DNA from: a virus
Length of the DNA stretch: 38,699 bases
IMG/VR virus record: IMGVR_UViG_3300042562_000544
Coordinates: 1-38,699 of that record
Direction: 5' to 3' (one strand)
In this document: one piece after another, positions 1 through 38,699 of the stretch
Position numbering within the stretch: the first letter of the stretch is position 1
Layout of the letters: each line of letters begins with the position of its first letter
Position numbers and translations under genes: made by a program
The notes under the pieces: model-generated
The model's database searches: none
Told to the model about the DNA's origin: nothing
What the model saw: the letters and a program-made list of their open reading frames with translations, nothing else

Positions 1-127
1 TACATTAAACTATAACAAAACGGACATAACACCCCACTAAAACAATATCATGCACAACCAAATAGGGTATACTATTGTACATGCCCACGCCTCGTTCTTA
101 ACAATGGGGGGTCAGTTAGGGTGACTG
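1..127. repeat. Left copy of 127-bp terminal direct repeat (circular closure overlap)
   Basis: The first 127 bases are identical to the last 127 bases (38573-38699). A length of exactly 127 matches a common assembler k-mer, so this is most simply the overlap of a circular contig and not a biological terminal repeat. The segment has no gene. It contains TACAAT on the minus strand (74-79), which resembles a -10 box, but no matching -35 element is visible. Confidence 0.95.
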
Positions 128-372
128 GGTTAGGCTACCCTTACCTACGCTACCGTAGGTTACTAGTGAGTAACTTACCCTACCGTAACCCCATACCCTA
201 GGGGGTACCCATTTTTTTTGATCCATATATGTAACCGTTTACATAGTTTTCCACAACATATACACAGCTTGTGGATAACATTGTGGATAACTTGGATCAT
301 ATTCCACTGATATATTAGGAGAGACTAGTGGGCATGTAGTGGGCATGTAATGGAGAATAGTGGAGGGTAGTA
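128..372. other. Non-coding control region, left part, with candidate origin
   Basis: No gene is supported here. The stretch is rich in TACCC/GGGTA and TACCGTA words. It holds a 9-bp hairpin at 156-177 (tip CTAGTGAG), whose shape and CTAG tip resemble the early-gene leader hairpins. A TACCC/GGGTA mini-hairpin lies just after it (about 194-208). The DnaA-box cluster at 247-290 lies inside. Two near-identical GTGGGCATGTA words occur around 328-348. Confidence 0.6.
247..290. other. DnaA-box cluster, candidate replication origin
   Basis: Two exact DnaA boxes (TGTGGATAA, reverse complement of TTATCCACA) lie at 270-278 and 282-290. A third, near-consensus box in the opposite orientation (TTTTCCACA) lies at 247-255. 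DnaA boxes in tight clusters mark bacterial origins. Here they sit in the only large intergenic region, beside an AT-rich stretch across the circle junction (about 38413-38580). No replication initiator or DNA polymerase gene is recognised in this genome, so recruitment of host DnaA is plausible. The origin role is inferred. Confidence 0.65.
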
Positions 373-390
373 GTGTGACCTATATCACAC
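373..390. promoter_or_regulatory. CRP/GlxR-type operator palindrome
   Basis: GTGTGA-CCTATA-TCACAC is a perfect inverted repeat and contains TGTGA-N6-TCACA, the consensus for CRP-family regulators including actinobacterial GlxR/Cmr. It lies just upstream of a good promoter (-35 at 401). Its centre is about 54 bp upstream of the predicted transcription start. It is a candidate activator or repressor site for the rightward early operon. No CRP-like gene is seen in the phage, so a host protein would bind. Confidence 0.6.
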
Positions 391-400
391 GACCAGGTTA

Positions 401-429
401 TTGACACGGGGCACAGTGAGGCGTAGTCT
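401..429 (+). promoter_or_regulatory. Sigma70-type promoter for the rightward early operon
   Basis: TTGACA at 401-406, a 17-base spacer, then TAGTCT at 424-429. This is a perfect -35 and a -10 that fits the actinobacterial TANNNT form. Transcription would start near 436 and read into the first early leader (506-569) and the gene at 599. Confidence 0.7.
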
Positions 430-505
430 AGTCTCATGAGTATTTATTTACCGTTACGTTGTGACGCTAGTTCGGCATGTGGTAATAATCCTATTGCTCA
501 CTATT

Positions 506-570
506 CCGTACTATCCCAAATTGTGGGACTATGTGCGGACCATATTAGCCTTGCCCCTAGGGGTAGGGTT
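506..570 (+). promoter_or_regulatory. Two-hairpin early leader 1
   Basis: The first hairpin is 506-538, with outer stem CCGTAC/GTGCGG and inner stem TCCCA/TGGGA. The second is 548-569, with stem GCCTTGCCC/GGGTAGGGT and loop CTAG. They are followed by AAGGAAGG and the ATG at 599. The first of six leaders with this architecture. Confidence 0.5.
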
Positions 571-598
571 ATCCATCAAATTAAGGAAGGTTAAAGAT

Positions 599-778
599 AT
601 GAACGAATGCGAAAAGTATGCATGTAACGCGGCGACAGTAGGCAATGTAATTGTGTCTACTATGTCAGTTATTGAAGCGATGGCGCACCTGTCCGACATG
701 AGAGACAGTAACCGCGGAGAATCGTGGACAGCTGCCGTGTTAGGTAAGCACGTTAGACACGCCGAAACAATCCTGTAG
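599..778 (+). CDS. Small early protein of unknown function
   Basis: 59 residues, starting MNECEKYACN. I chose the ATG at 599 because it follows AAGGAAGGTTAAAG, the ribosome-binding sequence shared by the early genes. An in-frame GTG at 461 would run translation through the leader hairpins. No domain is recognised. The only cysteines are the two near the start (CEKYAC), and the protein is otherwise mostly helical-looking. First gene of the early operon; a host take-over role is only a guess. Confidence 0.6.
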   Translation: MNECEKYACNAATVGNVIVSTMSVIEAMAHLSDMRDSNRGESWTAAVLGKHVRHAETIL

Positions 779-786
779 TGTTGGCT

Positions 787-835
787 CATAATCGGGCGCT
801 AGCGTGCTAGTGTTCGGTTATGTCCTAACAGTAGG
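787..835 (+). promoter_or_regulatory. Two-hairpin early leader 2
   Basis: A 16-bp stem (787-802 with 807-822, loop CGTG, several G-U pairs) is followed by the mini-hairpin CCTA-ACAG-TAGG (824-835). The ribosome-binding sequence AGGAGAGGATAGG precedes the ATG at 859. The G-U pairs mean the stem is stronger in the plus-strand RNA than in the minus-strand RNA, so it probably acts as RNA. Confidence 0.6.
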
Positions 836-858
836 GCAAAATAGGAGAGGATAGGGGC

Positions 859-1440
859 ATGAAAATATCTAAAGAATTCCGCCTGAGTGATGGGGGCCGG
901 GCACTAGTTGACCTGGAGTTGACACACCGCAATCTAGGCACTCAGGACACTGTAATCCATTCGGGTAGCCTGCCATACGGTTATCTACGTGTTTCTATGA
1001 GTGGAGAGCTTGCCCCCAAGGGTGTACGTTATGGGACTAGCGCTAGCGGATACGGGCAGATAGTTGACCATATGCCTAGCGCATTGCGCCGGGTGTGGGC
1101 ACGGTGGCACCTAAACGACATGAATGCAGGGTGCACCCACTTGGGTAAGGGTAGCGCAATTGGGGACGTGTGTAAGTGGACAGGGTACAGCTACGGGCAA
1201 GCCTGGCTAGTTGACCCGCTTACCCTTGACGGTGCCCTAGATATTCTCCGCGTTATGGGCGCATTGCATAGTGTTACTGTAGTGGCACGCGACAATATAG
1301 CTGTGTGGGTATTCGATAGCATGACGGAAGCACTCCGACATATGCACGCCACGCTACCCTATTCCTGGGATCATGCCATTAGGCATGAAGGTTGGCAGGT
1401 CGCTAACGTTATCGGAGTGCCCGAGCTTGCCACTGCCTAA
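859..1440 (+). CDS. Conserved early phage protein of unknown function
   Basis: 193 residues; start supported by AGGAGAGG upstream. The central segment RVWARWHLNDMNAGCTH (about residues 78-94) resembles a recurring motif in actinophage hypothetical proteins with a W-H-L-N-x-M-x-A-G-C-x-H pattern. The cysteine and histidine could bind metal. The remainder looks like a mixed alpha/beta globular protein with no transmembrane segment. No function can be assigned. It has its own leader (787-835) and is followed by another, so its expression is probably set separately from its neighbours. Confidence 0.75.
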   Translation: MKISKEFRLSDGGRALVDLELTHRNLGTQDTVIHSGSLPYGYLRVSMSGELAPKGVRYGTSASGYGQIVDHMPSALRRVWARWHLNDMNAGCTHLGKGSAIGDVCKWTGYSYGQAWLVDPLTLDGALDILRVMGALHSVTVVARDNIAVWVFDSMTEALRHMHATLPYSWDHAIRHEGWQVANVIGVPELATA

Positions 1441-1450
1441 CCTGTAGGCT

Positions 1451-1501
1451 CACACTTGCCCCTAGTGTTTACGCTAGTGGCTTGTGTGTCCCAACAGTGG
1501 G
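1451..1501 (+). promoter_or_regulatory. Two-hairpin early leader 3
   Basis: A 15-position stem with three mismatches (1451-1465 with 1474-1488, tip CTAG...CTAG) is followed by the mini-hairpin CCCA-ACAG-TGGG (1490-1501). Compared with leader 2, the mini-hairpin keeps the ACAG loop but changes both sides of the stem (CCTA/TAGG to CCCA/TGGG), a compensatory change. AGGAGAGGGTAG and the ATG at 1525 follow. Confidence 0.6.
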
Positions 1502-1524
1502 GCAACTTAGGAGAGGGTAGAAAC

Positions 1525-1893
1525 ATGATATACGTGTCAAGTAAGCACAACACACAACTAGAACCGACGACAGCGACACACAATATTTATTGGATAGGTG
1601 ACGGTGGGCACGGGTGGCTAGCTGTATCCCTGGAAGCATATCCCGCGGCTATCGAATACGGTACAGGATTCGGGTATATGAATGATAGTTTCATATTCCT
1701 GGAGGAAGACATGGAGGCTACAGCGTTCTTAATGGATCACCCCCAGGTTATGGGTGCCAATGGGCGCGGAATGCTTGCCGAGAAAATATATGAAGGTGAC
1801 GCACCCGTGCGCCGCTTACGCCGTAACCTGGAAATGTTGGACATGGAAGCATTCAAGGCACGCTTACATGCCGAAAATAGTGTGACTGTCTAA
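1525..1893 (+). CDS. Conserved early phage protein of unknown function
   Basis: 122 residues; the ATG at 1525 follows AGGAGAGGGTAG. The motif GDGGHGWLAV (about residues 26-35) and the acidic FIFLEEDMEA segment recall a family of hypothetical proteins found in phages and bacteria with an H-G-W-L core and a Y/F-L-E-E-D patch. No catalytic assignment is possible. No membrane segment. An upstream in-frame TTG at 1456 is rejected because it would include the leader hairpin. Confidence 0.7.
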   Translation: MIYVSSKHNTQLEPTTATHNIYWIGDGGHGWLAVSLEAYPAAIEYGTGFGYMNDSFIFLEEDMEATAFLMDHPQVMGANGRGMLAEKIYEGDAPVRRLRRNLEMLDMEAFKARLHAENSVTV

Positions 1894-1902
1894 GTGTTGG
1901 TG

Positions 1903-1955
1903 CATAGTCCGACACTATCGTATGGTAGTGTCAGGCTATGTCTCAATAGTTGGGA
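1903..1955 (+). promoter_or_regulatory. Two-hairpin early leader 4
   Basis: Stem 1903-1917 with 1926-1940 (CATAG/CTATG outer, GACACTA/TAGTGTC inner) and an 8-base loop, then the mini-hairpin TCTCAA-TAG-TTGGGA (1941-1955). The ribosome-binding sequence GGGAAGGGTAGGG precedes the ATG at 1979. Confidence 0.6.
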
Positions 1956-1978
1956 CTAGATTAGGGAAGGGTAGGGTT

Positions 1979-2122
1979 ATGAATTGTAATACATGTAACA
2001 CTATGACAGATAAGTTAGACATGTTTCCTGGTGACGTATGTCTAGCATGTTGGGCGAATAGTCCCGAGGGTAGGCGTATGCCTACAGCTAGTGAATTGGT
2101 GGCAATGTGGGGAGGAAAATAA
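1979..2122 (+). CDS. Small zinc-finger protein
   Basis: 47 residues with CNTC (residues 3-6) and CLAC (about residues 21-24), a two-CxxC treble-clef or zinc-ribbon layout. Start ATG at 1979 after GGGAAGGGTAGGG. Its stop overlaps the next start (TAATG at 2120-2124), so the two small zinc-binding proteins are probably made together. The DNA, RNA or protein partner is unknown. Confidence 0.65.
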   Translation: MNCNTCNTMTDKLDMFPGDVCLACWANSPEGRRMPTASELVAMWGGK

Positions 2123-2253
2123 TGAGTGGATATGATGGTAAGCAACCGACATACGATAACTTAGGTATATGTAATAAGTGTAGATATTCCTGGTCACACT
2201 GTAATTGTTCGATAGTTTGGGTAAAGAATCCTGACTATATTGGGAAAGGATAG
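2122..2253 (+). CDS. Small cysteine-rich protein, probable zinc binder
   Basis: 43 residues (MSGYDGKQPT...), translationally coupled to the preceding gene by a TAATG overlap, with GGAGGAAAA just before the start. Cysteines in CNKC and HCNC form a possible metal site. Function unknown. The short gap to the next start (5 bases) and the ribosome-binding site for that gene inside this gene's end (GGGAAAGGATAGG) support a real coding unit. Confidence 0.55.
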   Translation: MSGYDGKQPTYDNLGICNKCRYSWSHCNCSIVWVKNPDYIGKG

Positions 2254-2257
2254 GCGC

Positions 2258-2425
2258 ATGATTAACTTATTAGTATGGATAATGTTTGGACTGACAGTGT
2301 ACGTTATCTATTGGTACATGGTGCATAGCACTACACCTGAGAGTGTAGCGTGTGATGAATGTAACGCAGATATTGGTGAACCTTGCCGACCGTATTGTAT
2401 CGGGTTAGATTCTGAGGATCTATAG
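2258..2425 (+). CDS. Small single-pass membrane protein with cysteine-rich tail
   Basis: 55 residues. Residues about 3-23 are a continuous hydrophobic segment (a signal anchor or transmembrane helix). The tail holds CDEC...C...C, resembling a zinc-knuckle found in small actinophage proteins. The ATG at 2258 is preferred to an in-frame TTG at 2240 because AAAGGATAGG lies in the right place. Possible role at the host membrane; not known. Confidence 0.6.
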   Translation: MINLLVWIMFGLTVYVIYWYMVHSTTPESVACDECNADIGEPCRPYCIGLDSEDL

Positions 2426-2430
2426 TGCAA

Positions 2431-2485
2431 TGGTGCATTATCCTAGTATATGCTAGGGTAGTGCGCCATGGTAGGATAGTCCTAC
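2431..2485 (+). promoter_or_regulatory. Two-hairpin early leader 5
   Basis: A fully paired 16-bp stem (2431-2446 with 2453-2468, three G-U pairs, loop TATATG, tip CTAG...CTAG). The mini-hairpin GTAGGA-TAG-TCCTAC follows (2471-2485), then AAGGAAAGGTAAAG and the ATG at 2509. The clearest example of the leader pattern. Confidence 0.65.
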
Positions 2486-2508
2486 TAAGATAAGGAAAGG
2501 TAAAGGTA

Positions 2509-2673
2509 ATGGTGGATACTGTAGTGATAGGTAACGTTGATCGTGATCTATTAAGTGAGCAGACTCTGGAGCTGGTGAATCTGTTATGGAATAAGCCAGA
2601 CAGTAAACTTTGGGGTCTAGTAGAGATGTTAAATTCATGGTACGATAACAATAACCCAACAGAGGAAAGGTAG
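2509..2673 (+). CDS. Small early protein of unknown function
   Basis: 54 residues beginning MVDTVVIGNV, with a helical, leucine-rich centre (LVNLLWN, LWGLVEML). Start chosen for the AAGGAAAGGTAAAG sequence ahead of it. The GAGGAAAGG at its end is the ribosome-binding site for the clamp gene that begins 5 bases after its stop, so the two are probably co-translated. A clamp partner is conceivable from position only. Confidence 0.6.
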   Translation: MVDTVVIGNVDRDLLSEQTLELVNLLWNKPDSKLWGLVEMLNSWYDNNNPTEER

Positions 2674-2678
2674 AGACA

Positions 2679-3278
2679 ATGGAATTAGTAACAATCAATA
2701 GTGAGATTCTACATACGCTACTGAAAGGTGGCATGGTGGGTAGTGGTAAAGACAAGACACTACCAACATTGAATAGTGTACGTGTCGAGATACGTGAGCC
2801 ATTGGTACGTGTCGTATCTACCGACAGGTATCGGCTAGTTATTGGTGACGTTGACATGCCGGAAGGTACAGTGATGGAGACTGGTAACTTTACCTTACCG
2901 TTAGATAGTGCAAAGGATCTACTCAAGGCACTACCTATCAAGAAGGATAGTGGTAGTGTGCTTATCGAATTGAGCGATGACGAGAAGTATGTATCGTTTA
3001 CTTGTGAAAGTAGTGCTGGTAAATGGAGTAAAGAATACTTGACACTCACTGGTGAATTTCCTAAATATGAATCACTTATACCGACAGTGTTCACACCTAC
3101 AGAAGAAATAAGTTTCAACCCTGTATTCATGGCTGATATTGCTAAGCTTCCTGTATCTGCTAATGCGCCAGTAAGAATGAAGTTTACTGGTGAAAATAAG
3201 CCCATGTATGGCACGCTTCCTGGTGCTAACGGTGTAGCGTGGACTTATCTGCTTATGCCAGTGCGTATCACTGGGTAG
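2679..3278 (+). CDS. Reduced beta sliding clamp (DnaN domain II plus C-terminal half of domain III)
   Basis: 199 residues, about half of bacterial DnaN (about 370). Residues 28-53 (LPTLNSVRVEI... STDRYRL) match the start of DnaN domain II. Residues 120-135 match its end (L-x-G-E-F-P-K-Y). The chain then passes straight into the last half of domain III (FNPVF at 146-150; C-terminal LLMPVRI at 191-197). Domain I and the first half of domain III are absent. The parts kept are those that build the clamp's peptide-binding pocket: the T-D-R-Y-R-L loop, the N-P-x-F/Y helix and the M-P-x-R tail. A full ring would need an unusual assembly, so it could be an altered clamp, a binding decoy for host clamp partners, or a loader or polymerase adaptor. 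Start at 2679 has GAGGAAAGG upstream; no upstream DnaN-like sequence is lost by frameshift as far as I can see. Confidence 0.8.
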   Translation: MELVTINSEILHTLLKGGMVGSGKDKTLPTLNSVRVEIREPLVRVVSTDRYRLVIGDVDMPEGTVMETGNFTLPLDSAKDLLKALPIKKDSGSVLIELSDDEKYVSFTCESSAGKWSKEYLTLTGEFPKYESLIPTVFTPTEEISFNPVFMADIAKLPVSANAPVRMKFTGENKPMYGTLPGANGVAWTYLLMPVRITG

Positions 3279-3288
3279 TATGGTTCTG

Positions 3289-3344
3289 GGTGAGTCACCA
3301 TCTCCGCCTCAAGATGGTGGCTACGCCTAGGGTAGATTACCCTA
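3289..3344 (+). promoter_or_regulatory. Two-hairpin early leader 6
   Basis: Stem 3289-3303 with 3312-3327 (one bulged A), then the 7-bp mini-hairpin TAGGGTA-GAT-TACCCTA (3328-3344), then AAGGAAAGGTAAGG and the ATG at 3368. It lies between the clamp gene and the next gene. Confidence 0.6.
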
Positions 3345-3367
3345 ACAAGATAAGGAAAGGTAAGGCA

Positions 3368-3577
3368 ATGGTAAAAAGAATTAGAGTAACAAGAAGTTTT
3401 AGTTATGACGTGTCAGAGATTGTTGATAGCATAAAGGAATTAAACAATGACCCATCACTTGAAGTAAACTTCGATGAAGTTATGCAATTAGTGAACACTT
3501 GGGCAATGGAGGATTTTACATCCCCAATTTCACGGCATGATCTAGTGTTTATGGATGAGAATGGGGAGGAATTGTAA
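3368..3577 (+). CDS. Small early protein of unknown function
   Basis: 69 residues (MVKRIRVTRS...), basic N-terminus and acidic C-terminus, alpha/beta-looking. Start at 3368 follows the shared AAGGAAAGGTAAGG sequence; an in-frame start at 3239 would lie inside the clamp gene and the leader. It is coupled to the next gene by a TAATG overlap. Confidence 0.6.
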   Translation: MVKRIRVTRSFSYDVSEIVDSIKELNNDPSLEVNFDEVMQLVNTWAMEDFTSPISRHDLVFMDENGEEL

Positions 3578-3723
3578 TGATACGCCTAACATTCTATCGT
3601 GCTGACGGTAGTAAAGACATGTACCATTACGCTGATGATGACGATTATGGTGTGACAACACACTTAATGAAAGAATCACAAGACGATAGTGTAACTATCG
3701 AGATTAAAATAGTGGAAGGATAG
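3577..3723 (+). CDS. Small acidic early protein of unknown function
   Basis: 48 residues (MIRLTFYRADGS...), with an acidic DDDD run. It begins within the stop of the previous gene (TAATG at 3575-3579) and GGGGAGGAA lies just upstream. The next ribosome-binding site (GGAAGGA) is at its end. The short beta-strand-like sequence has no family I can name. Confidence 0.55.
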   Translation: MIRLTFYRADGSKDMYHYADDDDYGVTTHLMKESQDDSVTIEIKIVEG

Positions 3724-3727
3724 CGTC

Positions 3728-3808
3728 ATGCTAGAATTCCTGTACTGGATAGGGCTATCGCTAGTAACAATACTAGTGACAGTATTCTTTTTAACAATGG
3801 ATAACTAA
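3728..3808 (+). CDS. Tiny membrane peptide
   Basis: 26 residues, nearly all hydrophobic (FLYWIGLSLVTILVTVFFLT), a single transmembrane helix. GGAAGGA precedes the ATG at a good spacing, and the gene fits exactly between its neighbours. Small membrane peptides of this kind occur in phage early regions, where they may affect the membrane or superinfection. Whether it is translated is inferred. Confidence 0.45.
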   Translation: MLEFLYWIGLSLVTILVTVFFLTMDN

Positions 3809-3823
3809 GGAGAAGTGAAAGAT

Positions 3824-4030
3824 ATGAGTAATCAGAAAGATTTTTACGCACACAATCTATTGGCTAGGGCAATGTATCTACAATTCTGTAACCATAAAGG
3901 CTTCGATCCTCGCCCATACCCTTACGTTGATGACGCTGGTAGGGATTACGCTACCGTAGCACTCACCTACCTAGGTTATGACGATAAGGCTATCGAGCTG
4001 CTGGAAACTGATGTGGCTGGTGACTTCTAA
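3824..4030 (+). CDS. Small early protein of unknown function
   Basis: 68 residues (MSNQKDFYAH...), helical-looking. ATG at 3824 follows AAGGAGAAG; the GTG at 3815 is too close to that sequence. It overlaps the WhiB start by one base (TAATG at 4028-4032), so the two are probably coupled in translation. Confidence 0.6.
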   Translation: MSNQKDFYAHNLLARAMYLQFCNHKGFDPRPYPYVDDAGRDYATVALTYLGYDDKAIELLETDVAGDF

Positions 4031-4299
4031 TGGACTACATGGATGTGGACTGGTCTAAAGCTGCATGTATCGGTACTGACTGGAGATTTTTTTATTCCGA
4101 TAAAGATGCTGGGTTTACTATTGGTGAATCGAGGGGTATCAATTTATTGTTGAGACGTATATGTGGGAAGTGCGATATTGTTAATGATTGTGCGGCGTAT
4201 GCTATCGAACATGAAGTGGCAGGTTTCTGGGCTGGCATGGCTGAAGATGACAGGAGAGAGGTGCGTAATGGGCGCAAGACTAGACCGTTTGCTGCGTAA
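4030..4299 (+). CDS. WhiB-family iron-sulfur transcriptional regulator
   Basis: 89 residues. Cys13, Cys45, Cys48 and Cys54 reproduce the WhiB pattern C-xn-C-x2-C-x5-C that binds a [4Fe-4S] cluster. GFWAGM (65-70) matches the G-[IV/F]-W-[GA]-G turn. A basic tail (RRE, RNGRKTR) would contact DNA. WhiB proteins are confined to actinobacteria and their phages and usually act with the principal sigma factor. Phage WhiB proteins can repress host whiB genes or alter host expression. Its place in the early operon fits a role in redirecting host transcription. Confidence 0.93.
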   Translation: MDYMDVDWSKAACIGTDWRFFYSDKDAGFTIGESRGINLLLRRICGKCDIVNDCAAYAIEHEVAGFWAGMAEDDRREVRNGRKTRPFAA

Positions 4300-4528
4300 G
4301 ACAGCAAGGAAACATCCGTTACCGTTTATGCAACTACCTATGAATGGTAATGATTACCGTGGTATACCAACAATGGTATGTCCGTGTGGTTGTGACATGT
4401 TCATCATGCTTGCAAGGTTTGATGATGACAGGTTACCTGGATGGTTCGCGCTTGATGGTGTGTGTGCTGGTTGTGGTGCACTCGTATCGTTACCGTGTCC
4501 CGCTGATGATGAGAGTGGTGAATGGTGA
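4268..4528 (+). CDS. Zinc-ribbon protein
   Basis: 86 residues from the ATG at 4268, which has AGGAGAGAGG just upstream and overlaps the end of the WhiB gene by 32 bases. Two cysteine pairs (CPCGC and CAGC, with a further C in LPCP) indicate a zinc ribbon in the second half; the first quarter is basic (RLDRLLRKTARK). It may bind nucleic acid. Function unknown. Its stop (TGA) directly abuts the next start. Confidence 0.65.
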   Translation: MGARLDRLLRKTARKHPLPFMQLPMNGNDYRGIPTMVCPCGCDMFIMLARFDDDRLPGWFALDGVCAGCGALVSLPCPADDESGEW

Positions 4529-4978
4529 ATGCTTCCATCTTTAATTTTAAGTATCGCTCTAACAGTGACACCTGTTACGCATAGTGAATATCGTGCAGCA
4601 CATAGTGTGGAGGCTTCAGATAGGAAAGGTTTCGAGCCTAGCCTGTACCGTGGTGTATGGTATTCACCTAAATGGTGGAAGGTTAGGGAATGTATTATGC
4701 AACGTGAGTCACGTTACCGTTACAATGCACGTAACGCTACATCTACAGCGATGGGTGCATACCAATTCCTTGACAGTAGGTGGCGTGATAGTTTAGTATG
4801 GATGATGTTGAAAGAATCCAATGATACCAACGACTTTCTGCAGCCAGTAGTTCGTGGGCTGAGGAATAAACCGATAGCTGAATGGTCAAGGTATTGGCAG
4901 GATAGGGCATTTTATACAGCATGGCAGCATGGTGAAGGTAAAGCACACTGGTATCATAGTGGTATCAGGTGCTTCTAA
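4529..4978 (+). CDS. Secreted lytic-transglycosylase-like (lysozyme-fold) protein
   Basis: 149 residues. An N-terminal hydrophobic segment (residues 1-17) looks like a signal peptide or anchor. From about residue 49 the sequence W-x-V-x-E-C-I-M-Q-R-E-S-R-Y matches the catalytic glutamate motif of GH23/Rpf-type transglycosylases (Glu60 as candidate), followed by S-T-A-M-G-A-Y-Q-F (72-80), their conserved substrate-binding turn, and W85. It would cleave peptidoglycan outside the membrane. It lies in the early operon, far from the late lysis cassette, so wall remodelling, resuscitation-type growth stimulation or exclusion of other phages are alternatives to lysis. Confidence 0.75.
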   Translation: MLPSLILSIALTVTPVTHSEYRAAHSVEASDRKGFEPSLYRGVWYSPKWWKVRECIMQRESRYRYNARNATSTAMGAYQFLDSRWRDSLVWMMLKESNDTNDFLQPVVRGLRNKPIAEWSRYWQDRAFYTAWQHGEGKAHWYHSGIRCF

Positions 4979-4993
4979 AGGAAGGTTAAGGCA

Positions 4994-5224
4994 ATGGGTA
5001 AATTGAAAGACAAGTATCTTATGAGAGACACACCACCGTTAGATCCAGCAGATTTACCTGACGGTACGTTCATTAGGGTATTGAAGTATGGTTCGATACC
5101 TTTCCATTACTTCAAGGATGAAGGTGTGTGGAATGTTCCTGGTAGGACAACCCACTACCATGATGTTGAAGTTAACTTGTTTGATGAACCTGTAGAAATA
5201 TTGTATGACCCGAGGAAAGGTTAA
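4994..5224 (+). CDS. Small early protein of unknown function
   Basis: 76 residues (MGKLKDKYLM...), beta-strand rich in its second half. Start supported by AAAGGAAGGTTAAGGCA. The next gene's ribosome-binding site (GAGGAAAGG) lies at its end. No recognised domain. Confidence 0.65.
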   Translation: MGKLKDKYLMRDTPPLDPADLPDGTFIRVLKYGSIPFHYFKDEGVWNVPGRTTHYHDVEVNLFDEPVEILYDPRKG

Positions 5225-5228
5225 GGCC

Positions 5229-5498
5229 ATGAGTTATGCAGCAGATGGACAGTTAGAACCAGTATTCGTTGATGAAGTAAGACAAGAATTCCTGCCAGAT
5301 GTAATGAACTACAGGGTTCTTCTTACTGAATGGACGGATGGGAAATACACACTCAACATTTACAAGCCACTATCACCATATGATGAAGAAGTTATTGAAG
5401 ATGGTGAAGTTGCTTACGAATCTATTCCAGATGAAGACACTATTCAACTAATCATTGAACAGACACTTGAGGACAGAGCTGACAGGAGTGCCCAGTGA
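5229..5498 (+). CDS. Acidic early protein of unknown function
   Basis: 89 residues, strongly acidic in the second half. The ATG at 5229 follows GAGGAAAGGTTAAGG. An earlier in-frame ATG at 5205 overlaps the preceding gene and has no such site. Small acidic early phage proteins often act on host proteins, but no target can be named. Overlaps the next gene start (GTGA at 5495-5498). Confidence 0.65.
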   Translation: MSYAADGQLEPVFVDEVRQEFLPDVMNYRVLLTEWTDGKYTLNIYKPLSPYDEEVIEDGEVAYESIPDEDTIQLIIEQTLEDRADRSAQ

Positions 5499-5677
5499 GC
5501 GTGAAAAAAAATACTAATAAATATGTTTGCGGATTCTGTATCACAAGTAACCATGACAAATGTAAAATAGAATCAATATATTTTGAGATCATAAACAAGT
5601 GTGAATGTTTCTGTCAGTCAATCAACTTTAGTGATCAGGTACGTGAACGCATGATTGAAGAACATTATGGCATGTAA
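5495..5677 (+). CDS. Small cysteine-rich (zinc-binding) protein
   Basis: 60 residues with CGFC, HDKC and CECFC, a probable two-zinc or zinc-ribbon fold. Starts at a GTG overlapping the preceding stop; GGAG lies 11 bases upstream. Last gene of the rightward operon, ending before the bidirectional terminator region. Function unknown. Confidence 0.6.
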   Translation: MSVKKNTNKYVCGFCITSNHDKCKIESIYFEIINKCECFCQSINFSDQVRERMIEEHYGM

Positions 5678-5697
5678 AACTAACATCACATATTAGT

Positions 5698-5763
5698 TTA
5701 GCATGGTTGTTGTGTCACAACAGTACCGTTACTGGTGCTGTTGTGGCATGTCAGCCATGCTAA
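5698..5763. terminator. Nested hairpin between convergent operons
   Basis: The outer stem TTAGCATGG (5698-5706) pairs with CCATGCTAA (5755-5763). The inner 12-bp stem CACAACAGTACC (5716-5727) pairs with 5734-5745 around loop GTTACT. The structure sits exactly where the rightward early operon and the leftward replication operon meet, and its last bases contain the stop codon of the gene at 5760. There is no strong T-run on either side, so it may stop transcription poorly by itself or act with antisense collision. Confidence 0.6.
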
Positions 5764-6380
5764 TCATGCCAAGCCCAAGGTGGCTCACCACCAAGACGTT
5801 CCACCAGCTTATCCATGATCCGTTCATCACGCCTACGCACTGTACGGTCAGAACAATCCAACCATGCAGCCATTTCCTGTAAAGTAAGACCACCGTTACG
5901 GTAATGATTCTCCAGAAACACACGATCCTTCTCGGGTAGTGAATAGAATGCTGAACGAACATCAGCAATCATGGCTAACCGATTGTTTCCTTCATTAGGT
6001 CGGCTAGATCCACGAACTTCACCACCATACACAGTCTCGCCACTAGTCCAGTCTTCCACATCAAAAATGTTTGGAATAATTTCCCGAATCATTTGTTGAG
6101 TGTAATAAAACACATCATTCCTATCGAAACCTGCACGTTTTTGACGTTCAACACGGATAATAGTTAAACAACGTTGTCGTGCAGCATTACGCAGCTTATT
6201 TTCCCCATGTTTACCTTCATCCCGCCACTCCATAATCTTGTGGGGATGTTCCAACATCCATAGGCAAGCATCACTAAACAAGTCATCGGATTCAATCATG
6301 TTTCTACCCGATTTCCATGCAGACATGGAACCTTGTCGTGCTAGTTTAATTTCTTTATCAGTCAACTCTATGGTTACCAC
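5760..6380 (-). CDS. Sigma-factor-like helix-turn-helix protein
   Basis: 206 residues. Residues about 145-195 (LPEKDRVFLENHY... LTLQEMAAWLDCSDRTVRRRDERIMDKL) match sigma70 region 4, with a helix-turn-helix. The segment near residues 30-45 (ESDDLFSDACLWML) resembles the D-L-x-Q-E-x start of region 2. It is probably a divergent sigma factor or sigma-like activator that redirects RNA polymerase, perhaps to late promoters. It is the last gene of its operon and overlaps the phosphoesterase gene by 7 bases. No promoter consensus can be derived by eye. Confidence 0.7.
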   Translation of the reverse strand: MVTIELTDKEIKLARQGSMSAWKSGRNMIESDDLFSDACLWMLEHPHKIMEWRDEGKHGENKLRNAARQRCLTIIRVERQKRAGFDRNDVFYYTQQMIREIIPNIFDVEDWTSGETVYGGEVRGSSRPNEGNNRLAMIADVRSAFYSLPEKDRVFLENHYRNGGLTLQEMAAWLDCSDRTVRRRDERIMDKLVERLGGEPPWAWHD

Positions 6381-7120
6381 GAGTATCGGTTGCCTTCCAC
6401 AATGAATGAACGGTTAGTGATAGGGACAGGCATGGGGGTGACGTTCCTCCCGTCCACATACAAGATACCGAACCCTTGCTGCCAGTTCGCTATACCTTTC
6501 GTATACTTTGCTTGCTTCAACTCCATCAAGTTACCTACTTCAAAACCCCACAAGGTACGGGTCAGTGTGCCACCCACACTAGTCGAATAAGGCTGTAAAC
6601 CTAGACGATGGGTATGTCCACACACTACAGATTTACCTGTCTTTTTGGCGAGTCCTTGCGCTGTCTGACCTGCCACTTGCGACACCCCAGCCTCATCACC
6701 ATGCAGTGCAACCCAACCTGGGGCAACCTTATCCCAACCATGCTTATGGAAAGTGATACCCAGATCGGGTAGGCGTAAGAAATTCTCTAACTCTAACTCA
6801 GGTAAACCCAGTAACCCTGGCGCGTTACGCATAACTTTATGAAACAACCTGTCAGTATGGTTAGACCTGATCATGTTGTTTACTTGCAGGTCACGCAACA
6901 CTTGCACTGTAGTGTCCCGATCCCTACCTATACTGCGTTCATATTCTAACGGAGTTCCCGCACTCCACCTCGAGACGGTCTGGAAGTCCATCTCGTCACC
7001 AATCGTAAGCACATCATCATCCTTGGCACGCATGTCAGTGATACATTGAGCCACTGCATCTACGGCTTTCCGATCATGTAACGGTACCTGTAAATCTGAT
7101 ACAACCCATACTCTTTTCAT
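6374..7120 (-). CDS. Calcineurin-like metallophosphoesterase
   Basis: 248 residues with the full metal-site series: D9-x-Q11, GD-x-x-D (41-45), NH (87-88), H140-G-D and GHTH (168-171). This family uses two metal ions to hydrolyse phosphodiesters. Phage members sit in replication regions and may act as nucleases or on nucleotides. The substrate is not readable from sequence. It overlaps the neighbouring genes at both ends by a few bases, showing tight translational coupling. Confidence 0.85.
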   Translation of the reverse strand: MKRVWVVSDLQVPLHDRKAVDAVAQCITDMRAKDDDVLTIGDEMDFQTVSRWSAGTPLEYERSIGRDRDTTVQVLRDLQVNNMIRSNHTDRLFHKVMRNAPGLLGLPELELENFLRLPDLGITFHKHGWDKVAPGWVALHGDEAGVSQVAGQTAQGLAKKTGKSVVCGHTHRLGLQPYSTSVGGTLTRTLWGFEVGNLMELKQAKYTKGIANWQQGFGILYVDGRNVTPMPVPITNRSFIVEGNRYSW

Positions 7121-7467
7121 TACATTCCTTCCAACTGTTTCAACCAGCGACTGATTTTAATGTCAAGGAAAGTAAGATAGTTCACTGCATCAGCAATCTC
7201 GTCCCGTAATTCTTTAGCAATCTGCACTGCAGTCATGTCCTCGAATGCTTGTGAAGATTCTTTAGAATAATCTAAGTGACCGACACCACTGATACGCAGT
7301 CTCGCATAGCCCGTAAATTTTTGTTGCGCTTCAGCAAGCTGTTCTGTTGTCATACCATACGGTTCGTGTTCAATGGGGGCACCTGTAAACGTATCGTACC
7401 CGAGTCCCGTTCCTGCTCCGTCACTATCAAACCCAGTGAAGTCAATGTTCTCAATAATTCCAGCCAT
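7120..7467 (-). CDS. Small replication-region protein, possibly MazG-like
   Basis: I start it at the ATG at 7467 (MAGIIENIDF; 115 residues), which has GGGA close upstream and does not overlap the primase gene; the open frame extends to 7548. The C-terminal helix pair contains E-L-R-D-E-I-A-D-A-V-N-Y-L, which resembles the E-x-x-D half of all-alpha NTP pyrophosphatases (MazG type). A matching first E-x-x-E motif is not convincing. The assignment is tentative; a nucleotide-pool role would fit its place beside the primase. Confidence 0.5.
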   Translation of the reverse strand: MAGIIENIDFTGFDSDGAGTGLGYDTFTGAPIEHEPYGMTTEQLAEAQQKFTGYARLRISGVGHLDYSKESSQAFEDMTAVQIAKELRDEIADAVNYLTFLDIKISRWLKQLEGM

Positions 7468-7492
7468 GTTTCCCGATCCGTAACCATTCACA

Positions 7493-8110
7493 TCAAACCC
7501 CAATCCTTTTACGTACACCTTCTGCCCCCTCGGACAGAAAGACATCATTCACATCCATACCGTCAGGCATAGACACTACTACCGCTACATCTATTGCTTG
7601 CATAATCTTTTTACCAAGATCTTTACCAGCCTGATCACCATCAGTGAGAACAAACACGGTACGGTAATCTTGGAAAGCCCTCGAGTACCAACCTTTCCAA
7701 CCGTTAACCCCAGGCATACCTACGGCAGGTATACCACACATGGAATGGGTTATCATCGTGTCTATTTCACCTTCACATATGGCAATGAAGTCACTGTCGA
7801 TAGCGAAAGCTGGCACGTTATACATGTGCTGTTCCGCACCTGATCTAGACAAATATTTAGGTGACTGTTCAGCAGTGATAGCCCTGAACCTAATGTCCAC
7901 TACACCTGTCGGTGTCACATACGGTATGGCTAAACGTCCACGCATATCTTCATGCCCTATCATCGGCTCGTGCACGTAACCTAGACGGTGTGTACTTGCC
8001 GCGTCTTTGCTGATACCGCGACCCGTCAGATACCGTGCTGCCTCGTCTAGTTGCACTTGATACGCGCTTGTCGCTACTTCCAGTGAGTTCCTCGCATCTT
8101 GCGACAGCAT
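7493..8110 (-). CDS. Primase TOPRIM half (DnaG-type)
   Basis: The sequence D-E-A-A-R-Y-L-T-G-R-G-I-S then H-R-L-G-Y-V is the standard entry to the DnaG catalytic core. CEGEIDTM and LTDGDQAG are the two TOPRIM metal-binding motifs (E and D-x-D). I use the ATG at 8110 because GGAG lies 7 bases upstream; the frame is open to 8170. It lacks a zinc-binding domain, which is encoded in the overlapping gene 7950-8330 in another frame. A +1 shift would join the two into a classical primase of about 225 residues or more. No helicase-binding domain follows. Confidence 0.8.
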   Translation of the reverse strand: MLSQDARNSLEVATSAYQVQLDEAARYLTGRGISKDAASTHRLGYVHEPMIGHEDMRGRLAIPYVTPTGVVDIRFRAITAEQSPKYLSRSGAEQHMYNVPAFAIDSDFIAICEGEIDTMITHSMCGIPAVGMPGVNGWKGWYSRAFQDYRTVFVLTDGDQAGKDLGKKIMQAIDVAVVVSMPDGMDVNDVFLSEGAEGVRKRIGV

Positions 8111-8330
8111 CCCTATACTCCAATCGTTCATAATATTTAACAACTTCGATAGCGTCACCCGCGAAATCACAGGCTAAACATTTAACTTGCCCTGCTTCAC
8201 TGTTAATCCTGCAACTAGCATGAGAGTCACTGTGTGCACCACATTTAATTGACTGCCACACCCCTCTCGCTGGGGGTAAAGTCCACCCGTAATGTTCAAG
8301 TACAGGCCAAAGATCGAATCGTGCGGTCAC
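7950..8330 (-). CDS. Primase zinc-finger half (CHC2 domain)
   Basis: 126 residues. C30-x2-H33 and C51-x2-C54 form the CHC2 zinc site of DnaG-type primases, followed by the usual G-D-A-I-E-V-V helix. After about residue 85 the sequence turns into a Ser/Arg-rich tail with no primase likeness, while the neighbouring frame picks up the primase sequence at the same place. So the last 40 residues are probably a by-product of the overlap. Either two proteins assemble, or ribosomal frameshifting or a sequencing error is involved. Confidence 0.8.
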   Translation of the reverse strand: MTARFDLWPVLEHYGWTLPPARGVWQSIKCGAHSDSHASCRINSEAGQVKCLACDFAGDAIEVVKYYERLEYRDAVARCEELTGSSDKRVSSATRRGSTVSDGSRYQQRRGKYTPSRLRARADDRA

Positions 8331-8689
8331 GTTAAACCGTTCCAGCGCAACAAGTTTTGCAAGGTTTCTTGGCTCATCATTACTACTGCACCACTAGGGT
8401 TAGTGCCACGGGTTTTCCGCACCACGATACCGTATGTGGGCACATCATATTTCTGTGTGTAATGTTCAGATTCAATGTCTGCTTCACGTAACCACTGTAG
8501 CACATCATTGGCTTTAACATTCTTCGCCTCGACCACAACAACATGATTGTTTTTTAATTCTATAGCGATATCACCGATGTCTTTCGCCCCTGCACGGGGT
8601 AGACGGCGTGCCTTGAATCCTTCCATGTTGTAATAGTTTTCAAGGTCGGCTTCCCACAGTGATCCTTTACGTTTATTTTGTGCACTCAC
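8327..8689 (-). CDS. Holliday-junction-resolvase-like nuclease (PD-(D/E)XK, Hjc-like)
   Basis: 120 residues. K8-G-S...E13 at the N-terminus, G-D40-I, and E54-A-K56 reproduce the E...D...E-x-K site of the archaeal-type Hjc and related endonucleases. R28-R-L-P-R matches the basic patch between them. It would resolve branched DNA before packaging. The stop and start codons overlap those of its neighbours by four bases on both sides, so it is translated with the primase and the ATPase genes. Confidence 0.75.
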   Translation of the reverse strand: MSAQNKRKGSLWEADLENYYNMEGFKARRLPRAGAKDIGDIAIELKNNHVVVVEAKNVKANDVLQWLREADIESEHYTQKYDVPTYGIVVRKTRGTNPSGAVVMMSQETLQNLLRWNGLT

Positions 8690-9468
8690 GCACCCACATC
8701 CTTAAGTTGCATAACTTCAGGATAGTAATCCATCCACACTGCAGTCTTACCAGTAGGATCAGCTTTACCGTAACGATTCTTCACTGCCGCAGCAGCCATA
8801 AGGTTAGGTTGGGAAGACGATAACGTCACAATCAGTGACGGTACTTGAGCAATCTTTCCATGCAACGCTGACCTAGGTGGACACGGGTAGCCTTCAAACG
8901 CTTCACTCGTGTGATGTAGAATAAGGAACGCTGCATTAGTTTCCCTAGCCCACCATTTAACTTCACGCATCAGTGAACGCAGGCTAGAAAACTCGTCACC
9001 ACTATCATGGGTTACATCCACGGCATTATCAATTATGATAAGTTCAGGATCACTACCTTGCAATTCCCGATACACACTAATCTCATCCTCGAGATCATTC
9101 AATGTGGGACTAGCATCAAACATCCACCTTATGTGGCTAATGTTTTCTTTCAACAATCCACTAGCCCATTCAGGGTTCGTAGTCATAGCATCCTCCACTT
9201 CAGACTGACGGATACCTGTCACCATGGAGAGGGAACGGATAGCCATAGTGGATTCGTGACTGTCAGCACTAGCATATAGTGTGGGTACACCAGCTTTGAT
9301 TGCTATCGCTAAAGCGACAGTGGATTTACCTGCACCTGGTGGTCCCGCAATCATGGATACTTCACCACGGCGAATACTAATGTTGTTGTCTGTCCAAGTT
9401 TTGAATGGGCTAGGTACACTCATCGTGTTTTTTTTGATGGAACGTACTGCCCTGTCTAGGCTTCTCAT
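8686..9468 (-). CDS. RecA/DnaB-like ATPase (replicative helicase core)
   Basis: 260 residues. Walker A GPPGAGKST (42-50) and Walker B LIIIDNAVD (143-151). A serine/histidine stretch (ILHHTSE) resembles the H-loop region of the DnaB/RepA family. The whole protein is a single RecA-like domain without the DnaB N-terminal collar. It most likely unwinds the fork or loads the machinery together with the primase encoded next to it. Recombinase activity (RecA/Sak4-like) is an alternative. The ATG at 9468 has only a weak ribosome-binding site; a second in-frame ATG lies 15 codons inside. Confidence 0.75.
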   Translation of the reverse strand: MRSLDRAVRSIKKNTMSVPSPFKTWTDNNISIRRGEVSMIAGPPGAGKSTVALAIAIKAGVPTLYASADSHESTMAIRSLSMVTGIRQSEVEDAMTTNPEWASGLLKENISHIRWMFDASPTLNDLEDEISVYRELQGSDPELIIIDNAVDVTHDSGDEFSSLRSLMREVKWWARETNAAFLILHHTSEAFEGYPCPPRSALHGKIAQVPSLIVTLSSSQPNLMAAAAVKNRYGKADPTGKTAVWMDYYPEVMQLKDVGA

Positions 9469-9488
9469 GTGCTAATCCAATCATGTAA

Positions 9489-9532
9489 TTAGTGTGGGCA
9501 GGCTGCTTCCCTTTTCAACCCACCCACACTAA
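9489..9532 (-). promoter_or_regulatory. Intergenic 10-bp stem-loop upstream of the helicase gene
   Basis: TTAGTGTGGG (9489-9498) and CCCACACTAA (9523-9532) are exact inverted repeats around a 24-base loop. It separates the gene ending at 9539 from the ATPase start at 9468 and lacks a T-run in either direction. It could protect or modulate the mRNA. Confidence 0.45.
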
Positions 9533-9538
9533 ACCTAG

Positions 9539-9973
9539 TTATGCAGGGAAATTATTCCATGCAGGGGTGCCACGGGTAACGAATTCTGCTTTGCATTGAT
9601 CCGGTGTATCTTTAGGGGTTGGACAGAACCAACCACGCCAAGGACCTTTAGCACTAGAACCAGTCCTAGCAGTACGTGGACCGTGTACGCATGACGGCAC
9701 TGTAGCGTTCTGGAAAGACGGTACAACAGCAGGTGTTGGGGCTTCCCATCCTCCCTGACTAGTGTCAGGAATATCTGCCACCGTAGCGGGAGGCACAGTC
9801 AACGGACTAGCATGACCTGCAGCCTTGGCGAGTGCTACTGCTTCAGCATCTTTCGACAAGTCAGCAATCAACTCGTCCCGTGCCGCTTGATATTCTTCCA
9901 TCGTGTACCCTTGAATAGTTCGCAGGGCATCAAGAACTTTCACAGTCAACTTGTGTCGAGGTTCAGTATTCAT
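9539..9973 (-). CDS. Replication-region protein with C-terminal zinc-ribbon-like domain
   Basis: 144 residues. The first 60 residues look helical; a Pro/Thr/Val-rich linker follows (about 58-95). The C-terminal part has C-V-H-G, then K-G-P-W-R-G-W-F-C and Q-C, a C/H-rich pattern that recurs at the ends of actinophage proteins near replication genes. It could bind DNA or zinc; I do not assign an activity. Shares its boundary base with the next gene. Confidence 0.6.
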   Translation of the reverse strand: MNTEPRHKLTVKVLDALRTIQGYTMEEYQAARDELIADLSKDAEAVALAKAAGHASPLTVPPATVADIPDTSQGGWEAPTPAVVPSFQNATVPSCVHGPRTARTGSSAKGPWRGWFCPTPKDTPDQCKAEFVTRGTPAWNNFPA

Positions 9974-10197
9974 TACTTGTTACCTTTCTTTTTCGTTTTA
10001 ACGTTTGCTTTCAAATATTCTAGATCCATTTCGTGTGCTTCCGCAGTAATATCCAGGAACGCTACACGGTTATGTAGTTTATTGCTTTGCGATTCCATGA
10101 GATCCATAACTTGATTGAGTCTGTCCAGCTCGAACTCTAGAGTGTACAGCCAAGATTCAAGATTGCTTTGTCTTTCCTTCAATCTTTTATTAAACAT
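9973..10197 (-). CDS. Small coiled-coil protein
   Basis: 74 residues, charged and heptad-like throughout (LESWLYTLEFELDRLNQVM), ending in a lysine-rich tail (KTKKKGNK). Probably an oligomerising helix. It overlaps the nuclease gene by 8 bases and abuts the next gene, so it belongs to the same translation unit. Function unknown. Confidence 0.6.
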   Translation of the reverse strand: MFNKRLKERQSNLESWLYTLEFELDRLNQVMDLMESQSNKLHNRVAFLDITAEAHEMDLEYLKANVKTKKKGNK

Positions 10198-10867
10198 TAA
10201 CCACCCCTAAATCAGACCTGAAATCAGGTGCGTATTTTGTGTTACCTGAATAAGCATAGCATGATTCTTTCACGCCACAAGTATTACACATCATAGTCAT
10301 GTTGGGTACAAACAGTTCCTGATCAATACTTTTCTTAACATCCCGCATCCAACGGGCAACCATGTCTTCACCATAAAACGTAAGGTCATACACGGTGTCG
10401 AGAGTGCCACCACGAGACATCCAGTAGGCACCAAAATTCGGTGCGATACCGAACTGTTCCTGTAAAGCTAACCGATACACAGCCAACTGTAACCCCGACT
10501 TGGGTGGTTGACCTGTCTTCAAATCAACAATAATGGTTTCACCTGTCTGCACATCAACCATGATCCGGTCAATGTAGGCTTTCAGAATCACACCACCAGG
10601 TAACGGAACGTTGATACCAAGTTCGACTGCTGGGTTACCTTCAGGGGTAGTCCAAATGTCTAACTGTGGATTAGTCATACGCCAGTTGTACCAGTTGTGC
10701 ACCATGGTGGGTCCTTCACTCAACCACCAAGACTTGTCTTCCTTGTTAGGATATTTCTTTGATACCCTGCCACCTACACGCCAAGGCTTGTCACCTAGTT
10801 CGGTTTCTTTCTGGGCAACATAATCGTGGAATGCTGCAAGACCAGCATCGTATGCTATGCCGCTCAT
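10190..10867 (-). CDS. Cas4/RecB-like nuclease, catalytic and C-terminal part
   Basis: 225 residues. D100 (A-Y-I-D), D115-L-K117 and Q127-x3-Y131 form the PD-(D/E)XK motifs II, III and the QxxxY motif of RecB-family nucleases. C194-x2-C197-x5-C203 supplies three of the four cysteines that bind the [4Fe-4S] cluster in Cas4 and AddB. The fourth cysteine and the motif I histidine are in the upstream protein (10864-11091). Starts in an ATGA overlap with that gene. Expected role: 5'-3' processing of DNA ends during replication or recombination. Confidence 0.8.
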   Translation of the reverse strand: MSGIAYDAGLAAFHDYVAQKETELGDKPWRVGGRVSKKYPNKEDKSWWLSEGPTMVHNWYNWRMTNPQLDIWTTPEGNPAVELGINVPLPGGVILKAYIDRIMVDVQTGETIIVDLKTGQPPKSGLQLAVYRLALQEQFGIAPNFGAYWMSRGGTLDTVYDLTFYGEDMVARWMRDVKKSIDQELFVPNMTMMCNTCGVKESCYAYSGNTKYAPDFRSDLGVVNV

Positions 10868-11091
10868 GCCCGACCTGCCTCTGCCAATAGTTGAAGGTCG
10901 ATAGCATCTGCTGCAGCATGCACTGCACTACCACCGACAAGGTACCATGCTGGGTCTTCATCAAGTTTCAGGACACGTGTGAGCCTGTACTTTTCTCCAC
11001 AACTCAAGAAGGTTGTGAACTGGGAGTAGCTTAAATATTCTGGTTTCTGTTGTTCATTCATGTATTGACTGTGACAGAAATATTTGGGCAT
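10864..11091 (-). CDS. Cas4/RecB-like nuclease, N-terminal part
   Basis: Up to 75 residues. Y-L-S-Y-S-Q-F... S-C31-G-E-K-Y and G-G-S-A-V-H58 are the N-terminal motif, first cluster cysteine and motif I histidine of the PDDEXK_1/Cas4 family, which normally precede the catalytic core in one chain of about 250-300 residues. Here the chain stops at the ATGA overlap with the core gene. The start is uncertain: ATG at 11091 or at 11061, neither with a good ribosome-binding site, so a leaderless mRNA is possible. TTGACA lies on the minus strand at 11096-11091 without a clear -10 element. Confidence 0.7.
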   Translation of the reverse strand: MPKYFCHSQYMNEQQKPEYLSYSQFTTFLSCGEKYRLTRVLKLDEDPAWYLVGGSAVHAAADAIDLQLLAEAGRA

Positions 11092-11100
11092 GTCAAGGGG

Positions 11101-11354
11101 GACACGCTGGCGTGTCGTGGTTTGTGCTGTCAGTGGATTGTGGTAGGTTTATCGGGCGCGAAAGCGTGGGGCGGAAACTCCATTGACGGGCGAAGGCACA
11201 TGTCTGAGAGTTTCCCTATCCTACTACGAGTTTAAAATCGTGGGGGGTAGGGGGGCGTTTCTCTTTTCAGGGTTCAGGCAGGGAGCGAGGCTTAACCGAG
11301 CGACCTGTATAGATACTACTTATAGTTAGGGTTTATAAACTGTTTATGTGTAGT
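11101..11354 (+). ncRNA. Candidate structured RNA between the replication and lysis operons
   Basis: There is no protein gene in 11092-11508. The plus strand shows a series of helices: GACACG/CGTGTC (11101-11116, loop CTGG); GCGC-GAAA-GCGT (11156-11167), a GNRA tetraloop; GGAAACTC (11173-11180) with GAGTTTCC (11208-11215); CCTAC/GTAGG enclosing ACGA/TCGT (11220-11251). The last is 11279-11307, in which CAGG/CCTG and GG/CC flank two identical GAGCGA segments that would form tandem sheared G-A pairs around G-C pairs. The GNRA loop and tandem GA pairs exist only in the plus-strand RNA. A plus-strand terminator follows (11355-11380). A weak promoter (TTGTGC at 11122, TAGGTT at 11144) is possible. 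No known RNA family is recognised. Confidence 0.5.
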
Positions 11355-11380
11355 GATACGGTAAACCGTATCTTTATTTT
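11355..11380 (+). terminator. Plus-strand intrinsic terminator of the candidate RNA
   Basis: GATACGG (11355-11361), loop TAAA, CCGTATC (11366-11372), directly followed by TTTATTTT on the plus strand. The minus strand has no T-run here. There is no plus-strand protein gene to its left until 5677, behind another terminator, so it implies a separate plus-strand transcript in this gap. Confidence 0.6.
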
Positions 11381-11386
11381 AGACAC

Positions 11387-11430
11387 AAAAAAGCCCCCCT
11401 ACACCGGATGATACCAGCATAGGGGGGTTA
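11387..11430 (-). terminator. Intrinsic terminator of the late operon
   Basis: Minus strand: stem of 8 G-C-rich pairs (CCCCCCTA with TAGGGGGG, plus-strand 11394-11401 and 11420-11427), then six T residues (plus-strand A-run 11387-11392). It lies about 80 bases beyond the endolysin stop and ends the roughly 27-kb late transcript. Confidence 0.8.
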
Positions 11431-11508
11431 ACGTCTGTATTGTGCCTTAAAAGCCTGTCTATAGGGCTTCCTGTGGCATGCTTTACAAGGGTTTAAGGCG
11501 GTTGTAAC

Positions 11509-12009
11509 CTACTTCTTTCTAATATTACCTGAAGCAGTGATACCGAGGCGTAGCATTTCCCGCTTCACAGCATTCACATCAGGCTTCACAATCACCAGGT
11601 GCATGGGGTCATAGAAGTTTTTCCAATCACCACCCCATTCAAGCAACTTATATTTCTTCAACAGTTTCCGCATAGCGAGAGCCTTCACAGGATGCTTCAC
11701 CCACCACACGTTCGACTTCGACTGACTGCCTTCTTTCGTAGCATTCAAATCGATAGCAACACCACCACAATGGTCACTGATCTTCGAGCTGGCATTACCT
11801 TTACGAGGCTCAGTCCAAGCCCAATCATCAAACGTACCCACATCGATAGGCGCAATCAACTTGTGATATTCACTAGCGAAAGCAATCAGGTACGGTCCAA
11901 CATCTTTCCGTAACCGCATCTTCCGTTTCGTGCCAGGGACAGTAAACAATTTTAGTCGCTCATCCGACATGTTAGGTATAACATCCCAACCGTTAATTGT
12001 TTTAGCCAT
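11509..12009 (-). CDS. Endolysin, M15 (VanY/D-Ala-D-Ala carboxypeptidase-like) peptidase
   Basis: 166 residues. S78-D-H80-C-G-G-x-A-x-D87 is the M15 motif SxHxxGxAxD; E124-W-G-G-D128 and H137 (P-M-H-L) complete the zinc site and catalytic acid. M15 endolysins cut the peptide part of peptidoglycan. No signal peptide and no wall-binding domain, so release depends on the membrane proteins encoded just upstream (overlapping by one base). Last gene of the late operon. Confidence 0.88.
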   Translation of the reverse strand: MAKTINGWDVIPNMSDERLKLFTVPGTKRKMRLRKDVGPYLIAFASEYHKLIAPIDVGTFDDWAWTEPRKGNASSKISDHCGGVAIDLNATKEGSQSKSNVWWVKHPVKALAMRKLLKKYKLLEWGGDWKNFYDPMHLVIVKPDVNAVKREMLRLGITASGNIRKK

Positions 12010-12227
12010 TACTTGCTACCTTTACCAAACCGAGGATTCTCACCATTCAAATAATCAATCAACACAACAATAGCTGGAGGTAAAGCAACCACAAGGACAG
12101 TAGGTAAACCGAACCCTGCAATATTATCCACCGCATACGTTAACGCTGTGGCAGCGAAAATCTTTGCGGCAACACCAACAGGGTGATCGTTAATAAACGA
12201 CATTAAATCTTTCCAAGAATTACTCAA
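12009..12227 (-). CDS. Putative holin
   Basis: 72 residues with two hydrophobic segments (about 17-34 and 42-57), short charged ends and a basic C-terminus (RFGKGSK). It lies between the endolysin and another small membrane protein, the usual holin position. Overlaps both neighbours by one to four bases. Holin function is inferred from size, topology and position. Confidence 0.7.
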   Translation of the reverse strand: MSNSWKDLMSFINDHPVGVAAKIFAATALTYAVDNIAGFGLPTVLVVALPPAIVVLIDYLNGENPRFGKGSK

Positions 12228-12472
12228 CGTAAATCCTCCATATCATCTTCCAACTGTATAACAGACTTCTTCAAAATCTTTACATCATCAGCCAACGAAT
12301 CAACTTTACTATGCAAATCCGACAGGGACTTACCACCGTTAGTGTTCGGCTGAATCTGATAGGTTGCTTCCTTAATTTTCTGGTTAATCCACCAACCCAG
12401 TGAACCCAAAAGAATACCCACAATCGTCAAAGAAGTGAGAACAAGACCAGCAGTTTCAACAGGAGTCATCAC
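12224..12472 (-). CDS. Membrane protein with coiled-coil tail (DUF2746-like)
   Basis: 82 residues: one transmembrane helix (about 8-28) followed by a long heptad-rich segment (D-L-H-S-K-V-D-S-L-A...). Resembles the DUF2746 type of actinophage lysis-cassette proteins (the G-G-K-S-L junction). It may be a second holin, an antiholin or a regulator of the putative holin. Overlaps the tail-protein gene and the holin gene by four bases each. Confidence 0.65.
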   Translation of the reverse strand: MMTPVETAGLVLTSLTIVGILLGSLGWWINQKIKEATYQIQPNTNGGKSLSDLHSKVDSLADDVKILKKSVIQLEDDMEDLR

Positions 12473-14415
12473 ACACTCCGCAACAAAAGAGTCACAATGC
12501 CACCAATATTTTTACGATCACCACGAGACGGAGCCAACGTCTTCTTCCAAGTAACCTGCTCCACATACACTTCAAGCTGTTCACCTGTAGTATGATCTTT
12601 AAACACTACAGTGTTACCAATGTTTTCCATTTGCTTCAACGCACTAAACCTATTGAAAGCACCATTCGGTCTACCGTAAGATGAACCTTGCCTGTCTTTC
12701 TCAAAATCAAACATGCGTACAGGGATCTGGATTAGTTCGTTACGCCGAGGTGAAGGCATAGCCCTCAACTGGTAGCCAATCAACTTGGCTGAACAAGAAC
12801 ATTCAGGGTTAGATTCCAAATGGTAAGCCAACCACAAGTCAGGGGTAGGTAATGGTGCCGCAGCATTCAATTTACCTGTAGCATCATTGTTTACTGAGTT
12901 AACAGTAATCACACTATCCCAAGTGGAAGGTGTACCAGAGTTAGTTACTGAAGCATACGCTTCCACCGTGCCCTGTAAACCGTTCACACCAATAAGGCGA
13001 AGGTCACGCCACGATTTGTTTTCCATCACACCTAAACGGATACGACCAGTCTCAATCCAACCTTCCGAAACATACGTAGCCATTTCACGGAACACACCAG
13101 TACCGTTCACACTAAACCATAAACGGTCACCAGCAATAGTGACACTACGAGCCTCACCCGTAGTACCCACAGGTGCTGTCAAATCAGGGGCGTAAGCAAA
13201 CTGTAAACTAGACGAGAATGAAGTATTGTTTAACGACTGTCCAAGATTAATCCGATACAAGCCTGCACGTTGCACACCATTACCGGCTTCACCTTTATTA
13301 CGCACAGTCAAATACACGTATTCACCGTAAGCAACAGCATCATCAACCTGGGTACTGTTAAACACTAACGGACCCATAGTGAGAGTTCCGTTATCTGAAA
13401 TAGATGCAACCCTGCACCCTTCAGAAGTACCAATAATAAGGAACGAACCCACATACGAATACATGGATAAAACTTGTTCACCGCGAGGCATTTCAGCAAC
13501 CACTACAGGAACACTCAAAGTTACCGTAGTTGTTGTTGCAGTAACATCAATCTTGTAAATTAAAGATTCTTCACCATCATAACCTGAAGCATAAATAGCT
13601 GTGGGTCCTTCAGAAAAATCAGACCACACCCATCCACTGTTAGGGTGTGCATACAGTTCAGCAGGTAACGTGGCTGACGTTGGTGTCAAGTCAGTGATCT
13701 CAAAAATCTTATTGTTTTCACCATACATAAGACGAGACTTCACGAAACGTAACACTGACGAAGTAACAGTAGTGGCATCTTTATTATATATTTTAGTGCC
13801 AGAACCTGACGGCTCATTACCACGATAAATACCGCTACTATCTCCAGCCAACCAATACTGTCCCGTAGTAGTCAACGAGTTAATGTTTGCGCTACCACCC
13901 CACGTTACAGCGGCAGCAGTACCAGTAGTGGGAACGAAAGTTAAAACGTTACCACCAGCATGCAAAACACCAGTGTCAACACCAAGGATTTGTTGACTAG
14001 CAGCCGCTGAAGCAAACTTGCTTTCAGTATTTTTCAGTAACTGTAACTGTCCAGGAGTCCAAGGATCAACACCACCACTACGGTAATACCTGAATGATGC
14101 TTCCTCCGCTGCAACCTCGAGTGGTTCAGCTGACGATAAACCTGCACCGTAATGCCATGATGCTTGCGACCTGATCCACAAACCGGAATCTAGTGACTGT
14201 TCACCTGGGCTTCGTTCCGTGTCGATACGTTCCCTACGAAATTTACCTGTCTCACGAATGATAGGGTCTTGATCGCTTGTGGCATACAGGAAGTTGAGTC
14301 CACCGATAGTGCAATCCCAGTCGAGAGAGTCGGGACCGTATGATCCTTGCCCTTCACTGGCTTCAAAACCGTACCCTAAAGGTTCAACAACATCTTCAGT
14401 GTAGTCAACAGCCAT
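12469..14415 (-). CDS. Large tail protein, probable beta-propeller/beta-rich
   Basis: 648 residues with many short repeated beta motifs (for example Y-W-L-A-G-D, L-W-F-S-V-N-G, T-A-I-Y-A-S-G), typical of beta-propeller tail or receptor-contact proteins. There are no membrane segments. It is placed between the fibre genes and the lysis cassette, so it is probably a minor tail or host-recognition protein. No enzyme motif seen. Confidence 0.65.
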   Translation of the reverse strand: MAVDYTEDVVEPLGYGFEASEGQGSYGPDSLDWDCTIGGLNFLYATSDQDPIIRETGKFRRERIDTERSPGEQSLDSGLWIRSQASWHYGAGLSSAEPLEVAAEEASFRYYRSGGVDPWTPGQLQLLKNTESKFASAAASQQILGVDTGVLHAGGNVLTFVPTTGTAAAVTWGGSANINSLTTTGQYWLAGDSSGIYRGNEPSGSGTKIYNKDATTVTSSVLRFVKSRLMYGENNKIFEITDLTPTSATLPAELYAHPNSGWVWSDFSEGPTAIYASGYDGEESLIYKIDVTATTTTVTLSVPVVVAEMPRGEQVLSMYSYVGSFLIIGTSEGCRVASISDNGTLTMGPLVFNSTQVDDAVAYGEYVYLTVRNKGEAGNGVQRAGLYRINLGQSLNNTSFSSSLQFAYAPDLTAPVGTTGEARSVTIAGDRLWFSVNGTGVFREMATYVSEGWIETGRIRLGVMENKSWRDLRLIGVNGLQGTVEAYASVTNSGTPSTWDSVITVNSVNNDATGKLNAAAPLPTPDLWLAYHLESNPECSCSAKLIGYQLRAMPSPRRNELIQIPVRMFDFEKDRQGSSYGRPNGAFNRFSALKQMENIGNTVVFKDHTTGEQLEVYVEQVTWKKTLAPSRGDRKNIGGIVTLLLRSV

Positions 14416-14450
14416 GTATGCTCCGTAAAATTATTGTGTAGGTGGAAGGA

Positions 14451-14717
14451 TTATTCGGCTGCTACTTCTTCTTCCACAGCTTCTTCAGCGACAGCGGGTG
14501 CAACAAACACATCATTCTCGCTATCGTAAGTAAACCCAATACCCGCATACGTTCCACGAATACTGTTGTTGTATGAGGTACGAATCCATTTGCCTTGCAA
14601 ACCGATACCGTGAATGTATGCCTCAATCGCTGCATCCGATTCAGTAGCATCCAGATTATCGGGTACAACGATTACTTCACGGACGATACCGTCTTCTATT
14701 CTTGCTGCATGTGCCAT
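14451..14717 (-). CDS. Small tail-associated protein of a widespread phage family
   Basis: 88 residues. M-A-H-A-A-R-I-x-D-G-I-V near the start, T-S-Y-N, then Y-A-G-I-G-F-T-Y-D...F-V-A-P match a short protein common in marine and freshwater phages, often near fibre genes. The C-terminus is a Glu/Ala/Val-rich tail. Exact role unknown; a fibre-associated structural or chaperone role is likely from position. Confidence 0.6.
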   Translation of the reverse strand: MAHAARIEDGIVREVIVVPDNLDATESDAAIEAYIHGIGLQGKWIRTSYNNSIRGTYAGIGFTYDSENDVFVAPAVAEEAVEEEVAAE

Positions 14718-14747
14718 TTTGTTTCCTTTCGTAGTTATGTTTTAGTT

Positions 14748-16451
14748 TCAAATCATGTAGCGAATTATGACTACACCGGAACCACCAGCGCCGCCGTTGC
14801 CATTATTGTTACCACCACCGCCACCACCGCCACCTGTGTTAGCAGTACCTGCTGATCCGTTAGCGTCTGCAATACCACCTGCACCGCCGCCGCCTGAACC
14901 TGCTGCACCGCCAGTAGTTTGTCCTTCACCACCGCCGCCACCCGCACGGGTCACACTTGTGCCTGTAATTGAGTTGGCGGTTCCTGCGCCACCAGCACCG
15001 CCGTCATTCCCCGAACTAGCGGCACCTACCGCGCTTGAACCACCACCGCCAGCGCCAGCAAAAGTACCAACAGCAGTTCCGCCTGCGCTACCTAGACCGG
15101 AAACACCAGAGCCGCCAGCACCAGCCGAACCAGTCCCAAAACCACCACCGCCACCGCCAGAGCCACCGTTTAGTCCGGGAAGCGATCTGGCCGCATTAGT
15201 CCTATCTCTTGTGGCGCAGCCCCCACCGCCACCACCCGGAGAGTAAATAAAATTTGACAAACTTGAAGTAATACCGTTATTACCGGGTTGTCCTTCATCT
15301 GAGGCATTAGTTCCACCAGCACCGCCAGCACCAACAGTTACAGTTGCCGTCCCGCTTGGCAAATACACACCTGTTGCATAAAGATGACCACCAGCACCGC
15401 CACCGCCACCGCGTAAAGACCCACCGCCTCCACCGCCACCGACAACGAGGCAATCAACAAAACCGGGAGCATTAACCGACAGCGAACCAGACGAAGTAAA
15501 CGAATGAACCTTATACGTCTTACCATTAACACCATTACTACCATCAGCGACATAAGTAGTTTCAGTTCCACCACTCGCTGCTACACCTGCTGCTGATCCA
15601 CCAATAATGGTACGGACAATAACGATACCGCTACCGCCTGCTGCGCCAACAAGATTATCGCTACCGCCTCCACCACCACCAGTATTAGCAGTACCAGCAG
15701 TTGCAGTATTTAAGGCACCGGCTCCGCCACCACCTGAACCCCCTGAACCAGAAGTTCCAGAGCGAGATGCAGCGCCACCTCCGCCAGCGTAAGTAACAGA
15801 TGTACCAGTAATAGAATTGGCTAAACCAGCACCACCATTACCGGCAGTAGTTGATACTGCTGTGCCCCCTACTGCACCAGCGCCCCCACCGCCACCACTA
15901 GCAATTGCTGATGATGATGATGTGCCTCCAGCATTACCTTGACCACTGAACCCCGATCCTCCGGGACCACTAGCGCTGTTACCACAACCACCTCCACCTG
16001 ATCCACCATTTTGACCAAGTTTGTTGCTATTACCGAAACCCCCACCACCACCGCCGCCAATACCTATTGCAATGTTGCCGATACCGGTCGAATTACCATT
16101 ACGGCCATCTCCGTAGGTTGCAGCAACACCACCAGCACCACCGGCTCCAACTGTAACCGTGTGAGTACCGTTTAATAAAAAACAAGATTGAGTAAAATTC
16201 AAGCCACCGGCTCCGCCGCCTCCTCCCATTGTACTTCCACCACCAGCGCCGCCACCGATAACGAGAACATCAACCACACCACTAGAAGAAACCACCAGCG
16301 AACCAGAAGAAGTAAACGACCTCACCTCATACTCAATACCACCATCAGTATAAGTAGTACGAGTACCACCAGAAGAAATCTGTGCGAACCTACCCGCTGT
16401 AGGTATCGCTGAACCTGCACCTAGAGCGGTAGATAGTTTAGATATAGTCAT
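14748..16451 (-). CDS. Glycine-rich tail fibre-like protein 1 (two repeats)
   Basis: 567 residues. Two copies of a unit of about 260 residues: each begins with a short strand segment ending F-T-S-S-G-S-L, then D-x-L-V-[IV]-G-G-G followed by a long glycine-rich region with H/Y-x-x-T-G/S-x-Y-L-x-x-G and T-V-T-V-G-A-G-G-A-G-G motifs. This is the glycine-rich domain (Gly_rich_2 type) found in phage fibres and adhesins. Probably binds the cell surface. The composition gives a strongly biased CCACCGCCACC base pattern on the plus strand. Paralogue of the next gene. Confidence 0.75.
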   Translation of the reverse strand: MTISKLSTALGAGSAIPTAGRFAQISSGGTRTTYTDGGIEYEVRSFTSSGSLVVSSSGVVDVLVIGGGAGGGSTMGGGGGAGGLNFTQSCFLLNGTHTVTVGAGGAGGVAATYGDGRNGNSTGIGNIAIGIGGGGGGGFGNSNKLGQNGGSGGGGCGNSASGPGGSGFSGQGNAGGTSSSSAIASGGGGGAGAVGGTAVSTTAGNGGAGLANSITGTSVTYAGGGGAASRSGTSGSGGSGGGGAGALNTATAGTANTGGGGGGSDNLVGAAGGSGIVIVRTIIGGSAAGVAASGGTETTYVADGSNGVNGKTYKVHSFTSSGSLSVNAPGFVDCLVVGGGGGGGSLRGGGGGAGGHLYATGVYLPSGTATVTVGAGGAGGTNASDEGQPGNNGITSSLSNFIYSPGGGGGGCATRDRTNAARSLPGLNGGSGGGGGGFGTGSAGAGGSGVSGLGSAGGTAVGTFAGAGGGGSSAVGAASSGNDGGAGGAGTANSITGTSVTRAGGGGGEGQTTGGAAGSGGGGAGGIADANGSAGTANTGGGGGGGGNNNGNGGAGGSGVVIIRYMI

Positions 16452-18091
16452 TATGCTGTCCTTACTCTCACGATTACAACACCGGAACCACCAGAACCGG
16501 GTGTGTTTGCAGTGTTAGTTCCTCCACCTCCACCACCGGTATTCGCAGTACCAGATGTGTTAAAAGCACCACCCCCACCACTTCCGCCAGCACCGTCACT
16601 ACCTGTTGCACCTCCGCCACCGCCACCTGCACGGGTAACTGATGAACCTGTAATGCTTGAGGCTAAACCAGCGCCACCGTTAGCAGTGCCCGTTCCGGCT
16701 ACTCCAGCAGCACCAGCACCACCGCCACCGCCGCCAAAACCCCCACCACCAGTACCACCGTTATTACCTTGCGAACTGACACCACTGCCAGCAACAGCAG
16801 AATTACCACCCCCACCGCCAGCCGATCCACCACCACCAGCGGGAGCACTATTCCCCCGCCCCCCGGCACCACCACCGATTCCGTAATAAACATCTAAACG
16901 TGAAGTGCTACCTGTTGTTTCTATTCCCCCGCCTGCACCAACAGTTACAGTTAGTGAGCCTGCTAGAAGATATGCACTTGTTATAGAAAGGTGTCCACCT
17001 GCTCCGCCACCGCCGCCAAAATAACTAGCAGTATTGTTCCTACCTCCGCCACCGCCGCCACCGACAACGAGGACGTCAGCGAAACCGGCAACGTTCACCG
17101 TTAGCGTTGATGACGAATTGAAAGTGTAGTAAGCGTATGTGGCACCACCAGAACTGTAAGTGCCAGTCGCTGTGCCACCAAGTGAAGCCGCACCAGCAAC
17201 AGGTGTGTAAGGTCGTGCAACCCGGAGGATGACTACGCCGGAACCGCCGTTGCCGCCGGAACCACCATTTCCAGAGGCGTATCCACCACCACCTCCGCCT
17301 CCACCAGTATTAGCCGTGCCTGCTGTGGCTGTGGTGTTGTTGTTCGTACCACCACCGCCACCGCCAGTGCCACCAGAACCAGCAGTGTTTCCTCTTGAAC
17401 CGCCACCACCACCGCCACCGCGAGTAACACTTGTTCCTGTGATAGATGATGCTAAACCAGCGCCACCATTACCAGCGTTTACTAAGTTAACACCGGAGTT
17501 ATCACCCCCGACAGCGCCAGCACCACCACCACCCGAACCTGCCGAACTACTGCCAGTTGTTGCCACACCTCCTGAATTACCTTGACCGGAAACACCTGTG
17601 GAGACAGTCTTAGTGACATCTCTTGAACCGCCACCGCCACCCGAGCCGCCACTAAATCCGTTTGATTCCGCCCCAGACCCAGCGAATATTGAACCGCCAC
17701 CGCCGCCGCCAACGCCGTAATATGTACCAAGTCTTGAAGCAACACCGTTACTTCCTGCCGCATATCCCAAAGTTGTATTGTTCGCACCCGATCCACCAGC
17801 GCCAACAACTACTGTTTGCGTGCCTGCACTTAAATACACACCAGTTGATTCAAGGTATCCGCCAGCACCGCCACCGCCACCTGTATTGCCACCGCCGCCC
17901 CCACCACCGATAACGAGAACGTCAGCCAGTCCCGCCGTTGACACAGTGATTGATGAACTTGAATTGAAAGTCCAATAATCGTAGGTCACTCCACCGGAAC
18001 TGTAATTCCCTGTCGGAGTATCAGTAATCGCTGCATTATTTGTAATACCCAAACGCAACAAACCGCTACCACTAAAAGTTGAAAGAGCCAT
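16451..18091 (-). CDS. Glycine-rich tail fibre-like protein 2 (two repeats)
   Basis: 546 residues with the same duplicated architecture as its neighbour: Y-x-Y-W/Y-T-F-N-S-S-S, A-D-V-L-V-[IV]-G-G-G-G-G-G-G, then glycine-rich tracts ending S-G-V-V-I-[LV]-R-V. The two genes share one base, and the four units probably arose by tandem duplication. Variation is mostly in the glycine-rich loops, as expected for surface-binding regions. Confidence 0.75.
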   Translation of the reverse strand: MALSTFSGSGLLRLGITNNAAITDTPTGNYSSGGVTYDYWTFNSSSSITVSTAGLADVLVIGGGGGGGNTGGGGGAGGYLESTGVYLSAGTQTVVVGAGGSGANNTTLGYAAGSNGVASRLGTYYGVGGGGGGSIFAGSGAESNGFSGGSGGGGGSRDVTKTVSTGVSGQGNSGGVATTGSSSAGSGGGGAGAVGGDNSGVNLVNAGNGGAGLASSITGTSVTRGGGGGGGSRGNTAGSGGTGGGGGGTNNNTTATAGTANTGGGGGGGGYASGNGGSGGNGGSGVVILRVARPYTPVAGAASLGGTATGTYSSGGATYAYYTFNSSSTLTVNVAGFADVLVVGGGGGGGRNNTASYFGGGGGAGGHLSITSAYLLAGSLTVTVGAGGGIETTGSTSRLDVYYGIGGGAGGRGNSAPAGGGGSAGGGGGNSAVAGSGVSSQGNNGGTGGGGFGGGGGGAGAAGVAGTGTANGGAGLASSITGSSVTRAGGGGGGATGSDGAGGSGGGGAFNTSGTANTGGGGGGTNTANTPGSGGSGVVIVRVRTA

Positions 18092-18093
18092 AG

Positions 18094-18426
18094 TTATGAA
18101 ATCTCCGACAAGAACGCAGTAAAGTTACAAGTATCCGCTGAAGAAGAAACCCGAATAAACTTAGCCGCAGGCATAGTCACACCCAGCGTCAACGCCACCG
18201 TGTCATTACCAGCAATAGCAGCATCATAAACAAGAAACTCACTCGCTGACGGTGTACCAGCAGTAGCATCCATACCGATCCGTACTGTGATAGCGGAAGA
18301 CGATTGGTTAGTTATAACGAGTGACGAGATCACCGCTTCAGTAGCAGCGGGTGTCGTGTATAGGGTGGCGTAAGTACCTGTGCTTGCTGTGCCTTGAACC
18401 TGTGCGTATTTGTATGCAGTAGTCAT
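18094..18426 (-). CDS. Small virion protein (beta-sandwich type)
   Basis: 110 residues of beta-rich sequence (L-Y-T-T-P-A...V-I-S-S-L-V-I-T-N-Q...R-I-G-M-D). This pattern recurs in small tail- or baseplate-associated proteins of many phages. It lies directly between the fibre genes and another tail gene, so it may join fibres to the tail. Confidence 0.6.
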   Translation of the reverse strand: MTTAYKYAQVQGTASTGTYATLYTTPAATEAVISSLVITNQSSSAITVRIGMDATAGTPSASEFLVYDAAIAGNDTVALTLGVTMPAAKFIRVSSSADTCNFTAFLSEIS

Positions 18427-18430
18427 AATG

Positions 18431-18916
18431 TCATGCTCCCATCAGAAAGAAAACGTCTTGTAAACCAGCTCCACCGGCACCACCAATAGGTGCCCATGCC
18501 GTACCATTCCAACCATAATAAAGAGCCGTATCAGACTCGAAAATAACTTGCCCCGCAGAAGGTGAACCAGGGCGAGTACTAGATGTGACCACAAGAACAT
18601 GCTTCACATCAGTGTTTACATGCTCATTCGGTTCATCAAAATCACGGGCTGAAACACCATGATTGATAGCAGCACCAGCAGTGTGAGCCACACCAGTAGT
18701 ACCATCCACACCACGAGTCACCGTCAACGTGGTTCCTGTACGTGCAGTAACCGTTACAACTTCCTCATTAATCGTATCCTGATCAATAATGATTGTGTAC
18801 GGGAATGAGGTAGGCCAACCCGAAACTGCAGTAACACCAACAGTAGTAACACTACTGTTAATATCTGCGGCAAGAGTTGTACGTGCCGCTGTACTTGAAT
18901 AATATCTACGAGCCAT
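18431..18916 (-). CDS. Tail protein, fibre-related
   Basis: 161 residues. T-V-T-R-G-V-D-G-T-T...A-H-T-A-G-A...H-G-V-S-A-R-D-F-D-E-P-N-x-H motif, common in phage tail-fibre or tail-tip proteins, and a C-terminal Y-Y-G-W-N-G-T-A-W strand typical of phage fibre ends. Probably structural. Confidence 0.6.
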   Translation of the reverse strand: MARRYYSSTAARTTLAADINSSVTTVGVTAVSGWPTSFPYTIIIDQDTINEEVVTVTARTGTTLTVTRGVDGTTGVAHTAGAAINHGVSARDFDEPNEHVNTDVKHVLVVTSSTRPGSPSAGQVIFESDTALYYGWNGTAWAPIGGAGGAGLQDVFFLMGA

Positions 18917-18925
18917 ATTTTTAAC

Positions 18926-19819
18926 CTATCGTGTGTAGTGGCTGCGGGTGGGGAACAATGTTTGTAAACCTTTAGTTTCTTCAGCAAGACGAACCTGATA
19001 CATTTGTAGAAGGAAACGAGACAACTGGGATGCACCAGAAGGTTGCCTGTTTGCACCACCAAAATCAGATTCAGCCGACTGACCAGATAGGCGTGCAGAA
19101 TCGAAGAATGGTACTAGCCTGTAGGCTGCACCGAAACGGATAAGATCTTCACATGAAGACGGTAACCCTGTCACTGTAGTGAACACATCAGTTTCAGCAT
19201 TCAACGCTACAGCTTCTTTACTAAACGTAACCTTTACGCTACGACCAGGAGTGATACCGTCATAAATGTTTACAGCAACACCGTTAGCAAACTCGCTCAC
19301 TGCAGCATGCTTATCCACATCATACCTGCGTACAGGTAGCCATTCTTTCGATGGACCTGTAGACTGCCATCTAATTTGTAGTACATCAAGTGCACCGGCA
19401 GGAAGATTGTATGCAGTAATGGATGGTTGGAAACTGAATATGGTTGAACCTACACCGAACAGTTCAGGATACACTGCTTTAATAGCGTCATTAATTGCCT
19501 TCTTCACCATGCTTCGAGGAAACATTGGTGACGACACAACCCTGGTACCGGAAGCGTAGGATGCTGCAGTAGTGGAACGATACCCTCTACCGTATGGTGG
19601 TACTGTAAGTACAGCGGTCGTGTTGTTTACTGAATCTATTTGTATAAGTTCTGAACCAATCTCAATCAAACCACGAGACACTGCGGTAGCGTCAGCCACA
19701 GGTATAGATAGGCTTGTTGACGTAATACTGCTTGTTAAATGGGTTGCTTGATCTTGAAATGTGGAATACCCTGTGAGTTGCATTAAGGTGTCGTCAATCA
19801 TTTGGGCGAAAGTAGTCAT
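18926..19819 (-). CDS. Head-tail adaptor or tail tube-like protein
   Basis: 297 residues. The early part has a beta hairpin with I-E-I-G-S-E-L-I-Q-I-D-S and P-Y-G-R-G-Y-R-S-T-T; later helices K-K-A-I-N-D-A-I-K-A-V-Y-P-E-L. This mix resembles adaptor proteins of podoviruses placed between capsid and tail genes. Assignment rests on position and general fold and could be wrong. Confidence 0.5.
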   Translation of the reverse strand: MTTFAQMIDDTLMQLTGYSTFQDQATHLTSSITSTSLSIPVADATAVSRGLIEIGSELIQIDSVNNTTAVLTVPPYGRGYRSTTAASYASGTRVVSSPMFPRSMVKKAINDAIKAVYPELFGVGSTIFSFQPSITAYNLPAGALDVLQIRWQSTGPSKEWLPVRRYDVDKHAAVSEFANGVAVNIYDGITPGRSVKVTFSKEAVALNAETDVFTTVTGLPSSCEDLIRFGAAYRLVPFFDSARLSGQSAESDFGGANRQPSGASQLSRFLLQMYQVRLAEETKGLQTLFPTRSHYTR

Positions 19820-20151
19820 CAGGCTGCACCACTAGCCACGAAACGTGCAACCTTTTTGTTCACTATCATGTTCGTTGGTGGATCAACGTCAGCATTATAA
19901 GGACGACCCAAAGCACGACTAGCATTCTCTGCTGCCTTTACTTTATTGATTGTGGTTCCTTCAGGTTGGATACCGTTACGGCGTGCAGCATCATATGCTG
20001 ACAGTTCCATTTTGGTTTGATCAAACATTGGTCGCTGTGGTGAAACCATCACCGCATTGATTTTAATGTTTGCTGCCCGTGCACAAGCACCGAAAGTTGC
20101 ATGGTCTTGTGTGGCACAGTTAGTTCTACACGCCACTAGGGACTCCTTCAA
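19819..20151 (-). CDS. Conserved actinophage protein with CRTNC motif
   Basis: 110 residues. Near the start C-R-T-N-C-A-T-Q-D-H-A-T-F-G-A-C-A-R-A is a cysteine/histidine motif found in proteins of many actinophage structural regions, suggesting a metal site. It overlaps the upstream gene by 26 bases; a GTG-type internal start would shorten the overlap. Role unknown. Confidence 0.65.
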   Translation of the reverse strand: MKESLVACRTNCATQDHATFGACARAANIKINAVMVSPQRPMFDQTKMELSAYDAARRNGIQPEGTTINKVKAAENASRALGRPYNADVDPPTNMIVNKKVARFVASGAA

Positions 20152-20875
20152 TAGTTATAAGATTACCGAACCCAGCGTTAGTCACAGCGGTAACTTCAGT
20201 ATCATCAAGCACATGTCTACGTCCACCACCGAAATAGTAGTCGGCAGCTTCAATCTCGGTACCAGTCTGGTATTCCACGATACGACCGTTAGTTCCCGTA
20301 ATGATGAGGGACTGTCCACTGTCGATACCATAGAATTGCATTAGACGATTTTTTGAATATTGGTATTCCACAGTAGGTAAGACGAGGATGTTGAGTGGTT
20401 CAAACATTGTGGCAACCAGATTAGACTGTCCGATTAACGGACTACCTTCAACGAAGATTACTAGATTTTCTCTAGCGGCAAGACTTGAATCACTAGACAA
20501 ATCTTTAGTAACAAATACAAGTCGAGTAGATGTAGCCACCAAATTGGATGTACCAACCACAATACTAGCAGCCAAATACACTATAGTCTCAGTGACCGTT
20601 AAAGAGGCCTCAGCGGTCATTACGGCGGCACCCTGTACCCCAATGACAGCGGCAGAGTTAAGGTCTGTATTGCCGCTTAAATTGGCTTCAGCGAATGCTG
20701 TGATGTTGAACCCGTTACAAGCCAAAATACTACTTGCAGTGAACGGTTCCGGCACAGCCACAACAACCACAACAGCATCAGCAGACACACCCGAAACACT
20801 AGACCCAGAATACTCGCCATCAAAAATTAATGGAATGCCGAGTAAAGTAACAACCGGATCAGTAATGTTAAACAT
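20126..20875 (-). CDS. Structural protein of unknown function with internal beta repeats
   Basis: 249 residues. Repeated units such as T-S-N-L-V-A-T and Q-S-N-L-V-A-T, alternating hydrophobic strands, and A-S/A-A-rich turns suggest a repeated beta structure. The C-terminal third (Y-Q-Y-S-K-N-R-L-M-Q-F...) differs and looks globular. Located between the capsid and adaptor genes. Confidence 0.55.
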   Translation of the reverse strand: MFNITDPVVTLLGIPLIFDGEYSGSSVSGVSADAVVVVVAVPEPFTASSILACNGFNITAFAEANLSGNTDLNSAAVIGVQGAAVMTAEASLTVTETIVYLAASIVVGTSNLVATSTRLVFVTKDLSSDSSLAARENLVIFVEGSPLIGQSNLVATMFEPLNILVLPTVEYQYSKNRLMQFYGIDSGQSLIITGTNGRIVEYQTGTEIEAADYYFGGGRRHVLDDTEVTAVTNAGFGNLITIEGVPSGV

Positions 20876-21258
20876 TAAGCCAAGCTAAGAGTAATCGCAC
20901 CAGAAGCAAATTGGACAGTATCCCCAGCAGTAATCGTGCGGGAAGTAGTGAGGGCACCGTAAGCAAGACGCTTCGGTGTACCAGCATTGTCATACAATTC
21001 AATACCAACAACAGTCACCGCTGGCATACCAGTAAACGATATAGCAGCATTGTTTGCAATCTGACCGGAAGCGGCAGCATCAAACGCAATAGTTTGACGA
21101 GCGTATGATCCACCAGAAACCTGTGTACCAGCAGTAGCGTCATCACCATTAGCAGTCACAAGGGCAAGTTTAATAGGGGTAGTCACCGTGTATGCAGTCG
21201 TACCTACGAGAGCATCAAGCAACTGGTTTTCAATAATATTAGGAAGATTATCAGCCAT
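20875..21258 (-). CDS. Small structural protein (common phage family)
   Basis: 127 residues. I-K-L-A-L-V-T-A-N-G, G-G-S-Y-A-R-Q, I-S-F-T-G-M-P and R-L-A-Y-G-A-L-T-T-S...A-G-D-T match a frequent phage virion protein of unknown exact place, often near the capsid or tail genes. The first gene after the capsid gene and the hairpin at 21292-21323. Confidence 0.65.
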   Translation of the reverse strand: MADNLPNIIENQLLDALVGTTAYTVTTPIKLALVTANGDDATAGTQVSGGSYARQTIAFDAAASGQIANNAAISFTGMPAVTVVGIELYDNAGTPKRLAYGALTTSRTITAGDTVQFASGAITLSLA

Positions 21259-21291
21259 AGTAAATCCTTAAAATAGTAGAATCAAGAAGGT

Positions 21292-21323
21292 GATGGGAGC
21301 CACCCGTAAAGATGACCCCCATC
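21292..21323 (-). terminator. 13-bp stem-loop downstream of the capsid gene
   Basis: Plus-strand 21292-21304 pairs with 21311-21323. In the minus-strand RNA all 13 positions pair, including G-U pairs, around loop TTTACG. The hairpin is followed by ACCTTCTTG and no true T-run. It lies 8 bases after the capsid stop, so it is more likely a partial terminator or mRNA-protecting hairpin that raises capsid expression over downstream tail genes. Confidence 0.6.
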
Positions 21324-21330
21324 GACACAA

Positions 21331-22263
21331 CTATGCAGCAGCGATTGAAGAACCAGTCTCCAAGCGGTACAGTGAAGCCTGACGGTACACTGCCCAGCCC
21401 TGCAAGGAATACCAGCCGAGTGGACGTTGACGCATCAACTTGTCTACTACTGGACCGATAACAACACCAGGCTCAACAGCAGTAGCCTCAGCGAGAGCTT
21501 GCTGTCCAGCAACAATGGTGCGGTACACACGGGCACTTGAAGCACCATCGAGTGCAGACAGTGCACGTGGCGTTTCCACAACGTAAGCACCACCATAGAC
21601 ACCAGTAACACCGTTAAGGATGTTGCCAACATTCGGGTCCGTGTACTTACGGATATCCTCGAATGCAAGTGCACCAGTTTCGGAACGCAGATCATGCGAA
21701 ACCTCTGGGTGCATGTAGGCTGCATACAGCATACCGTCACGAGGGACAGCATTACCTGCACGAAGCTTAGCAACAGTCTTACGGAGCAAGCCACCACTCA
21801 TGGTGTCTGAAGCCGTAACGGTTGCCCGTGAAGTACGAGTACCACCATAGAAGACGTTTGTTCCACCAACAAGAGTGTTAACAACAAGACGATCAATAGA
21901 ATCAGCCATGTTGTATGCAATGATGTTAGCGACAGCAGGGTCAACATCCGAGAATGATAACTCTGTGAGCTTCTTGGTTTCCAACACAACGTTGCCGTAC
22001 TCGTTGAGAGTAACAGAAACAGTGTTAGGGTTGCTCAATGCGACAGCATCAGGATCGACAGTCTCAGTCAACGCAGTGGTTGCTACAGCGAGATCCTGGT
22101 ACAGTGAGAAAACAACAGACGAACCGGGCATCGCTTGCTGCACAGGCCGCTTATCCGCAAGATCGCGGAACATTGGCTGTGAACGCAGAGCGAATTCCAC
22201 GTAACGGTCATAGGCCTCTTTAACAAGGGCAGCCATGGCGCTAGTGCCAGTATAAGCGTTCAT
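21331..22263 (-). CDS. Major capsid protein (N4-gp56-like)
   Basis: 310 residues. Y-D-R-Y-V-E-F-A-L-R-S-Q-P-M-F-R-D-L-A-D-K and A-T-T-A-L-T-E-T-V-D-P-D-A follow the N4-gp56 family pattern, which includes an HK97 fold. The strongest ribosome-binding site of the region, GGAGGTGA, lies upstream. It comes directly after the scaffold gene, the usual order. Confidence 0.85.
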   Translation of the reverse strand: MNAYTGTSAMAALVKEAYDRYVEFALRSQPMFRDLADKRPVQQAMPGSSVVFSLYQDLAVATTALTETVDPDAVALSNPNTVSVTLNEYGNVVLETKKLTELSFSDVDPAVANIIAYNMADSIDRLVVNTLVGGTNVFYGGTRTSRATVTASDTMSGGLLRKTVAKLRAGNAVPRDGMLYAAYMHPEVSHDLRSETGALAFEDIRKYTDPNVGNILNGVTGVYGGAYVVETPRALSALDGASSARVYRTIVAGQQALAEATAVEPGVVIGPVVDKLMRQRPLGWYSLQGWAVYRQASLYRLETGSSIAAA

Positions 22264-22315
22264 ATAAGAAATTCACCTCCAAATAAATAGTTAATAAAAA
22301 GGACAAACAAGACAA

Positions 22316-22807
22316 TTACATAGCCAAAGGACCAGAAGAATTGCCGTGCAGGATCTTATTCAACTCCTCCACCGTAGTGGCGGCTTTGATTAAAGAACCC
22401 AACTGATCAATGTCCCCGCTGTACGCTTCACCAGTAGACTGCGTAGTTGAAATGCGGGACCATTTTTCTAATTCAGGATTCACTTCAGGCTTGCTTTCAC
22501 CCTGTTTAGAATCCTGGCTGTTGAAGCCGAACACATCAACAAACTCCTCAAGCCAAGATTCAACATCCTCAGCGGATGTAATATCTTTCGGAATCAAACC
22601 AGCTACTTTAGATGGTAGCTTTCTTGCCTCCAAAATGTCACGAACTGATCGTTCACGAAGCGAAGAAGTTAACGACTCTAACTGTGCAGACATTTCCTTG
22701 TTGCGCTTCTGCGCCTCACGGTGAGCCTTCCGCAATTCTTTCATTGCGTTAGAATCATTAGGTGCACTCGACAAATCATCGTCATCGTCCCAATCGTATT
22801 CAGACAT
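22316..22807 (-). CDS. Capsid scaffolding protein
   Basis: 163 residues from the ATG at 22807 (AAGGGAG upstream); the open frame extends to 22855 without such a site. Acidic N-terminus (DWDDDDD), a long charged helix (about 20-60: KELRKAHREAQKRNKEM), a helical C-terminus and no globular domain: the profile of a scaffold, encoded just upstream of the capsid gene. Confidence 0.75.
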   Translation of the reverse strand: MSEYDWDDDDDLSSAPNDSNAMKELRKAHREAQKRNKEMSAQLESLTSSLRERSVRDILEARKLPSKVAGLIPKDITSAEDVESWLEEFVDVFGFNSQDSKQGESKPEVNPELEKWSRISTTQSTGEAYSGDIDQLGSLIKAATTVEELNKILHGNSSGPLAM

Positions 22808-22928
22808 ATTTACTCCCTTACTATTCTTTGATAGGTTAGTCGCCACCCACATCAATACTTGGGGTAGTAGTGATGGCTGTGACTATCGGACTCTATACGC
22901 GGAAGGGGCCGACAGATCCTTCTCGGAG

Positions 22929-23007
22929 TGGACATGCCCAGAATCGAACTGGGGTTCTTGTTCCTGCCCTCGTGGGGATTTAAGAACAAGGCATACCTTT
23001 CATGCCC
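22929..23007 (-). ncRNA. tRNA-like element
   Basis: Read on the minus strand from 23007. The 5' GGGCATG pairs with CATGTCC at the 3' end as a 7-bp acceptor-like stem (one G-U). A canonical T-arm, CCCAG-TTCGATT-CTGGG, lies immediately before the 3' strand, and an A follows as discriminator. The D-arm is reduced to AAGG-TATG-CCTT. The anticodon position is a 7-bp stem CTTGTTC/GAACAAG with a 20-base loop. Total 79 bases, no encoded CCA and no normal anticodon loop. It sits inside the late transcript between an internal-protein gene and the scaffold gene. It may be an RNase P/Z processing signal or a degenerate tRNA. Confidence 0.5.
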
Positions 23008-23015
23008 GTATTAAA

Positions 23016-24080
23016 TTATATTTTAGAACCACCACCGAGGGCTGTAGAACTGAACGCACCAGTACCACCAAAGCGTGCACGCTCCCTCGACTGTAAACCT
23101 TTAACTTTCTCTTTAGCACCAGTATCAAGATCTAACTGTGCGAAAGCAGTTTCTTCAGCAGTCAACGTTCCACGTTCCAGTTCCGCTAAACGACCAGTGG
23201 CACGTTGCACATCAGCAATCTCACCAAGAATAGGTTCAGCCTGGGTACCCGCAAGGTCATTTTCACCACCAAGGAATGAACCAATACGTTCCGCTGCACC
23301 AGCACCGAATTCTAGATTACGTTGCATACCTAAACCACCAATCATTGCTGCATTGGCTTTACGGTTAATTTCACTAGCAGTCCTAGTAGGATCTAGAACA
23401 TACGCCGTGAGTGTGGCAGGGTCAACATTATAGTAGCGTTGAAACGAGTCGCGTACTTCTTGTGGTGTTTGTGCAACGATACGTTGAGCATCACTTACAC
23501 GGTCACGAACCTCATTTATGGATAGTGAGAAGTCACCGACAAGTTTAGCGATAGCGTCATATTCTGTCTGTGTACCTGCCTGTCCAAGGAATGAAGACAA
23601 TCCAGCTTCACGAAACACTTGACGGTAGTCAGATTCTGCCCGAAGGTATTCTCCTTCATTAGCAATATCTGTTACACCTTTAGAACGCAACTGTACTAAA
23701 CCTTTAAACCTAGTTTTGTATGCATCCGTTTGGCGTAGCCGTTCAGCAATAACTTCTTCACTAGTGTTTTCTTGCACGATACTGTCAACCGAGTCGGCTA
23801 ACGAACCTAAACCATACTGACTGAGAAGGTTGCGTAGAAACGATTTAGCAGATTCACGTTGTTGTGTACGTAAAGAAGCAAGTTCAGCGGCATCTGCTTC
23901 ACCCCGTAAACGATAGTACCTGTCTTCAGCAGATTCAGTAGGTGTAGGTGTAGGTGTTGCAGCAGGCCTTGCGGAACCTTCAACCTGAACACCAGCACCA
24001 AGGTTCTGAAGAAAATTAGCATCAGTAGGACCTTCATAACGATAGTCACCAAAATCCATTGCACTGTAATCAATACTCAC
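23016..24080 (-). CDS. Internal virion protein (candidate ejection protein)
   Basis: 354 residues, mostly helical, with a Pro/Thr linker (ATPTPTPTES, about 41-50) and a glycine-rich C-terminus (FGGTGAFSSTALGGGSKI). Such soluble, helical proteins encoded next to a giant protein in podoviruses form the ejected core. No enzyme motif. The tRNA-like element begins 9 bases after its stop. Confidence 0.55.
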   Translation of the reverse strand: MSIDYSAMDFGDYRYEGPTDANFLQNLGAGVQVEGSARPAATPTPTPTESAEDRYYRLRGEADAAELASLRTQQRESAKSFLRNLLSQYGLGSLADSVDSIVQENTSEEVIAERLRQTDAYKTRFKGLVQLRSKGVTDIANEGEYLRAESDYRQVFREAGLSSFLGQAGTQTEYDAIAKLVGDFSLSINEVRDRVSDAQRIVAQTPQEVRDSFQRYYNVDPATLTAYVLDPTRTASEINRKANAAMIGGLGMQRNLEFGAGAAERIGSFLGGENDLAGTQAEPILGEIADVQRATGRLAELERGTLTAEETAFAQLDLDTGAKEKVKGLQSRERARFGGTGAFSSTALGGGSKI

Positions 24081-24084
24081 GTTG

Positions 24085-25080
24085 TTACCTTAACCCAAAC
24101 ATTTGGAGAAGATTAGTTCCCACCTTGGCATAAGTGTCCATAGCGTTATCCGTATACTGCCAGCGATCATCCTGACGGATTTCACGATCAAACGCATACA
24201 ATGGGGTTACGCTAGGTTTCCCGTCAGCACCAACACCCTGCATTGCTTTCTGAAGTAAAGCATCATTAAGATCAATATCGTCTTCACCAACCTCAAGCAA
24301 CCTAGCCATACGCTGCTTATATGGTGCGGCAATATCAGCAGGATCCATGCCAGCCTGTATGCGGTCAGCCCATGCAGGAAACGCACCAACAAGATAAGTG
24401 TTACGCAAATCCTGAAACACATCAGCTTCAGTAGTGTTACCGCGAAGAATGTTTCTAGAATAGTCATTAACCATATTGTCAGCCAACTGTAAACCGTTAC
24501 GCATAGCCCACGATTTAATTTTAGACTGTGTAGAACCAGCAACACCACGAAAATTACCAGACTCAGCATCAACAAAGTCAGTTAAAGCATTAGCAAGTTC
24601 AGATTCATTCATACCGAAACGGCGGGAACGAACAGCAAGTTCACGTAACTGATCATCAGTTAACTGTGCACCGAAAGCAACAGCCTGATCCCGTAAACCT
24701 TCAACACTAGAATCAATCGCTTCACGATACAAGTCAGGAAAACGAGCCTCGAAATCCATGTCTTCTATAGCAGTAGACTTATACTTCTGTGCCCAAGGCT
24801 GCGAATCCATTTCAATCTGGAAAGCACTATCGCTAAACCCAGCAGCATTGTTTATGTATTCACGAGTCTTACCCTGAAACCATTGATAAAATGCACGGGC
24901 TTGAGGATCTTCCGATTCAGCAAGACGACTAAGTAAAGCGTAAGATAAACCAAACTTAGACTGCATGGCTTTCTCACCCACACCACCAGGCTTCTTGTAA
25001 TCTCTACGTTCCTTTTTAGACACCCTACCGTCAGCGTTAGTGTCCATAAGTTTTTCGTTAGGTGTAAGATCTTCAGGCAC
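24085..25080 (-). CDS. Internal virion protein with N-terminal EF-hand-like loop
   Basis: 331 residues, mostly helical. D-T-N-A-D-G-R-V-S-K-K-E (residues 13-24) is a textbook EF-hand calcium loop (D-x-N-x-D-G-x-x-S-x-x-E). A single loop may pair with another protein or serve as a dockerin-like binding turn. The rest resembles ejection-type proteins of other podoviruses. Overlaps the upstream gene by 8 bases. Confidence 0.6.
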   Translation of the reverse strand: MPEDLTPNEKLMDTNADGRVSKKERRDYKKPGGVGEKAMQSKFGLSYALLSRLAESEDPQARAFYQWFQGKTREYINNAAGFSDSAFQIEMDSQPWAQKYKSTAIEDMDFEARFPDLYREAIDSSVEGLRDQAVAFGAQLTDDQLRELAVRSRRFGMNESELANALTDFVDAESGNFRGVAGSTQSKIKSWAMRNGLQLADNMVNDYSRNILRGNTTEADVFQDLRNTYLVGAFPAWADRIQAGMDPADIAAPYKQRMARLLEVGEDDIDLNDALLQKAMQGVGADGKPSVTPLYAFDREIRQDDRWQYTDNAMDTYAKVGTNLLQMFGLR

Positions 25081-25792
25081 CTTCAGGCCTCGCTTCTAAA
25101 GTCTTGTAAAACAAATCCATCATCTTCGTTGCCTTACCGTAGTCTTCGGCCTCTGGACCTTTCATAAGGGAATCACGAATAATGTCTTGACGACCCTCCG
25201 CGCTAAGCCCAGGCATTGACACATTAGAACCCACGCCGGGAATAGATACTGTTGGTTCGGCACGTTCAGCAACACGAACCTGCTTCAATACTTTCTGAAA
25301 TTCTTCATCAGTAATACCACGACCAATAACAGTAGAAGCTACAGCATCGGCGGTTGCTCGAAGATCACGTTCATTTGCTAACGTTGTTGTCGCCACTGGT
25401 CCAGTGTAACGACCACCACTATCACCATCTTTAGGTATTTTAGTTCCACGCTGCAAAAGATCCATAGCGTTAACACCAGAAGCCTCAGCATCATCGAGAA
25501 CGTTTTTCCACATTCCTTCAACACCACTAGCAGAAGTAGACTCACTATTGTTGTATCGTTGAAGTTGACTTAAAAAGGTTTTATATTCCTTGCCACCTTT
25601 ACCGCGAACCTCGTTAAGATAGTTGACTGCCTGATTGTAAGGAACTTGCTTAGGACCAGCTGGCATAAGATCACGACCCAAGTATCTGGCTGGTTCATAA
25701 CCGAAAGGAACAGGTGTTACTTTAGTATTCCAGTTAACCTGTTCTCCGTCTTTCCCTTTTTCAGCGTAAGTGTCTAAATCATCTGGATCCAT
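25073..25792 (-). CDS. Internal virion protein of unknown function
   Basis: 239 residues, helical with Gly/Ser stretches and no recognised domain. Encoded between the giant protein and the EF-hand protein and overlapping the latter, so the three are probably made in fixed proportion. A core or ejection role is inferred from position. Confidence 0.55.
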   Translation of the reverse strand: MDPDDLDTYAEKGKDGEQVNWNTKVTPVPFGYEPARYLGRDLMPAGPKQVPYNQAVNYLNEVRGKGGKEYKTFLSQLQRYNNSESTSASGVEGMWKNVLDDAEASGVNAMDLLQRGTKIPKDGDSGGRYTGPVATTTLANERDLRATADAVASTVIGRGITDEEFQKVLKQVRVAERAEPTVSIPGVGSNVSMPGLSAEGRQDIIRDSLMKGPEAEDYGKATKMMDLFYKTLEARPEGA

Positions 25793-25800
25793 TATTTACC

Positions 25801-28800
25801 TCAAAATCCTAACGCGCCAGAAGTGGCACTCATTAAAAGTCTCCACTGAATGTCATCTACATATTTAGGTGCCCATGAAGACTCAACTCGACCCCACATG
25901 TCTTTAAGTTCTTTCTTATTTTTTGCATACATGGGATCGTATTGATCAAGACCAGTAAGCCTGACAGACATTTGATCGTAAAGACTAATTATCGACTGTG
26001 CATCTTTACCACGTTGATCCAATTTGCCTTTATCATTCATCCAAGTTACAGCAGTGCGAATATCTTCAATGTCACCACGGTAATCCGATTTGTTTGGTGA
26101 AGAACCATCACTCAAATCACCCTGTATTCTTGACTCAAGCATTGGATAATCTTTATACAACTGTATTTTGGCGTTAGCCCATTTATCTTTAACGCTTTCA
26201 TCGCCAGCTTCAAGACGATCGTAGTATTGTGTCTGAAGAATTCTGTACCTACCGTAACCTTCGGCAGTAACCATTTCATTAAAATAGTTTAAAACATTCT
26301 TAGGTGCTTTAGCACCCATAGATGCAAGATACTTCCATGCACCAAGGGATTGCACACCTTCTTGTGGCGCAAAGAAAGCGGAACCTGTTTTACTTAACTT
26401 AAACAGTTCCTCGTTCTCTATAATAAACTTTTGTGTTTCACGGGTTGCTTGGAAGTTGCCGAAAGAATCAGGATTCTCGTTTTCTGAAACAGTAAACACG
26501 GATAAGCCAGGATTATTTTTAACCCACTTGCTGTATGCAAGACTAAAGTCACCATCATTTGCTTTAACTAATTCAATAAACACTTTACGCATACCAGAAA
26601 CGCCCATGCTTTTAGCAAAATCAGTAACCGTTTGAGGGTTAACAGATACCGCTGCTGGTAGCGTTGGTCCCGCAAGTGTGCGAAGAATAGTTATATCACT
26701 TGCGGCAATATTAAGATTGTCTTTAATTTCTGCAAGTTCAGTGTTGCTGTACTGCTTACCCTGTTCAATAAGGCCAGTGGAAGCATACACTTGTATCGCT
26801 GACCTAGCCGAGTCAGCGTACACTGTGTCACTATCAAGTTCGTCATTTAAACCAAACGCAAGGTTAAACAAGTCAACGCTTTTCTTTGCGTTAGTTGGAA
26901 CAACCGTTTCCCAATATGAACGACCAACAGAATACTCACCCATAATTTCGTCTTGGAAAGATTTTAACTGTGGGAAAATGTTCATTAAACCAGTAAAGGC
27001 AGTAGCACCCCAAGGACCAGCCAAGGTTGGGAACGCAGCATTAGGATCAGCGGAAGGAGTCAACATGCTCACTTTAGAAGTAAACTCCGTGAGCGCACCA
27101 CCTTCGAGAACATTGAGACCAAACAAACTGGTGACAGTATTAATACCAGTCAGCGTGGCTTTGTTACCGGGCCAAACAAAGTACTTGTCACCAAACTCAT
27201 CCTCATGCACGAAACCAGTTTCATCTAGTGCGTGCCACGCAATATTCAAACGCTGTATAGCGAGAGGATTATTTCTAGCAGTACGCATCATGCGGCGGTA
27301 GAAGTCTTCTTGTGCACGGTAGAAACGTGCAACGTTACGGACGTTCCATGCCAGTTGTGAACGAACATTAGGGTTATCCACGTAAGACATTGTTGTTGCA
27401 TACGCACGTTCGTAAGCATTTTCTACAGCCCACTTAGTTGCATATTCTTGACCGAACTCTCCCGCTAAACGTTGTTCTAACGGGCGGAGAAAATCACGGG
27501 CATCAAGATAGTTGGCAACAAAGATTGGTTCACGAGTAAAGCGTGCAAGTGATCGACCCATAGCCGACCACGCCTTCATGCTTAAAGGAATCTTAGGCGA
27601 AACGGGTAAAGTCATATTATCTACACCGAGAGCAGAGAAAGGTTTACCCGGCATGTCCAATAAATCTTTTTCAGTTAACCGTTGAACTTGCTTACCATCA
27701 ACCCCATCAACCATGTCGTACATTGCATACGTGACTCTGGTTGTTCCATCTTCTTGTAGTTCTTCTTTACGAATCTTATTGAAAAGATCATCATTGAAAG
27801 AACCTTCTTTAGTGGTAAACACTCGAAGGGCATCATCAAGTTTACGGCGAGCCAAAGATGTTGCGCCTTCAGTCGCACCAATAGCTGAAGAATCAACCAT
27901 TTTTTTATTTGTCGATAGAAGATGTTCTTTGTATTTTGTTACAACACGTTCAATCTGATCGTGGCTGCCAGAAACTTTAGCCTGATAGTATTCACGAAGA
28001 AAAGCAGGTGTCTGAACTTTGCGACCATCGCCGTAAATAACAGCATGAATATTTCCATACCATGCTTTAATGGAAGATGGGTCTTCTGCGATAACAAGCT
28101 TAGTGTTGTAAGGTAAAACAACACCAGAAACGTCCTGTATTTCACCGTTAAGAATAGCCCTAGTTGTTTGGTTTGCACCGACACCAACCATGGAACCACT
28201 GGCTAAACCTTCAGTAGTTTCAGAGGCTTCATCCATCATGTTGTAGAAAGCTGGATGTTCTGCAGCCTCATCAAGATCTTTAAGAACCTGTTCGTTTCTA
28301 GGCCGTTTAATAAAAATAAGTTTTTGTCGCATGAACGCTTTACGCACTAAAGAAACAAGAGCCGACCTGTCACCATCGGCGGCAAGAGTTTTAGCGGAAG
28401 CAATTTCTACTTCATCAAGGTGTGGAAGAATAATCCCGTTTAATGCTTTAGGTAGTCTGTCACCAAGCCAACGTGTAGATGAAGGAACAAGACCAAGTTT
28501 ACGCCCACGAACACGACTAGGATCTTTAAGATCTATGCGTTCTGTTGCTTCACGAGTTGCTTTAGAATACAACTGTCCGTAACGGTAGCCTTTCCATGAG
28601 CCACCAGTAAGGGCATACAAGCCTGCATCTTCAAGACCGTTACGTAGAAAGAATCGTGGACCAGCAATAGTTCCAAGAGTCCAATAGTCTGTAATGGTTG
28701 ACATTGTTCCGTTGTCACCAAGTAGTGCGGTTAAATATGATTTACGTAAAGACATTTGATCAAGGGCAGCCATGTTTGGAAAACCAATGATAGGTGTCAT

Positions 28801-31800
28801 TTGGTAGTCGTATAGTGCTGCACTAGAACCATCATCAAGTAGTGAAGGGTTACGCATTGGTGCGTTCACGACAACGGCAGCGGCTTCGTCTACAACACCA
28901 GCAGCATTAATTCCTTCAGGCTGGAAGCGCTCAACACCAGCCTTGCGTTGTGAAACCATCCACTTGTCAAGATTATCATCAAGTGCGCCAGATCTTAACT
29001 GCTCATCAAATGCTTCACGCTCGGCAAGAACATTTTCCGCATCAATTTTTTCGGCACGTTCCGCTTTGGTGCGCCCCAAACTACGTGCTTTAGCGCCACC
29101 AGAAGCAAAAGGCACAGGTATTCTTTTAGCATCCTTCCCTGCACCAAAAGTCCATTCTTCTGGAACACCAGCCCAACCCTGGATGGGGTTGCCATTAGCG
29201 TCAATCTTTCGGCTAACTGGCGCAGCAACACGCTCTATGGATGTAACAACATCATCCAGTTCCCCATACTGCATCCACATATAAAATTCTTCAGTTCCAA
29301 GACTATCTTGAATATCTTGAAGAGTTTTTCTGCTGATTGTTCCGTCATTAACGAAACGCGCATCAATGCTGAGGTCACCGCCAACTTCCGAAGGCTTTCT
29401 GCCAAGAAAACCAGTAGACTCTAAAGGTTCGTTAATCCAATTTTTTGAGGCATCAACACGGGCTTGACCTGCTATATATTCTTTACGCGCAGCAATGGCT
29501 TCAGGTGTTTGTGTTGATAAGTAAAAATCTTCAACAAGATCTTTATCATCAAGAATCTGATTGCGCCAAGCAGAAAAAACATCATCAGCATCGGTGATTT
29601 CATCAATCATTGCGACACGATTTACGCCCGAGTCCAATAAATTGTATTCTTTTTCGGCAAGATCCCTGGCTTGCCTAGCGACAGCAGCTTGAAGTATCGG
29701 AGTATCAATGTAGTCGGGTGCATACAATTCACCAGCACGTAAACCAGAAACCATGTTATCAATAAGACGCGAACCGTTAACAGGATCAACAACGTCAACA
29801 CCAAGAGAATAACCAACACTCCGACCAATGCCACCAGCAAACTCTTTACGCTGCCCAGGTGTCATAACCTTCCACAAGTCTGCACTATAATCAGCCCAAT
29901 ATTTAGGCATACCACCATATAGCATAAGGTCACGAACCTTAGCGGCATCAGAACCGTTATCTATACGCAAACCTGCAGACACATCGGGAACATGGGCTTG
30001 AGTTCTAGCAATACGTTCCAAACGTGCACGGGGACTACGCTTACGCTGATACCCGTAACGGCTTATTGCTTTAGCCGGACGACTGTATTGACCAGCACCT
30101 TTAGTCAACGGACCAACGATAGAACCAAGGAAAGTGCGGCGAGCAGTATCTTTAGCGAAAACAAAATCGCTCAACATGCGACCAACAAACTTGTCACCGC
30201 TAGGTTCAGCAAGTTTCCTAATAATAACAGGAACAGCCTCTTCAGGTATCATGCCTGAAACTCCTGCACCAAAAATCTCGTCAATGTTTTTAGCAGCATT
30301 ACCGTCATACGTTAAACCACGAGCAACAAGACCAGCACGCTTAACAAGAGAACTAGCAATGACCATGTGCGGAATCGTTATTTGATCGCTACGCTTAGCC
30401 ATCTGCCCCTTGGTTAATATTTCAAGGTATTGTGCATCTTTAAAAAATACTGCGGCATCTTCGCCACTACGAACACCAGACCAACGCAAAGCGTCAAGGC
30501 TTTCCGCAGGTAACCAGTTCTTGTATTGTGAACGTAAAGAGTTCATTATCTGTGCAGATTCAGCAGGTGTCGCTGCCTCGTCTGCTTTAGTTAAACCCGC
30601 ACCAAGAGTATCAAAAAATCTTGCAACTTGTGGACGCTGAAACGCTTTATCAATATCCGCAGGATCAACTTTACTTAAACCATATTTATATAGTTTACCG
30701 GCACCAGCAAGTTTTCCGCCAACAAGTAAAGGATCGAAAGCAAAAAGTGAAATAACATTAACCGTGTTACGTGTAGCACTAAACATACGTGACTGTGCAG
30801 CCTGCACGCCTTCTTCACTTAAAGGATCAATACCAAGCATGGAATTGAAACTCCAAGAAAAAATGTTACCAACACTACCAGTCTCGGCAGAACTAAGATA
30901 CGTAATAGCATCCATCGTGTTCTGATCATAGGCAGACAAACTTAAAGCCTGCTCAAGAATACTAAGCTTATCTAAATCGTTAGCAGTAGAATACTTATCC
31001 CAAACTTCAGCAATAGCAGCATTAGGATCATCCGATTCCGAAGCAGCACGAGCCTCAAGAATAACATCAATGGTTAAATCACCGTAAGTTTTACGGGCGT
31101 AATCAACCATCGTTTGGTCAAGAACACCAGGCTGTGAAGCCTCCCACGCTTCCGCTGGACTCATGCCTGAACTCATCCAAGCAACAGAAGATGCAGCCTG
31201 CACACCTTTTTCCGTAGCCCAAAACAAGCCATCAAAAATAGGACCTAACGAACGATCCCAAACAAAGCCGATAGCGTCAGCAATAACATTACCGCCATCT
31301 TCCTGTTCGGAGACAGCAATGTTACGTGCGGCTTCCTCCTGCCAAGCAGTAACAATATCAATCATTAAAGCCTGCATGTCGGGACCCATGGTGTTAATGA
31401 TTTGTTGCTGCCGTGCAGGGTTACGTGTATTAACAACACGTTTAACCGCGTCAAGTGCTAAAGGTAAACTAACTGCATCTGCTTGTTCTTCACGAGTTAA
31501 ACCAGAAGCCTTAGCCTGCAAAGCAAGAGTTGGGAAACGGCGTACAGCAATCTCATCCATTTCTTGTTTAGATAAAGGACGTTCACTTTTAATATCGCCA
31601 CGGGCAACAACAGCACCAGTAACAGGGTTAGTGTTTAAACCAAGATCGCGGGTACGTACACGTTCAATGGCTTCATCTAAATTGATAGGTTTACCTGCAA
31701 GACGGGCACGCTGCTGTTCAGCTTTAGCCTGACTCATGGTGAATTCGTTAATAGATTCTTGACGGTACTGTGTTGCTTCTTCCTCGTTAATGAAAGAAGT

Positions 31801-32013
31801 ACCTTGAGTGTTGTAAGTCATGCCGTTTTCGGAAACGTAACGTCCACGTTTACGCACATCAATAACACGATTAGGTCGAGGTTGTTGCGCTGCAGGTTCG
31901 TTTACTTGCGTCTTCTGTTCAACAACTAAAGGATCATTCTTGAATCTTTCTTTGAGTGGATCTTTTCTCAAAGATTCTGCCTGTTGCTCTAAACGATCAG
32001 CAGTAGGGGCCAA
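25801..32013 (-). CDS. Giant internal virion (ejection) protein
   Basis: 2070 residues, about one sixth of the genome. Starts at a TTG directly after the stop of the previous gene (TAA-TTG); no ATG lies within the first 60 codons, so coupled initiation is likely. Long helical segments alternate with hydrophobic stretches. A region around residues 1100-1160 (G-P-R-F-F-L-R-N-G-L-E-D, Y-A-L-T-G-G-S-W-K-G-Y) and an aromatic-basic helix (R-F-Y-R-A-Q-E-D-F-Y-R-R-M-M) are notable. No convincing transglycosylase or ADP-ribosylation motif was found. Giant proteins in this position in podoviruses are ejected with the DNA (compare T7 gp16). Function inferred from size and position. Confidence 0.7.
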   Translation of the reverse strand: MAPTADRLEQQAESLRKDPLKERFKNDPLVVEQKTQVNEPAAQQPRPNRVIDVRKRGRYVSENGMTYNTQGTSFINEEEATQYRQESINEFTMSQAKAEQQRARLAGKPINLDEAIERVRTRDLGLNTNPVTGAVVARGDIKSERPLSKQEMDEIAVRRFPTLALQAKASGLTREEQADAVSLPLALDAVKRVVNTRNPARQQQIINTMGPDMQALMIDIVTAWQEEAARNIAVSEQEDGGNVIADAIGFVWDRSLGPIFDGLFWATEKGVQAASSVAWMSSGMSPAEAWEASQPGVLDQTMVDYARKTYGDLTIDVILEARAASESDDPNAAIAEVWDKYSTANDLDKLSILEQALSLSAYDQNTMDAITYLSSAETGSVGNIFSWSFNSMLGIDPLSEEGVQAAQSRMFSATRNTVNVISLFAFDPLLVGGKLAGAGKLYKYGLSKVDPADIDKAFQRPQVARFFDTLGAGLTKADEAATPAESAQIMNSLRSQYKNWLPAESLDALRWSGVRSGEDAAVFFKDAQYLEILTKGQMAKRSDQITIPHMVIASSLVKRAGLVARGLTYDGNAAKNIDEIFGAGVSGMIPEEAVPVIIRKLAEPSGDKFVGRMLSDFVFAKDTARRTFLGSIVGPLTKGAGQYSRPAKAISRYGYQRKRSPRARLERIARTQAHVPDVSAGLRIDNGSDAAKVRDLMLYGGMPKYWADYSADLWKVMTPGQRKEFAGGIGRSVGYSLGVDVVDPVNGSRLIDNMVSGLRAGELYAPDYIDTPILQAAVARQARDLAEKEYNLLDSGVNRVAMIDEITDADDVFSAWRNQILDDKDLVEDFYLSTQTPEAIAARKEYIAGQARVDASKNWINEPLESTGFLGRKPSEVGGDLSIDARFVNDGTISRKTLQDIQDSLGTEEFYMWMQYGELDDVVTSIERVAAPVSRKIDANGNPIQGWAGVPEEWTFGAGKDAKRIPVPFASGGAKARSLGRTKAERAEKIDAENVLAEREAFDEQLRSGALDDNLDKWMVSQRKAGVERFQPEGINAAGVVDEAAAVVVNAPMRNPSLLDDGSSAALYDYQMTPIIGFPNMAALDQMSLRKSYLTALLGDNGTMSTITDYWTLGTIAGPRFFLRNGLEDAGLYALTGGSWKGYRYGQLYSKATREATERIDLKDPSRVRGRKLGLVPSSTRWLGDRLPKALNGIILPHLDEVEIASAKTLAADGDRSALVSLVRKAFMRQKLIFIKRPRNEQVLKDLDEAAEHPAFYNMMDEASETTEGLASGSMVGVGANQTTRAILNGEIQDVSGVVLPYNTKLVIAEDPSSIKAWYGNIHAVIYGDGRKVQTPAFLREYYQAKVSGSHDQIERVVTKYKEHLLSTNKKMVDSSAIGATEGATSLARRKLDDALRVFTTKEGSFNDDLFNKIRKEELQEDGTTRVTYAMYDMVDGVDGKQVQRLTEKDLLDMPGKPFSALGVDNMTLPVSPKIPLSMKAWSAMGRSLARFTREPIFVANYLDARDFLRPLEQRLAGEFGQEYATKWAVENAYERAYATTMSYVDNPNVRSQLAWNVRNVARFYRAQEDFYRRMMRTARNNPLAIQRLNIAWHALDETGFVHEDEFGDKYFVWPGNKATLTGINTVTSLFGLNVLEGGALTEFTSKVSMLTPSADPNAAFPTLAGPWGATAFTGLMNIFPQLKSFQDEIMGEYSVGRSYWETVVPTNAKKSVDLFNLAFGLNDELDSDTVYADSARSAIQVYASTGLIEQGKQYSNTELAEIKDNLNIAASDITILRTLAGPTLPAAVSVNPQTVTDFAKSMGVSGMRKVFIELVKANDGDFSLAYSKWVKNNPGLSVFTVSENENPDSFGNFQATRETQKFIIENEELFKLSKTGSAFFAPQEGVQSLGAWKYLASMGAKAPKNVLNYFNEMVTAEGYGRYRILQTQYYDRLEAGDESVKDKWANAKIQLYKDYPMLESRIQGDLSDGSSPNKSDYRGDIEDIRTAVTWMNDKGKLDQRGKDAQSIISLYDQMSVRLTGLDQYDPMYAKNKKELKDMWGRVESSWAPKYVDDIQWRLLMSATSGALGF

Positions 32014-32466
32014 TTAGTAACCAAGTCTTTGCGCTAAAGCAAGCATAGCAAGAGTATCATCGTTAGGATTATCCATAGCCATGCGCGAATATAGTGAAGA
32101 ATAATTTGTGCGACCAGATGTTTGAGGCATTACTGGACCATCACCAGGACCAAAAGGTGCACCAGCAGTAACAGGCTCATCGGGACGCTGCGTAGGAGAA
32201 AACAAAGGAGTAGCACTCATACCGCCACCAGTTGCTGCAGCTGAACGTGCAGACGCACGAGGTGATCTTGCAGTAGGCGAAGCAGACATTGGAGCCATGC
32301 CTTGCATAGTGTTAAACTCAGCATTCTCACCATACGGCATACCCGACATGTCTACCTGAACCTGTTGGGGTCCACCATCAGTGCGTTGAGAAAGTTGACC
32401 GGGACCTGACACTGGTGCAGGGTTTGCTGGTCTGCGATAACCGCCATTAGGACCAGCCATCTTCAC
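32014..32466 (-). CDS. Low-complexity virion protein
   Basis: 150 residues rich in Pro, Gly, Ser, Ala, Met, with an ordered C-terminal end (D-D-T-L-A-M-L-A-L-A-Q-R-L-G-Y). Largely disordered. A similar protein often occurs next to portal and ejection genes in actinophages. The C-terminal helix may bind the portal or giant protein. Overlaps the next gene by 20 bases. Confidence 0.6.
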   Translation of the reverse strand: MKMAGPNGGYRRPANPAPVSGPGQLSQRTDGGPQQVQVDMSGMPYGENAEFNTMQGMAPMSASPTARSPRASARSAAATGGGMSATPLFSPTQRPDEPVTAGAPFGPGDGPVMPQTSGRTNYSSLYSRMAMDNPNDDTLAMLALAQRLGY

Positions 32467-32734
32467 CCTCCAATGTTACAATACGTGGATCAATTAATTC
32501 TTTCTCTGGCTGTGGACCCCAATCGTCATCGTCTTCATCTTCTTTAATTTCAATAGAAGAATCAAACATGCCGTATTCCACCATGGTTCGTACAGTATTT
32601 TCTAGATAACGTTCCATACGGTTAACCATGTCGTCAGCCACATCCGGGGACCATGATGATCCTTCAGACATGATGGCTATGTTTAGGTCAAGGTAGCGCA
32701 GATGCAAACTAATGTTGCGTGGAGGAATCCTCAT
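32447..32734 (-). CDS. Acidic virion-region protein of unknown function
   Basis: 95 residues; start at 32734 supported by AAAGGTAG upstream, with a second in-frame ATG at 32671 as an alternative. The helix V-A-D-D-M-V-N-R-M-E-R-Y is followed by a very acidic stretch (E-D-E-D-D-D-D-W). No known domain. Confidence 0.55.
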   Translation of the reverse strand: MRIPPRNISLHLRYLDLNIAIMSEGSSWSPDVADDMVNRMERYLENTVRTMVEYGMFDSSIEIKEDEDDDDWGPQPEKELIDPRIVTLEGEDGWS

Positions 32735-32764
32735 GTTGTTCTACCTTTCGCTAAACGAATAAAA

Positions 32765-32905
32765 TTACTTTGAACCTTTAGTACCTTTACCACCTGGTGC
32801 ACCGAACTTAATCATTTTGCCTTCAAGTGTTCCTTTATTGGACTTGTCCATGATTGGCTGTGACACGTTAGGCTTACCGTGTGTTCCTTTATTTGGCTGT
32901 GGCAT
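32765..32905 (-). CDS. Small basic protein of unknown function
   Basis: 46 residues rich in Lys, Gly, Pro, Asn (N-K-G-T repeated twice; ends G-G-K-G-T-K-G-S-K). Start at 32905 after TAGGAGAA. No fold apparent. Part of a group of small basic proteins (32765-34303) encoded between the portal and giant-protein genes that could bind packaged DNA. Confidence 0.6.
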   Translation of the reverse strand: MPQPNKGTHGKPNVSQPIMDKSNKGTLEGKMIKFGAPGGKGTKGSK

Positions 32906-32917
32906 TGTTTTCTCCTA

Positions 32918-33205
32918 TTACCATTTTACTTTATCGGCCCAATATGCCGCTGACATTTTACCTTTAGAAATATTTGCTGCATGACGAGCCTTAAATGAAG
33001 CCTGTCGTTTAGTAGGTTGACGATCCCCCGTCACCCCTTGTTGCCCGAAACGTATCGTTTTAACTTGCGTACCTTCTTTAGCGACCACAACGTGAGACTT
33101 AGTGGGATGCTTCGGTGTGCGTTTCGGCTTATTAAAACCTGATACACCAGCACGTTCAAGTCTAGAATCTTTCGCACCAGAACCACCACTTTTTTTAGCG
33201 ACCAC
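32918..33205 (-). CDS. Small basic virion-region protein
   Basis: About 95 residues from a GTG at 33205 (V-V-A-K-K-S-G-G...), overlapping the end of the previous gene by 11 bases; the open frame extends to 33229. Very basic, with F-G-Q-Q-G-V-x-G-D-R-Q, a motif shared by small actinophage proteins. Likely DNA- or virion-associated. Start not certain. Confidence 0.6.
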   Translation of the reverse strand: MVAKKSGGSGAKDSRLERAGVSGFNKPKRTPKHPTKSHVVVAKEGTQVKTIRFGQQGVTGDRQPTKRQASFKARHAANISKGKMSAAYWADKVKW

Positions 33206-33353
33206 GACCAGCTCGCATATTGTCCACAAGGTTAGGGTAAGGCCGACCGGCTTTCTTAGCGGCAGCCTTAGCCTTGGCTTTCTGTCCAGAGGTCAATGGT
33301 GTGGACTTTTTTTTAGGGTTTGGTTTATCCCAAACCTGCTTCTTGGCTGCCAT
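33195..33353 (-). CDS. Small lysine-rich protein
   Basis: 52 residues: M-A-A-K-K-Q-V-W-D-K-P-N-P-K-K-K, then K-A-K-A-K-A-A-A-K-K-A-G-R-P-Y-P-N-L-V-D-N. This short protein type is frequent in actinophage genomes near the portal and capsid genes. Starts in a TAATG overlap with the preceding structural gene. Possibly a DNA-binding or head-completion protein. Confidence 0.65.
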   Translation of the reverse strand: MAAKKQVWDKPNPKKKSTPLTSGQKAKAKAAAKKAGRPYPNLVDNMRAGRGR

Positions 33354-34117
33354 TACGCAGTACCAATAGCCTCGGCAACAATTTTTCCACGAAGGAGAGT
33401 AACGGTTCCCGTGCCTGTATGGTTAGCAACAAACATTGCAACCTCGTCATTTGCCTGCATGGTTACAAGAAAAGTTGTGTTCAACTCTAATGTCTGATCG
33501 ATTACAGCCGTGCCACGAGATTCACTATTTGCGATTGATGTACCATTCAAAGCAAGACGTATGCCAACAGCATTAGTTGCAGCCGTTGAAACATCCGCAG
33601 AAGCTTGAATGCGAAAAACCCTTGCTTCGCCTGAAGTGTTTTTAACAGCAAAAGTATTAGTAGTTCCTAGAGCCACACTAGAAGTAGGTGCAACAAGAGT
33701 TGCCGCTAATGCGGTTGACTGATAGGTGTCAACGGTGGCTATTGTTATGGTGCCGCTAGTTATTCTAGCCACTTGACCGTACACGCCAGTCTTTGCAACA
33801 GCAGCAATTTCATCAAGGGCTGGGTTTGCTAAATCATCTGGGCTTGGTGCAAAAACAAATGCTTGATCGTTAGAAAGTTCAACAACACGTGTACCATCGG
33901 GAGTGTTAGCAATTTCAACATTGTTACGTTTAACCGAAATGGTGTAACTTGTGTCTACTGGAACAACATATGTTGCTGATGCAGAAATTGTGTCCGGCAT
34001 GGAAATGGTACTACCAGCCTCGTTTTTTACGACTACTGCTACAGCATCCGTTCGGGTAATGTTAACAACAAGGTTACCCGGTATAACTTTTTGTACAGTA
34101 ATTTTACCGCCAGGCAT
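33353..34117 (-). CDS. Head or tail decoration-type structural protein
   Basis: 254 residues of beta-rich sequence. The second half (R-L-A-L-N-G-T-S-I...L-V-T-M-Q-A-N-D-E-V-A-M-F-V-A-N-H) resembles the jelly-roll ends of phage head fibres and decoration proteins. The N-terminal 100 residues form a separate small domain. Exact location in the virion is unknown. Confidence 0.55.
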   Translation of the reverse strand: MPGGKITVQKVIPGNLVVNITRTDAVAVVVKNEAGSTISMPDTISASATYVVPVDTSYTISVKRNNVEIANTPDGTRVVELSNDQAFVFAPSPDDLANPALDEIAAVAKTGVYGQVARITSGTITIATVDTYQSTALAATLVAPTSSVALGTTNTFAVKNTSGEARVFRIQASADVSTAATNAVGIRLALNGTSIANSESRGTAVIDQTLELNTTFLVTMQANDEVAMFVANHTGTGTVTLLRGKIVAEAIGTA

Positions 34118-34303
34118 TTACTTCCCTTTCTTAGATGTTTTTTTAGAAACTTTCTTTTTAGCCATATTTGCTTCGCTCATTGCAATAGCAACAGCCTGCT
34201 TACGTGATTTAACAACAGGACCTTTTTTGCCAGAATGAAGCTCGCCTTTCTTATATTCACGCATAACACTAGCAACTTTTTTGGTTGTTTTTTTTGCTGG
34301 CAT
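34118..34303 (-). CDS. Small basic protein (DUF6496-like)
   Basis: 61 residues: K-V-A-S-V-M-R-E-Y-K-K-G-E-L-H-S-G-K-K-G and K-Q-A-V-A-I-A-M-S-E-A are the motifs of DUF6496, a short family widespread in phages and bacteria, of unknown function. Lysine-rich, ending in K-K-T-S-K-K-G-K. Starts in a TAATG overlap with the previous gene. Confidence 0.75.
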   Translation of the reverse strand: MPAKKTTKKVASVMREYKKGELHSGKKGPVVKSRKQAVAIAMSEANMAKKKVSKKTSKKGK

Positions 34304-34434
34304 TACTTTTTCTCCCAGCCAAGGGGCGACACTGTAGTTTTAACATTAGGCATAACAGTTGAATCTTCAGGATGGTTACCGTCCCCACCAGATTTACCCG
34401 TAGGGTCCATCCAACATCCACAACTCATACACAT
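34303..34434 (-). CDS. Small cysteine-motif protein
   Basis: 43 residues starting M-C-M-S-C-G-C-W-M, a C-x2-C-x-C motif that recurs in small phage proteins encoded near the portal gene. AAGGAGTAATC precedes the ATG. Probably binds a metal. Coupled to the DUF6496-like gene by TAATG. Confidence 0.65.
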   Translation of the reverse strand: MCMSCGCWMDPTGKSGGDGNHPEDSTVMPNVKTTVSPLGWEKK

Positions 34435-34443
34435 GATTACTCC

Positions 34444-36330
34444 TTATATCGGCATACGGCGGGATATCCCAGCCGTAAGGTTCGGTTCACCACCGGCACC
34501 AAGAGATGCCATAAGCATTTGAAGATCAGGACGACCACCAGCAGGCATACCAGCCTGACCGGGTGCAACACCACGCATCAAACCACTAGACGATAAACCT
34601 TCAGCACCCTGCTCAGCACCGGCACCGAGGGGACCTTCACCGGGGGGACCGGCTATACCTGCCTCTTGTCCCACACCCAGCTGGTCAACCCCCGGCACGG
34701 TGGCTTCGGGGGGTGGTTCAGGGGCGAAAGCCTCATTAACCACCTTCTCGATAGGTTGACCTTTCTGCCTACCAAGAATAATTGCTGACAATCGTGCAAG
34801 AATCTCACCCGGATCTTGACCGGATTGAGCCAACACGGGGATGGCTTGTGCATAGCCAGCAACAGCCTGCTTCAAAGCGTCACGCATTTCTTCAACATCC
34901 ACTCGCTGTTCTTCCTCAGTGGCGTTGAGTGCGAACGGCATTTGCCTACGCAGAAAATCGCGGCTAATAAGACGGTCACCGCGAGCCTGCAAACCAAACA
35001 CGAGGGCACGGTTCGGGTCAAGCCCAGCCATCAAACCGTACTGTACATCAACCGTGTAGTCGCCTTTAATATCAACTTCTGGACGGTAACGGATCTCATA
35101 CGGTGTACCGTCACTATTACCGCGGAGGGTTTTAGATTCTGCACCGAAAAGTATTTCGTCAACTTTAAGTGCTTTACGTACAAGGTTCTGGAAAGTACGG
35201 GCAAACATGGATTGCCCTGTACGGATCTGTGTATCAAACCCTGACATGAGTGCCTGTACACCACGACCAGTAACCACTGAAGCATCAATCTCGCCACCGC
35301 GAGCATTAGGATACCGTGAACCTTGACGTAGTTCCTGATCCAATACACCTTGCTGGGCGAATGCTGACTGTGGTACTTCGATAGGTACACGCCGTACACG
35401 CTCACCGTTAGCGGTACGAATAACAGAATCAGGACCTAAAGATAGTTCTTGCGCGTCAGGTGGCAGAACGATTGGTGCCTGTACTGCTTTCTGTGCAGCC
35501 TCGAGTGACAGTAAAGCGAAACGGGACTTGGCTACCTGTACAGCAAGCACGTCATCAAACTGTCCATGTGAATCCGAATCAACACCTGGGCGTTTAGTCC
35601 ATTCAATTAGACATTCACCGATAGGGTTTTTCGCTGATTCAAGAACAATACCGTTACGGGTAGGTAGAAACAGTAAATCAATCTTAGCATCATGGTAACG
35701 CACAACTTCAACAAGTTCGTTACCTGAATACGAGTTGCCTTTAATAACGTTTTCTGCGGCAGGATACATGGCAACAAGTTCGTCACGGTTCTTGTAGAAC
35801 GAGAAGAAGCCAGCCTTAACTTGATTCCAACGGTCAAAGACAGGATATGCACCGATAGAATCCATGAACACGATACGTGGCATACGTGATTCCATATCAA
35901 CTTCAACCATGGAAGGCACAAAACCATACGTGAAATAGCGGTCACCGGCAGTATACATTTGTGTCTGTATCTCGGAATGATCCAAATAGCCGTTTACGAT
36001 ACGTGTACGTTTCTCCGCAAAATTACGGGCACTATCGGAAATCATTTTAGAGGATGAACAGTTGAAGGAAGGTAAAGGTGCGAGCACTTCAGACAAGTCA
36101 CGGGCAGCAACATCAATCATGTTCGCCACGATACCTTTATCGAAAGGACCTTCAGGGAACAAGTCAGGGTAAACATCCCGCATACGTCCTTGACGCACAG
36201 CAAGAACATCCTGCATACGCCCATCACGGGCAGTGTTAGCAGACTTCAACCTGTCAAACTGGGCACGGATCTCCCGTAAACGGGGATTATCTGAACCCGT
36301 GTCGGGTGTCTCGTTAAACATTGCAGTCAT
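34444..36330 (-). CDS. Portal protein
   Basis: 628 residues. Follows the terminase gene directly (11-base gap) and has the long alpha/beta body, the crown-like C-terminal Gly/Pro-rich tail, and the motifs of podovirus portals (V-E-V-V-R-Y-H-D, F-D-D-V-L-A-V-Q-V-A-K-S-R). The last 100 residues are low complexity. It forms the ring through which DNA is packaged and ejected. Confidence 0.8.
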   Translation of the reverse strand: MTAMFNETPDTGSDNPRLREIRAQFDRLKSANTARDGRMQDVLAVRQGRMRDVYPDLFPEGPFDKGIVANMIDVAARDLSEVLAPLPSFNCSSSKMISDSARNFAEKRTRIVNGYLDHSEIQTQMYTAGDRYFTYGFVPSMVEVDMESRMPRIVFMDSIGAYPVFDRWNQVKAGFFSFYKNRDELVAMYPAAENVIKGNSYSGNELVEVVRYHDAKIDLLFLPTRNGIVLESAKNPIGECLIEWTKRPGVDSDSHGQFDDVLAVQVAKSRFALLSLEAAQKAVQAPIVLPPDAQELSLGPDSVIRTANGERVRRVPIEVPQSAFAQQGVLDQELRQGSRYPNARGGEIDASVVTGRGVQALMSGFDTQIRTGQSMFARTFQNLVRKALKVDEILFGAESKTLRGNSDGTPYEIRYRPEVDIKGDYTVDVQYGLMAGLDPNRALVFGLQARGDRLISRDFLRRQMPFALNATEEEQRVDVEEMRDALKQAVAGYAQAIPVLAQSGQDPGEILARLSAIILGRQKGQPIEKVVNEAFAPEPPPEATVPGVDQLGVGQEAGIAGPPGEGPLGAGAEQGAEGLSSSGLMRGVAPGQAGMPAGGRPDLQMLMASLGAGGEPNLTAGISRRMPI

Positions 36331-36341
36331 TCATAAACCTT

Positions 36342-38228
36342 TCAAGCACCGATACTGGTGAAAGCGTTAGCCGCTTCCGCCTCAAGAAGACTCACAGTGG
36401 TTTGTTGCCTACGATCCCACGGTGTAAGGAAACTGTTTTTAACATGGGAACGTGTATAGCTGGAATTCATTACTACACGGTCACGGCAAGAAAGTTCAGC
36501 AAACCACATTGCCATAACAATATCCGTTTTCTGTGTCTTCGGGGCGCTAGGTGCCCAAGTCACTAACTGTTCCACCAACTGTTTACATGATTCTTGACCG
36601 TGAGTAGACGGTAACTCAATCATCTGGTTATTGTTTTGCCAGTTACTAAACAGTGAAGCCATCGAAGCGACACCAAAATCAGTGTCATGTTTATTCTGCC
36701 CCGTGAAATGGGGTTTAATCACAGTGCCACGGGTGGAACAAAACTCGTTCAACTCCCGATCATGCACAAGGAAACCTTGAAAACCGTTACGTTCAATACG
36801 CCATTCACTGATACGATACTTTACAGTGAGTTCTTTAATCATTTCGCGCATCGTTTCAGGCGTTATACCAGCCTTATTGTACACATCCAGCAAGTAACGT
36901 TTCTGTGTCTGAATATCCAGACCCATAACTACGGCAGCAGTATGACCACTCGTAGCAGGGTCAAGACCAGCAACAATAATAAGACCATCCATGCCGTTGA
37001 TCCGCTGACCAACCATACCTTTAGGTATCGGGCCAGCCATACGGTTACCGTTAATAGCGGCTTTAATCATTTCAGGATTAAAAACAGCATCCTCAGCAAC
37101 CTGCTGCTGCTGATACACCATAGCCCAAGCGCGAGGGGAAACTCTACGGCGCTTCTTAGAAAGACGCGGCCCATCCCATTTAGCATAGTAGCCTTCAGCG
37201 TCAGCTTCCTGCGTTTCAATCTTCGACCCAGGTTCCGGCTGGTTAGATCTAGGCCACAAAGTAACCCAGTCTGTTTCCTTATTGTTAAACTCTAAAACGG
37301 CAGGCATAGAAAGATACGACCATGGGGAAGCCTCGTCAGGATACCTGCTCTCGTCCCTAAGTTCCCTATAAAGGTCTTTAGAGGCGAGGCGGGTACCCAC
37401 GACAAGCATTGAACCGGATGCTGAAATACGGGAAATAACTTCCGACTGCAACCAGTCAATCTGCTTCTCAAACTCGTGAGCGTTAGTAAGATCCACCGTA
37501 TCGTCCAAGATAATCAAATCGGCACGGGCACCATAAATATGACCACGAATACCGAGTGCTTGAACAGTTGGATCTTTCTCGCCAGAATCACGAGCATTAT
37601 CTGACACGTAAATCATTGTCTGATTCCACGCTTCAGAATCCTTATCGAACCCACCAAGAGGAGCATAGGCTTCAATCATCGGCTCATACCTTGGATGAGT
37701 GAGACGAGTCTTAATAGCGTAAAGCATTTTTTTAGCCATCTCAGCCGTCTTCGACACGAGAATAACCCTGATGTTCGGGTCCATACAAATACGATACACC
37801 ACATAGTTGATCGTGATAGAAGTAGTTTTCGCGTGCTCCGGTGGCATGTTCACCATCACCAGGTCGCGTTCACCCTTCTCAAACACCATAGACGGATGCA
37901 CCCAGCTAGGGTCGTTACCTTCAATCAAATCCACCACATTCTGCATGTGAGGGAAAACTTTCGCATCCAAATACTTCTCAGAAAACTCAGGGAAAGACAA
38001 AACCTCACGTACAGGTTTAGGGCCAGCCACCCCGTTACGAAGATTCCTGACCCGCTCCACGGCAGACACAAATTCTTCATCATCACGCCGCCAACGCTCA
38101 TATGTAGAAATAGAACGATCCACGGCTTTCATAGCATTAGCAATAGTCATGCCATCTTTAAAAAGTTCCAGAAAAGCTTTCTTAGCCTGATCCAAATCAG
38201 AACCTTGTTTACGGCCTGCATTAGCCAT
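36342..38228 (-). CDS. terL: Terminase large subunit
   Basis: 628 residues from the ATG at 38228, which has GGAGG upstream; the frame is open to 38330 without a ribosome-binding site. Walker A N-M-P-P-E-H-A-K-T-T (127-136), Walker B A-D-L-I-I-L-D-D (236-243), nuclease domain with G-L-D-P-A-T-S-G (about 430-440) as the first acidic residue of the RNase H-like site. The N-terminal helix-turn-helix-like segment (T-I-A-N-A-M-K-A-V-D-R-S...) could replace a separate small subunit, which is not seen. First gene of the late operon. Confidence 0.92.
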   Translation of the reverse strand: MANAGRKQGSDLDQAKKAFLELFKDGMTIANAMKAVDRSISTYERWRRDDEEFVSAVERVRNLRNGVAGPKPVREVLSFPEFSEKYLDAKVFPHMQNVVDLIEGNDPSWVHPSMVFEKGERDLVMVNMPPEHAKTTSITINYVVYRICMDPNIRVILVSKTAEMAKKMLYAIKTRLTHPRYEPMIEAYAPLGGFDKDSEAWNQTMIYVSDNARDSGEKDPTVQALGIRGHIYGARADLIILDDTVDLTNAHEFEKQIDWLQSEVISRISASGSMLVVGTRLASKDLYRELRDESRYPDEASPWSYLSMPAVLEFNNKETDWVTLWPRSNQPEPGSKIETQEADAEGYYAKWDGPRLSKKRRRVSPRAWAMVYQQQQVAEDAVFNPEMIKAAINGNRMAGPIPKGMVGQRINGMDGLIIVAGLDPATSGHTAAVVMGLDIQTQKRYLLDVYNKAGITPETMREMIKELTVKYRISEWRIERNGFQGFLVHDRELNEFCSTRGTVIKPHFTGQNKHDTDFGVASMASLFSNWQNNNQMIELPSTHGQESCKQLVEQLVTWAPSAPKTQKTDIVMAMWFAELSCRDRVVMNSSYTRSHVKNSFLTPWDRRQQTTVSLLEAEAANAFTSIGA

Positions 38229-38390
38229 AAACAACCTCCAACAGTACATTAAGCCAAGGCGGTGGCATGTGAGCCTTGGCAGGGTAAATAGGGGGGTTGT
38301 GGAGGACACCAACAAAGGGGTCCGAAACAACCTTAAAGAACATTAAAGCCACGGCATGCGGTGAGTGGCTTACCGTAACCATAAACAAAC

Positions 38391-38412
38391 AGCAGCCCCC
38401 CAGAGGGCTGCT
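38391..38412. terminator. Hairpin, possible bidirectional terminator
   Basis: 8-bp stem AGCAGCCC/GGGCTGCT with loop CCCAGA. It is followed by TTAATA on the plus strand and by GTTTGTTTA on the minus strand. Both tails are only moderately T-rich. It could stop stray transcription entering the terminase operon from the origin side. Confidence 0.45.
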
Positions 38413-38448
38413 TTAATACAACTATAATAATAATAACTATACGGTAAC

Positions 38449-38468
38449 GCCCGCCCTTGTTGGCGGGC
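38449..38468. other. GC-rich perfect hairpin in AT-rich surroundings
   Basis: GCCCGCC (38449-38455), loop CTTGTT, GGCGGGC (38462-38468), flanked by AT-rich repeats. Could be a terminator without a T-run, an origin element or a packaging-site structure. Nothing decides between these. Confidence 0.4.
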
Positions 38469-38572
38469 TATAATACTATAATAATTATTTTATCTACTAC
38501 TATAGTATTCCTCGAAAAACCTGACAGTTGTGACAAAAAAAATGGCATTTATTCAAAACGTTACCAAACCGT

Positions 38573-38699
38573 TACATTAAACTATAACAAAACGGACATA
38601 ACACCCCACTAAAACAATATCATGCACAACCAAATAGGGTATACTATTGTACATGCCCACGCCTCGTTCTTAACAATGGGGGGTCAGTTAGGGTGACTG
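38573..38699. repeat. Right copy of 127-bp terminal direct repeat
   Basis: Exact copy of positions 1-127. Removing one copy gives a circular genome of 38572 bp. A circularly permuted or circular replicating genome would both give this picture; a true short terminal repeat of this exact length is less likely. Confidence 0.95.

Follow-up and report, generated by a model that had tools for sequence, protein, structure and literature searches.

Leaders of early genes in the window

In the window (the whole 38,699-nucleotide stretch that we analysed, IMG/VR record IMGVR_UViG_3300042562_000544), the leaders of the genes that start at positions 859, 1525, 1979, 2509 and 3368 are built in one order: the stop codon of the upstream gene, a long hairpin (P2) whose sequence varies between elements, a small hairpin (P3) and a purine-rich Shine-Dalgarno (SD) sequence (Table 1). 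A third helix, P1, which had been missed in the sequence-only reading of this DNA, closes P2 from the outside: RNA at or just past the upstream gene's stop codon (strand 1) pairs with a stretch that immediately follows the 3' end of P2 (strand 2). Strand 2 is an arm or the loop of P3; because P1 and P3 use the same segment, the two helices compete. Judged by comparison, the five leaders very probably belong to a single family of three-helix elements that lie between genes in the mRNA. An energy-ranked fold scan of the whole window (both strands, 60-nt windows) placed all five P2 hairpins among the nine most stable sites, and all five fold far better as mRNA (the hairpin ahead of 859, for example, at -30.7 kcal/mol on the mRNA strand versus -11.8 kcal/mol on the complement).

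The sequence-only reading had described six leaders with a long hairpin, a small hairpin and a ribosome-binding sequence. That description holds for the five leaders above and fails for the leader of 599, in which CCGTACTATCCCA-GTGGGACTATGTGCGG is followed by TAGCC..GGTTA and the long-then-small order is absent. (No structure similar to that of the 599 leader was found in the relatives that were read for it, L003 and L008.)

Table 1 Positions of the leader features in the window
Feature	Position	Strand	Remarks
Leader of 599	506..598	+	structured, outside the family; differing order and position, no upstream gene stop
859 P1 strand 1 (GTGTTGG)	778..784	+	directly at upstream stop TAG 776-778; from state A fold and column counts
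859 P2	787..822	+	long hairpin, 16 bp, several G-U pairs
859 P3 (TGTCCTA-acag-TAGGGCA)	821..838	+	CTAACA (825-830) doubles as P1 strand 2
859 SD (AGGAGAGG)	843..850	+	start 859
1525 P1 strand 1 (CTGTAGG)	1442..1448	+	3' of stop TAA 1438-1440
1525 P2	1451..1488	+	long hairpin, internal mismatches
1525 P3 (CCCA-acag-TGGG)	1490..1501	+	ACAG/CC also pair with strand 1
1525 SD (AGGAGAGGG)	1509..1517	+	start 1525
1979 P1 strand 1 (GTGTTGG)	1894..1900	+	3' of stop TAA 1891-1893
1979 P2	1902..1941	+	long hairpin, one mismatch
1979 P3 (GTCTCAA-tag-TTGGGAC)	1940..1956	+	CTCAATA (1942-1948) doubles as P1 strand 2
1979 SD (AGGGAAGGG)	1963..1971	+	start 1979
2509 P1 strand 1 (GGATCTAT)	2416..2423	+	overlaps stop TAG 2423-2425; from L002 copy (listed as L012) and window sequence
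2509 P2	2430..2469	+	long hairpin, most stable family member in window
2509 P3 (GTAGGA-tag-TCCTAC)	2471..2485	+	ATAGTCC also pairs with strand 1
2509 SD (AAGGAAAGG)	2492..2500	+	start 2509
3368 P1 strand 1 (CTGGGTG)	3286..3292	+	7 nt past clamp gene stop TAG 3276-3278; aligned with L002, L006
3368 P2	3293..3323	+	long hairpin; L006 has a different stem that still pairs
3368 P3 (TAGGGTA-gat-TACCCTA)	3328..3344	+	first 3 nt common to P1 strand 2 (CGCCTAG 3324-3330)
3368 SD (AAGGAAAGG)	3352..3360	+	start 3368

The element in related viruses

The pattern was looked for in relatives and was found in close and distant ones. In particular, the same architecture is present in approximately 90 IMG/VR contigs that are linked by a phage sliding-clamp gene, and a strong hairpin lies directly after the stop codon in 86 of 87 clamp genes against a background of 4.2%; a strict grammar of the element gave 0 matches in a 320-kb Markov-random genome. 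Elements of types I-IV were distinguished, between which the sequence of P3 varies. A freshwater actinobacterium resembling Ca. Planktophila is the probable host. Planktophila phages E7 and F5 have gene content in common with the window and no such elements were seen in them, and in cultured phages of Gordonia and Arthrobacter whose clamps are related, hairpins lie close to some genes but are arranged differently. Among GenBank phages there was no DNA match, near or distant; searches of prokaryote genomes for the clamp and for one type I pattern returned no match, nor did the 1525 protein when used as a back-translated query for relatives. Rfam 15 gave nothing at or above the gathering cut-off for the first 5000 bases of the window or for seven relatives.

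Pairing is kept in the mRNA while the stems change

When arms were swapped between elements, the energy of P2 went from -24.1 to -9.9 kcal/mol and that of P3 from -7.15 to -2.10 kcal/mol (0 of 2000 permutations in either case), and both effects hold within types I, II and III. Matched flanks of P1 likewise pair better than permuted ones (0 of 5000, overall and within type II). P1 of type II is 99.2% paired in 18 aligned elements, with double-sided changes at five of seven pairs (0 of 500 shuffles); in type III (23 elements) P2 and P3 covary, and the sequence of P1 is conserved, without double-sided change. (Note that the P1 column counts for the window elements are based on seven sequences.) Together these comparisons show that all three helices are maintained through compensatory change across dozens of related viruses. 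The claims of the sequence-only reading that stems differ while pairing is kept, and that selection acts on RNA structure, are borne out: the leader of 3368 has ACCATC/GATGGT in the window and ACTATC/GATAGT in L002, and the arm swaps, the covariation counts and the strand bias described below strongly support such selection. The small hairpin also stands out from shuffled sequences, in which P3 reached -3 kcal/mol or below in 8.6% of cases versus 90% of those observed.

The palindromic look of the stems, the CTAG tips and the fact that L002, L003 and L006 have gained or lost genes exactly beside their leaders could be taken as signs of inverted repeats that act in DNA, as operator or recombination sites. 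However, the energy of P2 is -24.1 kcal/mol on the mRNA strand and -15.6 kcal/mol on the opposite strand, with the mRNA strand the more stable in 98 of 99 elements, G-U pairs make up approximately 19% of the P2 pairing in the mRNA, and the stems vary freely. We regard a DNA-level role as very improbable, and it is the strand bias that largely refutes it. The recombination joints between gene modules proposed earlier are supported as a consequence of the element, by the gains and losses beside leaders.

Transcription signals and recoding

A second earlier proposal, partial termination, found no support. TTTT follows P2 in 0 of 99 elements and P3 in 1 of 99, terminator-like sites all lie outside the leaders, and the lack of a T-run excludes an intrinsic terminator. 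Promoters were found in the leaders no more often than expected by chance.

P3 mostly begins no more than 3 nt from where P2 ends, and its own end mostly lies 20-28 nt ahead of the start codon. Two hairpins so close together in early operons recall the put RNA of phage HK022, a pair of adjacent hairpins in early phage RNA that is present in few copies and is not associated with starts, and the element could in principle, like put, act from the nascent early transcript to modify RNA polymerase so that it reads through terminators. Processive antitermination of this kind nevertheless seems most unlikely, since unlike put the elements are tied to start codons and repeated between genes, and the leaders are without a terminator-like site; we know of no strand exchange in put.

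In types I-III the stop codon lies 4-15 nt ahead of P2, mostly within or directly at strand 1 of P1 (61 of 93 elements); in type IV, at 31-45 nt upstream, it falls outside strand 1. The distance from stop to start is approximately 91 nt. Recoding signals show a stop-to-structure spacing similar to the 4-12 nt seen here, which would fit a structure that drives read-through or frameshifting into the next gene. Yet the reading frames close at a median of 7-9 codons past the stop, and frames 0, +1 and -1 reach past the next start in only 6, 5 and 0 of 61 elements; recoding is refuted for most elements and is hardly credible as a general explanation.

Two competing folds and a possible role of the upstream ribosome

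Strand 2 of P1 overlaps P3 in 88 of 95 elements, and the predicted mean gains of the two helices are nearly equal (-7.8 kcal/mol for P1 and -7.4 kcal/mol for P3; 78 elements). In types I and II, P1 might coexist with P3 as a pseudoknot rather than exclude it. When everything ahead of P2 was masked in the folding model, the probability of P3 rose from 0.41 to 0.73 and the unpaired probability of the SD from 0.62 to 0.75. The SD is mostly open in both folds; the average change is small, and the gain in access exceeded 0.3 in 21 of 85 elements (the element ahead of 859 went from 0.15 to 0.58).

The main rival to the explanation that we favour (see below) is a switch gated by the stop codon, in which a terminating ribosome covers strand 1 so that P3 forms, P1 forming otherwise, and the fold reports upstream translation to the downstream start. 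The stops of types I-III are within the reach of a terminating ribosome, masking raises both P3 probability and SD access, and translational coupling through RNA unfolding is an established model with precedents in phage f1 VII-IX and E. coli rpmI-rplT, where likewise a ribosome-sensitive structure reaches from the end of a gene into the leader of its downstream neighbour (PMC12548453). In those systems, however, the ribosome binding site is hidden, whereas here the SD pairs in neither fold in most elements, the stop-to-start distance is about 91 nt, and structure directly after a stop is reported to correlate negatively with coupling (PMC12548453). Moreover, type IV stops are too distant upstream, compact gene packing would by itself place the element beside a stop, and masking 60 nt increases access at nearly any site. 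We consider such gating rather unlikely. A broader proposal is that these repeated RNA switches with balanced folds form a class of their own, in which the stop of each gene takes part in the P1/P3 strand exchange and finishing ribosomes set the fold, and thereby the processing or translation, of the next gene in a phage operon; this we likewise hold to be unlikely.

The element might instead be a passive boundary, with P2 guarding the upstream 3' end from exonucleases and blocking ribosome run-on, P3 insulating the next ribosome binding site and the competition between P1 and P3 incidental. The strength of P2, its intergenic position, the open SD and the differing P3 sequences of the types would all suit this arrangement, but P1 coevolves and is balanced against P3, which is unexpected of incidental pairing, and we judge a purely passive role to be improbable.

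A proposed processing-and-refolding model

The explanation that we favour, tentatively, is processing of the RNA followed by refolding. P1 and P2 together would form a duplex whose strands are each approximately 26 nt long and whose internal loops are small and symmetric, to be cut by host RNase III or a similar enzyme. Strand 1 would then leave with the upstream RNA, and strand 2 would refold as P3, so that the downstream message would begin with this hairpin, placed just beyond the ribosome footprint; this cap could shield the message from 5'-end-dependent decay and keep the SD open. Cutting might in turn be tuned by translation of the upstream gene, since P1 would be opened by ribosomes that terminate at its stop.

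The 5' strand of the long fold measures 26 +- 3 nt, although its near-constant total length is partly a result of how P2 was delimited, and the internal loops are symmetric within 1 nt in 87 of 93 elements. The duplex spans at least about two turns and tolerates sequence change, as expected of an RNase III site, which is suggestive only. We favour RNase III-type processing because stem sequence is free while pairing is kept, because of the symmetric loops and the strand length, and because the element has no terminator tail and a mostly free SD. Speaking against the model are P1 of type III, which lacks double-sided change, the possible pseudoknot in types I and II, the type IV stop outside strand 1, the small average shift in SD access and the small number of elements in the window. 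As modelled, cleavage followed by refolding is a plausible function that falls short of probable.

Long hairpins with internal loops and no U-tract form the RNase III sites between the early genes of phage T7. What is shared is the presence of long hairpins that separate early genes on a single transcript; the present elements are known from sequence, and their cleavage is putative. To our knowledge, the T7 sites have no competing small hairpin of this kind. The SAS and ESAS repeats of actinophages also lie ahead of the starts of some non-structural genes, with an inverted repeat placed before the ribosome binding site. SAS, however, is a fixed 13-bp sequence located at the ribosome binding site, and the ESAS repeat is a 17-bp consensus whose variants were judged incompatible with conserved RNA pairing (that of Adephagia contains promoter hexamers), whereas here the stem sequence varies freely and pairing is kept in the mRNA. 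The 13-bp SAS, GGGATAGGAGCCC, had two matches at three mismatches, both distant from the leaders, with 4.96 expected.

Significance

Judged against Rfam 15, the element seems to represent a family of structured RNA that has not been described before. It follows the clamp gene in nearly all relatives, and a genome holds several copies; competing folds of near-equal energy with a coevolving P1 are uncommon outside riboswitches and attenuators. The cultured, related phages of Ca. Planktophila, in which no such elements were seen, offer a comparison system in a freshwater host group that is very abundant and hard to study. If the favoured model is true, the element would be a compact means by which a phage separates and tunes the messages of neighbouring early genes.

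Hairpin leaders of the early genes

The window, a virus record from IMG/VR of 38,699 bases (G+C 46%), has early genes that run rightwards from 599, small unknown genes included, and late genes that run leftwards. Its early region had neither a near nor a distant DNA match among 50,697 GenBank phages. The sequence-only reading had assigned a long and a small hairpin to the leaders of six early genes or gene pairs. This holds for the leaders at 859, 1525, 1979, 2509 and 3368, where the order is a long hairpin (P2), a small hairpin (P3) and then a purine-rich Shine-Dalgarno sequence (SD). The two hairpins of the leader at 599 differ in kind and in order; this leader lacks an upstream gene, showed no conservation in the relatives read and was left out of the element count. 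In an energy ranking of the whole window, both strands included, all five leader hairpins fell within the nine most stable sites, and their complement strands fold more weakly than the mRNA strand. Note that the window also has a classical intrinsic terminator (see the table); the early leaders, by contrast, are T-less. The contig L013 has a different, 19-bp hairpin (12503-12545) at an early/late operon junction apparently equivalent to that of the window.

Features of the window
Feature	Position	Location or strand	Details
DnaA-box-like sites, clustered	240-300	non-coding, ahead of early genes	three copies of TTATCCACA, one of them near-exact and the others exact; may be a replication origin; contigs L003, L007 and L008 have similar sequence
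Beta-clamp-like protein	2679-3278	rightward early region	PF02767
WhiB-like protein	4030-4299	rightward early region	
Strongest hairpin of the window	5698-5763	convergent early/late operon junction	30 bp, -42 kcal/mol, no T-run
Sigma-factor-like phage gene	5760-6380	minus strand	PHROG 354; Sigma70_r4 slightly below cut-off
Classical intrinsic terminator	11386-11450	minus strand	CCCCCCTATGCTGG..CCGGTGTAGGGGGG, then CTTTTTT

The elements in related viruses

Three close contigs (L002, L003 and L006; clamp identity 70-95%) and a relative by terminase (L008) have the same leaders as the window, with compensating changes. A clamp profile search reached 80 contigs, many of them with clamps about 33% identical to that of the window, and many such elements were found in these contigs, often stronger still than those of the window. 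From all of these contigs we drew 99 elements, less than 90% alike, for statistics. A strict grammar matched 1-6 times per relative genome, twice in the window and not at all in 320 kb of random sequence; it misses elements with a mismatched P2, and it also selects some hairpins in GC-rich cultured phages, where the arrangement was absent on inspection. A single pattern of type I (elements are grouped as types I-IV, besides a window-like group) occurred in 38 IMG/VR contigs and was absent from 84,980 prokaryote genomes. No Rfam family matched, in the first 5000 bases of the window or in 7 relatives.

Three conserved helices, two of which compete

The elements contain three conserved mRNA helices rather than two, and two of the three compete. 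The additional helix, P1, pairs the stop-codon region of the preceding gene (strand 1) with an arm or the loop of P3 (strand 2). Examples are CTAGGTA:TACCTAG, TTAGGTA:TACCTAA, CTAAGCGC:GTGCTTAG and CTAGACG:CGTCTAG in type II, GTAGTGG:TTACTAC versus TTAGTGG:TTACTAA in type III, GGCTAT:ATAGCC and GCGGT:ATCGC in type IV, TGTTGG:CTAACA in the window element at 859, and CGGTGC:GCACCG. In 88 of 95 elements, P1 and P3 have 3 or more nucleotides in common. Type III goes further: its P3 has a 3' arm (TAGTGAGAT) that repeats the strand 1 sequence TAGTGG, which amounts to a three-strand exchange. With the helices modelled apart in 78 elements, the mean gain was -7.8 kcal/mol for P1 and -7.4 for P3 (difference -0.4, sd 3.3).

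Swapping arms between elements lost most of the energy of P2 and P3, the observed mean being reached in 0 of 2000 permutations. P1 flanks fitted their own partners better than those of others (0/5000 overall; type II 0/5000, type I 22/5000, window-like group 23/5000), variation in type III being too small for this comparison, and 55 of 96 elements passed 0.05 against a shuffled strand 1 (4.8 expected). Alignment tests were run with slide and shuffle controls. The whole type II structure was 99.4% paired, versus 18-42% when slid, with P1 at 99.2% (both sides changed at 5 of 7 pairs) and P3 at 97.8%. In type III, P2 and P3 were each 99.5% paired (four and two pairs with both sides changed, respectively) and P1 was 95.7% paired (none). 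The seven window-type leaders were 90.7% paired, versus 30-47% when slid. Shuffle counts obtained with related sequences cannot be read as probabilities, but the slide and swap controls agree with them. The opposite strand gives a weaker P2 in 98 of 99 elements, and 285 of 1535 P2 pairs are G-U.

Two further features were seen. Close to its base, P2 has an almost invariant U-G wobble beside a C-G pair (TATC/GGTA or AGTC/GGCT): this wobble occurs in 23/23 type III elements, 7/7 window-type leaders (for example, 1902-1909 with 1934-1941) and 61/99 elements overall. In type II (for example, contig L067, 2370-2440), strand 1 may itself form the loop of a hairpin, TCAC-TAGGTAG-GTGA; as this loop would complement that of P3 (TACCTAG), a kissing-loop form is possible.

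Leaders and gene turnover

A strong hairpin directly follows the clamp stop codon at 86 of 87 loci, versus 4.2% of background windows. Gene turnover adjoins leaders in L002, L006 and L003. L002 is without the 54-residue gene at 2509, its leader leading directly into the clamp ATG; L006 and L003 each have another gene downstream of the 3368 leader, and L003 keeps a 3' half-leader ahead of its homologue of the gene at 3577. The earlier proposal that leaders may serve as joints between gene modules is borne out in the sense of a consequence and does not prove a purpose. The 54-residue gene itself was cleanly lost or gained (L002, about 150-230; window, 2430-2680), and the ribosome binding sequences on either side of it (GGAAAGGTA) are near-identical, which suggests recombination between them.

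Host and cultured phages

The terminase, helicase, primase, capsid, sigma factor and WhiB region of the window are similar to those of LanE43-AprE7 (E7) and AprF5 (F5), cultured phages of Ca. Planktophila with 39 kb, 45% G+C, WhiB and a sigma factor (PMC10202952). Because of this similarity the host is likely a freshwater actinobacterium. The sigma-factor-like gene, too, is found in E7 and F5. No such elements were seen in these two phages, and the family is therefore apparently that of a sister branch. E7 (L154, 18767-18820) has a 22-bp hairpin directly ahead of AGGAGG and a start codon, in an architecture that is not the same.

Proposed function

Several roles were rejected. The U-tract of a terminator is absent after P2 and P3, promoter-like sites are no commoner than chance, read-through or frameshifting is excluded for most elements, and the SAS motif of cluster K does not occur.

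RNase III substrates have a size range that includes a duplex of about 26 nt per strand. The fold of P1 plus P2 gives such a duplex, with symmetric junctions, although the way in which P2 was delimited contributes to the length figure. The upstream stop codon lies at most 20 nt before P2 in 61 of 93 elements (about two thirds), which had been picked by P2, P3 and the start codon alone; type IV is the exception, with upstream stops mostly 31-45 nt away. The first rival of the scheme set out below is gating of the fold by a ribosome at this stop codon, which accounts for the stop codon within strand 1; its output is not clear, however, and it fails for type IV. Gating may also act jointly with cleavage.

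From the helices we infer a scheme of cleavage and refolding, in which the P1 and P2 duplex would be cut by an RNase III-type enzyme and strand 1 removed. Strand 2, once freed, would fold into P3, now a hairpin at the 5' end and immediately beyond the ribosome footprint; the end of P3 is mostly 20-28 nt upstream of the start codon, and the SD is mostly unpaired in either fold. Such a scheme would account at once for the competition between P1 and P3, the match of their energies, an SD that stays mostly free in both folds, and the freedom of the stem sequence to drift.

Follow-up and report, generated by a model that had tools for sequence, protein, structure and literature searches.

A conserved structured RNA beside the replication genes of uncultured aquatic phages, possibly an RNA-based replication origin

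At the junction between the replication and lysis genes of a tailed phage lies a conserved structured RNA, encoded on the plus strand, the core of which occupies positions 11,156 to 11,305 of the window (i.e., the whole stretch of 38,699 nucleotides under analysis) and recurs in at least 120 IMG/VR contigs. On comparative grounds, the element is a free-standing non-coding RNA of the phage, predicted to be transcribed independently in vivo, for which a promoter of its own, conserved pairing, a switch architecture and a single copy per genome at a fixed junction are indicated. Regarding its function, an RNA-based origin of phage replication bordering the replication module, with putative R-loop formation and priming, is tentatively favoured over a trans-acting small RNA, which is nearly as likely and which most of the same facts would fit. 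The element adds a widespread structured RNA family from uncultured aquatic phages, unmatched in Rfam and in our searches of named phages, plasmids and cellular genomes.

Genomic setting, extent and distribution

The window, a contig of 38.7 kb, carries the terminase, portal and capsid genes of a tailed phage; this phage and its relatives probably infect Actinobacteria, judging from the relatives of the phage helicase. The gap harbouring the RNA (11,092–11,508) is bordered on one side by the replication genes, headed on the minus strand by a Cas4-like exonuclease, the N-terminal part of which (10,864–11,091; PHROG exonuclease) is divergent from the RNA and precedes a C-terminal PD-(D/E)XK part (10,190–10,867; Pfam PDDEXK_1 and PHROG), and on the other side by an endolysin gene (11,509–12,009, minus strand; PHROG endolysin) convergent with the RNA. 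The exonuclease of the window is split over these two overlapping open reading frames (ORFs); in some relatives, including L004, L008 and L017, the halves are about 205 to about 584 nt apart, sometimes with a small ORF between them, and in the freshwater relatives the exonuclease is a single continuous gene. Elsewhere in the window, two neighbouring proteins of about 550 amino acids (14,748–16,451 and 16,451–18,091, minus strand) both fall in PHROG 2295, an apparent tandem duplication.

A stand-alone structured RNA of the plus strand, closed by its own terminator, had originally been predicted in this gap from the letters of the window, and the promoter at fixed spacing, the covariation and the lack of a conserved ORF support this view. 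The 5' boundary had been placed at 11,101, i.e., about 55 nt too far out; given the −10 hexamer TAGGTT at 11,144–11,149, the RNA would begin at about 11,156 and positions 11,101–11,155 would be upstream DNA. The expected plus-strand terminator was found as a hairpin (11,355–11,372) with a T tail; this intrinsic terminator (11,355–11,380), also present in L002 and L003, the nearest relatives, provides the predicted 3' end and is followed by the terminator of the opposing lysis operon (11,394–11,427, minus strand). The gap had also been described as devoid of a credible ORF, and indeed no reading frame is conserved across the 94 copies, each frame being stopped in 71 to 93 of them, and the lengths of the middle segment fall in all three classes modulo 3 among the copies compared. 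Relative to shuffled sequences, the plus strand of the gap folds with a z-score of −4.7 and the 150-nt core by itself with one of only −1.8, so that the weight of the evidence for a structured RNA is comparative.

Searching IMG/VR with the neighbouring proteins yielded contigs whose gap aligns with that of the window, although exonuclease identity in those contigs is 62–97%, and in these alignments the flanks are far less conserved than the core. At least 120 contigs were matched by a degenerate 26-base pattern taken from the 5' part of the element, with less than one match expected by chance according to our estimate, and those matches that extend far enough also show GGGGG(T/A/G)nGGGGGGC, a downstream motif absent from the pattern. 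Exactly one copy was present in 12 of 12 records of 37–43 kb, and no further copies of its half-copies A or A' (described below) were found elsewhere in the window. A covariance model, which includes the window sequence, matches 11,156–11,282 with 110 bits (E 1e-29). The initial impression that no known family was involved still stands, as the region had no match in Rfam 15 (riboswitches, GOLLD, ROOL, 6S and ribozymes included) up to an E-value of 10 and the window and ten relatives had none at gathering score. DNA similarity searches of named phages and plasmids with the window and freshwater variants returned nothing relevant, no homology to the RNA was seen in the genomes of D29, a C. acnes phage and ct2KA10, and a scan of about 85,000 cellular genomes with the 26-base pattern did not find the family; the lone match there, in a Prevotellaceae contig, was dismissed as a chance hit lacking the rest of the motif. 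Four close relatives (L008, L009, L010 and L012) have no RNA at the lysis-exonuclease junction in the contigs examined, where other hairpins and AT repeats occur instead. In Cutibacterium phage CAP 10-1 (L165), the replication genes (in order, exonuclease, helicase, Holliday junction resolvase, primase and sigma factor) resemble those of the window in set and order, and the RNA is absent.

Conserved pairing and two half-copies of one string

As had been suggested with the original prediction, homologous gaps were collected and the stems tested for covariation; compensatory changes were found among 44 diverse sequences, the covariation score of the fold being 0.257, compared with 0.173 (sd 0.006) for shuffled controls and no more than 0.133 with the partners slid, where copies from related contigs are non-independent observations. 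All the helices named beforehand could be located in the sequence. The 5' terminal hairpin P1 (11,156–11,167), i.e., GCGC-GAAA-GCGT with a GNRA loop, is paired in 100% of the 44 sequences with GC/CG/UA/AU exchanges, core columns 1–26, part of P1 among them, being in part dictated by the search pattern; the one pair of P1 left free is G-C, C-G or A-U, and copies retrieved with an independent 3' pattern show the stems GCCG-GUAA-CGGU, ACUC-GCAA-GAGU and ACUC-GAAA-GAGU. The proposed pairing of GGAAACTC with GAGTTTCC does form, between 11,173–11,180 and 11,208–11,215, but as an alternative early fold that is not conserved family-wide. Similarly, the ACGA/TCGT helix is present (11,226–11,229 with 11,238–11,241), where it covaries and caps a longer hairpin with GGGGGGTAGGGGGG as its 3' strand. 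In this G hairpin top (11,226–11,241, loop included), 95% of the cells are paired and all five pairs show two-sided changes, about 25 in total, next to about 18 in the long-range M:A' helix; the latter is paired in 72%, a value probably too low since M is imperfectly aligned. The 3' hairpin (about 11,281–11,305), in which facing GAGCGA segments would form tandem sheared G·A pairs, proved real and confined to copies of the window type, GAGC..GCGA occurring in 20 of 22 of these and in none of 70 freshwater-type copies.

Between P1 and the 3' hairpin, segments A and A' are two versions of one string placed on either side of a middle strand, M. Segment A (11,168–11,198), the 5' competitor strand, reads GGGGC-x-GAAAC-YY-C-y ... 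GGCA, and segment A' (11,250–11,280), the 3' competitor strand closing the long-range helix with M, reads GGGGGGC-x-TTTC-YY-y ... GGCA; M (11,201–11,229), ending in the ACGA of the G hairpin top, is complementary to parts of both, and the middle between A and A' varies from 52 to 78 nt. Position x, which is G/G, A/A or U/U in A/A', is the strongest covarying column pair in the entire alignment and changed seven times on the exonuclease tree, every time jointly in A and A'; the YY, y, GG(GU) and GGCA positions covary in a similar manner. The similarity of A to its own A' exceeded that of all 20,000 random pairings (z-score of 5.3, inflated by relatedness). The 5' part folded alone usually adopts A:M and the whole element M:A' in most copies; as for a ColE1-type switch, the middle segment in these predicted folds pairs with either the upstream or the downstream segment, exclusively, in most copies. 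Many freshwater copies carry an extra segment able to pair with A', and in the window type the predicted folds allow M to bind portions of the two loops. Competition for M, as modelled, explains only part of the matching between A and A', namely where both touch M, and leaves the freshwater x and y, for which no partner strand in cis explaining the identity covariation was found; an outside partner common to A and A', be it template DNA or a protein, is possible. Such an identity-covarying double half-copy is an unusual RNA anatomy, open to direct test under any functional reading.

The G-tract GGGGGGTAGGGGGGC (11,242–11,256), the G-runs of which read GGGGGG-UA-GGGGGG, shows a total of two parsimony steps over its 12 G columns, compared with mostly 3–15 changes per column in the C-rich partner. 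As the G columns are near-fixed while the partner drifts, and as the helix alone would tolerate G-to-A changes opposite U, the G strand is under another constraint, beyond that helix. The spacers between the two G-runs are UA, A, UG or UAA and recall mitochondrial CSBII, and in some copies the tract reads GGGGGGAGGGGGGG, which resembles the CSBII tract. That the G-run might pair with the anti-Shine-Dalgarno sequence was also weighed but not retained, as GGAGG would be the better match.

Promoter and transcriptional independence

With the upstream regions aligned on the start of P1, TANNNT was found in 92 of 93, starting nearly always at −12 and sometimes at −13 or −14; this hexamer, TAGGTT preceded by TGTGG in the window, falls outside the search pattern. 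That almost every copy places a −10 hexamer at −12 relative to the GNRA hairpin argues for a transcript starting at this 5' hairpin. In freshwater relatives, TANNNT also stands exactly at −12 of the exonuclease ATG in 68 of 69 cases, with Shine-Dalgarno sequences almost absent; judged from these exonuclease genes, leaderless initiation seems to be in use in these phages, and the shared promoter geometry would make the start of P1 (11,156 in the window) the first base of the RNA. The phage encodes a sigma-like factor (5,760–6,380, minus strand; PHROG sigma, Pfam Sigma70_r4 slightly under the cut-off), which may read promoters of the form TGnTAnnnT. Upstream of the RNA promoter sits a hairpin (11,101–11,116) formed by the palindrome GACACG/CGTGTC, and a GGCGTGTC..TTGTCA motif recurs at this side of the promoter in window-type contigs (L002–L006, L017, L112 and L161); together, palindrome and motif are possibly an operator for divergent promoters.

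Two layouts were distinguished in 92 copies, two more being left unclassified. The 70 distinct copies of the freshwater type lie on the exonuclease strand, 164–692 nt upstream of that gene, and the 22 copies of the window type, window included, are divergent from it; the genomic junction is constant and the orientation of the RNA differs. A cis-acting leader of the exonuclease operon, i.e., a riboswitch or attenuator switching between A:M and M:A', could be read from the 70 same-strand copies, from the bistable fold and from the extra A'-pairing segment of many freshwater copies. It is nonetheless improbable and was rejected, as the divergent copies and the freshwater exonuclease, leaderless and in 68 of 69 cases with a separate promoter downstream of the RNA, point instead to an independent non-coding RNA. 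In the window type, a promoter and a terminator of its own and no ORF, the marks of a stand-alone phage small RNA, are all found.

A candidate replication origin, its rivals and known systems

If the element acts as an origin, RNA polymerase would begin where the GNRA hairpin starts (11,156), from the kind of promoter shared with the leaderless exonuclease gene, and during transcription segment A would pair first with M. Upon emerging, A' would displace A from M, giving a hairpin with G6-UA-G6 followed by an AU-rich stretch. The transcript would then act at its own site, where the G-tract would keep the RNA annealed to the C-rich template strand in an R-loop, a hybrid G-quadruplex possibly being part of it, and the anchored RNA would open the duplex or prime DNA synthesis. 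The element adjoins, in either orientation, the exonuclease heading the replication genes; among the proteins scanned no initiator protein was recognised, and a helicase, a primase and a clamp-like protein are present. In three of four freshwater genomes, GC skew increases past the RNA; it shows no sign change in the window type, skew being confounded with gene modules, and composition (GC and AT skew) gives no clear origin signature. Against an origin speaks the L008 group, without the RNA at the junction in the contigs examined. With somewhat more reserve than for an origin as such, we consider a new class of RNA-primed viral origin, combining A:M to M:A' strand exchange with a CSBII-like double G-tract anchoring on the template; equally speculative is that, in such an origin, A and A' covary in identity because both must match one partner strand, possibly the DNA template. 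What is new is the RNA family; were the origin reading true, the mechanism would be a variant of RNA-primed initiation. It would suggest how phages with a helicase and a primase and without recognisable initiator begin DNA synthesis.

The main competitor is a phage small RNA acting in trans, which would be released after termination and bind a protein through the repeated loops A and A'. Its target could be the polymerase, the ribosome, a defence protein or a phage protein, in the service of host takeover or counter-defence, and we deem such a role plausible, slightly less so than an origin. The independent transcript, the terminator and the tandem-G·A 3' hairpin of the window type all suit it, the joint changes of x, YY and y would suit two sites for a single coevolving protein, and actinobacteriophages such as L5 and D29 make very abundant non-coding RNAs of unassigned function (PMC5712189), which makes it a serious rival. 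On the other hand, A and A' largely compete for M, so that two identical sites folded simultaneously are unlikely; the site beside the replication module is kept despite the flip in orientation, and in the freshwater type neither a terminator nor a clear 3' end was identified. Far less probable is a DNA-level element, such as an initiator-protein or packaging site, in which the hairpins would be incidental: A and A' do look like direct repeats and the genomic location is fixed, but GNRA loops and G·U closing pairs are confined to one strand (−56 kcal/mol for the plus vs. −33 kcal/mol for the minus strand), the changes are compensatory, the promoter stands at exact spacing, and the variable A-A' distance (52–78 nt) would disrupt protein phasing. 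Finally, the modest folding energy of the core (z-score of −1.8) might evoke a remnant of intergenic spacer or a chance fold, an idea of negligible probability that is refuted by family-wide conservation, maintained beside exonucleases of 62–97% identity, by covariation and by the single full-length match per genome.

Returning to the origin reading, the ColE1 system offers a first comparison. There, RNA II, which has an antisense counterpart in RNA I, is a structured promoter-proximal transcript whose middle segment pairs with either outer one (alpha, beta and gamma), a G-run can hold the RNA on the C-rich template, and the persistent RNA-DNA hybrid is cut by RNase H to give the primer. The present RNA shares the three-segment switch, as predicted here, and the G-run; it differs from RNA II in sequence and size, has no Rfam match, and priming is putative.

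Among phages, the abundant non-coding RNAs of mycobacteriophages L5 and D29, with one candidate in the intergenic gap between D29 genes 63 and 64 (PMC5712189), are likewise phage-encoded and non-coding with a start of their own, but model R1 of the present RNA finds no match in the D29 genome. Closer to an origin are the prophage origins that depend on a non-coding RNA in those cluster A mycobacteriophages that have parABS (RedRock, Alma and LadyBird; PMC7157519). Cluster A phages and the window phage, itself probably an actinobacteriophage, have a related DnaB-like helicase; in both, a non-coding transcript runs against its flanking genes at the border of the structural module, and no initiator gene is recognised. 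The cluster A origin differs in serving the lysogenic plasmid state, beside parABS, and in that no conserved structure of its RNA is described in the excerpts consulted (PMC7157519); a motif scan and inspection by eye of the Alma ori revealed no visible similarity, no GTGGGG and no paired G-tract. At mitochondrial CSBII, transcription stops at a G-tract and the R-loop anchored there primes replication (PMC6317783). The present element likewise has two G6-7 tracts with a spacer of one or a few bases, about 100 nt past the promoter and followed by an AU-rich stretch, and differs by its elaborate pairing, its GNRA hairpin and the use of a bacterial polymerase, quadruplex and R-loop being putative here. 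If the RNA does start replication, phage, plasmid and mitochondrial priming would become linked.
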